A DNA stretch of 64,000 nucleotides from Corallococcus sp. NCRR (GTDB taxonomy: Bacteria > Myxococcota > Myxococcia > Myxococcales > Myxococcaceae): positions 3,658,001 to 3,722,000 of the forward strand of contig NZ_CP114039.1 in the NCBI RefSeq assembly GCF_026965535.1. The letters are read 5' to 3'. Both the position numbers and the translations under genes were made by a program. Below, in pieces: positions 1 to 64,000 of the stretch (position 1 is its first letter; the number at the start of each line of letters is the position of its first letter). The notes beneath the pieces are model-generated. The model searched no databases. It was not told the DNA's origin and saw nothing but the letters and a program-made list of their open reading frames with translations.

Positions 1-107
1 ACGGACAGCGTCAAGCAGAGAGCGGCGGCGATGGCACGGAGCGGCATGGCTGGAGGGAATCTATCCGGCTTGCTGGGGTTCTGGGCCACCAATAGATTCC
101 CCGCCCC

Positions 108-1006
<899 letters not shown>

Positions 1007-1010
<4 letters not shown>

Positions 1011-1762
1011 AGCGTCTCATCGCCGTATCCGCAGTCCTCGCCTCCCTGACCGCCGGCGCCTACGTGCTGCCCGGCGGCTCCATCCTGCGGCGCATGGCCA
1101 CCGCGCGGGAGGAGAAGCGCCTGTCGTCCTTCCGCGTGGAGGGCTCCGTCATCTTCTCCGCCACGGCCGTGGCGGAGGCCGGGGCCGCCCTCAACGTCCC
1201 CACGGACCGCCCGGAGCTCCAGGGTGACGGCGTGCTGTCCGTGAAGATCCCGGGCCGCTGCCGCTTCGACGCGAGCTCGCCCGACAGCAGCCTCAAGTCC
1301 GCCACCGTGCAGGCCTCCGGCAAGAAGCGCGTGGTGGAGGGCAAGGAGCTGCCCTCCATCTCCGTGCTGGTGACCCAGGTGTGCGCCATCCTCGCGCAGG
1401 ACGCGGGCAGCGTGCAGGACACCAAGCTCGCCCAGGAGGCGTACCTCCAGGGGCTGGGCATCAACACGAAGGTGACGTCGCTCGCGCGCTTCGGCGGCGA
1501 GGTGGCCTACGTCCTGGGAGACCCCGCGGAGAACAAGCCCCAGTTCTGGGTCTACAAGGACGCCTTCCGGCCCGCGCGCCTGCGCTACTCGGACGCGTCC
1601 GGGGCGGCCTGGGACGTGCGCTTCCTGGACTACGCCTCGCCGGCCACCGGCGACTGGATGCCCCGCACCGTGGAGGTGTGGAAGGCGGGCCAGCGCGTGG
1701 TGCGCTTCACCGCCCTCAAGGCGGACAACCGCTCGGCCGTGCCGGACACGCTCTTCAAGTAG
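1007..1762 (+). CDS. secreted or membrane-anchored protein of unknown function
   Basis: A 251-residue protein starting with GTG inside the stop of galU. The N-terminus (M-K-R-L-I-A-V-S-A-V-L-A-S-L-T-A-G-A) is a signal peptide or anchor. The rest is rich in beta-strand-like segments. The second half (a run of F/W/V-rich strands ending in P-D-T-L-F-K) has the flavour of LolA/LppX-type lipid-binding folds, but no family signature is clear enough for a call. There is no lipobox. Coupling to galU suggests an envelope role; that is inference only. Confidence 0.8.
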
Positions 1763-1789
1763 CGGCCCCCGCTTCGATTCGCTTGCGAT

Positions 1790-1849
1790 GGGCGGGGCTG
1801 ACGGTGAAAGTCCCGCCCGTTCCAGGACCGGGATTTCCCCGGTTCCTGG
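1790..1849. other. two tandem hairpins between genes
   Basis: Two dyads lie back to back in the 103-base gap before the glutathione S-transferase gene. The first pairs GGGCGGG (1790-1796) with CCCGCCC (1812-1818). The second pairs CCAGGA-CCGGG (1822-1832) with CCCGG-t-TCCTGG (1838-1849), with a one-base bulge. Neither is followed by a T-run. The second ends just before the Shine-Dalgarno GGAGG at about 1853. They could end the upstream transcript or fold the 5' leader of the next gene. Confidence 0.4.
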
Positions 1850-1865
1850 CTCGGAGGCGATTCGC

Positions 1866-2474
1866 ATGAAGCTCTATGGCAATCCGATGAGCACGTGTAC
1901 CCGCAAGGTCCTCACCGTCCTGGCGGAGAAGGGCCACCAGGCCGAGTTCATCAACATCGACCTGATGAAGCACGAGCAGAAGACGCCCGAGCACATCGCC
2001 CGCCAGCCCTTTGGCGTGGTGCCCGCGCTGGAGCTGGACGACGGCTTCATCATGTACGAGTCGCGCGCCATCGCCCGCTTCCTGGACCGCACCCTGCCGG
2101 GCCCGTCGCTGACGCCCGTGGACCCCAAGGCCTACGCGCTGATGGAGCAGTTCATCGGCGTGGAGCAGTCCTACTTCTCCGGCCAGGCCATGAAGATCGT
2201 CATGGAGCGCTTCCGGGGCACCAACAACGAGGAGAACGTCGCCAAGGGCCGCGAGGGCATGAAGCGCCCGCTGGAGGTCCTCGACGCCGCGCTGGCGAAC
2301 CGGCCGTTCCTCGCGGGCAATGACTTCACGCTCGCGGAGGTCTGCTTCGCGCCGTACATGGAGTACCTCTTCGCCATGGGCGAGAAGGACACCATCGCCC
2401 CGTACAAGAACGTGATGGCCTGGTGGGACCGCGTGTCCAACCGCCCGTCCGTGAAGAAGGCCCACGGCCGCTAG
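1866..2474 (+). CDS. glutathione S-transferase family protein
   Basis: A 202-residue cytosolic enzyme of the GST fold, probably conjugating glutathione to electrophiles or acting in stress protection. The thioredoxin-like N-terminal domain starts M-K-L-Y-G-N-P-M-S-T-C-T-R-K; the S-T-C-T-R stretch is at the position of the catalytic Ser or Cys. It continues with the cis-Pro motif G-V-V-P-A-L and the Y-E-S-R-A-I glutathione-binding loop. The all-helical C-terminal domain has the usual N-capping-type motif near F-T-L-A-E-V. The ATG at 1866 follows GGAGG by about nine bases; an earlier in-frame ATG (1788) would add 26 residues that fit no GST. The order of motifs looks phi/beta-like. The substrate is not predictable. 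Confidence 0.93.
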   Translation: MKLYGNPMSTCTRKVLTVLAEKGHQAEFINIDLMKHEQKTPEHIARQPFGVVPALELDDGFIMYESRAIARFLDRTLPGPSLTPVDPKAYALMEQFIGVEQSYFSGQAMKIVMERFRGTNNEENVAKGREGMKRPLEVLDAALANRPFLAGNDFTLAEVCFAPYMEYLFAMGEKDTIAPYKNVMAWWDRVSNRPSVKKAHGR

Positions 2475-2502
2475 GCCGCCCGCACGACCCTCTTTCGCTC
2501 AA

Positions 2503-2550
2503 GGCCTCCCGGGCCTCTTCCGACCCTGTCCTCCAGGGCCGGGAGGGGCC
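2503..2550 (+). terminator. possible terminator after the GST gene
   Basis: GGCCTCCCGG (2503-2512) pairs with CCGGGAGGGGCC (2539-2550) with a two-base bulge. The downstream sequence (CTTCGTGTTTCC) is only weakly T-rich. The rest of the 2475-2800 gap shows no gene, tRNA or other clear element. Confidence 0.35.
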
Positions 2551-2800
2551 CTTCGTGTTTCCAGACGCAAGGGGAATGTCAGACGCCCGGGGCACAGTGG
2601 ATCCCGGGTGCAGGACGGGCGGGCCGGGGACGTAGAGCGGCAAGAGGGCGGTCATGGAGCAAGAGCACTTCGCGCTGGGTGGTTTTCCGCGGTCACAGGG
2701 AGCGACCCCCGCTCGCGGTTCCATTCCGTTGCGGACGCGGCGTACGGAAGTGGGAAGGGAAGTGTCGCAGCGGGATCCCGCCGGTACAGTGCGCCCCGTC

Positions 2801-5047
2801 GTGAGCGCCACCCCTGCCCAACTTGCCTCTGTCGCCGTGGGCCGTCCCGTGCGCGGGGAGTTCACCTACCTGGTGCCGGAGGCGCTCGCCGGCAACCTCG
2901 CCCCGGGCCAGCGCGTGCTCGTGCCCTTCGGCCGGGGCATGGCGCTGGGCTTCTACCTGGGGCCCGCGAACGCGCCGGTGGAAGGGGGCGTTCGGCTCAA
3001 GCCCATCCAGCGCGTGCTGGAGGACTCGCCGTCCCTGCCCAAGGACCTCATCGCGCTCCTGCGCTTCACCGCGGAGCACTACCGCTATCCGCTGGGCGAG
3101 GTGATCCGCGGCGCGCTGCCGCCGGGCCTCTCCACCGCGGTGGATGAGAAGGAAGCCAGGCCGGACATCCAGTTCTTCGTGGAGGCGCTCGTCACGGAGC
3201 TGCCCCCCGCGCTCGCCCGCGCTCCGGCGCAGGCCGCGGTGCTCCAGTACCTCCTGGCGGTGGGCGGAAGGGCGCCGCTGGACGAGGTGACGCACGCCAT
3301 CCCCGGCGCGCGCGAGACGCTGAAGAAGCTGGCCACGCGCAAGTTCGTGAAGTGGGTGGAGGTGACGCTCCAGCCCGGTGTGCGCGAGGGCCTGGTGCAG
3401 AACCGCCCGGACCGCCTCACCCCGGAGCAGGCCCTGGCGGTGAAGGAGCTCCAGGGCGCCGTGGACGTGGGCGGCTTCCAGCCGTACCTCCTGCACGGCG
3501 TCACCGGCAGCGGCAAGACGGAGGTGTACCTGCGCGCGGTGGAGCACACGCTCGCGCGCGGCCTGGGCAGCCTGGTGCTGGTGCCCGAAATCGCGCTCAC
3601 GCCGCAACTGGTGGGGCGCTTCCGCAGCCGCTTCGGCGGCGACGTGGCGGTGCTGCACTCGGGGCTCAAGGACCGCGAGCGGCTGTTCCACTGGCAGGCG
3701 CTGCGCAAGGGCACGGTGAAGATCGCGGTCGGCGTGCGCTCCGCGGTGTTCGCGCCGGTGGAGCACCTGGGGCTCATCGTCGTGGACGAGGAGCACGACC
3801 CGTCCTTCAAGCAGGACGAGAAGCTGCGCTACCAGGCGCGCGACCTGGCGGTGGTGCGCGGCAAGCAGGCCGGCGCGGTGGTGGTGCTGGGCTCCGCGAC
3901 GCCTTCGCTGGAGACGCTCCAGAACACGCGCTCTGGCCGCTACAAGCTGATTGAACTGAAGAACCGCGTGGACGACCGGCCCATGCCCTCCATCAGCCTG
4001 GTGGACCTGCGCGTGGAGCGTCCGCGCGAGGGCCAGGTGACGGAAGAGGCGCCCATCCTCAGCCCGCAGATGCTCCAGGCCATGGAGGAGACGGTGGCCA
4101 AGGGGCAGCAGGTCATCCTGTTCCTCAACCGCCGCGGCCACAGCACCATCCTGCTGTGCGAGGTGTGCGGCCTGTCGCTCAAGTGCCACGACTGCGACGT
4201 GTGCATGACGCACCACCGCTCGCAGAACCGGGTGGTGTGCCACTACTGCGGCGTGGCGTTCCCCGTTCCGAACGCCTGCCGCGAGTGCACCGGCCCGCTG
4301 CTCAAGCTCGGCATCGGCACGGAGCGCGTGGAGGCGGAGGTCCTGGAGCGGATGCCACACGCACGCGTGGCGCGGCTGGACCGGGACTCCGCGACGAGCG
4401 CGGAGAAGCTCACGGAGCTCTTGGCGTCCTTCGCGCGGCGTGAAATCGACGTGCTGGTGGGCACCCAGATGGTGGCCAAGGGGCACGACTTCCCGGGCGT
4501 GACGCTGGTGTGCGTGGTGATGGCGGACACGTCCCTGGCGATTCCTGATTTCCGAGCCGCTGAGCGGACCTTCCACCTGTTGACCCAGGTGGCGGGGCGC
4601 GCGGGGCGCGGGAAGGACCCGGGCCGGGTGCTGGTGCAGACCTACAACCCGGACGCGGAGCCGGTGAGGCGGATGCTGGCGCACGACTTCGACGGGTTCT
4701 CCAAGCAGGAGCTGGAGTGGCGCAAGGCGCTGGCCTATCCGCCCTTCGCGCGCATGGCGGCCGTCCGGCTGGAGGGCGAGCACCCGGAGCAGACGGCGGG
4801 CGTGGCGCGCTTCCTGGGGAACCTGGTGGGACGCCACATGCCACCGGCGTCGGCGGGGGTGCGCCTGCTGGGTCCGGCCCTGGCGCCCATTGCCCGCATC
4901 CGGGGCAAGACGCGCTGGCAGTTGCTCCTGAAGGCGCCGACACATGCGGCGCTCGCCCCACTGCTCGCCCGGTTGGAGGCGGCGTTGGCGGATGTGCCGA
5001 ACGGAGTGAAGGTCGTCATCGACGTGGATCCCGGGGCCATGCTGTAG
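2801..5047 (+). CDS. priA: primosomal protein N' (replication restart helicase PriA)
   Basis: Restarts stalled replication forks by binding fork DNA, unwinding the lagging arm and loading the primosome. The 748 residues match the usual 730-750. After an N-terminal 3'-end-binding domain (R-G-E-F-T-Y-L-V-P) comes the helicase with Walker [13 protein letters not shown], Walker B D-E-E-H, and the zinc-binding insertion with eight Cys arranged as C-x2-C pairs (about residues 450-495). Helicase motifs V and VI ([11 protein letters not shown] and Q-V-A-G-R-A-G-R) follow. I chose the GTG at 2801 because the conserved protein begins S-A-T-P-A-Q; the ATG at 2654 would add 49 residues unlike any PriA. 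It ends 16 bases before the giant coiled-coil gene. Confidence 0.97.
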
Positions 5048-5063
5048 ACTCCCGGGCTCCCCC

Positions 5064-8000
5064 ATGGGCGCCTCGGTCCTCCTCGTACACGACGACATCG
5101 CCACCATCGCCGCCGTCCGGCGACTGCTGTCCCGCGAAGGGCACGAGGTCATCCTCGCGACCTCCGCCGCGGACGCGCTCATCGCTTTCGGGCATCACCT
5201 GCCGGAGCTCATCGTGCTCGCGCCGGGCGTGGAGAGCGACCGCGGGCGCGTGGTGCTGGAGGAGCTGGTGCAGCACCCCGAAGGCCACAAGGCGCGGGTG
5301 CTGCTCCTGAGTGAGGCCATCGAGGGCTTCAGCGCGCCGGTGGCGCCGCTGCCCCTGGACGGCCCGAGCTTCGTGACGCTGGTGGACACGTTGATCCGCG
5401 CGCCGGCGGAGGCGGATGGCTGGCGCGTGGTGGAGAACCGGACGCTGGGGGAGCCGGCGAAGGGGAGCGCCCCGGCGGACGAAGACTGGCATGTGACGGC
5501 GCCGCGCTCGGTGGGCGGGGACCCCGCGCTGGCGAACGCGCTGTTCGGGGACCTGGCGCCGCTGAACCAGACGGACTGGGAAGTGGCGGCGATGACGCGC
5601 GAGGAGCGCAGCGCGCACGCCGTGCACCAGCAGCGCGAGCGCAGCATGAACGCCGCGCTGGAGCAGGCGCACCTGGAAGTGGAGACGGAGGCCATCGCCT
5701 CCATCGACTCCGCGCTGTCGGTGGGCACGAAGTCGCAGTGGGCCGGAGCGGAGGGGGAGGGTGACTCCGGCGAGGCGTGGGGCGAGGAGGATCCGGACGC
5801 GAGCGTCGGCAGTGAGTGGGACGCGGAGCCGCCGAACGCGGAAGGGGCGGACGAGGGCCGTTCCTCGGAGGCGCGCACCACGTTGCGCTTCCCGTTCCCG
5901 AACGCCGAGGGCGAGAATGCGCCCGCCGAGGGGCGGCTCGCGTTCCGTGAGGAGCCGCTCACGCCGCCGGGACTGAAGCCGGTGAAGCCCGCGCCGAAGC
6001 TGGGGGACGAGGGGTTCTTCGACGTCGACTCGGACGAGGACGGCGGGGCGGCGAAGGCTGCGGAACCGGAGGGCTCGGAGCCGCTGGCGTGGAAGGAACT
6101 GGAGCCGGATCCGGAGCTGCGTGCGTCTCCGGGCGGCGTGGAGGATTCCGACGAGACGGACTTCGGTTCGGTCGCGGACGACGTGGCGGCGGAGGAGCGG
6201 GCCGCGGCTGTCGCGGCGAGTGCTCCGGAGGAGGACGCGCCCTCGGAGCCGACCGCGGAGGAGCTGGCGGCGGCGGGCCTGTCGAACTGGGATGTGCTGG
6301 AGGCGGACCTCAAGGCCTCCGCCGAGGCGCGCGAGCGGGACGAGGACTCCTCCTCGGACGACGCGAAGCCGGTGGGTTCGGACTGGTTCGATTCAGAGAC
6401 CGTCGAGGAGGCGAAGGAGGAGGGTTCCAAGCCCCTCCAGTGGGCGGAGCCCGCGAGCCCGGCAGATGCGGCACCCCCGAATCCAGCCAGGGCGGAGTCG
6501 CGCGAGGGTGGGACGGCGGACAGCGCCGCGCCGAAAGTGAATCCCGAGAGGCCGCTGCGTGTCGCGGCCCGTGTCCCGTTGCGCTCGTCGGGAAAGAGCA
6601 GCGCGGGCGTCGTGGCGACCGTGGGCGTCTCGTCCGCGAGCCCGGGCGATACGACAGGCGGCACGTCCACGCGTCCGGGCAACGAGTCCGGAGTGGGAGC
6701 CGAGGGCCTGAGCGACCCGTCCGGAGCTGGAGCGGCGAGGGCCAGCGGCACCGACGCGCATCCGGGAGACAAGGCCGGAGCAGGAGATGCGGCGTCGTCG
6801 CCACCGCAGGTGCCAGGCGGCCTGCAGCGGGCGAACAAGACGCGCGCCCAGGAGCAGGAAACCCCTGCTCCAGCGCGCACGGACGCAGCCGAGTCATCAT
6901 CGGACCTCGCCGCGGAGCTGGAATCGCTGCGTGAGGAGCTCGCGCTGGCCCACGCCGCCATCGAGGAGGCCGAGGCGCGAGCCGCGGACGCGGAAGCGCT
7001 GGCCGAATCGGAGCAGTCGCTCCGCGTCGAGCTGGAAGAGCGCATCGCGAGCGAAGAGCGAGCACGCGAAGACGCGCGGCTCGAAGCGGATGCCGAGGTC
7101 GAGGCCCGGAGCGCCGTGGAGGTGCGGGCCGAAGCGGAGGTCCACGCCCGCGCCCGCGCCGAGTCCCTGTTGAAGCAGGCCTCGGCGGCCAAGGAGGCCT
7201 CGGAAGTCCAGGCCGAATCGGCGACGGAGGCCCTCGCGGAGGTCGAGGCGCGGCTCGCCTCCGAGGCCGGAAGCCGCGTGGAGGCTGAAGCCCGCGCGGA
7301 GGCCGAGGCGCGTGACCGCCGTGAAGCCGAGGCCCTCGCGGAGATGGCCCGGCTCGAGATGGTCGAGCTCGAGAAGCGCCTCGCCACGGAGGTCCAGGCG
7401 CGCGAGGAGGCCGAGCTCCGGGCCCGCCAGGAAGCGCAGACGCGCGAGGAGGCCGAAGCCCGCGCCGAGCTGGAGCAGGCCGCGCGCACGGACGTGGAGG
7501 CGCGGCTCGAAGCCGAGATCGAGGCAAGACTCGCGGCCGAAGCCCGCGCGGAAGCGCGTCAGCGAGCACAAACCGACTCCGACACGGCGGAGAGCGAGGA
7601 CGCCGCGCTCCGTGCGGACCTGGAGTCGCGGCGCGCCGAGGCGGAGGCCAGGGCCGAGGCCGAGGCGAAGGCCCGCACCGCCGCCGAAGCGAAGGTGAAG
7701 CACTCCGCGCAGGCGCTGTCCCTGGTGGAGGTGCGAGCCCACCAGTTGGCCCAGTCGCTGGCCGAGTCCGAAGCGAAGTCGAAGCAGTCCGCGCAGGCGC
7801 TGGCCCAGGCGGAGACGCGGGTGCAGCAGGCCACGCAGGCGTTGGCGCAAGCCGAGGCGAAGGCGAAGCAGTCCGTGCAGGCCTTGGCGCAGATGGAAGC
7901 CAGGGCGCAGCAGCTGGCGCAGGTGCTGCTTCAGGGCGAAGCCAAGGCAAAACAGTCCGCCCAGGCCGTGAGCCAGGCCGAGGAGGCCCGAGCCGCCGCG

Positions 8001-10712
8001 GAAGCCACCGCCGAACGGAACGCCGAAGCCCTGGCGCAGGCGGAAGCCCGGGCGACGAAGGCCGAGGAAGCCCTGGCCGAAGCCCAGGTCCGCGCGGAAG
8101 AGGCCGAAGCGGCGAGGCAGCAGAACGAGACGCGCTTCGCGGAGACCCTGAGCCAGGCCAACGCCCGGATGGAGCAGCTCAAGCAGGCCCGCCTGCGAGC
8201 CGAAGCCCAGGCCGCGCAGCCAGCCGAAGCCCTGCTCCAGGCGGAAGCCCGGGTGGAGCAGCTGACGCAGGCCCTGAAGCAGGCCGAAGCGCGAGCCACC
8301 GAAAACACCGAGCAACTCAAGCAGGCCCAGGCCGAAGCCGAGGCCCGCGCGGAGCAACTCCAGCAGCTCCAGGCCAACTCCGGGACCCGCGAGGGCCAGT
8401 TCACGCAGGTCCAGGCCGAAGCCCAGGCCCGCATCGAACAGCTCAAGCAGGCGCTCACCGAAGCGGAAGCGCGAGCGGAGCAGTTCACGCAGGAGCGCAC
8501 GGAAGCGGAATCCCGCGCGGACCGGCTTGAGCAGGCACGCACCGAAGCCCAAGAGCGAATCGAGCAGCTCACCCAGGCGCGCACGGAAGCCGAAGCCCGC
8601 GCGGATCAGCTTGAGCAGGCACGCACCGAGGCCCAAGAGCGCATCGAGCAGCTCACGCAGGCACGAGCCGAAGCAGAGGCCCGTGCGGAGCAATCCCTCC
8701 AGGCGCGCACGGAAGTGGAAGCCCGCGCGGATCAACTCGCGCAAGCACACGCCGAAGCCGGGTCGCGCATCGAGCAGCTCACGCACGCACTCGCGGATGC
8801 CCAAGCGCGCATCGAGCAGCTCACGCAGGGGCGCGCCGAAGCCGAGTCGCGTGCGGAGCAGTCCACCCATGCGAGCACCGATGCCCAGGCGCGCATCGAG
8901 CAGCTCACGCAGGGGCGCGCCGAAGCCGAGGCGCGCATCAAGGAACTCACGCAGGCTCGCACGGAAGCCGAGTCGCGCGCGGAGCAGTCCACTCACGCGA
9001 GCACCGAGGCCCAGGCGCGCATTGAGCAGCTCACACAGGCGCTGACCCAGGCCCAGGCCCGGGCGGATCAACTCGCGCAGTCCCTCGCCCAGGCGGAGTC
9101 CCGCGCCGAGCAGTCCACGCACGACGCGGACGAGCTCGCCCGGACCCGCCTGGCCCAGGCCGAACAGGCCCGCGCCGAAGCGGAAGCCACCGCTGAACAG
9201 CAGCTCCAGGCCCGCACCGCCGCGGAAACCCGCGCCCTCCAGGCCGAGCAGAAGGCCGCCGAAGCCACCGCCAGGGCCACGTCCGAAGGCCGCCTGCGCA
9301 CCGTGCTGGAAGTCCGCCTCGACTCCGAGGCCCGCGCGCGCCAGGACATCGAGGCCCGCCTCGAAACCGAGTCCCAGGCCCGCACCGCCGCGGAGTCCCG
9401 CCTCGCCGCCGAGACCCAGGCGCGCACCGAAGCCGAAGCCCGCGCCCGCTCCGAATCCACCGACCTCACGCAGGCCCGAGACACCCTGCAAGCACAGCTC
9501 GACCAGCTCCGCGAGGAGTTCGCCCGCGAGCGCGAGACCCGCACCCGGCTCGAAGCCGAAGCCGTCGAACAGCGCCTCCAGGCCGAACGCGAGCGCGCGG
9601 AGCTCGAAGCCCGCGCGCAGCGGGACGCGGAAGAAGCCGCGGCCCAGGCCCGCGCCACCATCATCCCGCTCGAATCGCCTGGCCGTCCGGAGATGGCGGT
9701 GGCCCGCAGCGGCAGCCTCACGCAGGAGGGCCTCGCGCGCCTCATCCTGCGGCTCTGCGACGCGCGCATGGAGGTGCGCCTGGAGCTCAAGGTGATGAAC
9801 GCCTTGCGCGTCCTCTGGCTGCGCGATGGAACCCTCGTCGGCGCCGCGTCCTCCGCGCAGGGCGAGTCCCTCGTCGACCGCGCCCGCGCGGACGGCCTCA
9901 TCGACGCGCGCCAGGAAGCCGAGCTGCGGCTCGTGCGCAGCGCCACCACCGGCACGCTGCTGGAAGCCCTGCGCGGGCGCGGCTACGTGCGCGAAGCCGA
10001 ATCCGTCCCGCTGGTCCAGCGCTACACCGAACAGGTCTTCCTGGACGCGCTCTCGGAGCCCTCCACGCTCTACCGCCTGGTGCCAGAGCCCGCGCCCCAT
10101 GAGGTCGCGCTCGCCGCCGCCACGCGCCCGCCGCTGCACCTGCTCGCGGAAGGGCTGCGCAACACGCTCACCGCCGAATCACTCCTGGACGCGGCGGGCT
10201 CCCTGCGCGCCCAGGTCTCCCGAGGCGACGCGCACATGCCCCCCGCGGACTTCGGCCTCTCCTCTCGCGAACTCCAACTCCTCCAGGCCGTGGACGGAGA
10301 ACGCACGCTGGAGTCACTGCTCCTGGGCGCGGGCCTGCCGCAGGACGGCGCGCTCAAGACGCTCGCGGTGGCGCGGACGCTGGGCCTCATCGCGCTGCAT
10401 CCGCCGTCGGAGGACGCGCACGGCGGCCTGCCGCCGGAACTGGACGTTCACCGCCTGGAGGCCAAGTTCGAGGAGATCCAGGACGCGGACTACTTCACCG
10501 TCTTGGGGCTCGCACGCTCGGCCGGCAGCGAGGAGGTCAAGCGGGCCTACGCACTGCTCGCCGCCGAGTTCCACCCGCTGCGCTTCGCCGGTCATCCGGA
10601 CCCCGCGCTCCAGCACCGGGCGCAGCAGATCCGCGCGGTGTTGACGGAGGCCGCGCGGGCGTTGGGAGACGACCGCCTGCGGGGCGAGTACGCCCGTAAT
10701 CTGCTCGACTGA
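5064..10712 (+). CDS. giant pseudo-receiver / coiled-coil / DUF4388-like / J-like protein
   Basis: 1,882 residues in four parts. Residues 1-115 are a response-regulator receiver fold (acidic H-D-D near residue 10) in which the phospho-acceptor Asp is replaced (L-I-V-L-A) and the conserved Lys is absent, so a pseudo-receiver. Residues about 120-600 are a long acidic, low-complexity linker. Residues about 610-1525 are a continuous coiled coil rich in A, E, R and Q with 14- and 28-residue repeats. Residues about 1540-1780 resemble the DUF4388/PATAN-type domain found in many myxobacterial regulators. Residues about 1800-1882 look like a J domain (Y-F-T-V-L-G-L, then A-E-F-H-P-L in place of H-P-D). 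A pseudo-receiver plus long coil is the plan of the gliding-motility proteins AglZ and FrzS, so a polar scaffold is plausible; this is inference. It overlaps the frame before def (TGATG). Confidence 0.93.
8764..9060 (+). repeat. 42-bp coding tandem repeat inside the coiled coil
   Basis: A DNA-level repeat: the 15-mer around GCGCATCGAGCAGCT recurs with its A at 8769, 8811, 8895 and 9021, that is at spacings of 42, 84 and 126 bases. An 84-bp pair further upstream (about 8517 and 8601) shares long near-identical stretches. 42 bp encode 14 residues, exactly two heptads, so unit gain or loss keeps the coil in register. Confidence 0.8.
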
Positions 10713-10743
10713 TGCCCGGTGGAACGGTTGCCCGTCGCGGTCC

Positions 10744-10765
10744 GGAGGGGTTAAGAATCCCCTCC
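10744..10765 (+). promoter_or_regulatory. hairpin that sequesters the def Shine-Dalgarno
   Basis: GGAGGGG (10744-10750) and CCCCTCC (10759-10765) form a perfect 7-bp stem around the AT-rich loop TTAAGAAT. The left arm is the only Shine-Dalgarno-like sequence and the right arm touches the ATG of def at 10766. The dyad is seen in the sequence; a role in damping translation initiation is inference. Confidence 0.5.
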
Positions 10766-11293
10766 ATGGTTCGCGAGATTCTCATCTGGCCCGACCCCAT
10801 CCTGAAGCAGAAGGCCAAGCCGGTGGCGAAGGTGGACGACAAGGTCCGCGCGCTCATCAAGGACATGTTCGAGACCATGTACGCTGCCGAGGGCGTCGGT
10901 CTCGCCGCCCCGCAGGTGGGCATCCTCCAGCGCATCATCGTCCTGGACACCCGGCCACAGCAGCCGGAGTCCAAGCCCCTGGCGATGATCAACCCGGAGT
11001 TCGTCGCGCTCGAAGGGGAGACGACCTACACGGAGGGCTGCCTCTCCATCCCCGGTGAAGCCGAGGACGTGGACCGCGCCGCCGTCGCCACCGTGCGCTA
11101 CCTGGACGAAGAGGGCCAGGAGCAGACGCTGCGCTGTGACGGCCTGCTGGCCATCGCCGTGCAGCACGAGACGGACCACCTGGACGGCACCGTCTTCGTG
11201 GACCACGTCTCCACGCTCAAGCGCGAGTTCATCCGCAAGCGCATGAAGAAGCTCAAGGCCTCGCGCGACCAGGGCGCTCCGGCGTCCGCTTAA
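10766..11293 (+). CDS. def: peptide deformylase
   Basis: Removes the N-formyl group from nascent proteins at the ribosome. 175 residues, usual length. All three signature motifs are present: G-V-G-L-A-A-P-Q-V-G (residues about 46-55), E-G-C-L-S with the metal-binding Cys, and Q-H-E-T-D-H-L-D-G with the two His ligands and catalytic Glu. The ATG at 10766 gives the normal N-terminus M-V-R-E-I-L-I-W-P-D-P; an ATG at 10712, overlapping the stop of the giant gene, would add 18 residues and is less likely. Its stop codon overlaps that of nth, which runs the other way. Confidence 0.96.
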   Translation: MVREILIWPDPILKQKAKPVAKVDDKVRALIKDMFETMYAAEGVGLAAPQVGILQRIIVLDTRPQQPESKPLAMINPEFVALEGETTYTEGCLSIPGEAEDVDRAAVATVRYLDEEGQEQTLRCDGLLAIAVQHETDHLDGTVFVDHVSTLKREFIRKRMKKLKASRDQGAPASA

Positions 11294-12000
11294 ACCTTCG
11301 CGGTGGCGCGCACGCCCTTCTTCGGGCACTTCGCCGCCACCACGCAGGCGCCGCAATCGGGCGAGCGCGCGAAGCACGTGCGCCGCCCGTGCCACACCAG
11401 CAGCTGATGCCCCAGCGTCCACCGCTCGCGAGGCAGCAGCGCCTGCAGGTCCTTCTCCACCTTGTCCGGATCTTCGTGGGTGGTGAAGCCCAGCCGGTAC
11501 GCCAGCCGCTTCACGTGCGTGTCCACGGGGAAGGCCGCGTCGCCGCCCAGGTGGATGCACACCACGCCCGCCGTCTTCAGCCCCACGCCGGGCAGCTCCG
11601 CCAGGGTGTCGCGCACCAGCGGCACCTGCCCGCCATGCTCCGCCACGAGCGCGCGCGCCGTGGCCACGATGTTCTTCGCCTTCGCGCGGTACAGCCCGCA
11701 GGTGCGGATGAAGGGCTCCACGTCGGTGGGCTCGACGCGCGCGTAGGCCTGGGCATCCGGGAAGCGGGCGAACAGGGCAGGGGTCACCAGGTTGACGCGC
11801 TTGTCGGTGCACTGCGCGGACAGGATGACGGCGACCAGCAGCTCCAGCGGCGTGCGGTAGTCCAGCTCGATGCGGGCGTCCGGCATGGCTGCTTCCAGAC
11901 CGTCCAATACCGCCACCGCGCGCTGCCGCTTCTCACCCACTGTCTCTCGCCGGGCCACGCGGGCGTTGTATGTCACGGGGCGGCCCCGCCCAAGCGCCAT
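11290..12000 (-). CDS. nth: endonuclease III
   Basis: Base-excision repair DNA glycosylase/AP lyase acting on oxidised pyrimidines. About 236 residues. The helix-hairpin-helix L-P-G-V-G-L-K-T-A carries the catalytic Lys. The catalytic Asp is in F-P-V-D-T-H-V-K-R. The C-terminus has the iron-sulphur loop C-x6-C-x2-C-x5-C. The start is uncertain: ATG at 12000 is used here, ATG at 12015 and GTG at 11958 are alternatives, and none has a strong Shine-Dalgarno. The 3' end overlaps the def stop by four bases (convergent). Confidence 0.95.
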
Positions 12001-12035
12001 GGCGGGGCAACCCATTTCACGCAGCGAGGAGAACC

Positions 12036-13061
<1,026 letters not shown>

Positions 13062-13079
13062 CCCGCCGAGGCCTTCCAG

Positions 13080-13104
13080 AACCTGTCCGACAGTCGGACA
13101 GGTT
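13080..13104. repeat. 25-bp palindrome, copy 1
   Basis: A perfect dyad: AACCTGTCCGAC (13080-13091), a single central A, then GTCGGACAGGTT (13093-13104). It starts 18 bases after the threonine aldolase stop. A nearly identical copy lies at 13197-13221. Possible roles are a transcription-factor site, a bidirectional terminator stem without a T-run, or a REP-like element. Confidence 0.85.
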
Positions 13105-13196
13105 TCAGCGGCCCGGCGTGGATGGCGCGGAGCCCCGGGCATGGTGGCTGACAGGGCAGGCCCGACAGGGGACGGGCCCGGCCAGGACCCGCCGGG

Positions 13197-13221
13197 AACC
13201 TGTCCGACAGTCGGACAGCTT
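13197..13221. repeat. 25-bp palindrome, copy 2
   Basis: AACCTGTCCGAC (13197-13208), A, then GTCGGACAGCTT (13210-13221). It is identical to copy 1 at 24 of 25 positions; the one change (G to C) breaks one base pair. Start-to-start distance is 117 bases. The rest of the gap 13062-13445 (about 380 bases) holds no gene I can support. Confidence 0.85.
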
Positions 13222-13445
13222 CGCGCGGGGCGCCCGCCTCGCGCAGGGGGACCGCCGCCACGTTCGAGGGGCCCAAGGGGCCGACATGGCCGGGAGTCCT
13301 GTCGGTGGAATGACGGTCCGCCACGACCTGTGGGCGAACTCCCTCCACGTCACCAGGTGTGAACCGCACGCACCTGTCCGGCCGGGGAGATGATCCGTGG
13401 CCTGAAGGGTGGACGGTCCAGCGCGCGTGGTAGGCTCACCCCGCC

Positions 13446-14468
13446 GTGCGCCGACCCGCCGTCCTTGCCCTGCTGGCCCTCTCCGCCTGCGCGACGCCGC
13501 GGCCGGGGAAGATGAGCTTTGAGGAGCTGTACGCGACCTCGGGCGACAGTGGCTTCGCCAACAGCAGCACGCCCTTCCTCCCCCGAGAACCGGACCGCGC
13601 CCGCGGGCCCCTGGCGCCGGAACGCTCCCCGGAGCTGGAGGCCGCCCTCGCCGCGTTCACGCAGCAGGCCCAGGCCTACCGCCAGAAGGTCCAGCGCGGC
13701 AGCGCCATGCCGGCCGAGCAGGTGCGCAACTGGGAGGCGATGAACTCGGCCCTGGACGCCTTCCTGGCCCGGCCGGTGGAGCACACCGACACCCGCGACC
13801 TGACCCGCGCTCGGGGCGTGATGGAGGCGGAGCTGGAGCAGGACGCGCGCCTGTACGGCGACATGCCCGGCTCGCTCGCGGAGGCCGTGGTGATTCGTGT
13901 GGGCCGCCTCATCGTGCGCGCGTCCACGCTGCGCCGCTGGGAGCAGCCACCGGAGCCCTCCGGCCCGCCGCGCCTCGCCTGGCCCGTGGAGCCGGTCACC
14001 ATCACCAGCCTCTACGGCGACCGCTGGCACCCCATCACCGGACGGCTGCGCCGCCACTCGGGTGTGGACCTGGCGGCGCGCCGCGGACAGCCCGTGGGCG
14101 TCGCGGACCGGGGCGTCGTCCTGCGCGCTGGCTGGAACGGCGACCACGGCAAGATGGTGGAGGTCCAGCACGACGGCCAGTGGGTGACGCGCTACAGCCA
14201 CCTGTCCGAGGTCCTGGTGACGACCGGCGAGGTGCTGGCGAGGGGCGACGTGGTGGGGCTCGCGGGGGACACGGGCCTGGCGACCGGCGTCCACGTCCAC
14301 TTCGAGCTCTGGCACGACGGCAGTTCACTGGATCCGCTGGAGGCGCTCGTCGCCCCCGAGGCGGCCCCGGACGCCTCCGACGAGGAGCGTCCCGTGGCCC
14401 GCATGCCGGCGGAGTCCCCCGTCCTCACGTCCCAGGGGCGCCACCCGGCCACGGGTTCGCGCCCCTGA
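13446..14468 (+). CDS. M23-family peptidase lipoprotein
   Basis: A 340-residue envelope protein with a lipoprotein signal (L-L-A-L-S-A-C, Cys about residue 15). A long helical middle part precedes a C-terminal M23/LytM domain. Zinc and catalytic residues are visible in R-R-H-S-G-V-D-L-A (H and D) and in H-V-H-F-E-L-W (H-x-H). All key residues are intact, so it is probably an active peptidoglycan endopeptidase rather than an EnvC/NlpD-like activator. The start is GTG. A Pro/Glu-rich tail follows the catalytic domain. Confidence 0.92.
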   Translation: MRRPAVLALLALSACATPRPGKMSFEELYATSGDSGFANSSTPFLPREPDRARGPLAPERSPELEAALAAFTQQAQAYRQKVQRGSAMPAEQVRNWEAMNSALDAFLARPVEHTDTRDLTRARGVMEAELEQDARLYGDMPGSLAEAVVIRVGRLIVRASTLRRWEQPPEPSGPPRLAWPVEPVTITSLYGDRWHPITGRLRRHSGVDLAARRGQPVGVADRGVVLRAGWNGDHGKMVEVQHDGQWVTRYSHLSEVLVTTGEVLARGDVVGLAGDTGLATGVHVHFELWHDGSSLDPLEALVAPEAAPDASDEERPVARMPAESPVLTSQGRHPATGSRP

Positions 14469-14498
14469 GGGGAACGGGCCTTCACGACGGCCCTGCGA

Positions 14499-14768
14499 CT
14501 ACAGCGAGTTCTTCAGCTCCTTGGCCGGACGGAAACCGACCGTCTTCGACGCCTTGAGCTTCATCATCTCGTTGGTCTGCGGGTTGCGGATCTTCCGCGC
14601 CTTGCGCGAGCGCAGCGACCACGTGCCGAACCCGGGGTAGCTGAAGCGCGTGTCCTTCTTCACCGCCTTGCCGATGTTGGTGAAGACGCTGTCGAGGATC
14701 TGGGCAGCCTGCTTCTTCGTGAGCCTCGACTGCGCAGCCACCACCTCCACGAGCTCTGCCTTGGTCAT
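14499..14768 (-). CDS. HU-family DNA-binding protein
   Basis: An 89-residue nucleoid protein of the HU/IHF family. It starts M-T-K-A-E-L-V-E-V-V-A and carries the beta-arm signature (F-G-T-W-S-L-R-S-R-K-A-R-K-I-R-N-P) followed by V-G-F-R-P-A-K-E-L-K. The ATG at 14768 has a strong Shine-Dalgarno (GAGGAGGGG, about five bases away). The intercalating Pro is present in R-N-P. Whether it acts as HU homodimer or an IHF-like subunit cannot be told. Upstream there is a long, AT-richer leader with a candidate promoter. Confidence 0.95.
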   Translation of the reverse strand: MTKAELVEVVAAQSRLTKKQAAQILDSVFTNIGKAVKKDTRFSYPGFGTWSLRSRKARKIRNPQTNEMMKLKASKTVGFRPAKELKNSL

Positions 14769-14816
14769 GACACCCCTCCTCTGTGCGTTGTCTGGCGTTG
14801 AACGAGCGGATGGCGG

Positions 14817-14845
14817 AGGTAACAAATCGAGGTTTCGACTGTCAA
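14817..14845 (-). promoter_or_regulatory. candidate promoter of the HU-like gene
   Basis: Read on the minus strand, a perfect TTGACA box (14840-14845) is followed after 15-17 bases by a poor -10 (TGTTAC or TTACCT, 14817-14824). It lies about 50-75 bases upstream of the ATG. The -35 is seen; the -10 is weak. Confidence 0.4.
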
Positions 14846-14977
14846 TGCGCCACCTGCTCCCGGGCCGGAAATTCGGCCTCCGGATGAAAACTGGCCTCTG
14901 AAAATACACCCTGTAGAGAGATGGGAGGATCGCATCTTTTGATACATCCTCACACTCCTGCTTTCCGCATCAGGAGA

Positions 14978-15030
14978 AGTGATCGATTGATGATCGGGTC
15001 CGCATGAAAGGCATTGGAAAATCGATCACT
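14978..15030. repeat. 11-bp inverted repeat in an AT-rich leader
   Basis: AGTGATCGATT (14978-14988) and AATCGATCACT (15020-15030) are perfect reverse complements separated by 31 bases. They lie between the HU-like gene and the beta-helix lipoprotein gene, in a stretch (about 14890-15035) clearly poorer in GC than its surroundings. The right arm is about 50 bases upstream of the next GTG start. No gene is seen in 14769-15080. Confidence 0.65.
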
Positions 15031-15080
15031 TAGCAGTCGCTGCTGATCCAGCTCCAGCAGGGTGCCATCAGGGGGCTAGA

Positions 15081-16550
15081 GTGCCTGCCCGCGTGACCCT
15101 CCGACTGCTTCCATGGCTTCTTGTCCTGCTGTGCGCCTGCTCGCGGCCAGCCTCACGGCCCCAGGCGACGGCCGAGCTCTGGGTGGACGGGGCGGCCTCG
15201 GACGGTGACGGCACCCGGGAGCGGCCCCTGCGATCGCTGACCGAGGCCCTGGCCCGCCCCGGCCCGAAGCGCGTGCACCTGGCCGCCGGCCGCTACGAAG
15301 GCCCCTTCCGGCTGCCAGGGGGCATGCGGCTCGTGGGGGAGGGCCCTTCCACGATCCTGACGGCGGCGGATTCCACCCTCACCGTGGTGGAGGCCCCTGA
15401 GGACACCGCTCTGGAGTCCCTGGTGGTCGAGGGAGGAGGCTGGGGCCTGGACGCCCGGGGGCCCATGCGGGTCCACACCGTGACCTTCCGGAACCAAGCT
15501 CTGGGCGCCATCCGGCTCGGCGCGGGTCCGCTGGAGGGCAGGGGGCTGCGCTTCGAGGCAGGGGCAGCCAGCCGGGCTCCGTCCGCGGTGGGCGTGCTCG
15601 TGGAGGCCGGAACCGCGGGGGCCTCCGCGCCCTCCGTGATCCTCCGGGACAGCGCCTTCGTGGGGGCCTACGACCGTGCGGTCCGGGCCCGGGGCAGGGC
15701 CACGGTGCGTCTGGAGGGAGTGGACTTCCAGGGCCCCCGGATGGCGCTGAGCCAGGAGGGTGGAGTGGTGAACGTCGAACGGTCACGGGCCTCCGGAGGC
15801 ACGGGCACGGCGTTCTCCGTGGTGGAGGGAGCGCTGACGCTGGTGGACGTCCAGGTCCAGGGGCACGAGTACGGCGTGACGGCCAACCAGGCCCGGCTGT
15901 CGGTGCGGGGCTTCACCTCGGAGCGCGCCACGCGCGCCGGGATGGGGCTCACCGCGACGACCGGCCTGCTGGAGGACGTGACCGTGAAGGACGCGGGCAC
16001 CTACGGGGCGCTTCAGCTCACCGCCTCGGACCTGGAGGTGCGGCGCTTCCGCCTGGAGGGCTCACGGGAATACGGCGTGGTGGCGCTGCAGGGCCGCGTG
16101 CGCCTGCGGGACGGCGTCATCCAGGGCGTGAGCACCGCGGATGGCATCACGGGCGACGGGCTCCACCTGCGCCAGGTGGACGCGGACGTCGACACCGTGA
16201 CCGTCGAGGGCGCGAAGGGCACCTGCGTGCTGGCGACGCAGCGGGCCCGCGCGACGCTCCGCAACGCCCGGCTCTCGGGCTGCGGGCTCGCCGCGTTGGC
16301 CGTGGACACGGAGGCCACCCTGGAGTCCCGGAACATCGACGTGCGCGACACCCAGGGCTCCATCCTGGTGGCCATCGAAGAGGGGCAATTGCAGGTGGAG
16401 GACCTCACCGCGAAGGACGCGCGAGGCGAGCTGGTCTCCACCGACTGCGAGGGCCAGACGCGCGTCCGCCTCCGCCACGTCGACGCGAGCACCACGCGAG
16501 GCCTGCGCTCCCCCTGCGTCCAGCTCGACGCCCGCTCGCCTCAGCCCTGA
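15081..16550 (+). CDS. parallel beta-helix lipoprotein
   Basis: A 489-residue envelope protein starting with GTG, with lipobox L-L-C-A-C near residue 20. After W-V-D-G-A-A-S-D-G-D-G-T (the usual opening of DUF1565/pectate-lyase-like right-handed helices) the chain is made of about 20-25-residue turns with regularly spaced V, L, G and D/N-x residues. No catalytic carboxylates typical of a lyase can be assigned, so carbohydrate or surface binding is as likely as an enzyme activity. The 3' end overlaps the convergent alpha/beta hydrolase gene by 10 bases. Confidence 0.88.
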   Translation: MPARVTLRLLPWLLVLLCACSRPASRPQATAELWVDGAASDGDGTRERPLRSLTEALARPGPKRVHLAAGRYEGPFRLPGGMRLVGEGPSTILTAADSTLTVVEAPEDTALESLVVEGGGWGLDARGPMRVHTVTFRNQALGAIRLGAGPLEGRGLRFEAGAASRAPSAVGVLVEAGTAGASAPSVILRDSAFVGAYDRAVRARGRATVRLEGVDFQGPRMALSQEGGVVNVERSRASGGTGTAFSVVEGALTLVDVQVQGHEYGVTANQARLSVRGFTSERATRAGMGLTATTGLLEDVTVKDAGTYGALQLTASDLEVRRFRLEGSREYGVVALQGRVRLRDGVIQGVSTADGITGDGLHLRQVDADVDTVTVEGAKGTCVLATQRARATLRNARLSGCGLAALAVDTEATLESRNIDVRDTQGSILVAIEEGQLQVEDLTAKDARGELVSTDCEGQTRVRLRHVDASTTRGLRSPCVQLDARSPQP

Positions 16551-17659
16551 GCGGGAGCGGACGTGGGAGGCAGCGGCGTGGCGCGCTGTTCGAGCCACTC
16601 GCGGATGACGGGGTAGACCTCCATGGGCGCGCCGGTGCCGAAGATGAGGTCGCCGTGGCCATAGTCCATCTTGTCCCCGCGGTCCCGGCCAAAGACATGC
16701 AGTGTGCGATCCGGTGACGTGAGCAGCGCGTACTGCGCCTCCACGTTGGCCGCGGTGGCCAGGCGGTCCGCGCTGCCGCCCATCACGAGCACGGGCAACT
16801 GGAGCTTCGCGATGCCCGCGCGCCAGTCCGTCTTGCGGTCGTAGGACCGGAACGCGTCGTGGGAGATCCAGTCCTGGAACTGGAGCAGCACCTTGCGGCT
16901 CATCGCCGCCATCATGTTGACGGACAGCTGCCGCAGGACGCGCGGCGGAACATGCCGGGGGTTCACGACGATGTCGGACAGGGGCAGCGCGAGGTAGCCC
17001 AGGAAGGGCGCCATGCTGGCGCTCACCCACGACTGACGGATGCTCCCGGGCCACGCCGCGCGCACGCCCAGCGAGATGAGCGTCCGCAGGAACGGCTCCG
17101 ACTTGAGATACACCGGCGCGCCCAACTCGAGCAGGCCCGCCAGCTTCCCGCCATCGGGCCCCTGCGCCACGCCGTACCCCACCAGGCCCCCCAGCGAGTG
17201 GCCCAGCCAGAAGGCCTGCTTCGCGCCGGTCTCCTTCAGCGCCAACTCCAGCAGGGCGGGCCCGTCGTGACGGATGTGGTCGTCCACGGTGAAGTCCGTG
17301 GGCCGCCGGCCCCTGGGTGGACGCTGCGAGTGCCCGGTGCCGCGCCACTCCACGCTGAAGCAATCGAAGCCGGCCTCGGTGAGGTAGTGGGCCACGGAGT
17401 ACGGCGGCTCGAAGTCGAAGGTGAAGCGGTTGGCCGCCAGCCCGTGGCACAGCAGGACGGGCTCCGCGAAGCGGCGCACCGGGGCCCGCCGCGCGTGCAC
17501 GGTCAGTTCCCACCCGTCCGCGCACTTCACGCGCAGCATCTCGGGGAGCGGGCCCTTGAGGCGGTACCAGCGCCTCACGAGCAGGACCCACACCACGTTC
17601 ACCAGCAGCAGGACGGCCGCCGCGGCCAATCCCCACAGGGCCCACTGCCCGTACGGCAT
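16541..17659 (-). CDS. membrane-anchored alpha/beta hydrolase
   Basis: 372 residues with an N-terminal membrane segment (W-A-L-W-G-L-A-A-A-A-V-L-L-L-V-N-V-V-W), then an alpha/beta hydrolase core. The oxyanion motif is in C-H-G-L, the nucleophile elbow is G-H-S-L-G-G, and the likely catalytic His is in Y-G-H-G-D-L. Resembles lysophospholipase/lipase-like hydrolases; substrate unknown. The ATG at 17659 has GGAGGAG five bases upstream; earlier in-frame starts lack this. It is divergent from pssA, whose product makes phospholipid, which weakly suggests a lipid substrate. Confidence 0.92.
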   Translation of the reverse strand: MPYGQWALWGLAAAAVLLLVNVVWVLLVRRWYRLKGPLPEMLRVKCADGWELTVHARRAPVRRFAEPVLLCHGLAANRFTFDFEPPYSVAHYLTEAGFDCFSVEWRGTGHSQRPPRGRRPTDFTVDDHIRHDGPALLELALKETGAKQAFWLGHSLGGLVGYGVAQGPDGGKLAGLLELGAPVYLKSEPFLRTLISLGVRAAWPGSIRQSWVSASMAPFLGYLALPLSDIVVNPRHVPPRVLRQLSVNMMAAMSRKVLLQFQDWISHDAFRSYDRKTDWRAGIAKLQLPVLVMGGSADRLATAANVEAQYALLTSPDRTLHVFGRDRGDKMDYGHGDLIFGTGAPMEVYPVIREWLEQRATPLPPTSAPAQG

Positions 17660-17775
17660 TTCTCCTCCCATAGGACCGGGGACTGACTCCGGCGCGAATA
17701 AAACCCTGCTAAGGTCCGTTCCCTCGCCGTTTCTGCCACATGGGCAGCCGACCACCTGGGGAAGTCGAGGGAACG

Positions 17776-18633
17776 ATGAAGCTGCGGAAACTGATGTTCG
17801 TGCTCCCGAACCTCTTCACCGTCACTTCCATCTTCTGTGGCTTCTACGCCATCACCCTGTGTTCGGGTGAGGCTGAACCGGTGCAGCTGTACCAGGCGGC
17901 CCTGGCCATCCTCTTCGCCATGTTCTTCGACGGGTTCGACGGACGGGTGGCCCGCCTGACGAAGACGCAGAGCGACTTCGGCATGCAACTCGACAGCCTC
18001 GCGGACGTCATGTCCTTTGGCGCGGCGCCGGCGCTGCTCGTCTACAAGTGGGCGTTGGCCCCCATGGGCTTCTGGGGCCTGTTCATCTCCTTCGCGTTCA
18101 TGGCCTGCGGTGCCATGCGGCTGGCGCGCTTCAACGTGCTCGCCATGCGCAACCCGCACGGCGGTGGCGGCGGCTTCTTCGTGGGGCTCCCCATCCCGCT
18201 GGCGGCCGGCGTGCTCGTCTCCCTCATCATCTCCCACCACGTGGCCTCGCAGGGCGAGGCGCTCGGTGACGGCGCGCGCGTGCCGGTGGCGGTGGCGGTG
18301 GGCGCCCTGTCGCTGCTGATGGTGTCCACGGTGCGCTACCGCACCTTCAAGGACGCGCGTCCCAGCCGCAAGACGGCGCTCGTCTTCATGGCCATGGCGC
18401 TCACGGGCGCGTTCATCGCCCAGCGTTTCCACCCGGCCTGGGTGCTGGTGACGTACTTCGCCGCGTACCTGGTCATGGGGCTGGTGGAGTCCGCGGTCTC
18501 CGTGCGCAGCCGGCTGGCGTCGCGCAAGGTCGGCGCCGTCGCGGCGGTGGCCGTGGCCGCCGGGCTCGACGAGGACGACGACGACGAGGACTCCGAGCCC
18601 AACGCCACGGACGACGGTCCCGCGTTCCTCTGA
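17776..18633 (+). CDS. pssA: CDP-diacylglycerol--serine O-phosphatidyltransferase
   Basis: Inner-membrane enzyme making phosphatidylserine, the precursor of phosphatidylethanolamine. 285 residues with about six to eight hydrophobic segments. The CDP-alcohol transferase motif D-G-x2-A-R-x8-G-x3-D-x3-D is complete, within D-G-R-V-A-R to D-S-L-A-D (residues about 60-80). The ATG at 17776 follows GAGGGA. The C-terminus ends in an acidic run (D-E-D-D-D-D-E-D) outside the membrane domain, probably cytoplasmic. The next gene, cinA, follows after 57 bases. Confidence 0.96.
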   Translation: MKLRKLMFVLPNLFTVTSIFCGFYAITLCSGEAEPVQLYQAALAILFAMFFDGFDGRVARLTKTQSDFGMQLDSLADVMSFGAAPALLVYKWALAPMGFWGLFISFAFMACGAMRLARFNVLAMRNPHGGGGGFFVGLPIPLAAGVLVSLIISHHVASQGEALGDGARVPVAVAVGALSLLMVSTVRYRTFKDARPSRKTALVFMAMALTGAFIAQRFHPAWVLVTYFAAYLVMGLVESAVSVRSRLASRKVGAVAAVAVAAGLDEDDDDEDSEPNATDDGPAFL

Positions 18634-18690
18634 GCAGCCGAGCGCGGGAGCCGGGACGCGGACCGTGCCGGCCGCTAGGATGCCCGGCCC

Positions 18691-19956
18691 ATGCGCGTCG
18701 AGCTGCTGTGCACCGGTGACGAGCTCGTCACCGGCCTCATCACGGACACCAACAGCACCTATCTGGAAGCCCGCCTCTTCGACCTGGGGGTGAAGGTCGC
18801 GCGGGTGACGCTGGTGGGTGACGTGCGTCCGGACATCACGGGCGCGCTGCTGGAGGCCTCGGCGCGCGCGGACGTGGTCATCGTCTCGGGAGGCCTGGGG
18901 CCCACGGCGGACGACTTCACGCTGGAGTGCGCCGCCGCCGCGGCGGGCGTGTCCATGGAAGAGGACGCGCGGGTGCTCGGCTGGCTGAAGGAGCGCTACG
19001 CCGCGCGGGGCATGGCCCTGAATCCGGGCGCCCTGCGCATGGCGCGCATCCCCGCGGGCACGGAGCCCGTGCGCAACCCACAGGGCTCCGCACCACTGGT
19101 CATCCAGCGGTTGGGCCGGGCCCACCTGTTCTTCCTCCCCGGGGTCCCGCGCGAATACCGCGCCCTGGTGGATGGAGAGGTGCTGCCGCGCGTGCGGACC
19201 TGGCTCTCCGCCGAATCCGGTCGCACGTTCCGGGCCTTCCGCCTGCTGCGAACCGTACGCCTGCCGGAATCCGTGCTGAACGAGCGGGTGATGCCCCTGG
19301 CCCCCAGCCACCCCAGGGTGGTGTTCGGCTTCCGGACGCACGCGCCGGAGAACCACCTGAAGCTGATGGCGGAAGCGCCCACGCAGGCGGAGGCTGACGC
19401 CGCGCTCGCGGCCGCGGAGTCCGCATGCCGGCAGGTGTTGGGCACGCATGTCTACGGCGCGGATGACAGCGAATACGCCCCCGTCCTGCTCGACCTGCTG
19501 GCGCGCGGCGGTCACACGCTGGCGGTGGCGGAGAGCTGCACGGGCGGCCTCGTCGCGCAGGAACTCACGGCCGTCCCGGGCTCCAGTCGGGTCTTCATCG
19601 GAGGGGCGGTCGTCTACTCGGAGAAGATGAAGTCTGCCTGGGTGGGCGTGCCCCCGGACATCCTCGAGAAGCACAGCGCCGTGTCGTCCCAGACGGCGCT
19701 CGCCATGGCGGAGGGAGTCCGCGCCGCCTGCGGCGCCACGTTCGGCCTGTCCGTCACGGGCTATGCGGGCCCCGGTGGCGGAACGCCCGAGGACCCCGTG
19801 GGCACCGTGTACTGCGGGCTGGCCGGCCCCGGAATGGAGCCCCGCTTCGAGCGCATCTCGCTCGTGGGTGACCGGGACCGGGTCCGTCTGTTCGCCGCGT
19901 CCCACGTGCTGGAAATGTTGAGGTTGCACCTGCTCGCCGCCCCCGTGTCGCCATGA
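18691..19956 (+). CDS. cinA: CinA-family protein (molybdopterin-binding plus NMN amidohydrolase domains)
   Basis: 421 residues. The N-terminal MocF/MoaB-like domain opens M-R-V-E-L-L-C-T-G-D-E-L and has the S-G-G-L-G-P-T-A-D-D motif (ADP-ribose pyrophosphatase-type activity in characterised CinA). The C-terminal CinA/PncC domain carries A-E-S-C-T-G-G-L (nicotinamide mononucleotide deamidase signature) and G-Y-A-G-P-G-G-G-T-P-E-D-P-V-G. The likely role is NAD recycling and pyridine-nucleotide repair. The stop overlaps the start of the next gene (ATGA), so the two are probably co-translated. Confidence 0.95.
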   Translation: MRVELLCTGDELVTGLITDTNSTYLEARLFDLGVKVARVTLVGDVRPDITGALLEASARADVVIVSGGLGPTADDFTLECAAAAAGVSMEEDARVLGWLKERYAARGMALNPGALRMARIPAGTEPVRNPQGSAPLVIQRLGRAHLFFLPGVPREYRALVDGEVLPRVRTWLSAESGRTFRAFRLLRTVRLPESVLNERVMPLAPSHPRVVFGFRTHAPENHLKLMAEAPTQAEADAALAAAESACRQVLGTHVYGADDSEYAPVLLDLLARGGHTLAVAESCTGGLVAQELTAVPGSSRVFIGGAVVYSEKMKSAWVGVPPDILEKHSAVSSQTALAMAEGVRAACGATFGLSVTGYAGPGGGTPEDPVGTVYCGLAGPGMEPRFERISLVGDRDRVRLFAASHVLEMLRLHLLAAPVSP

Positions 19957-21452
19957 GTCGCTCCAAATCAAAGCGTCCCCGTCCTTCCGCCCTGGAAGCG
20001 CCGTCCACGGTGCCCCCGGCCCCCGCCACCGCGGGCGAACCCGCCCCGGCCACGCCCGAATCCTCCGCGCCCCTCGCCAGCCCCACGGCGGCCACGGAGC
20101 CCATCAGTCCTCCCGCATCGCCGTCCGGAGCAGGAGCGCATCCGGTGCGAAGCGCGGTGCGCCTGTGGCTGTCCGCCTACCGCGTGGAGGTGGTGCTGTT
20201 CCTCGTCGCGTTCGCGGTGCTGTCCAGCTTCAGCTCGCAGCGCTTCCTGCGGCAGAGCGCCGCGCCGCACTTCATCTACCAGGCGCAGTCCTGGTTGGAG
20301 GGACGGCTCGACGTGGATCCGCAGGTGCTGCCCAACCTGGAGGACTGGGCCTGCGTGCGGCTGGTGGACGGCCAGAAGGTGCGGTGCGAGGGACGCCCGC
20401 TGCGCGATGACCGCTGGTTCGTCAGCTTCCCGTCCTTCCCCGCGGTCGCGATGCTCCCCTTCGTCGCGCTGCACGGCTACCAGTTCAACGACACGTCCTT
20501 CGGCGTCTTCGTGGGCGCGCTCGCGGTCGCGCTCTTCTATTCGCTGCTGCGCTTCCTCGCGCAGGAAGGGGAGACGGAGCGCAACCGCGACGACAACGTG
20601 GTGATGTCGCTGGTGCTCGCCTTCGGCACGCTGTTCTTCTACTGCGCCATCCGGGGCGAGGTCTGGTTTGGCGCGCAGGTGATGGGCGTGGCGCTCACGT
20701 GTCTGTACGTGCGCAACGCCGTCAAGGCGCGGCGCCCCGTGCTCGCGGGGCTCTTCTTCTCCATGGCCGTGCTCACCCGCACGCCGCTGGTGTTCGCGGG
20801 CCTCTTCTTCGTCCTGGAAGCGCTCTGTCCCGGTCCGGACCGGCTGGCCCAATTGAAGGCCCTGCCCACCACGTGGAAGCCCGCCCTCCGCAAACTCGTC
20901 CTCTTCGGCGCGGGGGCCGGGCCCCTCGCGGTGCTCGCGGCCGCGTACAACATCTACCGCTTCGGAAAGCCCGGCGAGTTCGGCCACTCGTACCTCTTCA
21001 ACAACCGGGTGAACGTCGACATCGACCGCTTCGGGCTCTTCAACATCGAGTACCTGTCGCGCAACCTCCAGGCCGCGTTCCTCAAGCTGCCCCAGGTGTC
21101 GCTGTCGCCGCTGAAGCTGTCGTACGACCCGCATGGACTGACGCTGCTGCTCACGCTGCCCCTGCTGGTGTTCCTGCTGGTCCCCCGCACGCGTCCCCGT
21201 CTGCACTGGCCCCTGTGGCTGACCGTGGCGGTGTGCGCGTTGCCGGGGCTCTTTTACCAGAACACCGGTTACATGCAGTTCGGCTTCCGGTTCAGCCTGG
21301 ACTACACGCCCTACCTGTTGCTGCTCTTCGCGATTGGCGGATGGTCGCTGCGCAACCGCGCGGTGGTGGCCGTGCTGGCGCTTGGCGTGCTGGTGAACTT
21401 CTGGGGCGCCGTGGCCTTCCGTGGCTACACGGAGTACGTGCGGAACTGGTAG
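19953..21452 (+). CDS. multi-spanning membrane protein, possibly GT-C-like
   Basis: A 499-residue protein with a Pro/Ala/Ser-rich cytoplasmic N-terminus (residues 1-65) and about ten hydrophobic segments. After the first segment comes a long loop with conserved-looking acidic, Cys and Trp residues (E-D-W-A-C-V-R-L), the place where GT-C glycosyltransferases carry their catalytic acids. A function as lipid-linked-sugar glycosyltransferase is inference from topology only. It overlaps cinA by four bases. A hairpin at 21464-21484 (CCGGCGG / CCGCCGG) follows and may end the transcript. Confidence 0.85.
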   Translation: MSRSKSKRPRPSALEAPSTVPPAPATAGEPAPATPESSAPLASPTAATEPISPPASPSGAGAHPVRSAVRLWLSAYRVEVVLFLVAFAVLSSFSSQRFLRQSAAPHFIYQAQSWLEGRLDVDPQVLPNLEDWACVRLVDGQKVRCEGRPLRDDRWFVSFPSFPAVAMLPFVALHGYQFNDTSFGVFVGALAVALFYSLLRFLAQEGETERNRDDNVVMSLVLAFGTLFFYCAIRGEVWFGAQVMGVALTCLYVRNAVKARRPVLAGLFFSMAVLTRTPLVFAGLFFVLEALCPGPDRLAQLKALPTTWKPALRKLVLFGAGAGPLAVLAAAYNIYRFGKPGEFGHSYLFNNRVNVDIDRFGLFNIEYLSRNLQAAFLKLPQVSLSPLKLSYDPHGLTLLLTLPLLVFLLVPRTRPRLHWPLWLTVAVCALPGLFYQNTGYMQFGFRFSLDYTPYLLLLFAIGGWSLRNRAVVAVLALGVLVNFWGAVAFRGYTEYVRNW

Positions 21453-21460
21453 GCCTTCAG

Positions 21461-21488
21461 GCTCCGGCGGCTTGAATCCGCCGGGCTT
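21461..21488 (+). terminator. hairpin after the membrane-protein gene
   Basis: CCGGCGG (21464-21470), loop CTTGAAT, CCGCCGG (21478-21484), a perfect 7-bp stem extendable by a few pairs across a one-base bulge. There is no T-tract, and the next gene starts about 25 bases on, so attenuation of that gene is an alternative. Confidence 0.4.
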
Positions 21489-21509
21489 CCTCCGCAAATG
21501 AAGGGCGAC

Positions 21510-22015
21510 ATGCAACCTCCCACCGGCCAGCCCCCTCCAGGCAAGCGTTGGCACACCCGTGAGGACAGCGGCATCCGTCTGGATGCGGCGTTGCGCTGGT
21601 GGCACGACGACGAGCCCATCGAGCACCCGAAGATCATCGAGCTCTTCAATGCCTCGCTGGTCCTGGATGACGACGGGCGCTACCAGCTCCGCATCGCCCC
21701 GGACTGGTGCTACGTCCAGGTGGAGGACGCGGCCTACGAGGTCCGCACCGTGGACATCACCCCGGATGAGCGTGTGTCCCTGCGGCTGAGCGACCGGACG
21801 GCCGAAGCCCTGGACCTGGGGTCGCTCCAGCTCACACCGGACGGAGTCCTCACCTGCCGCGTGAAGCAGGGCAGGGCGAAGGCCCGCTTCTCCCGTGATG
21901 CGCAGTACCAGTTTGGCGAGCTGCTTGAAGAAAGCCCCGAGGGGCACCTGGTGCTGCGCGTGGGCCAACGCCACTGGGAGGTCCCCCTCTCGCTGGATGC
22001 ACTCCAGGCCGCGAA

Positions 22016-22019
<4 letters not shown>
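21510..22019 (+). CDS. DUF1285-like protein
   Basis: A 169-residue soluble protein with the layout of DUF1285: an opening [19 protein letters not shown], then the L-F-N-A-S-L segment, a [13 protein letters not shown] motif and beta-strand pairs. The biochemical role of this family is not known to me. The ATG at 21510 has GAAGGG six bases upstream; an in-frame ATG at 21498 has no Shine-Dalgarno. Its stop overlaps that of recA by four bases (convergent). Confidence 0.82.
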
Positions 22020-23041
<1,022 letters not shown>

Positions 23042-23252
23042 CTCGTCTGCCTCACTCGCCGCCCTGCGGGCTGGATGTCTCGGCGGTGGGCAGAGCAACG
23101 CTCATGCCGCGCGAGCTCCCAGGCGGAAGGGGCCTGCAAGGGCGTCCAGGTTCGCCGGAGCCGTCCGGATTGGCGGAGCGGCGTGGCTGTCTCCCGAGCG
23201 CTGAGAAGGCGCAAAGGTAAGGGCGTCTCCGCATAAGCAGACACACGGGGAG

Positions 23253-24704
23253 GTGACAGTCCGGCTTGATGGGATGGAAGGCTTTGCGTTGAAACCCTGG
23301 CGCGCCGTCGTGACATCCCTCCACGTGAATACGACCCGTGAGAACCTTCCCCATGTGGTCATCCTGGGAGGCGGCTTCGGCGGCCTCTACGCGGCCCGGT
23401 ACCTGCGAAAGGCAGGGGTTCGCGTCACGATGGTGGACCGTCACAACCACCACCTCTTCCAGCCCCTGCTGTACCAGGTGGCCACGGCGACATTGAGTCC
23501 CAGCGACATCGCCGCGCCGCTGCGGGCGATGCTCGGACGCAATCACGTCCAGGTGCTGCTCGCGGAGGTCACGGGCGTGGACACCGCGCGCAAGCGCGTC
23601 CTCCTGGCGGACGGCGAGCTGGCGTATGACTTCCTCATCGTCGCCACCGGCGCGACGCACTCGTACTTCGGCAATGACGCCTGGTCGCGACACTCGATGG
23701 GATTGAAGACCGTCGAGGACGCACTGGAGATCCGCCGTCGCGTCCTGCTTGCCTTCGAGCAGGCCGAGCGCGAACCGGACCCCGAGCGCCGCCGCGCGCT
23801 GCTCACCTTCGCCATCATTGGCGCGGGGCCCACGGGCGTGGAGCTGGCGGGGGCGCTGGCGGAGATCAGCCGCAATTCATTGTCGGGTGACTTCCAGAAC
23901 ATCGACCCACGGGACGCGCGCGTCATCCTCATCGAGGGGATGGACCGCGTGCTCCCCACCTATCCCGAGAATCTCTCGGCGGAGGCCCGCCGGGTGCTGG
24001 TGGGGCTCGGCGTCGAGGTCCGTACGGGCACGCGGGTCACGAACATCGACGCCGCGGGCGTGGACATGGGCCCCGAACATCTGGCGGCCCGCACGGTGCT
24101 CTGGGCCGCGGGGGTGGAGGCCTCGCCCGTGGCCCGCTCGCTTGGCGTGACGTTGGACAGGGCAGGGCGCGTCCCGGTGACGCCCGAGCTCACCGTGCCC
24201 GGGCATCCCGACATCTTCGTCGTAGGGGACCTGGCGCTTGTGAATCAGGAGGACGGAAGCGCGGTCCCGGGAGTGGCGCCGGCGGCGATGCAGGAGGGTA
24301 AGCACGCGGTGCTCAACCTCCGCCGCCAGCTCGCGGGTGAGCCCATGCAGCCCTTCCGCTACTGGGACCGGGGAACCTACGCGGTCATTGGCAGGGGCCA
24401 TGCCGTGGGCGTGGCCTTCCGCCGTGTGAAGCAGTCCGGCTTCGTCGCGTGGTTGGCCTGGCTCTTCATCCACATCACCTTCCTCATCGGCTTCCGGAGC
24501 AAGCTGGCCGTGTTGCTCAACTGGGCGTACGCGTACCTGACCTTCGGCAGGTCCGCGCGCATCATCACCGGCCCTGCTCACCGGTTGGAGGAGCGGGTCG
24601 TGCATCCCCTGCCCGAGAGTGGAAGGTCAGCCCGGGTCGAGGGGCGTCCCGAGCCTTCAACCCAGCTCGGAACCCTGGTGCCTGACCAGCGTGGGGCGGG
24701 ATGA
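23253..24704 (+). CDS. ndh: type II NADH:quinone oxidoreductase
   Basis: Membrane-associated flavoprotein that passes electrons from NADH to quinone without pumping protons. 483 residues from the GTG at 23253. FAD-binding G-G-G-F-G-G-L-Y-A-A-R-Y-L is near residue 37, NADH-binding I-I-G-A-G-P-T-G-V-E-L-A-G-A near residue 190, and the second FAD motif in I-F-V-V-G-D-L-A. The C-terminal hydrophobic stretch (about residues 395-430) should dock on the membrane. The start is uncertain (ATG at 23274 is an alternative). The last 48 bases overlap the convergent comM gene. Confidence 0.94.
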   Translation: MTVRLDGMEGFALKPWRAVVTSLHVNTTRENLPHVVILGGGFGGLYAARYLRKAGVRVTMVDRHNHHLFQPLLYQVATATLSPSDIAAPLRAMLGRNHVQVLLAEVTGVDTARKRVLLADGELAYDFLIVATGATHSYFGNDAWSRHSMGLKTVEDALEIRRRVLLAFEQAEREPDPERRRALLTFAIIGAGPTGVELAGALAEISRNSLSGDFQNIDPRDARVILIEGMDRVLPTYPENLSAEARRVLVGLGVEVRTGTRVTNIDAAGVDMGPEHLAARTVLWAAGVEASPVARSLGVTLDRAGRVPVTPELTVPGHPDIFVVGDLALVNQEDGSAVPGVAPAAMQEGKHAVLNLRRQLAGEPMQPFRYWDRGTYAVIGRGHAVGVAFRRVKQSGFVAWLAWLFIHITFLIGFRSKLAVLLNWAYAYLTFGRSARIITGPAHRLEERVVHPLPESGRSARVEGRPEPSTQLGTLVPDQRGAG

Positions 24705-26264
24705 GGGATTCACCGCGCCCCGGGTATTGGTGTGAAGCCAGCCCCGGCGGTCGAGCATCCGGCAGTCGACGGCGAGCCGCATGTCCACATCCTCGATACG
24801 TCCGTGTCCTTCCAGGTCCGCGCGCGTCAGCGCAAGCTTGAGGATGCGGTCATGCGCCCGAGCGGACAGGCCAAAATGAGTGACCGCGTCCTTCAACGCC
24901 TTCTCCGCGGGCGGTGACAGCACGCAGTAGCGGCGCAGCAGATGCGAAGGCATCTGGGCATTGCAGTGCACTCCTGGCGTGTCGTGGAAGCGGGCGCGCT
25001 GCCGTTCCCGCGCGGCTTCCACCCGCTGCCGGTAGTAGTGGCTGGGCAGCTCCTGGCTCTTCTCGGCGAGGTGGTGGTACTCCACCGGCCGTGTCTGCAC
25101 GGTGATGTCGATGCGGTCCAGCAGGGGCCCGCTGATGCGCGAGTGGTAGCCGAAGATGCGGTGCTCGAGGCAGGTGCACGTGTGTCCGGGGACGTTGAAG
25201 TAGCCGCAAGGGCAGGGATTCATCGCCGCCACCAGCATGACCCGGCAGGGATAGGTGATGTGCTGGGTCGCTCTCGCCAGGTGGATGGCACCTTCCTCCA
25301 AAGGCTGACGCAGCACCTCCAGCACATTCTTTCGGAACTCCGGCAGCTCATCGAGGAACAGCACGCCATGGTGGGCCAGGGACAGCTCTCCTGGACGGGC
25401 CATGGGGCCACCGCCTACGAGCCCCGCATCGGACAGCGTGTGATGGGGCGCGCGAAACGGGCGCTCGCGGATCAGCGCCTGCTCGTCTCCCAGGAGCCCC
25501 TGGATGGAGTAGACCTTCGTGACCTCCAGCGCCTCCTCGAAGGACATCTCGGGAAGGATGCCAGGCAGCCGTCGCGCCAGCATCGTCTTGCCCGATCCTG
25601 GAGGTCCTGCCATCAGGATGTTGTGGCCCCCGGCCGCCGCGAGCTCCAACGCCAGCTTCAGCTCCGGCTGTCCCCGCACATCGGCCATGTCGGCGGCCTC
25701 CGTGCGAGGACCGCTCAACGAGGTCCCCGTGCGCGTCAGTGGCGTCAGCGGGGCCTTGCCGGTGAGGTGCCCCACGGCCTCTTTCAGGTGGGCCACGGAC
25801 AGCACCTGGAGGCCCTCCACCAGCGCTGCTTCCGCTGCGTTGGCCGCTGGCACCATCACCCCCTGGAAGCCGCCATTCCGGGCCGCCACGGCCAGCGGAA
25901 GCACCCCCTTGATGGCCTTGATGGAGCCATCCAATGACAGCTCTCCTCCGAAGAGGTAGCGCTCCAGCGGCTCCTCGTCCATCAACCGCGCCGCCGCCAG
26001 GACCCCCAGCGCGATGGGCAGCTCGAAGGCCGCCCCCTCCTTGCGGATCTCCGCGGGCGCCAGGTTGACCGTGATCCGCTTCTGCGGAAGGTCGAAGCCC
26101 GCGTTCTTCAGCGCGGAGACCACCCGGACCTTCGACTCCCGGGCCGCTCCCTCTGGCAGCCCCACGACGTTGAAGTAGGGAAGCCCGAGCGCCATGTCGA
26201 CCTCGCACTCCACCACCACCGCGTCGATGCCCATCAACGCCCCCGACCGCACCCTCGCCAGCAT
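24657..26264 (-). CDS. comM: YifB/ComM-family Mg-chelatase-like AAA+ ATPase
   Basis: A 535-residue protein; characterised ComM is a hexameric helicase promoting branch migration during natural transformation. The N-terminal Lon-protease-like subdomain (V-E-C-E-V-D-M-A-L-G-L-P-Y-F-N-V-V-G-L-P) precedes the AAA+ core with Walker A G-P-P-G-S-G-K-T-M-L and Walker B V-L-F-L-D-E-L-P-E-F. A zinc-like Cys cluster is in N-P-C-P-C-G-Y-F and C-T-C-L-E-H. The C-terminal lid contains S-A-R-A-H-D-R-I-L. It overlaps ndh at the 3' end. The 26265-26400 upstream stretch shows the palindrome CCCGTACGGG but no clear promoter. Confidence 0.95.
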   Translation of the reverse strand: MLARVRSGALMGIDAVVVECEVDMALGLPYFNVVGLPEGAARESKVRVVSALKNAGFDLPQKRITVNLAPAEIRKEGAAFELPIALGVLAAARLMDEEPLERYLFGGELSLDGSIKAIKGVLPLAVAARNGGFQGVMVPAANAAEAALVEGLQVLSVAHLKEAVGHLTGKAPLTPLTRTGTSLSGPRTEAADMADVRGQPELKLALELAAAGGHNILMAGPPGSGKTMLARRLPGILPEMSFEEALEVTKVYSIQGLLGDEQALIRERPFRAPHHTLSDAGLVGGGPMARPGELSLAHHGVLFLDELPEFRKNVLEVLRQPLEEGAIHLARATQHITYPCRVMLVAAMNPCPCGYFNVPGHTCTCLEHRIFGYHSRISGPLLDRIDITVQTRPVEYHHLAEKSQELPSHYYRQRVEAARERQRARFHDTPGVHCNAQMPSHLLRRYCVLSPPAEKALKDAVTHFGLSARAHDRILKLALTRADLEGHGRIEDVDMRLAVDCRMLDRRGWLHTNTRGAVNPSSRPTLVRHQGSELG

Positions 26265-26400
26265 CCTCTTCCCCCTTCCAAACCCGTACGGGAGGAGGGA
26301 AGAGCAATGCCCGTACCGGCGCGCTGTCCTCCCAGGCGGCCCGCCGCGGCCATCCCACGCGGCAGACGAAGGGTCCCGAGCGGGGACCGGGGGGCCTGAA

Positions 26401-26440
26401 AAAGAAGAAGCCCGCTGGCGTCGGAACGCCAGCGGGCTTC
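26401..26440 (-). terminator. intrinsic terminator of the tonB-exbB-exbD-exbD operon
   Basis: GAAGCCCGCTGGCGT (26407-26421) pairs perfectly with ACGCCAGCGGGCTTC (26426-26440), a 15-bp stem with loop CGGA. Read on the minus strand it is followed by CTTTTTC. It is the clearest Rho-independent terminator in the window and separates the TonB operon from comM. Confidence 0.9.
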
Positions 26441-26464
26441 GGATTCAATCGATGACGGCGTGGA

Positions 26465-26971
26465 TCAGGGCGTCGGCGGGGCAGGCGGCGCGCCGTCCGG
26501 CGTGGCCTGCGTTCCCTGGATGACCGCGTTCTGGGGAAGCTCGGTGGCCATGCCCAGGATCTTCGCTCCCGCGGCACGGGCGCCATCCAGCGCCACCACG
26601 AGCTTGCCGTAGTTCGCCGCGTCATCCGCCATGAAGAAGACGACCTTCTCGTCCGGCTTCTTGGCGTTCAGCATCCGCTTGAGGCGGGCGATGTAGTCCG
26701 AAGCGGGGATCTGCTCCGTGTTGATGGAGTAGGCGCCGCTCTTGTCCACCTGCACGACGATCTGCTGATCATCGGGCTCCGGCGGCGGCTGGTTCTCCTC
26801 CACCTCCGTCTCCGGGACGCGGACGAGGATGTCCTTCTCCAGGAGGGGCGTCACCACCATGAAGATGATGAGGAGCACCAGCACCACGTCCACCAGGGGC
26901 GTGACGTTGATCTCCGAGTTCGGCGCGGACGCGGGCTTGACCCACTGACGCTGCTTGTGTCCTCGGGACAT
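26465..26971 (-). CDS. exbD: ExbD/TolR-family protein, second copy
   Basis: A 168-residue inner-membrane protein with one N-terminal transmembrane helix after the motif E-I-N-V-T-P-L-V-D-V-V-L-V-L-L-I-I-F-M; the proton-path Asp (L-V-D) is intact. The periplasmic domain has the usual Q-Q-I-V-V-Q-V-D-K-S-G segment and a Pro/Ala-rich tail. It starts in a TAATG overlap with the upstream exbD copy, so the two are translated in tandem. Two non-identical ExbD subunits in one operon suggest a mixed stator. It is the last gene before the terminator at 26401-26440. Confidence 0.94.
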   Translation of the reverse strand: MSRGHKQRQWVKPASAPNSEINVTPLVDVVLVLLIIFMVVTPLLEKDILVRVPETEVEENQPPPEPDDQQIVVQVDKSGAYSINTEQIPASDYIARLKRMLNAKKPDEKVVFFMADDAANYGKLVVALDGARAAGAKILGMATELPQNAVIQGTQATPDGAPPAPPTP

Positions 26972-27381
26972 TACTTCTTCTCCTCCACACCCAGGGCGAT
27001 CTGCTTCGCCTTCGCCTTGCGGGCCGTGTCCAGCACCTTGCGCACGTCGCCCACGTTCAGGGCGTTGTCGCCCTTCAGGAGGATCTTCTTGCCTGGATCC
27101 TTCACCAGCTCCGCGGCGATCTTCTCCTGGAGCCCCTTCTCGTCGACCTCATCGTTCTCCACGAACATCTTCTTGTCCGGGGTGATGGAGAGGATCAGCG
27201 GGTCGGCTTCCTTGCCTTCTTTTTCAATCTCCGTGGCCTTGGGCAGCTCCACGGACTTGCCGCGCTGGAGCATGGGCGTCACGACCATGAAGATGATGAG
27301 GAGCACCAGCACCACGTCCACCAGGGGCGTGACGTTGATCTCGCTCTTGATGCCCCCTTTGGGGCCTGCTGACATTCCCAT
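26971..27381 (-). CDS. exbD: ExbD/TolR-family protein, first copy
   Basis: 136 residues with the same motif E-I-N-V-T-P-L-V-D-V-V-L-V-L-L and one membrane helix as its neighbour, then a shorter Lys-rich periplasmic domain (E-K-E-G-K-E-A-D and following). Works with ExbB as proton-driven motor for TonB. The start at 27381 gives M-G-M-S-A-G-P-K-G-G. There is a gap of about 100 bases to exbB and a one-base overlap with the second exbD. Confidence 0.95.
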   Translation of the reverse strand: MGMSAGPKGGIKSEINVTPLVDVVLVLLIIFMVVTPMLQRGKSVELPKATEIEKEGKEADPLILSITPDKKMFVENDEVDEKGLQEKIAAELVKDPGKKILLKGDNALNVGDVRKVLDTARKAKAKQIALGVEEKK

Positions 27382-27482
27382 GCGTGCACCTGTTTCCGGG
27401 AAGGAACGCCCACCCCGGGGCAGCGCGGCTTCTCAGCCGGACCGCCCTCGTGGGTGGGAACGTCCCAGGGTGGGGCTGACGA

Positions 27483-28160
27483 CTAGGCCGCGTGCGACGA
27501 ACCGCCGCCCACGTGCCGGGCCACCACGTCCAGGAACTCGTTGGAGGACTCGGAGATGTCCACGGAGCGGGCATCCACCCAGCCCTGCAGGAAGTTGTAG
27601 GCCATAACGGCGGGGATCGCCACGAGCAGACCGAACGCCGTGGTGATGAGCGCCTCGGAGATACCGGCGGAGATCGTCGCCAGACCGCCGGAGCCCGCCG
27701 CCGCCATGAGCTGGAAGGCGTTCACGATACCCATCGTGGTGCCCAGCAGACCGACGAACGGCGCCGTCGAACCGACCGTGGCCAGCAGGCCCAGGCCGCG
27801 CTTGAGGCTCTGCACCTCGCGCTGCGCCTGGCGCTCCAGCGCGCGGGCCACCGACTCCACCGCCAGGTCCTTGTTCCCGGGGGTGATGCGGTACGCCGTC
27901 AGGCCGGAGTTGATCACGCGGCCCAGGTGGCCCACGTCCTTGCCCAGGTTGGTGTTCGCCGCGGTCGTCAGGTCGCCCTTCGCGAGGATCGCGCCCATCT
28001 TGGCGGCGAAGTTGCGGCTGTCCGAGCGGGTCTTGCGGAAGACGATGATCCGCTCCGCCATGACGACCAGCGACGCCACCGACATGATGGCGAGGGTGAA
28101 GATGATCATGCGGGCGAAGAGGCCCGTGTGGTGCCAGATATCAAGCAGGGTAAATTGCAT
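27483..28160 (-). CDS. exbB: ExbB/TolQ/MotA-family proton channel protein
   Basis: A 225-residue inner-membrane protein with three transmembrane segments: near residues 15-35, and the pair around V-G-S-T-A-P-F-V-G-L-L-G-T-T-M-G-I and I-S-E-A-L-I-T-T-A-F-G-L-L-V-A-I-P-A-V-M. These two motifs are the MotA/TolQ/ExbB signature and hold the polar residues of the ion path. Forms the stator with the ExbD proteins encoded just downstream. Confidence 0.96.
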   Translation of the reverse strand: MQFTLLDIWHHTGLFARMIIFTLAIMSVASLVVMAERIIVFRKTRSDSRNFAAKMGAILAKGDLTTAANTNLGKDVGHLGRVINSGLTAYRITPGNKDLAVESVARALERQAQREVQSLKRGLGLLATVGSTAPFVGLLGTTMGIVNAFQLMAAAGSGGLATISAGISEALITTAFGLLVAIPAVMAYNFLQGWVDARSVDISESSNEFLDVVARHVGGGSSHAA

Positions 28161-28231
28161 GGCTGTGGAGCGCTCCTCCTCACGAGCGCGAGGTGATGTT
28201 CGGCGGACTGCTCAAGCGGGGCTGCCTTGGA

Positions 28232-28975
28232 TCAGCGCGGCAGCTTCAGGTTGAAGTTGAACGTGTACTGCACTTCCACCGGCCTGCCCTGGAACGTGAC
28301 CGGCTTGTAGCGTGAGGCGGTGAGCACGTCCATCACGGCCTGCTCCATGTGAGGGAGCGGCTTGATCGTGCGGCAGCGCTCGACCTTTCCCTCGGTCGTG
28401 ATCACGCACTTCACGATCATCAGGCCCTGCACGCGCGCTTCAAGAGCCTCACGCGTATAGGACACTTCCGGCCCCGCGATCTTCTCGGGGCGCGTCATGC
28501 CCTGACCGAACGCCAGCACGTCCGTGCCCGTTCCGCCCAGCTGACCGCCCACCACGCCACCGATCACGCCGCCCACCACGCCACCCACCACACCGCCCGC
28601 GACGCCACCTTCCACGCCACCCTCGACCTCGGACTCGCTCGCCTCTTCCTCGGGCTCGGGCGCGGTCTCCGTCTCCTGCGGCTTCTGCTGCGGGATCTCC
28701 TTCGGCTGCACGATCACGTCCTTGGGCTTCTTGGGCGTGACCTTCTTCTCCGTCTTCGGCTTCGACGCCGGGGGAGGCGGAGGCGGAGGCGGAGGCGGAG
28801 GCGCCATCGTGGCCTTCAGGGTGACCTCGACCTCCTTCTCCTCCACGGGAGGTGGGCGCGTGGAGAGATAGGCCACAAGACCCAGCAGGCCAACGTGGAG
28901 CAGCGTGGAAACGCCAGCACCCACGCCGAAGCGCGACCTGGGTCCTTGCCCGCGGTCAAGGACTGAATCGAACAT
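28232..28975 (-). CDS. tonB: TonB-family energy transducer
   Basis: 247 residues. One N-terminal membrane helix (about residues 23-40) is followed by a Pro-run, a Lys/Pro/Glu periplasmic spacer, a striking G-G-V/G-G-V-V repeat (about residues 135-160), and the C-terminal TonB domain with Y-T-R-E-A-L-E-A-R-V-Q-G and Y-K-P-V-T-F-Q-G-R-P-V-E-V. It spans the periplasm to transmit ExbB/ExbD energy to outer-membrane transporters. The ATG at 28975 has GAGGAG about ten bases upstream. It heads the leftward operon and is divergent from the Oar-like transporter, its likely partner. Confidence 0.94.
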   Translation of the reverse strand: MFDSVLDRGQGPRSRFGVGAGVSTLLHVGLLGLVAYLSTRPPPVEEKEVEVTLKATMAPPPPPPPPPPPASKPKTEKKVTPKKPKDVIVQPKEIPQQKPQETETAPEPEEEASESEVEGGVEGGVAGGVVGGVVGGVIGGVVGGQLGGTGTDVLAFGQGMTRPEKIAGPEVSYTREALEARVQGLMIVKCVITTEGKVERCRTIKPLPHMEQAVMDVLTASRYKPVTFQGRPVEVQYTFNFNLKLPR

Positions 28976-29133
28976 GCACGTAACTCCTCTTCACCAGTGG
29001 ACTACCCGTCCCCGCCATGCCCGGATTGAAGGGCGGCCACCATACAGAAAAGGGTTCCGGGTTCAAGCAACCGTGTATGAAGCCGCTGCGTGATCGCGCA
29101 ATGCCGCACTGGTCACCAAAAAGCAACGGTCTA

Positions 29134-29161
29134 TTGACAACTGCTTGACCTCGGATATTTT
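29134..29161 (+). promoter_or_regulatory. sigma-70-type promoter of the Oar-like transporter gene
   Basis: TTGACA (29134-29139), a 16-base spacer, TATTTT (29156-29161), about 45 bases upstream of the start at 29205, in an AT-rich patch. A second TTGACC at 29145 overlaps the spacer. This is the best promoter match in the window. Confidence 0.65.
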
Positions 29162-29204
29162 CCGGAGTCATTTTCGGTTGCAGCCCACCTTGGAGGGGTT
29201 TGGT

Positions 29205-32200
29205 ATGCAAGTGAAACAAGTACTTCGGGAAACCGGAGTCGTCCTTGCTGCGGGTCTGTTGTACGGATCCGCGGCTTTCGCGCAGTCCAGCGTCATCATC
29301 GGCACTGTCATCAATACTGAGGACAAGAAGCCGGCTGCAGATGTCGTTGTGACCGCCACCTCGCCCAACCTGCAGGGCGAGCAGACCGTGGTTACCGACG
29401 CACAGGGTAACTACCGTATTCCCCAGCTTCCACCGGGCACGTATACCCTGCGGTTCGAAAAGGAGTCGTTCAAGCCTTTCGCCCGCCCTGAAATCCAGCT
29501 GCTGCTCAACCGCACCATCCGTGTGAACGTGGAGCTGCTCCCTGAGAGCTTCTCGTCGACGGAGACCATCGTTGGCGCCCCGCCGACGATCGACGTCGGT
29601 TCCACGAACCAGGGCGTCAACGTCGATCAGGAGTTCATCAAGCGCATCGCGGTGGCCCGTCCGGTCGGCAAGGGCGGCGCGACGCGCTCGTTCGAGTCCC
29701 TGGCCGAGCTCGCCCCTGGCGCGCAGTCGGATCAGTACGGCGTGTCCATCAACGGCACGACCTCGCCCGAGAACGGCTACGTGGTGGACGGTCTGTCCAC
29801 GAACGACCCGGCCTTCGGCGTGAACGCCAGCCCGTTGAGCATCGAGTTCGTGCAGGACGTGAACATCATCACCGGCGGTTACATGCCGGAGTTCGGTCGC
29901 TCCACGGGCGGTGTGATCAACGCGGTGACCCGGTCCGGTTCCAACGAGTTCCACGGCTCCGTGTTCGCCAACTGGACGCCGGGCGCCCTGGAAGGCAACC
30001 GCAAGCTGGTCATCGAGGACGGCACCACGATCACCGGCCTGAACGCCCTGAGCAACCTGGGCGACTTCGGCGCCACCCTCGGCGGTCCCATCCTCAAGGA
30101 CAAGCTCTGGTTCTTCGCCGGCTTCGCGCCGTCGTTCCAGCGCTACGAGCACACCCGCGCCCTCAACGCCTTCACGCTGGATGACAACGGCGCGGTGGCG
30201 AAGGATGCGAACGGCTTCAGCGTCGTCCAGGAGATCCCGGGTTCCCAGCGGTCGTTCTTCGCTGACTCCCGCACGATCCAGTTCATGGGCAAGCTGACGT
30301 ACCTCATCAACCAGGACCACAACGTGTCGTTCGCCCTGAACGGCACCCCGACCGTGTCGGGTGGCCTGGGCAAGCTGCGGATCGACCCCCGTTCGGGCGG
30401 TCTGCCGGCGGCGCAGAACTCGCGTCCCGAGGACATCGGCCAGACCGAGACCCGCGCCAACACCACGGCGCTCGCCCTCAAGTACGCGGGCGCGTTCATG
30501 GACAAGAAGGTCCTGATCGACGCCAACCTCGGTTGGTTCCACCAGACCGCCGGCACGCCTCCGGCGGACGGCAGCGCCATCGGCTCGACGGACGGCCTGG
30601 CCGGCTACTCGCTGGCTCAGTACACCCGTCGCCGCCCGATCACCACGTTCGAGAACGTCCCCAACGCCGCGGAGTACTGCGGCACGACCACGGCGGAGCA
30701 GGCCGTGCGTTGCCCGGTGACGAACTACTACGTGGGCGGCCCCGGCTTCATGTCCGAGGCGACGCTGGACCGCTACCAGATCAACGCCAAGGCCACCTAC
30801 CTGCTGAACGCCCTGGGCACGCACGTGTTCAAGGCGGGCGTGGACACGGAGTTCCTGACCTTCGATCAGAAGAAGGCCTACTCCGGTAGCGTGTTCCTCC
30901 AGGAGGCCAGCTCGCTCAGCGACGTGGTCCTCAACGGCGAGACCCGCCGCATCTGGTCGGACAACCGTCGCTACGGCTACCAGACGGCCCCGGACACCCC
31001 GGTGTTCGAGACCCTGCAGGCGTCCTCCACGAGCGGCACCACCATCGGTGGCTTCCTCCAGGACAGCTGGTCCATCGCCAACCGCGTCACCCTGAACCTG
31101 GGCGTGCGCTACGACGTGCAGTCCATGTACGGCGGCGACGGCAACCTGGCGCTGAAGCTGGCCAACCAGTGGTCGCCCCGCATCGGCGCCGTGGTGGATC
31201 CGTTCGCCAACGGCCGCGCGAAGCTGTTCGTGAACTTCGCTCGCTACTACGAGCAGGTTCCCCTCAACATGATGGACCGCGCCTTCCCGGGTGAGCGCCG
31301 CTTCAGCGCGCGTCGTTACCTGACGGAGCCGGGGTCGTCGGTGCCGGGCTGCGACCCGTCCACGCTGGAAGGCCAGCGCGGCAACTGCTCGGACCGCCAG
31401 TACATCGTGCCGCGCGCCGAGGCCACGCTGAACTCCAACCAGTACTTCAGCGGCGGTCTGGTGCAGAGCGAGCCGGTCGATCCGGACATCGAGCCCCAGT
31501 CCTCCGACGAAATCGTGGTCGGCGGCGAGTACGAGCTCCTGGCGAACACCCGCATGGGCGCGACGTACACCCACCGCGACATGAACAAGGTCATCGAGGA
31601 CATGAGCCGCGATGACGGCAACACGTACTTCCTCGGTAACCCTGGCAGCGGCTTCGCCAAGGAGTTCCCGACGCCGGTGCGTGACTACGACGCGGTCACC
31701 GTCTACCTGAACCGCACGTTCACGGATGGCTGGCTGGCGCAGGCGAGCTACACGTGGTCCCGCCTGTACGGCAACTACCCCGGTCTGTTCCGTCCGGAGA
31801 ACAACCAGCTCGACCCGAACATCCTCGCGGACTTCGACCTGGTGGCCCTCCTGAACAACCGCACGGGTCTGCTGCCCTTCGACCGTACGCACGCCATCAA
31901 GGTGTTCGGCGCCAAGGAGTTCAACATCTCCAACGCGCTGTCGGCGAGCATCGGTCTGTCCTACCGCGGCAACTCCGGTACGCCCATCAGCTACCTCGGC
32001 GCGTACCCGGGCTACGGCCAGGATGAGACGTTCATCCTGCCGCGCGGCAGCGGCGGTCGCACCCCGTGGATCAACAGCATCGACTCCAACGTGGGCGTGA
32101 ACTACCGCGTGAGCAAGGACAGCGTGGTGTCCTTCACCCTGGACGTGTTCAACCTCTTCAACTTCCAGGGCGTGGACAGCGTCGACGAGTCCTACACGTT

Positions 32201-32402
32201 CTCGCAGGTCCTCCCGGTCTACGATCCGAAGACGGGCACCCCGGGCACCGTGGCTGATCTGCCGACGGCGGACAGCGCTGGCAACGTCCCGGGCGCCGGT
32301 GGCGGCACGCTGGCGTACGAAGACGTGAACCAGAACTACAAGAACCCGGACCGTTACCAGGCCCCGCGGCAGATCCGCTTCGGTGTCCGGTACACGTTCT
32401 AA
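29205..32402 (+). CDS. oar: Oar-like TonB-dependent outer-membrane transporter
   Basis: 1,065 residues with a cleavable signal peptide (ending G-S-A-A-F-A-Q). Residues about 25-110 form a carboxypeptidase-regulatory-like beta-sandwich (T-V-I-N-T-E-D-K-K-P-A-A-D-V, D-A-Q-G-N-Y-R-I-P). A TonB-box-like E-T-I-V-G-A follows, then the plug (Y-V-V-D-G-L, E-F-G-R-S-T-G-G-V-I-N-A-V-T-R-S-G) and a large barrel ending in an aromatic residue (V-R-Y-T-F). This plan and length match Oar of Myxococcus xanthus (about 1,060 residues, needed for development and for PopC protease secretion); the symbol is given on that resemblance and is not proven orthology. The ATG at 29205 has GGAGGGG eight bases upstream; an in-frame TTG at 29145 would lie inside the promoter. 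Next to its own tonB-exbB-exbD genes. Confidence 0.88.
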   Translation: MQVKQVLRETGVVLAAGLLYGSAAFAQSSVIIGTVINTEDKKPAADVVVTATSPNLQGEQTVVTDAQGNYRIPQLPPGTYTLRFEKESFKPFARPEIQLLLNRTIRVNVELLPESFSSTETIVGAPPTIDVGSTNQGVNVDQEFIKRIAVARPVGKGGATRSFESLAELAPGAQSDQYGVSINGTTSPENGYVVDGLSTNDPAFGVNASPLSIEFVQDVNIITGGYMPEFGRSTGGVINAVTRSGSNEFHGSVFANWTPGALEGNRKLVIEDGTTITGLNALSNLGDFGATLGGPILKDKLWFFAGFAPSFQRYEHTRALNAFTLDDNGAVAKDANGFSVVQEIPGSQRSFFADSRTIQFMGKLTYLINQDHNVSFALNGTPTVSGGLGKLRIDPRSGGLPAAQNSRPEDIGQTETRANTTALALKYAGAFMDKKVLIDANLGWFHQTAGTPPADGSAIGSTDGLAGYSLAQYTRRRPITTFENVPNAAEYCGTTTAEQAVRCPVTNYYVGGPGFMSEATLDRYQINAKATYLLNALGTHVFKAGVDTEFLTFDQKKAYSGSVFLQEASSLSDVVLNGETRRIWSDNRRYGYQTAPDTPVFETLQASSTSGTTIGGFLQDSWSIANRVTLNLGVRYDVQSMYGGDGNLALKLANQWSPRIGAVVDPFANGRAKLFVNFARYYEQVPLNMMDRAFPGERRFSARRYLTEPGSSVPGCDPSTLEGQRGNCSDRQYIVPRAEATLNSNQYFSGGLVQSEPVDPDIEPQSSDEIVVGGEYELLANTRMGATYTHRDMNKVIEDMSRDDGNTYFLGNPGSGFAKEFPTPVRDYDAVTVYLNRTFTDGWLAQASYTWSRLYGNYPGLFRPENNQLDPNILADFDLVALLNNRTGLLPFDRTHAIKVFGAKEFNISNALSASIGLSYRGNSGTPISYLGAYPGYGQDETFILPRGSGGRTPWINSIDSNVGVNYRVSKDSVVSFTLDVFNLFNFQGVDSVDESYTFSQVLPVYDPKTGTPGTVADLPTADSAGNVPGAGGGTLAYEDVNQNYKNPDRYQAPRQIRFGVRYTF

Positions 32403-32432
32403 TCACCCGACCACGTGAGGAAGATCAGCAAC

Positions 32433-33206
32433 ATGCGCAAGAGCATTCTTTCGACGCTGGTTATGCTGGGCGCCGCGGGCAGCCTGACCGCCTGCGACGT
32501 CGAGCAGCCGAACCCCGGGTGCATTGTCCAGGACGCGAGCTTCGCGAACTGGTGGGCGAAGTACGACGTGGTGTCCCCGCCGACCGGTACCAAGACGGGC
32601 GGCGGCACCTGCGGCGCCACGGAGGCGCTGGAGGTGGGTGACAACCTGGGCGTGTGGAAGTTCGCGGACCCGAAGACGGGGAGCAACATCCTCGTCGTCC
32701 GGCCCCAGTACGTGGCCCGCCTGGGGTCCGCGGACGCGAACAACACGTTCGACAGCCTTCAGGTCACCGGTGACCTGAGCGCTGACACCACGGATGACTT
32801 CTGCCTGGCTCCGACGTTCAACACCGCCACCGTGAACCCCACGACGGCCGGTGTGACCTCGTCGGTGTCCTACACGCTGGCGAACGTGAAGGTGTACTCG
32901 TCGCCCAGCTCTCCGGGCACCCAGATGACGGGTGAGGTCACGTTCACGCGCAATGGCTGCACCTCCACGTACATCATGCGTGCGGTGTGGCCGGCGACCC
33001 CCTGCGATCCCCGCGCTGACCAGGCGGATCCGGACGAGGGCTTCGCCAACTGCGGCGCGGGCTCGGGCATCAACCCGGACTTCGCGGTGCAGTGCGAGGC
33101 GGTGCCGGAGCGCTTCTGGCTCGAGTACTTCGGCAGCCCGGATGACGACCCCGACTACATCGAGGGTCGTTGCGTCCCGACGAACGCCATCCCGTCGTTC
33201 AAGTAG
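32433..33206 (+). CDS. lipoprotein of unknown function next to the Oar-like gene
   Basis: 257 residues with a lipoprotein signal (L-G-A-A-G-S-L-T-A-C). It carries several further Cys (C-I-V, G-G-T-C-G, D-F-C, N-G-C, P-C-D, N-C-G, Q-C-E, R-C-V), compatible with disulfides in the periplasm or outside the cell. No domain recognised. It lies 30 bases after the transporter in the same direction and is closed by a hairpin at 33234-33284, so it is probably part of the same transcript and may be a surface-exposed or plug-associated partner, as SusD-like lipoproteins are for other transporters; that is inference. A GTG at 32415 is an alternative start. Confidence 0.85.
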   Translation: MRKSILSTLVMLGAAGSLTACDVEQPNPGCIVQDASFANWWAKYDVVSPPTGTKTGGGTCGATEALEVGDNLGVWKFADPKTGSNILVVRPQYVARLGSADANNTFDSLQVTGDLSADTTDDFCLAPTFNTATVNPTTAGVTSSVSYTLANVKVYSSPSSPGTQMTGEVTFTRNGCTSTYIMRAVWPATPCDPRADQADPDEGFANCGAGSGINPDFAVQCEAVPERFWLEYFGSPDDDPDYIEGRCVPTNAIPSFK

Positions 33207-33233
33207 TCGGCACTGACCGACCCTGAAGGCCAA

Positions 33234-33284
33234 CGCGGCCCCGGCAGCCCCTCCCCCACGCGGGAGTGGCGGTCCGGGGCCGCG
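33234..33284 (+). terminator. terminator of the oar-lipoprotein transcript
   Basis: CGCGGCCCCGG (33234-33244) pairs perfectly with CCGGGGCCGCG (33274-33284); the loop contains a smaller dyad (TCCCCCACGCGGGAG region). It is followed by CTGTTGTTAG, only moderately T-rich. Confidence 0.6.
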
Positions 33285-33321
33285 CTGTTGTTAGGTGTCT
33301 GGAATCCACGTTGGGAGGACC

Positions 33322-34866
33322 ATGGAGGGCCGTTACGAACTCATCGAGCACGTCTGCTCACTGCTGGCGGACGAAGCCGGGACGCTCCGCAAGGAGGCGC
33401 CCTACCGGGTCGCGCTCTGCTACCCGAGCCCCTACCACGTGGGCATGAGCTCGCTGGGTTACCAGGCCATCTACCGGGAGGTGCATGAGCACGCGGGCGC
33501 GACCGCCGAGCGTGTCTTCCTTCCCGATGATGTCGAGACATACAAGAGAACAAGGACGCCACTGTTTACCTGGGAATCCCAGGCATCCGTGTCTGGCTTT
33601 GAAATGCTTGCCTTTTCAGTTGCCTATGAATTGGAGCTTTCAGGGTTGTTCACGATGTTGGATTTGTCTGGTTTGCCGGTTCTTTCAGCGGAGCGGGATG
33701 CAAGGCATCCGCTGGTGGTGGCGGGCGGACCGCTGACGTTCTCCAACCCGGATCCGCTGGAGCCCTTCGTGGACGTGCTCGTCCAGGGCGAGGCGGAGGA
33801 TCTGATCCACGTGCTGCTGGACGCCGCGGCGTCCATGGAGCGCGAGGCGCTGCTGGATCACCTGGCGAAGGTCCCCGGCTTCCGGGTGCCCGGTCGGGGT
33901 GGGGCGCGCTACCACGTGGCGAAGGCGACGGACGCCCGGCTGCCGGCGCGCACGCAGATCATCACGCCCCATACGGAGCTCCGGTCGATGTTCCTCATCG
34001 AGCCGGAGCGGGGCTGCTCCCGGGGCTGCCACTACTGCGTCATGCGCCGCACCACGAATGGCGGCATGCGCACGGTGCCCCCGGAGCGCATCCTGTCGCT
34101 CATCCCCGAGCACGCGAAGCGCGTGGGGCTGGTGGGCGCGGCGGTGACGGACCACCCGCGCATCGTGGAGCTGTTGCGCACCATCGTGGATTCGGGGCGC
34201 GAGGTGGGCGTGTCCTCGCTGCGGGCGGACCGGCTCACGCAGGAGCTGGTCAATCAGCTCCGGCGGGGCGGGGCGACGAACCTGACGGTGGCCGCGGACG
34301 GGGCGTCCCAGAAGATGCGGGACCTGGTGGACCGCAAGCACTCCGAGGAGCAGATCGTCCGCGCCGCGCAGTTCGCGCGCACGGCGGGCATGAAGCAGCT
34401 CAAGGTCTACAACGTGGTGGGCCTGCCCCATGAGGAGGACGCGGACATCGACGAGCTGATCCGCTTCACCACGGAGCTGTCGCGCATCCTGCCGGTAGCG
34501 CTGGGGGTCGCGCCCTTCGTGGCCAAGCGGAACACGCCGCTGGACGGGGCGCCCTTCGCGGGCCTGCGCGAGGTGGAGAACAAGCTGGAGCGGCTGCGCA
34601 AGGGGCTGCGGGGGCGGGCGGAGGTGCGGCCCACGTCCGCGCGCTGGGCCTGGGTGGAGTACATGCTGGCCCAGTGCGGGCCGGAGGCGGGGCTCGCGGC
34701 CATGGACGCCTGGCGCGCGGGGGGCAGCTTCGCCGCGTGGAAGCGGGCCTTCCAGGAGCGCGGGTGCGAGCCGTACATGGCCCGCCGGGTGGAGGACGGG
34801 CGGCGCCAGCCCACGGTGTGGCCCATCGTGCCGGGCCGCCCGCCGCCCCAGCCGTCCGCCGCCTGA
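33322..34866 (+). CDS. B12-binding-domain radical SAM protein
   Basis: 514 residues. An N-terminal cobalamin-binding-like domain (R-V-A-L-C-Y-P-S-P-Y-H-V-G-M-S-S-L-G) is followed by the radical SAM barrel with C-S-R-G-C-H-Y-C (C-x3-C-x2-C, ligands of the 4Fe-4S cluster). The closest family I know is the uncharacterised group of fused B12/radical SAM proteins (TIGR03960-like); the substrate is unknown. The ATG at 33322 follows GGGAGGAC; a GTG at 33295 is an alternative. Bases about 33530-33700 have codon use and GC content unlike the rest of the gene (reported as a finding). Confidence 0.92.
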   Translation: MEGRYELIEHVCSLLADEAGTLRKEAPYRVALCYPSPYHVGMSSLGYQAIYREVHEHAGATAERVFLPDDVETYKRTRTPLFTWESQASVSGFEMLAFSVAYELELSGLFTMLDLSGLPVLSAERDARHPLVVAGGPLTFSNPDPLEPFVDVLVQGEAEDLIHVLLDAAASMEREALLDHLAKVPGFRVPGRGGARYHVAKATDARLPARTQIITPHTELRSMFLIEPERGCSRGCHYCVMRRTTNGGMRTVPPERILSLIPEHAKRVGLVGAAVTDHPRIVELLRTIVDSGREVGVSSLRADRLTQELVNQLRRGGATNLTVAADGASQKMRDLVDRKHSEEQIVRAAQFARTAGMKQLKVYNVVGLPHEEDADIDELIRFTTELSRILPVALGVAPFVAKRNTPLDGAPFAGLREVENKLERLRKGLRGRAEVRPTSARWAWVEYMLAQCGPEAGLAAMDAWRAGGSFAAWKRAFQERGCEPYMARRVEDGRRQPTVWPIVPGRPPPQPSAA

Positions 34867-34893
34867 CGGGGCCCGCAAAGGCCGTATTCGCCG

Positions 34894-34929
34894 GGCTCCG
34901 CTTTCGCTAGAAGACGGCAAAGCGGGGCC
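34894..34929 (+). other. intergenic hairpin
   Basis: GGCTCCGCTTT (34894-34904) and AAAGCGGGGCC (34919-34929) form an 11-bp stem with one G-U pair and a 14-base loop, in the gap between the radical SAM gene and the next gene. No T-run follows. Confidence 0.45.
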
Positions 34930-34965
34930 GATGGCCGGCACTCGCATGGCCTCGGAGAGCATCTG

Positions 34966-35904
34966 GTGAGCACGCAGCGCGTGGAAAAGTCGTGGCAGAA
35001 GACGGGCCTCAAGGACTACTCGACGGAGGCCCTGCTGGGCACGCTGGGGCACTACGGCATCCCGGTGGGCGAAGAGGACTACCGCAAGCTGGCGGAGTCC
35101 GCCTATCCGCTCGGCATCGCCCAGCAGTGGGCGGCGAAGTGGAAGGGCACCGGCCCCTTCAAGGACTACGTCGTGGCCGCGGCCGTGGAGCTGTGGCGCC
35201 GGTGGATGCCGGACCGCGTGTCCCCGCAGGAGTTCACCACGGCCCTGGCGACGCTGATGCAGGTGCTCGTGCACAAGCTCAACGGCGCGAAGGAGGCCCC
35301 GGTGGCCTCCTCCTTCGAGCACGTGAAGGCGCTGCGCTCGAAGCTGGCGGTGGATGACAAGGGCGCGCTGCCCCAGCCCTTCCTCCAGGAGGCACTGGCG
35401 CCCTTCTCGGAGAAGGACGCGGAGCTGTTCGACAGCCTGGCGGAGTCGCTGGCCGCGCAGGGCCACCTGGACGACGCCTCGGCGTTCGCCGAGGTGGAGG
35501 AGTTCCTGCTGCCCGACCGGCGCGGCATCTCCCAGGCGGTGGTGCGCGCCGCGAAGGGCGAGCGCGAGCCCGCCATCCAGGACCTCAAGAACCTCATCCA
35601 CGACACGGCGCGCGCGCCCATCTCGCGCCTGCTGGCGGTGGACGGCCTCATCCACCTGCAGGCCTGGATTGACGCGAGCGTCGAGGGCCGCGGCCTGCTG
35701 GCGGAGGCGGAGAAGGCCAACGACATCCACCTGGCGCTGGACCTGGTGCCCCGCCTGGAGCACGTCTTCAAGCAGCAGAACGACCGGTCCGCGCTCCTGG
35801 AACTGATGGGCACGCAGGAGCGGCTGGAGGCCCTGCACGACAAGATGCACCCGGGCCACCGCGCGCACCGGCACCAGCACGCGCAGCCGCAGCGCCGCCG
35901 CTAG
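34966..35904 (+). CDS. helical protein of unknown function
   Basis: 312 residues, start GTG with GGAGAG about eight bases upstream. Soluble, strongly helical, rich in A, L and E; no signal peptide or membrane segment. The C-terminus ends in a His/Arg/Gln-rich tail (H-P-G-H-R-A-H-R-H-Q-H-A-Q-P-Q-R-R-R) that could bind metal or nucleic acid. No family recognised. The 3' end is one base from the convergent gene at 35906. Confidence 0.82.
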   Translation: MSTQRVEKSWQKTGLKDYSTEALLGTLGHYGIPVGEEDYRKLAESAYPLGIAQQWAAKWKGTGPFKDYVVAAAVELWRRWMPDRVSPQEFTTALATLMQVLVHKLNGAKEAPVASSFEHVKALRSKLAVDDKGALPQPFLQEALAPFSEKDAELFDSLAESLAAQGHLDDASAFAEVEEFLLPDRRGISQAVVRAAKGEREPAIQDLKNLIHDTARAPISRLLAVDGLIHLQAWIDASVEGRGLLAEAEKANDIHLALDLVPRLEHVFKQQNDRSALLELMGTQERLEALHDKMHPGHRAHRHQHAQPQRRR

Positions 35905-35905
35905 T

Positions 35906-36529
35906 TCAGGTCCCCGTGCGCCGGGGGCTCCGGGCTTCCGGGGCCTCGGGCGCTTGGGGTTCGCTGGCCGCGGCGGGCGTCGCGCCTTCCGCGTCCGGCG
36001 CGCCGGGCTTCACTGGCGTCGCGCGCTTGAGCTTCACGATGGTGACGCCGGGCACGCCTTCCGACACGTCCCGCACGGGGACGACGGCGCCCACGGTGGT
36101 GTAGCGGATGGCGCCCGTCTGGGTGAAGGCGTGCTTGAGGGCGTACTCCTTCGCGCGCGGGAGGAACCACTCGCGCACCCGGGGCAGGGGCAGGGCGTGC
36201 AGCTCCCCCTGCGTGAGGAACACGTACAGCATCAGGTCCGCGCCGCTGTAGAGGAAGCAGCCCGGCGTGTCCTTCTCCAGGTTGGAGATGAGCTCGAAGA
36301 AGTAGCGGCGGCGGGTGGCCTGCCGGTCGCCCTTCACTTCAATGCCGCGCACCTCTCCGGAGGGCAGCTCCCAGAGCAGGTCCACGCCCCGGTGCTGGAA
36401 GCGCGGATCCAGTTGCACGTCATGCACGCGGGAGCCGGGCTCCGTCTCCAGGAGCCACGTGCGGGCGTGCTGCACGGCCCGGTCGGCCGCGCCCTGCACG
36501 CCCCTCATGCTGAAACTGCGGCCTCCCAT
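35906..36529 (-). CDS. PD-(D/E)XK-nuclease-like protein
   Basis: 207 residues. The core contains R-G-V-D-L-L-W-E-L-P-S-G-E-V-R-G-I-E-V-K-G-D: an Asp, then about 13 residues later E-V-K, the D...(E)xK arrangement of the restriction-endonuclease-like fold, preceded by a helix. The middle (F-F-E-L-I-S-N-L-E-K-D-T-P-G-C-F-L-Y-S-G-A-D) is compatible with the following strands. The C-terminal 40 residues are Pro/Ala/Glu-rich. Nuclease activity is inference from the motif. There is no methyltransferase or partner gene next to it, so a classical restriction system is unlikely. Confidence 0.8.
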   Translation of the reverse strand: MGGRSFSMRGVQGAADRAVQHARTWLLETEPGSRVHDVQLDPRFQHRGVDLLWELPSGEVRGIEVKGDRQATRRRYFFELISNLEKDTPGCFLYSGADLMLYVFLTQGELHALPLPRVREWFLPRAKEYALKHAFTQTGAIRYTTVGAVVPVRDVSEGVPGVTIVKLKRATPVKPGAPDAEGATPAAASEPQAPEAPEARSPRRTGT

Positions 36530-36534
36530 CGCGG

Positions 36535-37092
36535 CTAGCGGCGCAGCTCGACGCCGGAGGCCACGAGCTGCACCTCGCGGGGCTTGCCGTCGGTGCCGCG
36601 CGGGACGATGGCGCCCTCGGCCTCGTAGTGCTTCGCGTGGGCGTCGCTCAGCTCCGCGACCTTCACCACGCCCTCCACGCGCGCCTGCGAGCCCGCGGAG
36701 TCCAGCGGGACGAAGAAGCCGTAGTCCTTGAATGTCACGCGCACGCCGGGGCTCTTGGCGTCCTGGGCCAGCTCCATCCAGCAGCCCTTCTTTTCACAGG
36801 CCTTGCGCACCTGACCCTCCACGCGCACGACCTTGCCGTCGTGGGCCTGGGGCTTCGCGAGCAACTCCGACAGCTTCACCGTCTTCTCGCCCTTGAGGGG
36901 CTCGCCGCGGGTGAGCGTCCAGTCGCCAGGGTTCGCGGCCTTGGCGGCCTCGGGCGTCTTCGCGTCGGCGGGGTGGTGGCAGTCGCTCGCCGCCGCTTCG
37001 GCCTTGGCGGCCGGCTTGGGCGTCTTGTCCGCCGCGAGGGCCACGAGGGGAGCGGCGACCAGCATCACGAGGGCGGTGCGGAGCATGTGCAT
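36535..37092 (-). CDS. secreted DUF4920-like (OB-fold) protein
   Basis: 185 residues with a signal peptide (M-L-R-T-A-L-V-M-L-V-A-A-P-L-V-A-L-A-A), a Lys/Ala/Glu-rich spacer, and a C-terminal OB-type domain: G-K-V-V-R-V-E-G-Q-V-R-K-A-C-E-K-K-G-C-W-M-E-L, then V-R-V-T-F-K-D-Y-G-F-F-V-P-L-D. This pattern (C-x4-G-C-W-M) is that of DUF4920. Function unknown; periplasmic. The start is either ATG 37092 or 37086. It lies five bases downstream of the PD-(D/E)XK-like gene start region on the same strand, possibly one transcript. Confidence 0.86.
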   Translation of the reverse strand: MHMLRTALVMLVAAPLVALAADKTPKPAAKAEAAASDCHHPADAKTPEAAKAANPGDWTLTRGEPLKGEKTVKLSELLAKPQAHDGKVVRVEGQVRKACEKKGCWMELAQDAKSPGVRVTFKDYGFFVPLDSAGSQARVEGVVKVAELSDAHAKHYEAEGAIVPRGTDGKPREVQLVASGVELRR

Positions 37093-37181
37093 GCCCGTTC
37101 GCTTAGCCCAGGTTTCCGGGGCCCGGCAAGGCGCCCCTTCCATCCTCGCGACCTATCCCGCACACTCGGCGCGAGGTGCGC

Positions 37182-37613
37182 ATGAAGGTCACCATCCCCG
37201 CTCCCAACCGCCGGTTGGGCAATTTCGAGTGGTTCGGGCTCGTCGGACTCGGGGGGCTGCTCGTGGGTCGCTACGTCCCCGTGGCCCGCATCATCCCGTT
37301 CTGGGGCTGTGTGCTGCGCGAGCACACGGGCTGGCCCTGCCTGGGCTGTGGGCTCACCCGCGTGGCGGACCGCGTCGCGCACTTCAACATCCCGGGGGCG
37401 TGGGAGGCCAACCCCCTGGGCACCGTGTGCGCGCTCCTGTTCGCGCTGGCCGCGGTGGCGACGGTGCTGCACTTCCTCTTCGCGCTGCCCATCCCGGAGG
37501 TGGAGCTGGAGGAGCGCGAGTGGCGATGGGTGCGCATCGCGATCCCGCTGGTGTTGCTGGTCAATTACGCCTACGTCGTGGTGCACACCCGTTTCCCGCA
37601 CCTGCTGTCCTGA
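37182..37613 (+). CDS. DUF2752 membrane protein
   Basis: 143 residues with two or three membrane segments. The family motif W-P-C-L-G-C-G-L-T-R (C-x2-C-G-L-T-R) is intact, followed by a short helix and a W-E-x-N-P-L-G segment typical of DUF2752. Function unknown. The ATG at 37182 has GAGG close upstream; a GTG at 37176 is an alternative. plsY follows after about 23 bases. Confidence 0.87.
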   Translation: MKVTIPAPNRRLGNFEWFGLVGLGGLLVGRYVPVARIIPFWGCVLREHTGWPCLGCGLTRVADRVAHFNIPGAWEANPLGTVCALLFALAAVATVLHFLFALPIPEVELEEREWRWVRIAIPLVLLVNYAYVVVHTRFPHLLS

Positions 37614-37636
37614 AGGGCGGGACCCTGTCCTCTTCC

Positions 37637-38215
<579 letters not shown>

Positions 38216-39412
38216 GCCGGACGGCAGCGGCCGAGCGCCGTAGCCCAGGAGCGTGCAGGGGATGGGGCCGTTCCACACGTCGCGCCGGGCCATGGGGCGC
38301 GCGTGGAAGGCGCTCTCGAAGGCGGGGTTGCCCGACAGCACCCAGACGCGCCAGCCCGGCAGCCCGCGCAGGCTGTCACCCAGCTTGAAGTAGAAGGTCT
38401 TCATGCCCTTCTGGCCGCCGGAGCCGAGCCGGTCTCCGTAGGGCGGGTTGGTGAGGATGAGCCCACCGCCCTCGGGAAGGGGCGGGAGCTTCGTCGCGTC
38501 GCCCTCCGCGAGCGTAATCTCCTCGCCCAGCCGCGCCGCCTTCACGTTGCGGTCCGCGGCCTCCAGGGCCTCGTCGCTCTTGTCGAAGCCGAGGATGGGG
38601 ACCTCCACCTTGCGCTCGTTGCGCCGCGCGTCCGCGCGCAGGTCCGCGAGCAGCTCCTTCGCGCGCGCGCCCAGGTGCGGCCAGCGCTCCACGGCGAAGC
38701 TCCGGTTGATGCCCGGGGCGCGCTTGCGCGCGATGAGGCCGCCCTCGATGACGAGGGTGCCGGAGCCGCACATGGGGTCCACCAGCGCCTCCGTGCCGGT
38801 GTAGCCCGCCGCGCGCAGCAGGGCCGCGGCCAGGTTCTCCTTCAGGGGCGCGGGGGTGGGGCGCACCCGGTAGCCGCGCCGGTGCAGCGGGTCTCCGCAC
38901 AGGTCCAGGGAGAGGGACAGCTTCTCCTTCACCAGGTGCGCCACCACGGACACGTCCGGGTTGCGCGTGTCCACGTCCGGCCGCGAGCCCAGCTTGTCGC
39001 GCAGGCGGTCCACGATGGCGTCCTTCACCTTCAGGGCCACGAAGCCGGAGTGCGCGTGCTCGGTGTCCTTCAGGTTCGCGTCCACGGCGAACGTCACGTT
39101 CGTCGTGAGGTGCTCCTCCCACGGCACGCTGGCCACCGCGTCGTAGAGCCCCTGGGCCCCCTTCGCGTCGAACTCGCCCAGCGGGTAGAGCACGCGCATG
39201 GCGATGCGGGACCAGAGGCAGACGTTGAGGGCCTCGTCGAGCGCGGCCATGAAGCGCACGCCGCCGCGGTCCTGGCGGATGCGCTTGGCGCCGAGCTCCT
39301 TCAGCTCCTCGGCGAGCAGGTCCTCGGTGCCGCGCGCGGCAGTGGCGAATAGGGCAAGACGTTCAGCCATGGTGCACCGCCCTTAGACGACCCGGGGACG
39401 ATTGGGAACTGC

Positions 39413-39697
39413 TCAGGTGGCCACGACCTCGTACATCGTGAAGGTGGCGTCCTCCTGGGACGCGCTGGCCCCCTTCGCCTTCTGGAAGTCCTCCGACTGG
39501 AAGTAGGCCTTCATGGCGTCCCGGTCCTTCCAGCGCGTGACGAGCAGGATTTCAGGCGAGCGCTCGAACGAACGCAGCACCTCCAGGCCCAGGAAGCCCG
39601 GGTAGCCGTCCACGCGCCGCGAGCGCTCCTGGAGCCGGTGGACCCAGCCGTCGGCCTCTTCGGGGGATGCGCGGAAGCGGGAGATGGCGACGATCAT
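39413..39697 (-). CDS. ABM-domain (antibiotic biosynthesis monooxygenase-like) protein
   Basis: A 94-residue dimeric alpha+beta barrel protein. The order M-I-V-A-I-S-R-F, P-G-F-L-G-L-E-V-L-R, E-I-L-L-V-T-R-W, F-Q-S-E-D-F matches the ABM fold found in heme-degrading or quinone-modifying monooxygenases and many small stress proteins. The substrate cannot be predicted. It lies downstream of ftsK on the same strand, separated by a strong hairpin. Confidence 0.88.
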   Translation of the reverse strand: MIVAISRFRASPEEADGWVHRLQERSRRVDGYPGFLGLEVLRSFERSPEILLVTRWKDRDAMKAYFQSEDFQKAKGASASQEDATFTMYEVVAT

Positions 39698-39709
39698 GAC
39701 CGAGGGGGA

Positions 39710-39760
39710 AACCCCCGGGGGACGGGCATCCGTTCCCCGGGGCCTTGAAACGATGCCCGT
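39710..39760 (-). terminator. hairpin after ftsK
   Basis: ACGGGCATC (39722-39730) and GATGCCCGT (39752-39760) form a perfect 9-bp stem starting four bases after the ftsK stop (read on the minus strand). The loop holds CCCCGGGG. A second GC-rich dyad and TTT follow at 39711-39720. Probably ends ftsK transcription. Confidence 0.55.
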
Positions 39761-39763
39761 GGG

Positions 39764-42700
39764 CTACATCGCCCCGGCGCCGGGCATGTCGCCCAGGCCG
39801 CGCAGCAGCACCTCGCGGGGCTTGGCGCCGTCCGCGGGGCCCACCACGCCGTCGCGCTCCATGCGCTCAATCATGCGCGCCGCGCGGTTGTAGCCGATGC
39901 GCATCTTGCGCTGGAGCATGGAGATGGAGACGGAGCGCATCTCGCTGACCGCCGCGAGCGCCTGGTCGTAGAGCTCGTCGGACAGCTCGTCCTCCTCGCC
40001 ACCGCCGCCCTCGCTCTCGTCGTCGCGCGGCTTGAGGATGGACTCGTCGAAGACGGGCTTGCCCTGGGCCTTGAGGTGGTCCACCGCCTTCTTGATTTCC
40101 TGCTCGGAGACGTAGGCGCCGTGGACGCGCTGCAGGTGCGCGCTCGTGGGCGGCATGATGAGCATGTCGCCCATGCCCAAGAGGGCCTCCGCGCCCACCG
40201 TGCCCAGGATCGTCATCGAGTCCGGCTTCGAGCGCAGCATGAAGCTGATGCGCGTGGGGAAGTTGGCCTTGATGATGCCCGTGACGACGTCCGTGGACGG
40301 ACGCTGGGTCGCGACCATCAGGTGGATGCCGGCCGCGCGCGCCATCTGCGCCAGGCGCGCCACGTAGGTCTCCACCTCGCGGCTGGCGACCATCATCAGG
40401 TCCGCCAGCTCGTCGATGATGACCACGATGTAGGGCAGCTTCTTGAGCTCCTTCTTCTCCGGGGAGGCGGCCTCGGCCGGCGTGGACTCCTCGCCGTCCT
40501 CCTCGAACTCCGCGTCCTCCTCGCCGTCGGCCTCCAGGGTGGGGGCGGGCTCGGAGACGATGGACTCACGCAGGTCCTCGTCGTCCTCGCGCGGCATGGC
40601 CACGCCCAGCCCGTCGCTGGCGGATGCAGGGGCCACGGCTTCGGCGCTGCCCTCCACGACCAGCACCTTCTTGGGCTTCTTCTTCTTCGCGGCGGGCGCG
40701 GCGGCGGCGGGCTTCTCCTCGGAGGCCTGCGTCTCCACCAGCTTGTTGAAGCCGGCGATGTTGCGCACGCCCGCCTCGGACAGCATCTGGTAGCGGCGCT
40801 CCATCTCCTCCACCGCCCAGCGCAGCGCGAGCGCGGCCTTCTTGGGGTCGGTGACGACGGGGAGCAGCAGGTGCGGGATGCCCTCGTAGACGGAGAGCTC
40901 CAGCATCTTCGGGTCCACCATGATGAAGCGGACCTCCTCGGGCGTGGCCTTGAGGAGGATGCTCATGATCATCGAGTTCACCGCCACGGACTTGCCGGAG
41001 CCGGTGGTGCCCGCGATGAGCAGGTGGGGGGCCTTCACCAGGTCGAAGACGTACGGCATGCCTTCGATGTCCTTGCCCACGCACATGGTGAGCTTGCTGC
41101 CGCTCTTCTGGAACGTGTCCTGCTCCGCGATCTCCTTGAGGAACACCGTCTCGCGGTCGCGGTTGGGGACTTCAATGCCCACCACGCCCTTGCCGGGGAT
41201 GGGGGCCACGATGCGCACGCGCATGGCCTCCATGGCCATGGCCAGGTCGTCCTGGAGCGCGGCGATCTTGCTGACCTTGATGCCGGGCCCGGGCAGGAAC
41301 TCGTACATGGTGACGACGGGGCCGGGGCGGATTTCGACCACCTCGCCCACGATGCCGAAGTCCGCCAGCTTCGCGCGCAGCTTCTCCGCCGTGACGAGGA
41401 ACGCGTCCTTGTCCAGCGCGGAGCGCTCCTTCTTGTCCGCCTCCAGCACGTCCAGGGGCGGCAGGGAGAAGCTCTTGCGGTCACCCACGAACTCGAACTG
41501 GTCCTGCGGCCGCTTCACGGCGGTGGGCTTGGGCGGGGCCTTGGGCTCCACGATGAGCGGCATGCGCGCCAGCGCGGAGGGCGGCGCGGGGATGAGGGCG
41601 TTGGCGGGCGCGGCGGCGGCGGGCTTCTCCGCGGCCACGGGCTTCGCGGCGGGCTCGGAGGACGGAGGCGTGAGCGACGCGGCGGGCACCGGCGGCGTGG
41701 ACGGAGCGGCGGGCGGGGTGACGATCTGTGGCGTCTTGCGCGCGCGGCGGGGCGGCTCGCCCGCGTCGGCGTTGGCGTTGGCGGGCAGCTGCGGCTGGGG
41801 CGCGAGGAAGGACGCGGCCCAGGCGGGGTCGGCGCCCGGGGAGCGGCGCTCGGCGCGCTCGGGGGGCAGCGAGGGCTGCTCGTCGGAGGCGTCGTCGCTC
41901 TCGTCCTCGGCCGGCTCCTCGCGGGCGAACTTCTTCTCCAGCTTCTCGCGGTCCTTCTGCTCCTTGAGCGCCTTCTTCGCGTTGGCGAGCTGCTCCTTCT
42001 CGTTCTGCCGGGCCAGGCGCACGGCCTCCTCGGCCAGGGCTTCGGCCTCGGCGGCCTCGGCCTCGGCGGCCAGGCGCTCGGCCTCGGACAGCTCCTCCTC
42101 CTCGGCCTCCAGCTCCGCGAGGAACGCGGCCTCCTCTTCCTTCTCCTGCGCGAGCCGCTCCTGGCGGGCCGCGTAGTTGACCTTCTGCTGCTCCCAGAAG
42201 ACGTGCGCGTTCTCGGAGATGCGGCGGCCCAGCACGGTGAGGCCGGCCCACACCAGCGAGCACAGCTTGAAGAACGTGTACTGGGTGCCCACGATGAGCG
42301 CCGCCGCGCTGATGGCGGTGACGAGGATGATGGTGCCGACGGTGGAGAACATCCCCTCCATCAGGCCGCCCAGGCCCGCGCCCAGCGCGCCGCCGGGCGG
42401 GTGGGCCCAGCCCTTGTCCTTGGCGAACATGAGCTGCGCGAGCACGGACACGCTGCAGGTGAGCAGCGCCAGGGAGATGATCTGCGGCAGGCGGCGCCGT
42501 TCGCGGTTGCCCACGAAGAGCACCACGGCGGTGTAGATGCCGCCCGCGGGGATGAGGTAGGCGCACACGCCCAGCGCGCCGCGCAGGGCCTCCGCGATGA
42601 GGTGGCCCATGGGGCCCACCGCGTTGTGGAAGCCGGGCCCCACGCGGTCATGCGCGTCGAACGTGGCGACCGCCAGCAAGGCCAGCAACGAGGCGGCCAG

Positions 42701-42850
42701 GATGAAGACGCCCACGAGCGCCCGTTTGGCGGGACTGGCCGCGCCTGGCGCCTTCATCTTCTTGTTGTTGAGCGCCTTTCGGCGCGTCGCGATCTCCTGC
42801 CGGGAGAGCACCGCCTTCTCCCCCCGGCCACCCTTCTTTGCCGCTGTCAT
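39764..42850 (-). CDS. ftsK: DNA translocase FtsK
   Basis: Septum-anchored motor that pumps chromosome ends apart and activates XerCD. 1,028 residues. Four N-terminal membrane helices (about 40-200), then a highly charged coiled-coil linker (A-E-A-E-A-L-A-E-E-A region) and a Pro/Ala linker; the motor has Walker A A-G-T-T-G-S-G-K-S-V-A-V-N and Walker B I-V-V-I-I-D-E-L-A-D-L-M. The C-terminal gamma winged helix (M-R-S-V-S-I-S-M-L-Q-R-K-M-R-I-G-Y-N-R-A) recognises KOPS-like sites. Odd: about 95 residues of Lys-, Ala- and acid-rich sequence (about 706-800) are inserted between N-K-L-V-E and the Walker B strand. The start ATG at 42850 is the first that gives a plausible N-terminus. Confidence 0.95.
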   Translation of the reverse strand: MTAAKKGGRGEKAVLSRQEIATRRKALNNKKMKAPGAASPAKRALVGVFILAASLLALLAVATFDAHDRVGPGFHNAVGPMGHLIAEALRGALGVCAYLIPAGGIYTAVVLFVGNRERRRLPQIISLALLTCSVSVLAQLMFAKDKGWAHPPGGALGAGLGGLMEGMFSTVGTIILVTAISAAALIVGTQYTFFKLCSLVWAGLTVLGRRISENAHVFWEQQKVNYAARQERLAQEKEEEAAFLAELEAEEEELSEAERLAAEAEAAEAEALAEEAVRLARQNEKEQLANAKKALKEQKDREKLEKKFAREEPAEDESDDASDEQPSLPPERAERRSPGADPAWAASFLAPQPQLPANANADAGEPPRRARKTPQIVTPPAAPSTPPVPAASLTPPSSEPAAKPVAAEKPAAAAPANALIPAPPSALARMPLIVEPKAPPKPTAVKRPQDQFEFVGDRKSFSLPPLDVLEADKKERSALDKDAFLVTAEKLRAKLADFGIVGEVVEIRPGPVVTMYEFLPGPGIKVSKIAALQDDLAMAMEAMRVRIVAPIPGKGVVGIEVPNRDRETVFLKEIAEQDTFQKSGSKLTMCVGKDIEGMPYVFDLVKAPHLLIAGTTGSGKSVAVNSMIMSILLKATPEEVRFIMVDPKMLELSVYEGIPHLLLPVVTDPKKAALALRWAVEEMERRYQMLSEAGVRNIAGFNKLVETQASEEKPAAAAPAAKKKKPKKVLVVEGSAEAVAPASASDGLGVAMPREDDEDLRESIVSEPAPTLEADGEEDAEFEEDGEESTPAEAASPEKKELKKLPYIVVIIDELADLMMVASREVETYVARLAQMARAAGIHLMVATQRPSTDVVTGIIKANFPTRISFMLRSKPDSMTILGTVGAEALLGMGDMLIMPPTSAHLQRVHGAYVSEQEIKKAVDHLKAQGKPVFDESILKPRDDESEGGGGEEDELSDELYDQALAAVSEMRSVSISMLQRKMRIGYNRAARMIERMERDGVVGPADGAKPREVLLRGLGDMPGAGAM

Positions 42851-43052
42851 GGACCCCTGTTCCCTCTGCCCGATTCCAGCCGCGTAGCGAGCTGTAGCAA
42901 TCCGCCCGGCGAGAATAGGGAGGGAGGGGGCGGGGTCAATTTTCCGGCAGGCGTCCAAGGGGGCTCCGAGGAGGCGGAAGCAGGGCCTACATTTCGGGCG
43001 CGTCCCCGCGGCGAGAGGGTATGGTGCCTGCCGCCAAGGAGAACCCAAGACC

Positions 43053-43400
43053 ATGTCCGACCTGAGCCCCGACAAGCCCTCCCACAACGAAGACGACTAC
43101 TTCGCGCGCGAGGAGATTGAAGCCAAGCGCAAGCTGGCCCTCCAGCAGTCCCAGGAGATGGCCGCCCAGCAGCGCGAGTCGCTCAAGCAGCTGCACCACA
43201 TGAAGTGCCCCAAGTGCGGCATGGACCTGCAGACGCTGAAGCAGGGCAACGTGGAGCTGGACAGCTGCTTCAACTGCCACGGCGTCTGGCTGGACGCGGG
43301 CGAGATGGAGCAGCTGATCAAACAGCACGGCCACGAGGGCAGCCAGAGGGTGATGGGCTCCATCCTCAACCTCTTCAAGCGCTCGCCGCCGTCCCCGTAG
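43053..43400 (+). CDS. zinc-ribbon (zf-TFIIB-type) protein
   Basis: 115 residues. A charged helical N-terminus (about 1-45, K-R-K-L-A-L-Q-Q-S-Q-E-M-A-A-Q-Q) precedes a zinc ribbon C-P-K-C ... C-F-N-C-H-G-V-W-L-D (C-x2-C, 19 residues, C-x2-C), followed by A-G-E-M-E-Q-L and a Pro/Lys tail. Function unknown; the fold often marks nucleic-acid or protein adaptors. Divergent from ftsK and 27 bases before gatC, so possibly in the gatCAB transcript. Confidence 0.9.
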   Translation: MSDLSPDKPSHNEDDYFAREEIEAKRKLALQQSQEMAAQQRESLKQLHHMKCPKCGMDLQTLKQGNVELDSCFNCHGVWLDAGEMEQLIKQHGHEGSQRVMGSILNLFKRSPPSP

Positions 43401-43427
43401 CACCTCAAGCCCGGAGGAGGCTTCCCC

Positions 43428-43715
43428 ATGGCCCTCACGCTCGAGCAGGTCCGGCACGTGGCCACCCTGGCGCGGCTGTCGCTGACGCCGCAGGAGGAGG
43501 AGCGCTACGCCACCCAGTTGTCCGCGGTCCTGGACGCGGTGGCGGAGCTGGAAGCGCTCGACGTGAGCCAGGTGGAGCCCACCTCCCACGCGACGCTCGC
43601 GTCCTCGCTGTTGCGCGAGGACGTGCTGCGTCCGTCACTGCCCCCGGAAGCAGGGCTCGCCAACGCGCCGGCGAAGGTGGGCAGCGCCTTCGCGGTCCCG
43701 AAGATTTTGGAGTAG
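43428..43715 (+). CDS. gatC: Asp-tRNA(Asn)/Glu-tRNA(Gln) amidotransferase subunit C
   Basis: A 95-residue stabilising subunit that wraps GatA and GatB. It has the usual L-E-Q-V-R-H-V-A-T-L-A-R-L-S-L-T opening and the V-E-P-T-S-H central motif. The ATG has GGAGGAGG about six bases upstream. It is followed by gatA after six bases. Confidence 0.95.
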   Translation: MALTLEQVRHVATLARLSLTPQEEERYATQLSAVLDAVAELEALDVSQVEPTSHATLASSLLREDVLRPSLPPEAGLANAPAKVGSAFAVPKILE

Positions 43716-43721
43716 CCCGCC

Positions 43722-45185
43722 ATGTCGTCGCTGACCGACCTGTCGATGCTGGAGCTGGCGGCGAAGTTGGCTTCGCGCGAGGTGTCCTCCGTGGAGGCCA
43801 CGCGCGCGAGCCTCGAGCGCATCGCCCGGGTGGACTCGAAGGTGCGCGCCTTCCTGCGCGTGGACGAGGCTGGGGCGTTGAAGGCCGCCGAGTCCAGCGA
43901 CGCGCGCCGCGAGGCGGGCAGCCCGCTGAGCGCGCTGGACGGCGTGCCCGTGGGCCTCAAGGACATCTTCCTCACGCAGGGCGTGGAGACCACCTGCGCC
44001 TCGCGCGTGCTGGAGGGCTTCGTCCCGCCCTATGACGCTACCGTGGTGCGCCTGCTGAAGGAGGCGGGCCTGCCGCTGTTGGGCAAGCTGAACATGGACG
44101 AGTTCGCCATGGGCTCGTCCAACGAATCGAGCGCGTACTTTCCCACCCACAACCCGTGGGACCTGACGCGCACGCCGGGCGGCTCGTCCGGTGGCTCGGC
44201 GGCTGCGGTGGCGGCGCGCGAGGTGTTCGGCGCGCTGGGCACCGACACGGGCGGCTCCATCCGTCAGCCCGCGGCGCTCACCAACACCGTGGGGCTCAAG
44301 CCCACGTATGGGCGGGTGTCGCGCTACGGCGTCATCGCCTTCGCCTCGTCGTTGGACCAGCCGGGCCCCATGGCGCGCACGGTGGGGGACACCGCGGCGC
44401 TCTTCCAGCTCGTCGCGCGGCATGATCCGCTGGACTCCACCTCCGCGGACGTGGAAACGCCAGACTGCCTCACGGGGCTGGAGGACGGCGTGCGCGGCCT
44501 CAAGCTGGGCGTGCCTCGCGAGTACTTCGCGGAAGGCATGGACCCGGAGGTGGCGGGCACGCTGCGCGCGTCGCTGGAGGAGCTGGAGAAGCTGGGCGCG
44601 ACGCTGGTGGACGTGTCGCTGCCGCACACGAAGTACGCGCTGGCGACGTACTACCTGCTGGCCTCTTCGGAGGCGTCCAGCAACCTGGCCCGCTACGACG
44701 GCATCCGCTACGGGCAGCGGGCGAAGGACGCGCGCGGGCTCAAGGAGCTGTACACGCGGACGCGGGGCGAGGGCTTCGGCGCGGAGGTGAAGCGCCGCAT
44801 CATGCTGGGCACCTACGCGCTGTCCGCCGGCTACTACGACGCGTACTACCTGCGCGCGCAGAAGGTCCGCACGCTCATCCGCGAGGACTTCACGAAGGTA
44901 TTCCAGCAGGTGGACGCCATCGTGTCGCCCACGTCGCCGGTGCCGGCGTTCAAGCTGGGCGCGAAGGTGGACGACCCGCTGTCCATGTACCTGATGGACG
45001 TCTACACGCTGCCGTGCAACCTGGCGGGCCTGCCCGGCCTGTCCGTGCCGTGCGGCTTCACGCAAGGCGGGCTGCCCATCGGCATGCAGCTGCTGGGGCG
45101 CCCCTTCGACGAGGCCCGCCTGCTCCGCATCGCCCGCGCGTTCGAGCGCGAGCACGACTTCTTCCGCCGCGCCGCCCCCGTCTAG
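43722..45185 (+). CDS. gatA: Asp-tRNA(Asn)/Glu-tRNA(Gln) amidotransferase subunit A
   Basis: The glutaminase subunit that frees ammonia from glutamine and channels it to GatB. 487 residues. The amidase catalytic triad is present: Lys in V-P-V-G-L-K-D-I-F, cis-Ser in [10 protein letters not shown], nucleophile Ser in [12 protein letters not shown]. Full-length. Second gene of gatCAB. Confidence 0.97.
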
Positions 45186-45212
45186 CGGGCGCGACACAAG
45201 GGTGACACCGCC

Positions 45213-46658
45213 ATGCCCCTGAGCGACTTCCAGACGGTCATCGGCCTCGAGGTCCACGCGCAGCTGCTCACGCAGTCCAAGATTTTCTGCGGCTGCTCCA
45301 CCGCGTTCGGCGCCGAGCCCAACCACCACACCTGCCCGGTGTGCCTGGGCATGCCCGGCGTGCTGCCAGTGCTCAACCAGCGCGTGGTGGAGTACGCGGT
45401 GCGCACGGGCCTGGCGCTCGGGTGCACGGTGAAGCCCACGAGCGTGTGGAGCCGGAAGAACTACTTCTATCCGGACCTGCCCAAGGGCTACCAAATCACC
45501 CAGTACGACCAGCCCATCTGCGAGTGGGGCGAGCTGGTCATCGACACGCCGTCGGGTGAGAAGACGGTGCGCGTGCGGCGCATCCACCTGGAGGAGGACG
45601 CGGGCAAGAGCATCCACGACGCGTCCGCGTCCGCGGGGCAGAGCCTGGTGGACCTGAACCGCGCGGGCGTGCCACTGATGGAGATCGTCAGCGAGCCGGA
45701 CCTGCGCGACGCCGACGAGGCGGTGGAGTACCTCAAGGCGCTGCGCGACGTGCTGGTGTACCTGGGCGTCAACGACGGCAACCTGGAGGAGGGCAGCTTC
45801 CGCTGCGACGCCAACGTGTCGGTGATGCCCAGGGGCTTCACCACGTACGGGCAGCGCTGCGAGTTGAAGAACCTCAACTCGTTCCGCTTCCTCAAGCAGG
45901 CCATCGAGTACGAGGCCGCGAGGCAGGTGGACGTCATCGAGTCCGGCGGCAAGGTGGACCAGGAGACGCGCCTCTGGGACGTGAACAAGGGCGTCACCCG
46001 GTCCATGCGCTCCAAGGAGGACGCGCACGACTACCGGTACTTCCCGGAGCCGGACCTGCCGCCGCTCCTGGTGTCGGACGCGCTGAGGGATTCGCAGCGG
46101 CAGTCGCTGCCGGAGCTGCCGCGCGCCAAACGCACGCGCTTCATGAGCGAGTACGGCCTACCGGCCTACGACGCGCGCATCCTCACCGCCGAGCGCCCGC
46201 TGGCGGACTTCTTCGAGGCCTGCGCGAAGCACGTCTCCGACGCGAAGAAGCTCTCCAACTGGTTCTTGGGCGAGCTGAGCCGCCTGCTCAAGGAGGAGGG
46301 CACGCCCATCTCCGCGCTGCGCTTCACCCCGGCGCAGCTGGGCGAGCTGCTGACCACGGTGGAGAAGGGCACGGTGTCCGCGAACGCGGCGAAGGACGTG
46401 CTCGGGGAGATGTTCCGCACGGGCCGCGCGCCCGCGGACATCATCGCGGAGAAGGGCCTGGCGCAGGTCAGCGACGTGGGCGCCGTGGAGGCGGTGGTGG
46501 ACGACATCCTCGCGAAGAACGCGGGCGAGGTGGAGAAGTACAAGGCCGGCAAGAAGAGCGTGTACGGCTTCTTCGTGGGCCAGGTGATGAAGGCCATGAA
46601 GGGCAAGGGCAACCCCGGCCTCGTCAACGAGCTGCTCAAGAAGAAGCTGGGCGAGTAG
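45213..46658 (+). CDS. gatB: Asp-tRNA(Asn)/Glu-tRNA(Gln) amidotransferase subunit B
   Basis: The tRNA-binding kinase/transamidase subunit that activates misacylated Glu-tRNA(Gln) or Asp-tRNA(Asn). 481 residues. The family signature V-I-G-L-E-V-H-A-Q-L, the C-G-C-S ... C-P-V-C zinc-like pairs and L-N-R-A-G-V-P-L-M-E-I are present, with the helical YqeY-like tail at the C-terminus (V-M-K-A-M-K-G-K-G-N-P). Last of gatCAB; its presence implies that at least one of GlnRS or AsnRS is bypassed in this organism. Confidence 0.97.
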   Translation: MPLSDFQTVIGLEVHAQLLTQSKIFCGCSTAFGAEPNHHTCPVCLGMPGVLPVLNQRVVEYAVRTGLALGCTVKPTSVWSRKNYFYPDLPKGYQITQYDQPICEWGELVIDTPSGEKTVRVRRIHLEEDAGKSIHDASASAGQSLVDLNRAGVPLMEIVSEPDLRDADEAVEYLKALRDVLVYLGVNDGNLEEGSFRCDANVSVMPRGFTTYGQRCELKNLNSFRFLKQAIEYEAARQVDVIESGGKVDQETRLWDVNKGVTRSMRSKEDAHDYRYFPEPDLPPLLVSDALRDSQRQSLPELPRAKRTRFMSEYGLPAYDARILTAERPLADFFEACAKHVSDAKKLSNWFLGELSRLLKEEGTPISALRFTPAQLGELLTTVEKGTVSANAAKDVLGEMFRTGRAPADIIAEKGLAQVSDVGAVEAVVDDILAKNAGEVEKYKAGKKSVYGFFVGQVMKAMKGKGNPGLVNELLKKKLGE

Positions 46659-46665
46659 GGCGCTC

Positions 46666-47010
46666 GTGGCCCGGCTCCTGATCGTGAACGACGTCACATA
46701 CCGCTGGAACTTCCAGAGGAAGCGGGTCGTTCTGGAAGGAACGGCCTGGCGGCTGCTGACGGTCGTGTGGGCCGAGGCCACCCGGCAGGCGCTGCACGTC
46801 CGTGTCCGCCACGATGATCCGTGGCTCCACGTCGATGACGGCGACACGTCCGGACTCGTGACGCGGGACGTGGGCCCCGGACTGGTGGCGCGGGTCATCG
46901 AGATGGCGCGGGGCCTGGGATGGAGTCCGGAGAAGCGTGGCTCCACGCTCAAGTTCGTCCTGGAGGACGACGCGCGGCTCGTGCCCGTGCCGTCTACCGG
47001 GGAACGGTGA
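46666..47010 (+). CDS. small protein of unknown function
   Basis: 114 residues starting with GTG seven bases after gatB, so probably translated from the gatCAB transcript. Beta-rich, with several Trp, His and Arg (R-W-N-F, D-D-P-W-L-H-V-D-D-G-D). No domain recognised. The 3' end overlaps the convergent nitrilase-family gene by 17 bases. The codon pattern is in line with the neighbours, which supports a real gene. Confidence 0.7.
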   Translation: MARLLIVNDVTYRWNFQRKRVVLEGTAWRLLTVVWAEATRQALHVRVRHDDPWLHVDDGDTSGLVTRDVGPGLVARVIEMARGLGWSPEKRGSTLKFVLEDDARLVPVPSTGER

Positions 47011-48031
47011 CGTGGAGCACGTCCTCGCCGCGCGGATCCGTTGACTGGGCGAGCACGTGCACGTCGTCCGGCCCCCGGCGCTCCAGGATGAGCGAGGGCG
47101 CCTCGAAGGTGTTGTCGAAGAAGCCGCCGGTGAGCTGCGGGTTCACCGCGTAGCGCACGCGCTTCAGGGTGCGCAGCTGCGTGAACAGGCCCTCGTTGAA
47201 CCACTGCTCGCGGCGCAGCTGTGTCTCGCCTGGCGCGTTGAAGGCCCAGGGCGCGTCCCAGCTCCACGCGTTGGCGGAGGGCTGCGCGAGCACCTCCACG
47301 CCCAGCGCGTCCAGGTACTGCGCGCAGGGGACGAAGTAGGGTTCGCCGGACGTGTGGGGTTCGCGAAAGCCGTCGTAGCAGACGAGCGTCCCCAGCTTCC
47401 CGAACGGCGTGTCCAGCACGGGCAGGTCCTCCGGACGGCCCGGGCTCAGGTGCAGCACGTCCTCCTGCGTGGGCACCAGGTTCACCTTGCGCGTGACGGC
47501 CACGCAGTGCCCGGCCGGTGAGAACGTGTAGCTGGTGTTGAAGGTGCGCGCGCCCGCGGGCTCGTACTCGGGGGTGTCCGGGCCCAGGCGGTTCGTGGGC
47601 AGGAGCGCGCTGCCGGCCACCACCCACAGGCCGAAGTCGCGCGCGATGCCGGAGAAGGTCTCGTACATGGCGCGGTGCACGCGCGGCGCCACCGTGGCGT
47701 AGAGGCACTCCTCCAGCGTCGGCGGATGGAAGGTGCTCCATGTGCGGAACATGCCCAACCACTCCGCGAGCGCCACGCGCGTCATCGCGCCGTTCGTCGT
47801 CTTGCGGCGGCGCACGCGCGGCAGGTGCCCCATCAGCCCCAGCGCCGCGCCCACCATCTCCGGCCAGACAGCGAGCGCGGGGTTCAACGGCCGGCCCGAA
47901 GCGTCCCGGGGGCGCAGCGCGTCCACGCGGGCCGCGAGCGCCCGGTGGTGCGAGGCGAACGTCTCCTGCGAGGCGTAGTCGTCGAGCGTGACGCGCGGCT
48001 GGATGGCGAACAGGTCGAGGGAGGTGGCCAC
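46994..48031 (-). CDS. carbon-nitrogen hydrolase (nitrilase superfamily)
   Basis: 345 residues, start GTG. The nitrilase triad is readable: Glu58 in V-W-P-E-M, Lys182 in T-R-K-V-N-L-V-P, Cys218 in L-V-C-Y-D-G-F. It is longer than typical nitrilases and its spacer between Glu and Lys carries an extra helical region (R-R-R-K-T-T-N-G-A-M). Hydrolyses a C-N bond of an amide, nitrile or carbamate, or acts as the amide-forming part of an N-acyltransferase; the substrate is unknown. The genes on both sides (propeller-like protein, dioxygenase) may form a local functional group, but they lie on alternating strands. Confidence 0.88.
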   Translation of the reverse strand: MATSLDLFAIQPRVTLDDYASQETFASHHRALAARVDALRPRDASGRPLNPALAVWPEMVGAALGLMGHLPRVRRRKTTNGAMTRVALAEWLGMFRTWSTFHPPTLEECLYATVAPRVHRAMYETFSGIARDFGLWVVAGSALLPTNRLGPDTPEYEPAGARTFNTSYTFSPAGHCVAVTRKVNLVPTQEDVLHLSPGRPEDLPVLDTPFGKLGTLVCYDGFREPHTSGEPYFVPCAQYLDALGVEVLAQPSANAWSWDAPWAFNAPGETQLRREQWFNEGLFTQLRTLKRVRYAVNPQLTGGFFDNTFEAPSLILERRGPDDVHVLAQSTDPRGEDVLHVTVPR

Positions 48032-48121
48032 GGTGCCGCGAGGATGGCACTGGCCTCCGGGCCACGCGAGCCTCCCGGCGATGGACCGTCAGCTTCCGAT
48101 AGTGCCGCCGTCGACGCCGTG

Positions 48122-49066
48122 ATGCGCATGAAGAGGACACTCCAGGCCGAGGTGCACGCGTTCATCGACGTGACGGAGACGCTCGCGGGACGGGAGGTCA
48201 AGGCCCGGGGCGTGGCGCCCGACAACACCGTGTGGTGGCTCGCGTCAGAGGCGGGCGAGGGCGATGAGGTCCTCCACTTCGCGGACGCCTGGGACTTCTG
48301 GGAGCGGTTCACGCTGCCTCGCGGTGCACTGGACTTCCACTCCGTCCAGCCGCTCCCCGACGGGGAGGTGCTGCTCGCGAACGCGCGTTGCCGCTTCCTT
48401 TCCGAGAAGCAGCATGAGCGCAACGCCCATGTCTACTCGCCGGACGGCACGTTGCTGCGGGAGCTCACCCTGGGAGATGGCATCGCGGACGTGCAGACGA
48501 CATCCGACGCACAGGTCTGGGTCAGCTACTTCGACGAAGGCGTCTTCGGCAACCGGGGCTGGGGCGGTGGGGGGGCCTATCGTCCCATTGGCGAGGATGG
48601 CCTGGTGCGCTTCGATGCGCTGGGGCAGCGGCAGGAGAGTGGTGTGCAGATGGCGCTCGGCCTGGGGCAGCGCATCGTGGACTGCTACGCGCTCAACGTC
48701 GCGTCGGAGCAGGAGACCTGGTTCTACAGCTACTCGGACTTCCCGCTCGTGCGCATGCGGCCCGGGCAGCCCTCCACGGTGTGGCAGTCACCGGTGCGGG
48801 GCGCGCACGTCATCACTGTCAGCGACACGCACGTCCTGTTCGGGGGCGGCTACGACGACGCCTGCGAGCTCCAGCTCTTCACGCTGTACGACCGGGGCCA
48901 GCAGCGTCTGGGGCCCGTGGCCCGTGTCGTCCTCACGGACGAGACGGGCCGTGTGTGGCAGCCCTCGTGGCTCAAGGGCCGGGGGCCCTGGCTTCACGGC
49001 GCGGAAGGGACTCGCCACTTCCGCGTGCACATGGATGAGCTGCTCGCCGCCGCTGCGGCTACTTGA
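48122..49066 (+). CDS. beta-propeller-like protein of unknown function
   Basis: 314 residues without signal peptide. Repeated strand patterns with W, D and G (V-Y-S-P-D-G-T-L-L-R-E-L, V-W-V-S-Y-F-D-E-G-V-F, L-V-R-F-D-A-L-G, L-F-G-G-G-Y-D-D-A) suggest a six- or seven-bladed propeller of the kind seen in scaffold or sugar-binding proteins. No catalytic signature. The start is taken as ATG 48122; a GTG one base before the same codon frame is not needed. The 3' end overlaps the dioxygenase gene by eight bases. Confidence 0.78.
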   Translation: MRMKRTLQAEVHAFIDVTETLAGREVKARGVAPDNTVWWLASEAGEGDEVLHFADAWDFWERFTLPRGALDFHSVQPLPDGEVLLANARCRFLSEKQHERNAHVYSPDGTLLRELTLGDGIADVQTTSDAQVWVSYFDEGVFGNRGWGGGGAYRPIGEDGLVRFDALGQRQESGVQMALGLGQRIVDCYALNVASEQETWFYSYSDFPLVRMRPGQPSTVWQSPVRGAHVITVSDTHVLFGGGYDDACELQLFTLYDRGQQRLGPVARVVLTDETGRVWQPSWLKGRGPWLHGAEGTRHFRVHMDELLAAAAAT

Positions 49067-50021
49067 GGAAGCCCAGCTCGCGCAGGCGCTGTTTGAGGAA
49101 CGCGTCCGCGGTGATGGGCGGGTGGCGCGCGGGGTTGTCCGGCGTCTCCGTCTGCGGCAGCGGCTTCAGGATGCAGTCGGAGAACGGGTGCACGAAGAAG
49201 GGCATCGAGTAGCGCACGGTGTCCTGCTCCGTGCTGGGCGGGTTCACCACCCGGTGCGTGGTGGACGGGATGACGCCGTTCATCACCCGGCTGAGCATGT
49301 CGCCCGAGTCCACGACAATCTGCCCGCGCAGCGTGTCCACGGGAATCCACTCGCCGTCGCGCGTGAGCAGCTCCAGGCCGCCGGCCGTGCCCTCGCACAA
49401 GAGCGTGATGAAGTTGATGTCCTCGTGCTCCGCCGCGCGCACCGCGCCCGGGATGAAGCGGTCCTTCAGCGGCGGGTAATGGATGAGCCGCAGCACGGAG
49501 TTGCCGTCCACCGTCATGTCGCTGAACGTGTTGCGCGCGATGCCCAGGTAGTCCGCCAGCGCCTGGAGCATCACCGTCGCCGCGTCGTCCAGCTCCCGGT
49601 AGAGCGTCAGCGTGTTGTCGCGGAAGGTGGGCACCTCCTCCGGCCAGACGTTGGGGCCGTAGTCGTCACGGTACGGGTGGCCCGCGGGCAGCTCGCGGCC
49701 CACGTGCCAGAACTCCTTCAGGTCCCCCACCTTGCGGTTCTTCGCGTGCTCCTGGCCGAACGCCATGAAGCCCCGCTGCCCCGGACGCTCCGGCACCGCG
49801 TAGCGCGTCTTGGTGGACTCCGGCAGCTGGAAGAAGCGCTCCACGTCCGCGTACGTGCGGCGGATGAGCGCGTCCTCGACGCCGTGGCCCTCCACGGTCA
49901 CGAAGCCGAACTCCTTGAGCGCGTCGCCAAACACCTGGACGAAGCGGGCCCGCTCCTCGGGAGTGCCGGAGCGGTAGTGGGACAGGTTCACGGTGGGGAT
50001 GCGTCGGGCCGAGCGGGACAT
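49059..50021 (-). CDS. 2-oxoglutarate/Fe(II)-dependent dioxygenase (isopenicillin N synthase family)
   Basis: 320 residues. N-terminal DIOX_N domain (G-F-V-T-V-E-G-H-G-V) and C-terminal jelly roll with the facial triad H-x-D...H: A-A-E-H-E-D-I-N-F (H and D) and T-T-H-R-V-V (distal H). The 2-oxoglutarate Arg is in V-R-Y-S-M-P-F-F. All active-site residues are intact. The family oxidises amino acids, flavonoids, gibberellins and peptides; the substrate here is open. Divergent from the kinase gene with a 176-base gap that holds a short direct repeat (TGACAC, 11-base period). Confidence 0.92.
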   Translation of the reverse strand: MSRSARRIPTVNLSHYRSGTPEERARFVQVFGDALKEFGFVTVEGHGVEDALIRRTYADVERFFQLPESTKTRYAVPERPGQRGFMAFGQEHAKNRKVGDLKEFWHVGRELPAGHPYRDDYGPNVWPEEVPTFRDNTLTLYRELDDAATVMLQALADYLGIARNTFSDMTVDGNSVLRLIHYPPLKDRFIPGAVRAAEHEDINFITLLCEGTAGGLELLTRDGEWIPVDTLRGQIVVDSGDMLSRVMNGVIPSTTHRVVNPPSTEQDTVRYSMPFFVHPFSDCILKPLPQTETPDNPARHPPITADAFLKQRLRELGFLK

Positions 50022-50197
50022 GCGCGCATCCTATCCGCGTGACACCTTCCTGACACGTCGCAGTCCGCCGCCCAACCGTCACCCCGGCCCATGGGCGGGG
50101 TGCCCTCCTCACTTTGCGACACCCACCCTTGGCGGCAGTGGATGCCGGGCTTCCGGGATGTGCAGATTGGGCAGGGAATTGGCCAGGGGGGCGCGGT

Positions 50198-52237
50198 ATG
50201 GCCGAAGTCGCGAGGAACGAGCGCACGTGTTCAGCGTGCGGGCGGGGACATGGCGAGGGGACGTCGTGCGACACGCTCGTCCGGGCGGCGGGGGGCGGCC
50301 CGGGCAGGGCCGTGGAGCCGCCGGCCGCCGTGGCCGCGGCGGACGAGGTGGACCCGCTGGTGGGGACCCAGATGGGCAGCTTCCGGCTGGTGCGCCGGGT
50401 GGGCCGGGGCGGCATGGGGTCCGTCTACCTGGCCGAGCACGTGTCCATTGGCAGCCGCGTGGCGGTGAAGGTGCTCCACGAACACCTGACGCGCTACCCG
50501 GAGCTGGTGCAGCGCTTCCACGCCGAGGCCCGGGCGGTGAACCTCATCGGGCACGAGAACATCGTCAGCATCTTCGACCTCAACGCCTCCGCGCCCCGGC
50601 CGTACCTCATCATGGAGTTCCTGGAGGGGGCGCCCCTGTCGGCGTGGGTGGGGACGCCCATGTCCGCCGGGGCGGTGGTGCCCATGCTGATGCAGGTGTG
50701 TGACGCGCTGCATGCGGCGCACGCGCGGGGCATCGTCCACCGCGACCTGAAGCCGGACAACATCTTCCTGGTGAAGCGCGGGCGGGGGATGCCGTTCGTG
50801 AAGGTGCTCGACTTCGGCATCGCGAAGCTGGTGGACGCGAGCATGCCGGAGACGGTGGCGGGCATCATCGTGGGCACGCCGGAGTACATGGCCCCGGAGC
50901 AGTCCCTGAGCCGGCGCCTGGACGGCCGCGCGGACCTGTACGCGGTGGGCGTCATCGCCTACCAGCTGCTTACCGGGCGGCTGCCCTTCCCCGACGAGGG
51001 GCTCACCGCCCAGCTCGTGGCGCACCAGACGCGCACGCCTCCGGCCCCGCGCTCCATCTGCCCCTCGGTGCCGCCCGCGCTGGAGGCGGTGGTGCTGCGC
51101 GCGCTGGCGAAGACGCCGGAGGAGCGCTTCCCCCACGCGCTCGCCCTGCGGGCCGCGTTGGAGCAGGCGATCGCCACGCGGCCTCCGTCGCCGCGCGCGG
51201 CCGTGGGCGGTCCCCGTCCCGTGCAGGGCGGGGGCTCCCCGGGGACCCCCGTCACGGCGCCCCGGCGCACCCCGCCGCTGGCCCCGCCGGGCGCGTCCGG
51301 GGGAAAGACGCTCCCGTTGCCCGTGCAGGTGGTGCTGCAGCCGGGCGCGCAGCCCCGGGCCTTCACGGGGTCGGACCTGTCGCGCGGCGGGGTGTTCCTG
51401 CACGCCACGGGGGAGCTGCCCCCGCTGTTCGCCCAGGTCCAGGTGGTGCTGCCGCTGTCCACCGGGCCGCTGTCCGTCTCGTGTGAGGTGGTGCGCCACG
51501 TCTCCCCCGAGCAGGCCCAGGCCTGGAGCATGCGCCCGGGCTTCGGCGTGCAGTTCGTCGCGCCGTCCGCCGCGCTGAAGGCCCGCGTGGAGCAGCACCT
51601 CGCGGGCGCCACCGCCTCTCCGCCCCCCGCGCCCCGGGAGCTCCCAGACGACGCCGAGGCCGAGCGCGTCCTGGCGATGTGGCGCGGACAGCTGGCGGGG
51701 GAGGGCACGCACTACACGGTGCTGGGGCTTTCACCGGACGTGGAGCTGGAGTCCGCGCGAGAGCGGGCGCGCGAGCTGTGGGGCGCCCTGTCCGCGCTGC
51801 GGCAGCGGCCCCTGTCGCGCGGACAGCGCTCGCGCCTGGAGTCCATGCTGATCCGCGTGAGGGACGCGGGCGACACCCTGGGCATGCCGATGCGCCGGGC
51901 CCGCTACGACGCCCGGCTGGGCAATGCCCGGGGCGTGGCGCGGTGCCTGGAGGCGGGCCTCACCGCCGTCCAGGCGGAGGCCCTTCGCCGCGAGTACCTG
52001 GCCGAGCAGCCCCGGGCGGTGGGCACCGCGCGGGTGCACTTCCTCACCGGCAACGCGCTGGAGCGCGACGGCCAGCTCCAGCGGGCGCTGGAGTCCTACG
52101 AGCGGGGCCTGGCGCTGGACCCCCTGGAGTGGGAGTACCACCAGCGCCGCCGGGTGGTGGACCGGGCGCTGGGCGCGCGCCTGTCGGGGGCCCGAAATGA
52201 AAGAGCCCGATTCCCTGGGGAGGGAACCGGGCCCTGA
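50198..52237 (+). CDS. Ser/Thr protein kinase with PilZ-like, J-like and TPR-like domains
   Basis: 679 residues. A Cys cluster (C-S-A-C, then C about ten residues later) opens the chain. The eukaryotic-like kinase has G-R-G-G-M-G-S-V-Y, V-A-V-K-V-L, H-R-D-L-K-P-D-N and D-F-G-I-A-K: all catalytic residues present. A Pro-rich linker is followed by a PilZ-like domain (about residues 370-465; D-L-S-R-G-G-V-F-L-H and G-F-G-V-Q-F). Then comes a degenerate J-like segment (Y-T-V-L-G-L ... R-Y-D-A-R-L-G) without H-P-D and one TPR-like unit. No transmembrane helix, so a cytosolic kinase, perhaps one reading c-di-GMP. The ATG at 50198 starts M-A-E-V-A-R; a longer frame begins at 50114. The stop lies inside a terminator dyad. 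Confidence 0.93.
   Translation: MAEVARNERTCSACGRGHGEGTSCDTLVRAAGGGPGRAVEPPAAVAAADEVDPLVGTQMGSFRLVRRVGRGGMGSVYLAEHVSIGSRVAVKVLHEHLTRYPELVQRFHAEARAVNLIGHENIVSIFDLNASAPRPYLIMEFLEGAPLSAWVGTPMSAGAVVPMLMQVCDALHAAHARGIVHRDLKPDNIFLVKRGRGMPFVKVLDFGIAKLVDASMPETVAGIIVGTPEYMAPEQSLSRRLDGRADLYAVGVIAYQLLTGRLPFPDEGLTAQLVAHQTRTPPAPRSICPSVPPALEAVVLRALAKTPEERFPHALALRAALEQAIATRPPSPRAAVGGPRPVQGGGSPGTPVTAPRRTPPLAPPGASGGKTLPLPVQVVLQPGAQPRAFTGSDLSRGGVFLHATGELPPLFAQVQVVLPLSTGPLSVSCEVVRHVSPEQAQAWSMRPGFGVQFVAPSAALKARVEQHLAGATASPPPAPRELPDDAEAERVLAMWRGQLAGEGTHYTVLGLSPDVELESARERARELWGALSALRQRPLSRGQRSRLESMLIRVRDAGDTLGMPMRRARYDARLGNARGVARCLEAGLTAVQAEALRREYLAEQPRAVGTARVHFLTGNALERDGQLQRALESYERGLALDPLEWEYHQRRRVVDRALGARLSGARNERARFPGEGTGP
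52196..52234 (-). terminator. terminator overlapping the kinase stop codon
   Basis: GCCCGATTCCCT (52205-52216) and AGGGAACCGGGC (52221-52232) pair around GGGG. The one mismatch becomes a G-U pair in minus-strand RNA, and there the stem is followed by TCTTTCATTT. It would end the leftward lipoprotein transcript and may also serve the kinase gene, whose last codons encode it. Confidence 0.7.
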
Positions 52238-52269
52238 GTCCACGGCCAGGGGCCGCGGGGAGGCGACGA

Positions 52270-52644
52270 CTAGCCGCCGATGGAGGCCGCGCAGGCGGCG
52301 CTCACGGAGCCGCCCTTGGCGGAGCAGGACAGGATGTCCGACAGGATGCGCTGCTGCTCGGTGGTGGACTTGTCGGAGCAGCTCTTCACGTCCTCGATGC
52401 AGTCGAGGGCCGCGTCCAGCTTGTCCTTGTCGTCGTCGGAGCAGTCCTCGAGGGCCTCCTTGCAGGCGTCGCGCTCGGCGTCCGTGATCTCGTCATCGGT
52501 GCCGCTGGTGTCGAAGCCACACTCCTCGAACTTGGAGGAAAGGTCCTTGGCCAGGTCCTCGTTGCGATCGCAGTAGTCGCCGCCGCCGCAAGCGGTGAGC
52601 GTGAGCGAAGCCATGGCCGCCAGACCGAAAAGGATCTTCTTCAT
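52270..52644 (-). CDS. small acidic Cys-rich lipoprotein
   Basis: 124 residues with lipobox L-T-L-T-A-C and then about 105 residues carrying eight further Cys (C-D, C-G-F, C-K, C-S, C-I, C-S-D, C-S-A, C-A) and many D and E. Cys spacing suggests disulfides, so a periplasmic or surface location. The ATG at 52644 follows GGGGAG. No known family. Similar small Cys-rich lipoproteins abound in myxobacteria; function unknown. Confidence 0.85.
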   Translation of the reverse strand: MKKILFGLAAMASLTLTACGGGDYCDRNEDLAKDLSSKFEECGFDTSGTDDEITDAERDACKEALEDCSDDDKDKLDAALDCIEDVKSCSDKSTTEQQRILSDILSCSAKGGSVSAACAASIGG

Positions 52645-52795
52645 GATGGTTCTCCCCCTCAGGGATGAGGTACAGGTGGAAAGCAAGCGGCGCGCATCCT
52701 AGCGAGCGCTCCGTTGCGGTCCAGTGGACTTTATTCCGGGAATTCTATTCAAAAGCAAATAGGGAGCTGAGGGGCGGGCTGATCCGCCAACTGCC

Positions 52796-52824
52796 TTGAC
52801 TCCCCCCCGGGATTCTCGTAAGTC
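52796..52824 (+). promoter_or_regulatory. candidate promoter of rplU-rpmA-obgE
   Basis: TTGACT (52796-52801), 17-base spacer, TAAGTC (52819-52824), about 95 bases upstream of rplU. The -35 is good, the -10 poor. The rest of the 52645-52917 gap holds no gene. Confidence 0.4.
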
Positions 52825-52917
52825 CCGCCGTCTTTTAGCGCGCCGGCCGGTCCTCCGTCCGAAATGCGCGTTGGATTCCATGGGTTGAAGCAACCCGAAG
52901 CTGACAGGGGTTCGACG

Positions 52918-53226
52918 ATGTACGCAGTCATTCGCACGGGCGGAAAGCAGTACCGCGTCGCCGAGGGCGACGTTGTCCGGATCGAGAAGATCGCCGGTGA
53001 TATCGGCGCTGAGGTCTCGTTCACCGAGGTCCTCCTGCTGGGCGGCTCCGAGAGCCCGAAGGTGGGCCAGCCGACGGTGGCGGGCGCGAAGGTCGTGGGC
53101 AAGGTGCTGGCGCAGGACAAGCACCGCCGCGTCCTGCACTTCCGGAAGGAGAAGGAAGGCTGGACCCGCCGCCGTGGCCACCGCCAGCCGTACACCGAGG
53201 TGAAGGTCACCTCGATCTCCGGCTAG
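52918..53226 (+). CDS. rplU: 50S ribosomal protein L21
   Basis: 102 residues; binds 23S rRNA in the large subunit. It has [18 protein letters not shown] at the N-terminus and [11 protein letters not shown] in the middle. The ATG at 52918 gives the conserved start; an ATG at 52864 would add 18 residues. First of the conserved rplU-rpmA-obgE cluster. Confidence 0.98.
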
Positions 53227-53272
53227 TCGTCTTTCCGGGCATTCCCCACACGAACTTCAAGGAGCAGGTGTC

Positions 53273-53548
53273 ATGGCCCATAAAAAAGGTCAGGGTTCTT
53301 CGCGCAACGGGCGTGATTCCAACCCGCAGTACCGTGGCGTGAAGGTGTACGGCGGTGAGACCATCACGGCGGGCAGCATCCTCGTCCGTCAGGTCGGCAC
53401 GGTCATCCACCCGGGCACGAACGTGAAGCTCGGTCGCGACTTCACCCTCTTCTCGACGGTGGACGGCGTGGTGAAGTACGAGCGCCTCGGCCGCGACAAG
53501 AAGAAGGTGTCCGTGTACCCGGCCGCCGCCGAGCAGGCGAGCGCCTAG
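53273..53548 (+). CDS. rpmA: 50S ribosomal protein L27
   Basis: 91 residues. It begins [16 protein letters not shown]; the N-terminal tail reaches the peptidyl transferase centre. No N-terminal cleavage extension of the Firmicutes type is present. Shine-Dalgarno AAGGAG about ten bases upstream. Forty-six bases after rplU. Confidence 0.98.
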
Positions 53549-53675
53549 TCAGTGGCCCCGGGGCGACCCGGGGCATGGCTTACCGAGCGGGTCGTTCCCG
53601 GTCCTTCCGTTCCCGTCGGGAATGGGGGATGCGAGGACGGCCCGCTTTGTGTTTTTCCAGGAGGGCGTTGGCCCC

Positions 53676-55013
53676 ATGAAGTTCGTCGACGAAGTACGCA
53701 TCTACGTGAAGGCGGGAGACGGCGGGAACGGCGCCGTGGCCTTCCGGCGTGAGAAGTTCATCGAGCGCGGCGGCCCCAACGGCGGGGACGGCGGCAATGG
53801 CGGCTCCGTGGTGTTCGTGGCGAACCCGCAGCTGACCACGCTCCTGGACTACCGCTACCAGCAGCACCACCGCGCCAAGAGCGGCGAGCACGGCATGGGC
53901 AGCGACTGCAACGGCCATGGCGCCGAGGACCTGGTCCTCCAGGTGCCGGTGGGCACGCTGATCCGCAACGAGCAGACGGGTGAGCTGCTGGTGGACCTGA
54001 GCGACCCGGGCCAGCAGTTCGTGGCGGCCAAGGGCGGCCGGGGCGGCCTGGGCAACATGAACTTCGCCACCTCCACGCGCCAGACGCCGCGCTTCGCGCA
54101 GGACGGCGGAAAGGGTGAGGAGATCACCCTGCGGCTGGAGCTGAAGCTGCTGGCGGACGTGGGCCTGCTGGGCTTCCCCAACGCGGGCAAGAGCACGTTC
54201 ATCTCGCGGGTGAGCCGGGCTCGGCCGAAGGTGGCGGACTACCCGTTCACCACGCTGGTGCCGAACCTGGGCATGGTCCAGTACAAGGACAGCCTGTCCT
54301 TCGTGATGGCGGACATCCCCGGCATCATCGAGGGCGCCAGCGAGGGCGTGGGCCTGGGCCACCAGTTCCTGCGCCACGTGGAGCGCTGCAAGGTGCTGGT
54401 GCACCTCATCGACATGGGCGCCGAGGGCGAGGGCCGCAAGCCGCTGGACGACTTCAACATCCTGAACACCGAGCTGAAGAAGTACAGCGCGGAGCTGGCC
54501 AGCAAGCCGCAGGTGGTGGCCGCCAACAAGCTGGACCTGACCGAGGGCCGCGACCGGCTGGGGCCCTTCACGGAGGCGCTGCGCCGCCGGGGCATCCGCG
54601 TGTACCCGGTGTCCTGCGCCACGGGCGAAGGCATGCAGCCCCTGATGGACGCGGTGGCGGAGGTGCTCTTCACCGGCCGCACCGACAAGATCCACGTCGA
54701 GATGCCGGCGAAGAAGTCCGCCTCCAAGGCGTCCGCCAAGAAGGCTCCGGCCAGGAAGGCTCCGGCCAAGAAGGCGGGGGCCAGGGCCGCCGTGAAGAAG
54801 GCTCCTGCGAAGAAGGCCGCGAAGCAGGCGGCGCGCAAGGCTCCTGCGAAGAAGGCCGCCGCGAAGAAGGCTCCTGCGAAGAAGGCCGTCGCGAAGAAGA
54901 CCTCGCGCAAGCCGGTGGCGAAGAAGGCCGCCCGCAAGGCACCGGTGAAGAAGGCCCCGGCGAAGAAGGCCGCCCGGAAGTCCCCGGCGAAGAAGTCCGG
55001 CGGGAGGCGCTGA
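53676..55013 (+). CDS. obgE: GTPase Obg/CgtA with a histone-H1-like tail
   Basis: A large-subunit assembly and stress-signalling GTPase. 445 residues. The glycine-rich Obg fold (residues about 1-158) is followed by the G domain with P-loop G-F-P-N-A-G-K-S-T, G3 D-I-P-G-I and G4 A-N-K-L-D. From about residue 345 the last 100 residues are almost only K, A, P, R and S in K-K-A-P-A-K-K units, like histone H1-type tails. This is not a normal Obg C-terminus. The ATG at 53676 starts M-K-F-V-D-E-V-R-I-Y. Five bases before trmH. Confidence 0.96.
   Translation: MKFVDEVRIYVKAGDGGNGAVAFRREKFIERGGPNGGDGGNGGSVVFVANPQLTTLLDYRYQQHHRAKSGEHGMGSDCNGHGAEDLVLQVPVGTLIRNEQTGELLVDLSDPGQQFVAAKGGRGGLGNMNFATSTRQTPRFAQDGGKGEEITLRLELKLLADVGLLGFPNAGKSTFISRVSRARPKVADYPFTTLVPNLGMVQYKDSLSFVMADIPGIIEGASEGVGLGHQFLRHVERCKVLVHLIDMGAEGEGRKPLDDFNILNTELKKYSAELASKPQVVAANKLDLTEGRDRLGPFTEALRRRGIRVYPVSCATGEGMQPLMDAVAEVLFTGRTDKIHVEMPAKKSASKASAKKAPARKAPAKKAGARAAVKKAPAKKAAKQAARKAPAKKAAAKKAPAKKAVAKKTSRKPVAKKAARKAPVKKAPAKKAARKSPAKKSGGRR
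54700..55010 (+). repeat. coding repeats in the obgE tail
   Basis: Imperfect tandem copies of a unit close to GCTCCTGCGAAGAAGGCC and its variants, encoding A-P-A-K-K-A. DNA copies are near-identical at about 54800-54900, which points to recent slippage or unequal exchange. Confidence 0.7.
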
Positions 55014-55017
55014 GCCG

Positions 55018-55701
55018 ATGGCTGGTGGAGGCCCCCGCTACGAGAAGTTCGAGCGCGACGTCGTCGAGCCGGAGCAGTTCCTGCTCGACGTGCGGAAGGA
55101 GAAGATCGACCGCGTCGTCAGCCAGCGCACGCGCAACTTCGTGGTGGTGCTCGACCGGCTGGAGGACAACTTCAACATGGCCGCGGTGCTGCGCACCTGC
55201 GAGTCCATGGGCGTGCAGGAGGTGCACGTCGTCATCAACCCGGAAGCGCCCTTCATCCCCAACTCGCGGGTGGCCCAGGGCTGCGACAAGTGGTTGGACG
55301 TGCACCTCTACAAGACGTTCGCGGAGTGCCGCGAGCACCTGAAGGGGCGGGGCTTCAGCCTCTACGCGTCGGCGCTGCGCGAGGGGGCCACCAACCTCTA
55401 CAGCCTGCGCTTCGACACGAAGTTCGCCATGGTGTTCGGCAACGAGCGCTACGGCGTGAGCGACGACGTGCTCACCGGCGTGGACGGCACCTTCTGGGTG
55501 CCCATGAAGGGCTTCAGCCAGAGCCTGAACATCTCCGCCGCCGCGTCCGCCAGCATCACCCGGGCGGTCGCCTGGCGGGACGAGCACCTGGCGGGGGGCT
55601 CCGGGGACCTGACGCCCACCGAGGCCCAGGAGCTGCGGGAGCGCTTCTACCTGCTGGGCGTGAAGCAGCGGAAGCGTCTGGTCAAAGCCACACAGCGGTG
55701 A
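55018..55701 (+). CDS. trmH: TrmH-family tRNA/rRNA 2'-O-methyltransferase
   Basis: 227 residues with the SPOUT knot motifs: N-F-V-V-V-L-D-R-L-E-D-N-F-N-M-A-A-V (motif 1, Arg/Asn), F-G-N-E-R-Y-G-V-S (motif 2) and V-P-M-K-G-F-S-Q-S-L-N-I-S-A-A (motif 3). This combination is typical of TrmH, which methylates G18 of tRNA, but related enzymes act on rRNA. It starts five bases after obgE with GGGAGG upstream. Confidence 0.93.
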   Translation: MAGGGPRYEKFERDVVEPEQFLLDVRKEKIDRVVSQRTRNFVVVLDRLEDNFNMAAVLRTCESMGVQEVHVVINPEAPFIPNSRVAQGCDKWLDVHLYKTFAECREHLKGRGFSLYASALREGATNLYSLRFDTKFAMVFGNERYGVSDDVLTGVDGTFWVPMKGFSQSLNISAAASASITRAVAWRDEHLAGGSGDLTPTEAQELRERFYLLGVKQRKRLVKATQR

Positions 55702-55783
55702 ATGCCGGCCCCCCGGGGGCCGTCCGGATGCGGTAGATGGACCCTGCGGGCGCCTTGGGGTGCCCGCTCCGGAGGCGCACGCC

Positions 55784-56575
55784 ATGTTGCTGGAATCCCT
55801 GCTCTTCACGCTCCTCACGCAGGCCCCCACCACCGCGCCCGCGCCGAAGCCCGCGGCAGCCGCCAAGGCCCCCGCCGCCGCTCCCAAGGATGCCGGCACG
55901 GCCGCCATGCCCCCTTCGGCGAAGCAGGGCGACGCGAGCGTCGCCGCCAATGACACGAAGCCCGCTCCGAAGCCGATGGCGCCCGAGGTGAAGACGCTCG
56001 TGGACCGGATGCAGGCCTTCTACGAGAAGACGGGCGACTTCAAGGCGGGCTTCAAGCAGGACTACAAGTACAAGGCCTTCCGCCGCACGCAGACGTCCAC
56101 GGGCACGGTGACCTACAAGAAGCCGGGCCTGATGCGCTGGGAGTACGAGAACCCGTCCAAGCGGACGTTCGTGCTCGCGGGCAACAAGGTCTACATGCAC
56201 GACCCGGAGGCGCAGACGCTGTCGGTGGCGGCCATGGACACCAGCCAGCTGTCCGCGTCCGTGACGTTCCTCTTCGGCCAGGGGAAGCTGGCGGACGAGT
56301 TCGCCATCACCAAGGGCGCCTGCAAGGACTGCAAGGGCACGCTGCTGGTGCTGGATCCGCTGAAGAACGAGCCGCGCTTCCGCCAGGTGCGCCTGGAGGT
56401 GGACCCCTCGACGGCGCAGGTGCTCAAGAGCACGGTGGTGGATCCGGACGGCAGTGAGAACACCATCGCCTTCCTGGACCTGAAGACGAACGTGGGCATC
56501 TCCGCGGACAGCTTCAAGCTGAACCCGCCCGAGGGCACCCGCGTGGACGACTTCACCAAGAAGGCACAGCAGTAG
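55784..56575 (+). CDS. lolA: LolA-like outer-membrane lipoprotein carrier
   Basis: 263 residues. After a hydrophobic N-terminus (M-L-L-E-S-L-L-F-T-L-L) and a Pro/Ala/Lys-rich spacer (about 20-65) comes the LolA half-barrel: F-K-A-G-F-K-Q-D-Y-K-Y-K, Y-K-K-P-G-L-M-R-W-E-Y-E-N-P and a D-P-S-T-A-Q-V-L-K-S segment. Carries lipoproteins across the periplasm. The signal peptide is weak and has no clear cleavage site, so it may stay membrane-tethered. Shine-Dalgarno GGAGG about ten bases upstream of the ATG at 55784. Confidence 0.88.
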   Translation: MLLESLLFTLLTQAPTTAPAPKPAAAAKAPAAAPKDAGTAAMPPSAKQGDASVAANDTKPAPKPMAPEVKTLVDRMQAFYEKTGDFKAGFKQDYKYKAFRRTQTSTGTVTYKKPGLMRWEYENPSKRTFVLAGNKVYMHDPEAQTLSVAAMDTSQLSASVTFLFGQGKLADEFAITKGACKDCKGTLLVLDPLKNEPRFRQVRLEVDPSTAQVLKSTVVDPDGSENTIAFLDLKTNVGISADSFKLNPPEGTRVDDFTKKAQQ

Positions 56576-56590
56576 GACGGCCTGCCCTCC

Positions 56591-58009
56591 ATGCGTGGCG
56601 TGCTGCTGGCGGGGTGCGTGCTCTTGGGCGCGGGGTGTCACTCCGCCGCGCCCGCGGGCCCTTCACGTCCCACGAGCCTCGCGGGGCAGACGCTGCCCCT
56701 CCTGTCGTCGCCCGCGTTGCGGCTGACGGTGGCGGGGCGGTTGGGGAACCGGGCCGTGCCGGTGGTGCTGGACGTCACGCGCCCGCTCTCGCTCGTGTCC
56801 TCCAGCTGCTTCGACGGTGAGCCGCCCGTGGCCGCGGGGACCGCGCGCGTGCCGGAGTCCTCCGGTGGCCATCGCTCCTGGCCGGAGGTGCCGGCCCCGC
56901 CGGTGACGGTGGGCCCGGTGTCGCCGCCCCTGCGCACGCTGCTGCTCTCCGGTGAGACGGGCTGCTCGGTGACGCTGGGGCAGGACGTGCTGTTCCCCTA
57001 TGCCCTCACGGTGGATCCGCTGCGCCGCGAGGTGACCTTCACCGCGTCACGCCCCCGGGAGGCCTACGACGCGGAGCTGCGCGGGACGGACGCCGTGCGC
57101 GAGTCGCACGTGGTGGAGCTGAGCCGCGAGCCGCTGGGCGACTGGCCGCTCCTGGCCGTGCAGGTGACGCAGGGTGGGGCGAGCATCACCGGCCCCTTCG
57201 TGCTGGGCACGCGCGAGCCCTTCTCCCGCCTGGCGGTGGACCCCGCGCTGGGGCTGGGGCTTCAGCCACTGGAGACGGCCGCGGGCCTGCCGCCGCGCAC
57301 CTTCGTGGTGGACGCGGTGGAGGTGGCGGACGGCCTGGGCGTGAAGCCGCTGGTGATGGAGGCTGCGGGGCGCTGGCCGTCGCAGAGCAGCCTGGGCCGG
57401 CTAGGGCCGGACGTGTGGGGCCGCTTCACCGCCACCGTGGACGCGCAGGGCGGGGCGCTGGTGCTGCGCAGGCCCCACGTGCGCACGCCCGAAGGCGGCG
57501 GCCGGCAGCAGTGCGCGGGCGAAGGCGGCGCGTTCAGCGAGGAGGCCTGCTACGGCATCTTCGTGCGCGCGGAGCCCGACGGCGCGGTGGCCCTCTCCGG
57601 CGAGGTGTTCCGGGACGTGCCGGAGGGCGTGCGCCTCTACGTGGAGCCCAAAGGTGTGGACGGTCAGCGCCTGGAGACGGGCTGCCAGGTGGGCCTGAGC
57701 TTCCCGAGCACCACGCGCGGAGCCAACACGCAGCACCGGCTGCCGTGGGCCTCGCTGGCGAAGACCCTGCCCGCGTGCCACGCGGCGCTCCAGGGCGCGA
57801 AGAGCTACGCGGTGTCGCTCGTGGAGGAGGGACGTCAGCCAGAGTGCCCGACGACGTGCGCCTTCGTCACCGAGTCCGCGTCGCGGCGCACCGTGTGCGA
57901 GTGCCAGCCCACGCCGCTGGGCGAGGGCGTGGCGGTGCCGACGAAGGGCTCGGGCCCGCAGCCGCCGCCCGTCGAGGAGCGTGAGCTGGAGCCGGAGGAT
58001 CCGAAGTAG
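56591..58009 (+). CDS. lipoprotein with a degenerate aspartyl-protease-like region
   Basis: 472 residues with lipobox L-L-G-A-G-C. The segment V-P-V-V-L-D-V-T-R-P-L-S-L-V-S-S recalls the retropepsin/pepsin V-L-D-T-G-A-S core but lacks the T-G-A/S, so an active protease is unlikely. Later parts carry paired Cys (Q-C-A-G, A-C-Y, G-C-Q, P-T-T-C, V-C-E-C). The C-terminus is a Pro/Glu tail ending in the first unit of a repeat that continues, in frame, past the TAG stop. It lies 15 bases after lolA in the same direction. Function unknown. Confidence 0.83.
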   Translation: MRGVLLAGCVLLGAGCHSAAPAGPSRPTSLAGQTLPLLSSPALRLTVAGRLGNRAVPVVLDVTRPLSLVSSSCFDGEPPVAAGTARVPESSGGHRSWPEVPAPPVTVGPVSPPLRTLLLSGETGCSVTLGQDVLFPYALTVDPLRREVTFTASRPREAYDAELRGTDAVRESHVVELSREPLGDWPLLAVQVTQGGASITGPFVLGTREPFSRLAVDPALGLGLQPLETAAGLPPRTFVVDAVEVADGLGVKPLVMEAAGRWPSQSSLGRLGPDVWGRFTATVDAQGGALVLRRPHVRTPEGGGRQQCAGEGGAFSEEACYGIFVRAEPDGAVALSGEVFRDVPEGVRLYVEPKGVDGQRLETGCQVGLSFPSTTRGANTQHRLPWASLAKTLPACHAALQGAKSYAVSLVEEGRQPECPTTCAFVTESASRRTVCECQPTPLGEGVAVPTKGSGPQPPPVEERELEPEDPK

Positions 58010-58114
58010 GTCTCCGCGAACGGCTCTGGCCTGCGGCAGCCATCCGCGGGGCAGCACGAGCTGACGCCCGATGCGCCGGTATCCACGAACGGCTCGGGCC
58101 CGCGACCGCCTCCG
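57935..58114 (+). repeat. three diverged 36-bp repeats spanning a stop codon
   Basis: Copies at 57935-57970 (V-P-T-K-G-S-G-P-Q-P-P-P), 58010-58045 (V-S-A-N-G-S-G-L-R-Q-P-S) and 58079-58114 (V-S-T-N-G-S-G-P-R-P-P-P). All share one frame; the TAG at 58007-58009 separates copy 1 from copies 2 and 3. Spacings are 75 and 69 bases. Confidence 0.8.
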
Positions 58115-58162
58115 GGTGGGAGGACGGGGCGGGCCCGCGGCACTGCCTTCGCGTCGGACGGA

Positions 58163-59590
58163 CTACTCCGGCCGAGGCTCCGGAGGACGCACCATCGCCT
58201 TCAGCGGGATGGGCGCGGGGTGGGCCTCGCGTGGGGTGTGCTCGCGCTGCTTCGGATCCGGACGCTCCACCACGCGGGCGATGAGGTCGTAGTCGTGCGC
58301 CTCCGTCACCTCCACGGTGACGAACTCGCCCGGGTACGCCAGGCCATCGTTGATGTAGACCTGCCCGTCGATTTCCGGCGCCTGTCCCTCGTGGCGGCCC
58401 ACCAGCAGGTGCTCGGACTCCTCGCTGGGGCCCTCCACCAGCACGGTGAGCTTCTGGCCCACGAGCTTCTTGTTCTGCTCGCGGTTGATGCGCTTCTGGA
58501 TGGCCATCACCTCGCGCCAGCGGCGCTCGATGGTCTTCGCCGGGACCTTGTCCGGCAGGTCGTACGCGGCGGTGTTCTCCTCGTCCGAGTACTGGAACAC
58601 GCCCAGGCGCTGGAAGCGCTGCTCCTTCACGAACTCCTTCAGCAGCTCGAAGTCCTCCTCCGTCTCACCCGGCAGGCCGACGATGAGCGAGGTGCGCATC
58701 ACCAGGTTCGGCACGCGCTCGCGCAGCTTCGTGAGCAGCTTCTTGAGGAACTCCGAGTTGCGGCCGCGCTTCATGGACAGCAGCAGCTTGTCGCTGGCGT
58801 GCTGCACCGGCATGTCCAGGTACTTGGCGATCTTCGGCTCGGTCGCGATGACGTCGATGAGCTCGTCCGGGAACACGCGCGGGTAGGCGTAGTGCAGGCG
58901 GATCCACTTCACGTCCACCTTCACCAGCTCCTTGAGCAGCTCGTGGAGCTTCGGCTTGCCGGGCAGGTCATGCCCGTACGCCGTCAGGTCCTGCGCGACG
59001 AGGTTCAGCTCCTGCACGCCGCTGTCCGCCAGCTTCCGCGCCTCCGCCACGATGTCCTGCACCGTGCGCGAGCGCTGGCCGCCGCGCAGCGTGGGGATGA
59101 TGCAGAACGCGCAGGCGTTGTCGCATCCCTCTGAAATCTTCAGGTACGCCGTGTACTTCGGCATCGAGTTGATGCGCGGCGTCTCCGCGTTGTGGATGTA
59201 GTCCGGATCCGGAATCACCTGGCGCGGCGAGGCCTCCGCCGCCAGCAGGTCGCCAATCTGGGCGTACGCGCTGGTGCCCAGGAAGTGGTCCACCTCCGGC
59301 ATCTCCTGCGACAGCTCCTGGCCGTAGCGCTGGGACAGGCAGCCGGTGACGACGAGCGTCTTGCACGCGCCCGACTTCTTCAGCTCCGCCATCTCCAGGA
59401 TGGAGTCCACCGACTCCTGCTTCGCAGGACCGATGAAGGCGCACGTGTTGACCACGATGACCTCGGCCTGCGAGGCCTCCTGCACGAGCGAATAGCCACG
59501 CGTGCGCAGCGTGCCCAGCATCACCTCGGAGTCCACCCGGTTCTTCGGGCAGCCGAGGGTCATCATGTACAGGCTCTTGGTCTCTTCCAC
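58163..59590 (-). CDS. rimO: ribosomal protein S12 methylthiotransferase
   Basis: A radical SAM enzyme that adds a methylthio group to Asp88-type residue of ribosomal protein S12. 475 residues. The UPF0004 domain has [11 protein letters not shown] (first Cys) and two more Cys in N-T-C-A-F and G-C-L-S-Q-R-Y. The radical SAM motif is C-D-N-A-C-A-F-C (C-x3-C-x2-C). A C-terminal TRAM domain follows. The start is GTG. It lies six bases downstream of the gene for a secreted protein. Confidence 0.95.
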
Positions 59591-59596
59591 GCGCGT

Positions 59597-60712
59597 CTAC
59601 CGCTTTCCCAGTTGCGTCCGCTCGAAGTGGTCCGCACTCCAAACGAAGTTGATGATGGCGCCGTTCGAGTAACCGATGTCCAGCGCCCCGTCTTCTTCCA
59701 GCTCCACCGAGGTGGCGCGACCCAGCGCACAGGTGGCGGCCGGCCAGTCGAGCACCCGCTGGGCTGTCTTCCCAGAAACCACATAGAGCCCCATGCGGAG
59801 CTCGTCGTCAGAGTCGCATTGACCCTCGACGGCATAGGGATTCTTCCCAGTGAGCACGGTAACGACCGGCCGTCCGTCCGGCAGGCTCAACGCCTCCGGC
59901 AGGTTGACGCCCATCTGCTTCGCGTCCACCGCGTTGGGGGCCACCAGCTCGCGCAGCGAGCCGGGCGTGAGAGGGGCGTCACCCTGGGCCCAGTTCGGGG
60001 AGCTGAGCACGCCCCAGCCCAGCCAGCCGGTGGGGGCCGCCTCCAGGGCGGTGACGTTCGCCGGGGGCTTCAGCTTGAGGTTCTTGCGCGCCTCGTCCGG
60101 CAGGCGCAGCGCTTCACCCTCCGGCATCGTGCCGCCCTTGCAGTTGGACACCGGCACCACCTTGGCGCCCACCTGGTCCTGGTCCTCGTAGGTGACGCAG
60201 AGGTCCATGACGAGCGGGTCCACCGCGGGGAAGCGGGGCAGGGCGCGCACGGGAATCATCGCCACCACGGACAGGGTGTCGCCCTGGCGGTGCACGGCGG
60301 CGTTCACCAGCCCTTGCGCGAACTTGGGCGTGCCGCTGTCCGACCCGGAGGTGCGCTGGCCGTCGAAGGCGAAGCGGTAGGTGTAGCCCGTGGCGGTGGG
60401 CCCCGAGTCCGGGAAGTAGAGCGTGAGGGTGATGACGTCACCCGCGAGCAGCTGGTTGTCCGTGGCCTCCACGCCCACGAAGAGCGTGTCCTTGCGCCAG
60501 CCCACCCGGGCGGAGAAGTTCGCGGTGGCCCCTTCCGTGGACAGCGGCTTGAGGACCAGCGGCGAGCCGAAGTCCTTGAGCCCCTTCTCCGGCCGGGGCG
60601 CCTTCTTGAGCACGGGCACCGGCTTGCTGGGCCGGGGCGCCGCGTCCTGCGCGAAGGCGCCGGTGGCGAGGAGCAGACAGAGGGGCAGGGGGGCCAGACG
60701 GGCGGCGTGCAT
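59597..60712 (-). CDS. secreted protein with a CBM9-like beta-sandwich
   Basis: 371 residues with a signal peptide (L-C-L-L-L-A-T-G-A-F-A-Q-D). The region about 60-185 (W-R-K-D-T-L-F-V-G-V-E-A-T-D-N-Q, then D-V-I-T-L-T-L-Y-F) resembles the family 9 carbohydrate-binding/DOMON-like sandwich often found in secreted sugar- or heme-binding proteins. The second half (about 235-371) may be a distinct beta-propeller-like part. Function unknown. Between yajQ and rimO on one strand with very short gaps, so part of one transcript. Confidence 0.83.
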   Translation of the reverse strand: MHAARLAPLPLCLLLATGAFAQDAAPRPSKPVPVLKKAPRPEKGLKDFGSPLVLKPLSTEGATANFSARVGWRKDTLFVGVEATDNQLLAGDVITLTLYFPDSGPTATGYTYRFAFDGQRTSGSDSGTPKFAQGLVNAAVHRQGDTLSVVAMIPVRALPRFPAVDPLVMDLCVTYEDQDQVGAKVVPVSNCKGGTMPEGEALRLPDEARKNLKLKPPANVTALEAAPTGWLGWGVLSSPNWAQGDAPLTPGSLRELVAPNAVDAKQMGVNLPEALSLPDGRPVVTVLTGKNPYAVEGQCDSDDELRMGLYVVSGKTAQRVLDWPAATCALGRATSVELEEDGALDIGYSNGAIINFVWSADHFERTQLGKR

Positions 60713-60726
60713 GGCGGAGGGACGCT

Positions 60727-61224
60727 CTAGTCGCGGAAGTTGGTGAACTGCATGTCCAGGCTGAGGCGGTCCTGCTCCTTGCGGAACAGCGCCATGGCCT
60801 CCTGCAGGTCGTCCCGGTTCTTGCCCGTGACGCGGAGCTGATCCGCCTGGATGGAGCCCTGCACCTTGATCTTCGACTCCTTGAGGACCTTGATCAGCTC
60901 CTTGGACTTCTCCACCGGGATGCCCTGCTGGAGCTTGATGGGCTGCTTGACGTTGGACAGGCCCGTCTTTTCGATGTCGCCGAACTCCAGGACGCGCAGG
61001 CTGATGCCGCGCTTGGCCAGCTTGCCGAGCAGGACCTCCTTGGCGGCCTGGAGCTTCTCCTCGCTGTTGGTCTTCAGCGTGAGCGCGGAGTGGTCCGGGG
61101 CGATTTCGATTTCGGCCTTCACGCCCTGGAAGTCGTAGCGGGTGCTGAGCTCCTTGCGGGTCTGATTGACCGCGTTGTCGAGCTCAGCCAGATCGATTTT
61201 GGAGATGACGTCGAAGGAGGGCAT
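60727..61224 (-). CDS. yajQ: YajQ-family nucleotide-binding protein
   Basis: 165 residues, standard length. It begins M-P-S-F-D-V-I-S-K-I-D and has the internal duplication of the ferredoxin-like fold (Y-D-F-Q-G-V-K-A-E-I, then V-Q-G-S-I-Q-A-D-Q-L-R-V-T-G-K-N-R-D-D-L-Q). Members in other proteobacteria bind c-di-GMP and act with a LysR-type regulator; such a role here is inference from the family. Confidence 0.94.
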   Translation of the reverse strand: MPSFDVISKIDLAELDNAVNQTRKELSTRYDFQGVKAEIEIAPDHSALTLKTNSEEKLQAAKEVLLGKLAKRGISLRVLEFGDIEKTGLSNVKQPIKLQQGIPVEKSKELIKVLKESKIKVQGSIQADQLRVTGKNRDDLQEAMALFRKEQDRLSLDMQFTNFRD

Positions 61225-61254
61225 TGGGGGGACCTTTTCGCGCCCTTAACATAC

Positions 61255-62895
61255 CTACACCCGGACGACCAAGGGCACCACCAGGGTCCGCCGGGAGGTG
61301 TGCTGCTTGAAGGCCCGCTTCACCGCCTTCGTGAGCTCCTCCCGCACCAGGGCGTCGTCCCCCCGGAGCAGGGGGTTGAGCTCCTCGAAGAAGGCCCGGG
61401 CGTCCTGGGCCACCCGGGAGAGCACGCCCTGCTCGTCCGGGCCGAGGCCCTGGCCGGACAGCTGGGGCCCCGCCACCAGCGCCTGGGTGTCGCGCCGGAG
61501 CACCACCGCCGCGGCCACCACCCCCGTCTCCGCCAGCCGGTTGCGCTCCACCAGCGTCTCCGGAGTCACCACCCCGTCCCCGGAGCGCTCCATCATGAGG
61601 CGCCCTGAAGGCACGCTCCCAGTGAAGCGGCCCCGCCCCTCCTCGAACGTCACCACGTCCCCGTCGTGGGCCAGGAGCAGCCCTTCGGGCGCCATGCCGG
61701 CCTCGCGCGCGGTGGTCAGGTGTCGGTGCAGGTGCCGGACTTCCCCATGCACGGGGATGAAGTTCCGGGGGCGGATCAACTCCAGGACGCGGCGCTGCTG
61801 GGGGCGGCTGGCGTGTCCGGAGACGTGCACGCCGGGCTCCACCTGCGCGTAGACGATGCGGGCGCCGCGCCAGTGGAGCTGGTCGAGCAGTGCGCCCACG
61901 GAGCGCTCGTTGCCGGGGATGGGCCGGGCGCTGACGATGACGGTGTCGCCGGGCTCCAGGCGCACGGGCCCGTCCCCATTCGCCAACTGGGTGAGGCCCG
62001 CGCGCGGCTCGCCCTGGGCGCCGGTGGTGATCACGGCCACGCGGTGGGGCGCGAGCTTGGGCACGTTGTCCAGGTGCACGAAGAGCGAGTCGGGCACGTC
62101 CAGGTAGCCCATCTGCCGCGCCAGCTCCACGTTGCGCACCATGCTGCGGCCCTGGAGCGCGACGAGCCGGCCGGTGCGCTCGCACAGGTCCAACAGGTGC
62201 CGGATGCGGTGGAGGTTGGAGGAGAACTGGGCCACGACGATGCGGCCCTTCGTCTCGTGGAAGAGGCGCTCGAAGGTGGTCTGCACCACGCGCTCGCTGC
62301 CGGTCTCGTCCACGTGCTCGGAGTTGGTGGAGTCCGACAGCAGGCACAGCACGCCTTCGTCGCCCGCCTCGCCCCAGCGCTCCAGGTCCGTCTTGAGCCC
62401 GTCGATGGGGTCGGGGTCCAGCTTGAAGTCGCCGGTGTGGATGACGGTGCCTTCGGGCGAGCGCACGATGTAGCCCACCGCGTCCGGCACGGTGTGCGTC
62501 ACGCGCGTGGCCTCCACGCTGAAGACGCTGCCCACGGGGAAGGGCGTGCGCGGGTCGATTTCGCGCAGGTCCGCCTTCACGCCCAGCTCCTCCAGGCGCT
62601 GACGCGCGAGCGCGAGCGTGAAGCGCGTGCCGTAGATGGGGACGGGCATGTCGCCCAGCAGGTAGGGGAGCGCGCCGATGTGGTCCTCGTGCCCGTGCGT
62701 GAGGAGCACGCCCTTCAACTGGGCCGCGTTGCGCTGCAGGTGCGTGAAGTCCGGGACGATGATGTCCACGCCGGGCATTCCCGACGAGGGGAACATCAGG
62801 CCGGCGTCGATGAGCAGCATCTCCCCACGACAGGCGAGCACCATGGCGTTGAGGCCGATTTCGCCAAGGCCGCCCAGAGGGATGACGTGGAGCAT
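61255..62895 (-). CDS. rnj: ribonuclease J
   Basis: Metallo-beta-lactamase-fold RNase with 5'-3' exo- and endonuclease activity on RNA. 546 residues. The zinc motif T-H-G-H-E-D-H-I-G-A is at about residues 66-75; further ligands are in H-T-G-D-F-K and G-H-A-S (V-S-G-H-A-S-R). The beta-CASP and C-terminal domains are complete. The start ATG at 62895 gives M-L-H-V-I-P-L-G-G-L-G-E-I-G. Last of the leftward block, divergent from the blaI-like gene. Confidence 0.95.
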   Translation of the reverse strand: MLHVIPLGGLGEIGLNAMVLACRGEMLLIDAGLMFPSSGMPGVDIIVPDFTHLQRNAAQLKGVLLTHGHEDHIGALPYLLGDMPVPIYGTRFTLALARQRLEELGVKADLREIDPRTPFPVGSVFSVEATRVTHTVPDAVGYIVRSPEGTVIHTGDFKLDPDPIDGLKTDLERWGEAGDEGVLCLLSDSTNSEHVDETGSERVVQTTFERLFHETKGRIVVAQFSSNLHRIRHLLDLCERTGRLVALQGRSMVRNVELARQMGYLDVPDSLFVHLDNVPKLAPHRVAVITTGAQGEPRAGLTQLANGDGPVRLEPGDTVIVSARPIPGNERSVGALLDQLHWRGARIVYAQVEPGVHVSGHASRPQQRRVLELIRPRNFIPVHGEVRHLHRHLTTAREAGMAPEGLLLAHDGDVVTFEEGRGRFTGSVPSGRLMMERSGDGVVTPETLVERNRLAETGVVAAAVVLRRDTQALVAGPQLSGQGLGPDEQGVLSRVAQDARAFFEELNPLLRGDDALVREELTKAVKRAFKQHTSRRTLVVPLVVRV

Positions 62896-62976
62896 GTGCC
62901 CGGAAGTCTAAGGGCACGGCCCCTCCCGTGCGTGGGAATCCGCACACCCTGCCACCGCGAGCCTCCGCCCGCCTGC

Positions 62977-63028
62977 TTGACGGATTTGAACTAAAGGCTT
63001 AGTTGTATTTGAACTAAGGATTTAGTTC
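62977..63028 (+). promoter_or_regulatory. promoter with twin operator dyads for the BlaI-type repressor
   Basis: A TTGACG -35 (62977-62982) with a weak -10 (TAGTTG, 63000-63005) carries two dyads: GAACTAA-AGGC-TTAGTTG (62988-63005, one arm base changed) and GAACTAA-GGAT-TTAGTTC (63011-63028, perfect 7-bp arms). They repeat every 23 bases, about two helical turns, and lie 20-60 bases before the GTG. The dyads are seen; binding by the downstream BlaI-like protein is inference. Confidence 0.75.
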
Positions 63029-63048
63029 GAAGTCGGGAGGCCCTGCCC

Positions 63049-63450
63049 GTGACGAAGCCGCCGTCATCCGCCGAGGAGTCCAAGCCGCTCACGCCCGTGG
63101 AGCTGGAGCTGATGCAGCTCGTATGGAGGCTGGGGGAGGTGAGCGTGGCGGACGTGCTCGCGGCGCTGCCGCCGGAGCGCAAGCTGGCCTACACGTCGGT
63201 GTCCACGGTGCTGCGCATCCTGGAGCAGAAGGGCGTGGTGCAGAGCCGCAAGGAGGGGCGGGGGCACCTGTACTCGGCGCGGCTGTCTCGTGAGGCCTAC
63301 GAGGCCCAGAGCGTGCGCCACCTGGTGGCGACGGTGTTCGACGGGACGCCTTCGTCGCTCGTGGCGCGGCTGGTGGAGGCGGTGCCGCTGTCTCCGGAGG
63401 AGGTGGAGCAGATCCGCAAGCTCTTGGGCCGCAAGGGAGGCCGGGGATGA
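63049..63450 (+). CDS. BlaI/MecI/CopY-family repressor
   Basis: A 133-residue winged-helix repressor starting with GTG. V-E-L-E-L-M-Q-L-V-W and S-V-A-D-V-L-A-A-L are the typical first helices; T-S-V-S-T-V-L-R-I-L-E-Q-K-G-V-V is the recognition helix. The C-terminal dimer part is present. In the family, a BlaR1-type membrane protease inactivates it on beta-lactam or other cell-wall signals. Its stop overlaps the next ATG (ATGA). Confidence 0.94.
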   Translation: MTKPPSSAEESKPLTPVELELMQLVWRLGEVSVADVLAALPPERKLAYTSVSTVLRILEQKGVVQSRKEGRGHLYSARLSREAYEAQSVRHLVATVFDGTPSSLVARLVEAVPLSPEEVEQIRKLLGRKGGRG

Positions 63451-64000
63451 GCGCCTTCGTCCGGGACGTGCTGGCCGCGTACCTCACGGCGGCGGTGCTG
63501 GTGGCGGTGGGGTTCGGGCTCTTGCGCGCGGCGCTGGCGTTGGGGATGGAGCGGAGGCTGGACGCGCGGCAGGCGCTGCGCGTGGGGCGGGTGACGCTGG
63601 GGCTGGCGGTGCTCCTGCCCTTCATGGCGCTCGCGGCGCGGGAGTGGATGCCGTCGGCGCCGCTCTTCAAGTTCGAGCGTTCCCTGGCGGGCCATGCCGC
63701 GCCGCTGGCGGCTGTCGAAGCGCGGTCCGTGCGCGGCGCCGTGCCGGAGACGCGGGCCCCGGGCATGGGCCTGCCGTGGGCGATGGTCGGCGTGGGGTGC
63801 GTGGGCGTGGGGGCGTTGGCGTTCCTGGCGTGGGAGCTTCGGCGGTATGCGCGCTTGCGGCGGAGGCTGGAGACGCTGCCCGTGCTTCGCCGCGTGGGCC
63901 GGGTGCGCGTGGTGCTGGGGGACGCGGCGGACGGCGCGTTCTCCGTGTGGTTCCCCGGTGGCGGCGCGTGGGCGGTGGTTCCCTCGGAGGTGTTGGAGGA
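63447..64000 (+). CDS. M56-family BlaR1-type membrane protease, partial at window end
   Basis: Open to the window edge (184 codons). It starts at ATG 63447, overlapping the repressor stop by four bases. Hydrophobic segments at about residues 10-33, 50-65 and 110-135 precede V-R-V-V-L-G-D-A-A-D-G-A-F-S-V-W-F-P-G-G-G-A-W-A-V-V-P, the segment that in M56 proteins comes just before the H-E-x-x-H site, which lies beyond the window. Forms the sensor half of the repressor/protease pair. Confidence 0.88.
   Translation, partial: MSAFVRDVLAAYLTAAVLVAVGFGLLRAALALGMERRLDARQALRVGRVTLGLAVLLPFMALAAREWMPSAPLFKFERSLAGHAAPLAAVEARSVRGAVPETRAPGMGLPWAMVGVGCVGVGALAFLAWELRRYARLRRRLETLPVLRRVGRVRVVLGDAADGAFSVWFPGGGAWAVVPSEVLE

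Follow-up and report, generated by a model that had tools for sequence, protein, structure and literature searches.

The window analyzed here is a 64,000-nucleotide stretch of DNA from Corallococcus sp. NCRR, and it contains an ATG-initiated open reading frame on the forward strand that encodes a protein of 1,882 residues; throughout, X denotes both this gene and its product. The near neighbors of X are galU, a GST gene, priA, def and nth (the last labeled from its sequence). Read from the N-terminus, X is composed of a pseudo-receiver, an acidic linker, a spacer of approximately 915 residues that are mostly helix-forming, DUF4388 and a J-like domain that carries H-P-L. The features of the locus are as follows:

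2654..5047, + strand: priA, the conserved upstream neighbor, 16 bp before X (family match, alignment, neighborhood)
5064..10712, + strand: gene X, 1,882 aa, ATG start (open reading frame, ortholog family, neighborhood)
5064..5408, + strand: pseudo-receiver, residues 1-115 (Pfam, predicted structure, fold comparison, alignment)
5220-5222, + strand: A53, at the phospho-Asp site (alignment)
5349-5351, + strand: L96, at the Lys site (alignment)
5418..6923, + strand: acidic low-complexity linker, residues 119-620 (composition; indels not heptad-biased)
6924..9668, + strand: helix-forming spacer, residues 621-1535 (composition, repeats, periodicity)
7761..9113, + strand: heptad (3.5-residue) part of the spacer, approximately residues 900-1350 (periodicity above shuffles)
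9708..10163, + strand: DUF4388 domain, residues 1549-1700 (Pfam, predicted structure)
10164..10433, + strand: conserved, largely helical region between DUF4388 and the J-like domain, approximately residues 1701-1790 (alignment, model)
10488..10691, + strand: J-like domain, residues 1809-1876 (Pfam, model, fold comparison, alignment)
10572-10580, + strand: H-P-L replacing H-P-D, residues 1837-1839 (alignment)
10728..10756, + strand: promoter-like pair TTGCCC, 17 bp, TTAAGA before def (by eye)
10766..11293, + strand: def (peptide deformylase), the downstream neighbor (start at the conserved MVREILIWPDP)

Full-length orthologs in many genomes rule out that the open reading frame at 5064-10712 is a chance frame. 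When full-length X was compared with Pfam, Response_reg (residues 5-85) scored 20.3 bits against a cut-off of 30.2, DUF4388 (1549-1700) 23.4 bits against 25, and DnaJ (1809-1876) 27.7 bits against 27.8. Scanned by themselves, the C-terminal 343 residues gave DnaJ at 30.4 bits and DUF4388 at 29.1 bits, both above the Pfam cut-offs, in agreement with the DUF4388-like end proposed in an earlier note on this DNA, whereas the receiver by itself reached 24.6 bits, still below its cut-off. Among orthologs of X, Pfam matches at E up to 0.01 were obtained for DUF4388 in 35/35, DnaJ in 33/35 and Response_reg in 31/32. Given that the same domains recur across the orthologs, and that the C-terminal pair passes when scanned separately, the domains of X are more than chance matches.

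Structure prediction of the two ends, which the earlier note had proposed as a check, returned a receiver fold at the N-terminus and a J domain at the C-terminus. The receiver model, based on 32 sequences, has a pLDDT of 90.4 and superimposes on DivK with a Z of 18.9 and an rmsd of 1.8 over 114 residues; a Foldseek search with the same model placed the FrzS receiver (2gkg) at rank 49. As that note had claimed, the phospho-Asp and the Lys are missing: alignment puts A53 and L96 at these sites, and a usable Asp was sought in X and is not present. The D10-D11 acid pair and S83 at the Ser/Thr site are retained, and V93 occupies the K-3 position, at which FrzS carries its switch Tyr. In the model, strand 78-82 runs to helix 100-112 without helix alpha4 in between. 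PMC12632262 defines a pseudo-receiver as a receiver in which at least one of D, DD, T and K is missing, and X, with its receiver fold and the A53 and L96 substitutions, belongs under this definition.

We compared the receivers in 48 aligned rows, comprising 46 X-type genes with a readable N-terminus and two reduced forms described below; five rows from other classes that have no match to the receiver profile are included in this number, and ortholog loci whose N-terminus falls off the contig are left out. The five-residue active site is complete in 0/48. The phospho-Asp is found in seven (L090, L091, L095 (family f11), and L099-L102 (f24/f25)) and the Lys in three (L062, L090 and L095), while the Ser/Thr site is occupied by Gly in 45, by Ser in 2 and by a gap in 1. 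The seven Asp-bearing receivers, which come from other classes and two of which also have the Lys, contain a stretch of alpha4 length in the alignment, which favors the view that the protein is a phospho-responsive regulator in some lineages and is secondarily dead among the relatives of X. However, in all seven the acid pair is not intact and the Ser/Thr site is Gly, and we consider this explanation very improbable. Because these other-class receivers keep alpha4, as judged by length in the alignments, its predicted loss in X looks derived within the class.

The model of the C-terminal piece, based on 35 sequences, has a pLDDT of 90.0 and a pTM of 0.71, with the J domain near residues 264-343 of the piece. 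This domain matches 6rzy_A (Z 10.3, rmsd 2.0 over 70) and HscB, 3bvo_A (Z 10.2). DUF4388 (PF14332) we take to be the PATAN domain, i.e. the domain of the PatA N-terminus. With the DUF4388 domain and the helical region that follows it, no Foldseek match was found at E up to 0.001, and the VIA structural list for the C-terminal model is filled by J-domain matches and says little about the DUF4388 fold. KICSTOR and GATOR1 were considered as fold relatives of the C-terminus and rejected, as their Z of about 7 lies within the noise described for the tool. At E up to 0.01, the Corallococcus genome of X (G000) has 19 places that match DUF4388, and genome G191 has one.

The earlier note had read a changed H-P-D in the J-like end, and H-P-L at residues 1837-1839 bears this out. 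HPD is present in 2 of the 36 class alignment rows and changed in 34, X included, with various substitutes, and it was seen in none of the 18 other-class orthologs (L085-L102) inspected by eye. It is intact in the distant orthologs L064 and L070 (HPDRF, HPDRY), whose nearest relatives in the tree (L053 and L063) do not have it. The J fold of the model and the intact motifs of L064 and L070 could be taken to indicate an active DnaK co-chaperone, the other domains of which choose its clients, but the change of HPD in nearly all class rows, including X, and to no single substitute, makes such an activity most unlikely. Based on these alignments, remnants of the ancestral activities may survive in certain lineages, since HPD is kept in two orthologs, the Asp in seven receivers, and Asp together with Lys in two (L090 and L095). 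Separately, the region of a J-like paralog match at L160 (2276-7501, - strand) contains a ERLAEEARLAELARIEA helical frame that is long and highly repetitive and whose end appears TPR-like by eye.

Between the two ends, the acidic linker described in the earlier note is evident at residues 119-620, which are 21% D/E and 8% K/R. Its 900-residue coil stands in part: residues 621-1535 are helix-forming, contain few prolines (1053 and 1535) and are in part built of 14-residue, or 42-bp, repeats, but heptads are confined to approximately residues 900-1350. It is only in three segments spanning this heptad-bearing stretch of approximately 450 residues that hydrophobic periodicity of approximately 3.5 residues rises above that of shuffled sequences; no such periodicity above shuffles was found in segments 621-760 and 1350-1535, and segment 760-900 has its peak at 3.81. 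Were the rod of approximately 915 residues a single unbroken helix with a rise of 0.15 nm per residue, it would by simple arithmetic measure approximately 135 nm. We also examined indels of at least 4 residues in 18 sequences, after five loci without a readable N-terminus had been dropped. In the coil, 39% of pairwise cases are multiples of 7 versus 14% in the linker, the pairs not being independent. This heptad bias is consistent with a coiled coil; slippage at the 42-bp DNA repeat is another possible cause.

Across 32 class orthologs, the number of residues between the two ends varies from 67 (L070) to 1,446 (L036), and in several orthologs the spacer is not clearly helical, e.g. L060 and L070, in which the longest runs free of P and G are 36 and 12 residues, respectively. 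The coil can therefore be ruled out as the conserved core of X, as one ortholog makes do with a spacer of 67 residues and the two reduced forms have none.

The distribution of X was surveyed in 195 Myxococcota genomes, 147 of them in the class. A profile of the C-terminal module of X finds some match in 185/195 genomes at E up to 1e-12, paralogs included. Presence of X was scored by a hand count that required a best match of at least 170 bits, a threshold chosen to lie slightly higher than the score of one paralog (164 bits); L065-L069 and L103 are paralogs and were removed before orthologs were counted. By this measure X is present in 138/195 genomes, with 117/147 in the class and 21/48 outside it. 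Within the class, X is found in 94/96 genomes of f1 (the family of the Corallococcus source), 16/24 of f3, 2/3 of f6, 1/1 of f7, 2/5 of f8 and 2/2 of f10, and in none of f2, f4, f5 and f9, although some of the absences fall in incomplete genomes. Named carriers include Corallococcus, Myxococcus, Pyxidicoccus, Archangium and Hyalangium, and a contig of M. xanthus AM003 (L123) contains the C-terminal part. One ortholog, 84% identical to X and close to those of Myxococcus, comes from a record titled Comamonas sp. KCTC 72670 (L126); probably the record is mistitled or its assembly is a mixture. A 24,448 aa open frame at the paralog match L003 was dismissed, as all six frames of the 3.5 kb locus hold stops.

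In a tree of the C-terminal module (57 rows, leaving out L056, L073, L040 and L045), the orthologs group largely by taxonomic family and the paralogs lie apart, with two long paralog branches that meet and are of unsure placement. L061 contains undetermined bases and was left out of alignments A1 and A2. No described ortholog of X and no locus tag for the M. xanthus ortholog were found in the open-access literature, and the accessible parts of PMC9239167, PMC8316039 and PMC3986340 do not contain a description of X. The family is an old one and apparently unstudied. Given that the gene is absent from many genomes, its job is not a universal one, and the existence of genomes without X means that its deletion may be feasible.

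The conserved neighbors of X are priA and def, and not known motility genes, and neither this setting nor the dispensable coil lends support to the polar or cytoskeletal organizer that the earlier note put forward. We surveyed 54 ortholog loci, in which distances were taken between stop-to-stop frames and are approximate. Where at least 3.5 kb of upstream sequence was available (42 loci), 35 have priA on the same strand no more than 600 bp away, 4 have it at a greater distance, and in 3 no priA was found; where at least 1.5 kb was available downstream (51 loci), 36 have def no more than 600 bp away, 2 have it at a greater distance, and in 13 no def was found. Both genes are close to X in 24 of the 39 loci with room on both sides, and the arrangement spans several classes. 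These frequencies are what speaks for X as an accessory factor of replication restart or of nascent-protein processing, tied to PriA or Def, and the presence of priA next door could be a sign that X has to do with DNA or translation and not with cell architecture. Against this, gene order by itself is weak evidence, def was not found downstream in the 13 loci just mentioned, and def is preceded by its own promoter-like sequence, recognized by eye. Between the promoter-like pair and the def start codon lie 9 bp, and by eye similar pairs precede def in many f1 loci; transcription of def may therefore start at a promoter separate from X and give a nearly leaderless transcript. A stricter consensus promoter scan reported no site.

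Loci that lack X bear on the same point. We searched 24 genomes in which X is absent or doubtful for priA, and 16 loci without full-length X were examined. The priA and def genes are within about 150 bp of one another in 8 of these and about 750 bp apart in 1, def was not found in 5 (one at a contig edge), and a reduced gene lies between them in 2. The priA-def pair does not need X, as the two genes are adjacent without it in 8/16 loci, and we find a role tied to PriA or Def improbable. The reduced gene of G022 (L146, 7085-8563, - strand) encodes about 298 residues, with a pseudo-receiver and a J domain without HPD, and has no DUF4388. That of G191 (L151, 7181-7888, - strand) encodes 236 residues, with a J-like end that scores 33.5 bits and has no HPD; its N-terminal half is receiver-like by eye, but is not matched by the receiver profile (-1.5 bits).

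Alignments and structure models together establish the loss of both catalytic sites in X, the conserved ends, the variable spacer, the wide distribution and the priA/def locus. Two ends that are conserved over a large part of the phylum and that in X cannot carry out their parental chemistry, separated by a spacer free to vary in length, are what would be expected of a constitutive adaptor, and we suggest, with a probability of roughly 55%, that X is a two-ended tether and not a switch. The N-terminal pseudo-receiver would serve as a fixed protein-binding head with no phospho-Asp switch, and the DUF4388 and J-like module as a second fixed binding head with no HPD to trigger DnaK. The linker and the expandable helix-forming rod would set the distance between the heads, if length matters, and the rod, which is partly coiled coil in the Corallococcus lineage, probably dimerizes them. 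More tentatively, X may be a doubly dead, Myxococcota-wide adaptor in which the pseudo-receiver and the HPD-less J domain form an irreducible pair and lineages have stretched the rod from a near-zero length to about 1,450 residues as an evolvable ruler or tether inside the cell.

If correct, this would be an unstudied scaffold gene located beside housekeeping genes in the phylum to which the model gliding and swarming bacteria belong. The orthologs would then offer a natural length series, from a near-zero spacer to a rod of approximately 915 residues, in which to ask what role is left to a pseudo-receiver and a pseudo-J domain that cannot switch, and whether selection acts on the length of the rod. 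Breadth of distribution alone does not separate X from gliding, as gliding genes too, in part, occur in several myxobacterial groups and in Bdellovibrio, according to the portion of PMC3169522 available.

Should a single partner of the tether have to be guessed, the likeliest would be the polar type IV pilus/polarity machinery, given reports that the pilus motor is a target of other PATAN proteins. Cyanobacterial PATAN response regulators are reported to bind PilB1 or act on pili (PMC7690835, in excerpt), some mglA genes have PATAN genes nearby (PMC4316618, in excerpt), and the proteins that co-occur with SgmX include two of the PATAN type (PMC11580455, in excerpt). X could then be a FrzS-like scaffold of type IV pili or polarity, one head being held at the leading cell pole while the DUF4388/PATAN head recruits or tunes the extension ATPase PilB. 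A PilM match (E up to 1e-20) is found in 137 of the 138 X-bearing genomes, the exception being G128. However, PilM is above the cut-off in 178/195 genomes, including most families that lack X, and co-occurrence with pili therefore does not discriminate. The reading also depends on the presumed equivalence of DUF4388 and PATAN, and it fits poorly with a receiver modeled without alpha4 and carrying V93 at the position of the FrzS switch Tyr. According to PMC1974792, Asp phosphorylation does not control FrzS, whose pseudo-receiver retains the Lys, the switch Tyr102 and a strained alpha4 and precedes a 258-residue coil; FrzS requires Tyr102 and His92 at its output face; the excerpted PMC12632262 has FrzS binding SgmX through its alpha3-beta4-alpha4 surface. 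Overall, we regard this specific pilus role as unlikely, though less so than a tie to PriA or Def, and retain the constitutive tether as the preferred reading.

FrzS of Myxococcus xanthus and X both start with a pseudo-receiver that is followed by coiled coil, the arrangement typical of FrzS and AglZ, and we know of no DUF4388 or J domain in FrzS. Unlike FrzS, X has V93 and L96, has no alpha4 in the model and ends in DUF4388 and J-like domains, and equivalents of the FrzS output face (alpha4, His92 and Tyr102) are not seen in it. The missing alpha4 of the model and V93 instead of Tyr place the receiver of X outside the FrzS type, although it could still be a binding module. The earlier note had proposed just such a module, as in AglZ and FrzS; with the phosphorylation residues missing, binding is plausible, but without a modeled alpha4 the analogy to FrzS is loose. 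AglZ likewise combines a receiver with a very long coiled coil. A 1,561-residue frame in the genome of X (L159) presumably encodes an AglZ-like protein; its receiver is above the Pfam cut-off, whereas that of X is below, it has coil matches as well, and neither DUF4388 nor DnaJ was found in it at E up to 0.05. The view of the earlier note that no known member of these families has the architecture of X thus holds for the AglZ-like protein of the same genome and for the open-access literature searched. The PATAN-CheY regulators PixE, LsiR and PixG of Synechocystis resemble X in joining a receiver to a PATAN-type domain, if DUF4388 is indeed PATAN, and to our knowledge such response regulators have neither a helical rod nor a J-like domain. 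Finally, X shares the J fold of DnaJ and HscB (Z about 10 to 6rzy_A and to 3bvo_A), and differs from both in that HPD is replaced and the J domain is fused to a receiver and a DUF4388 domain.
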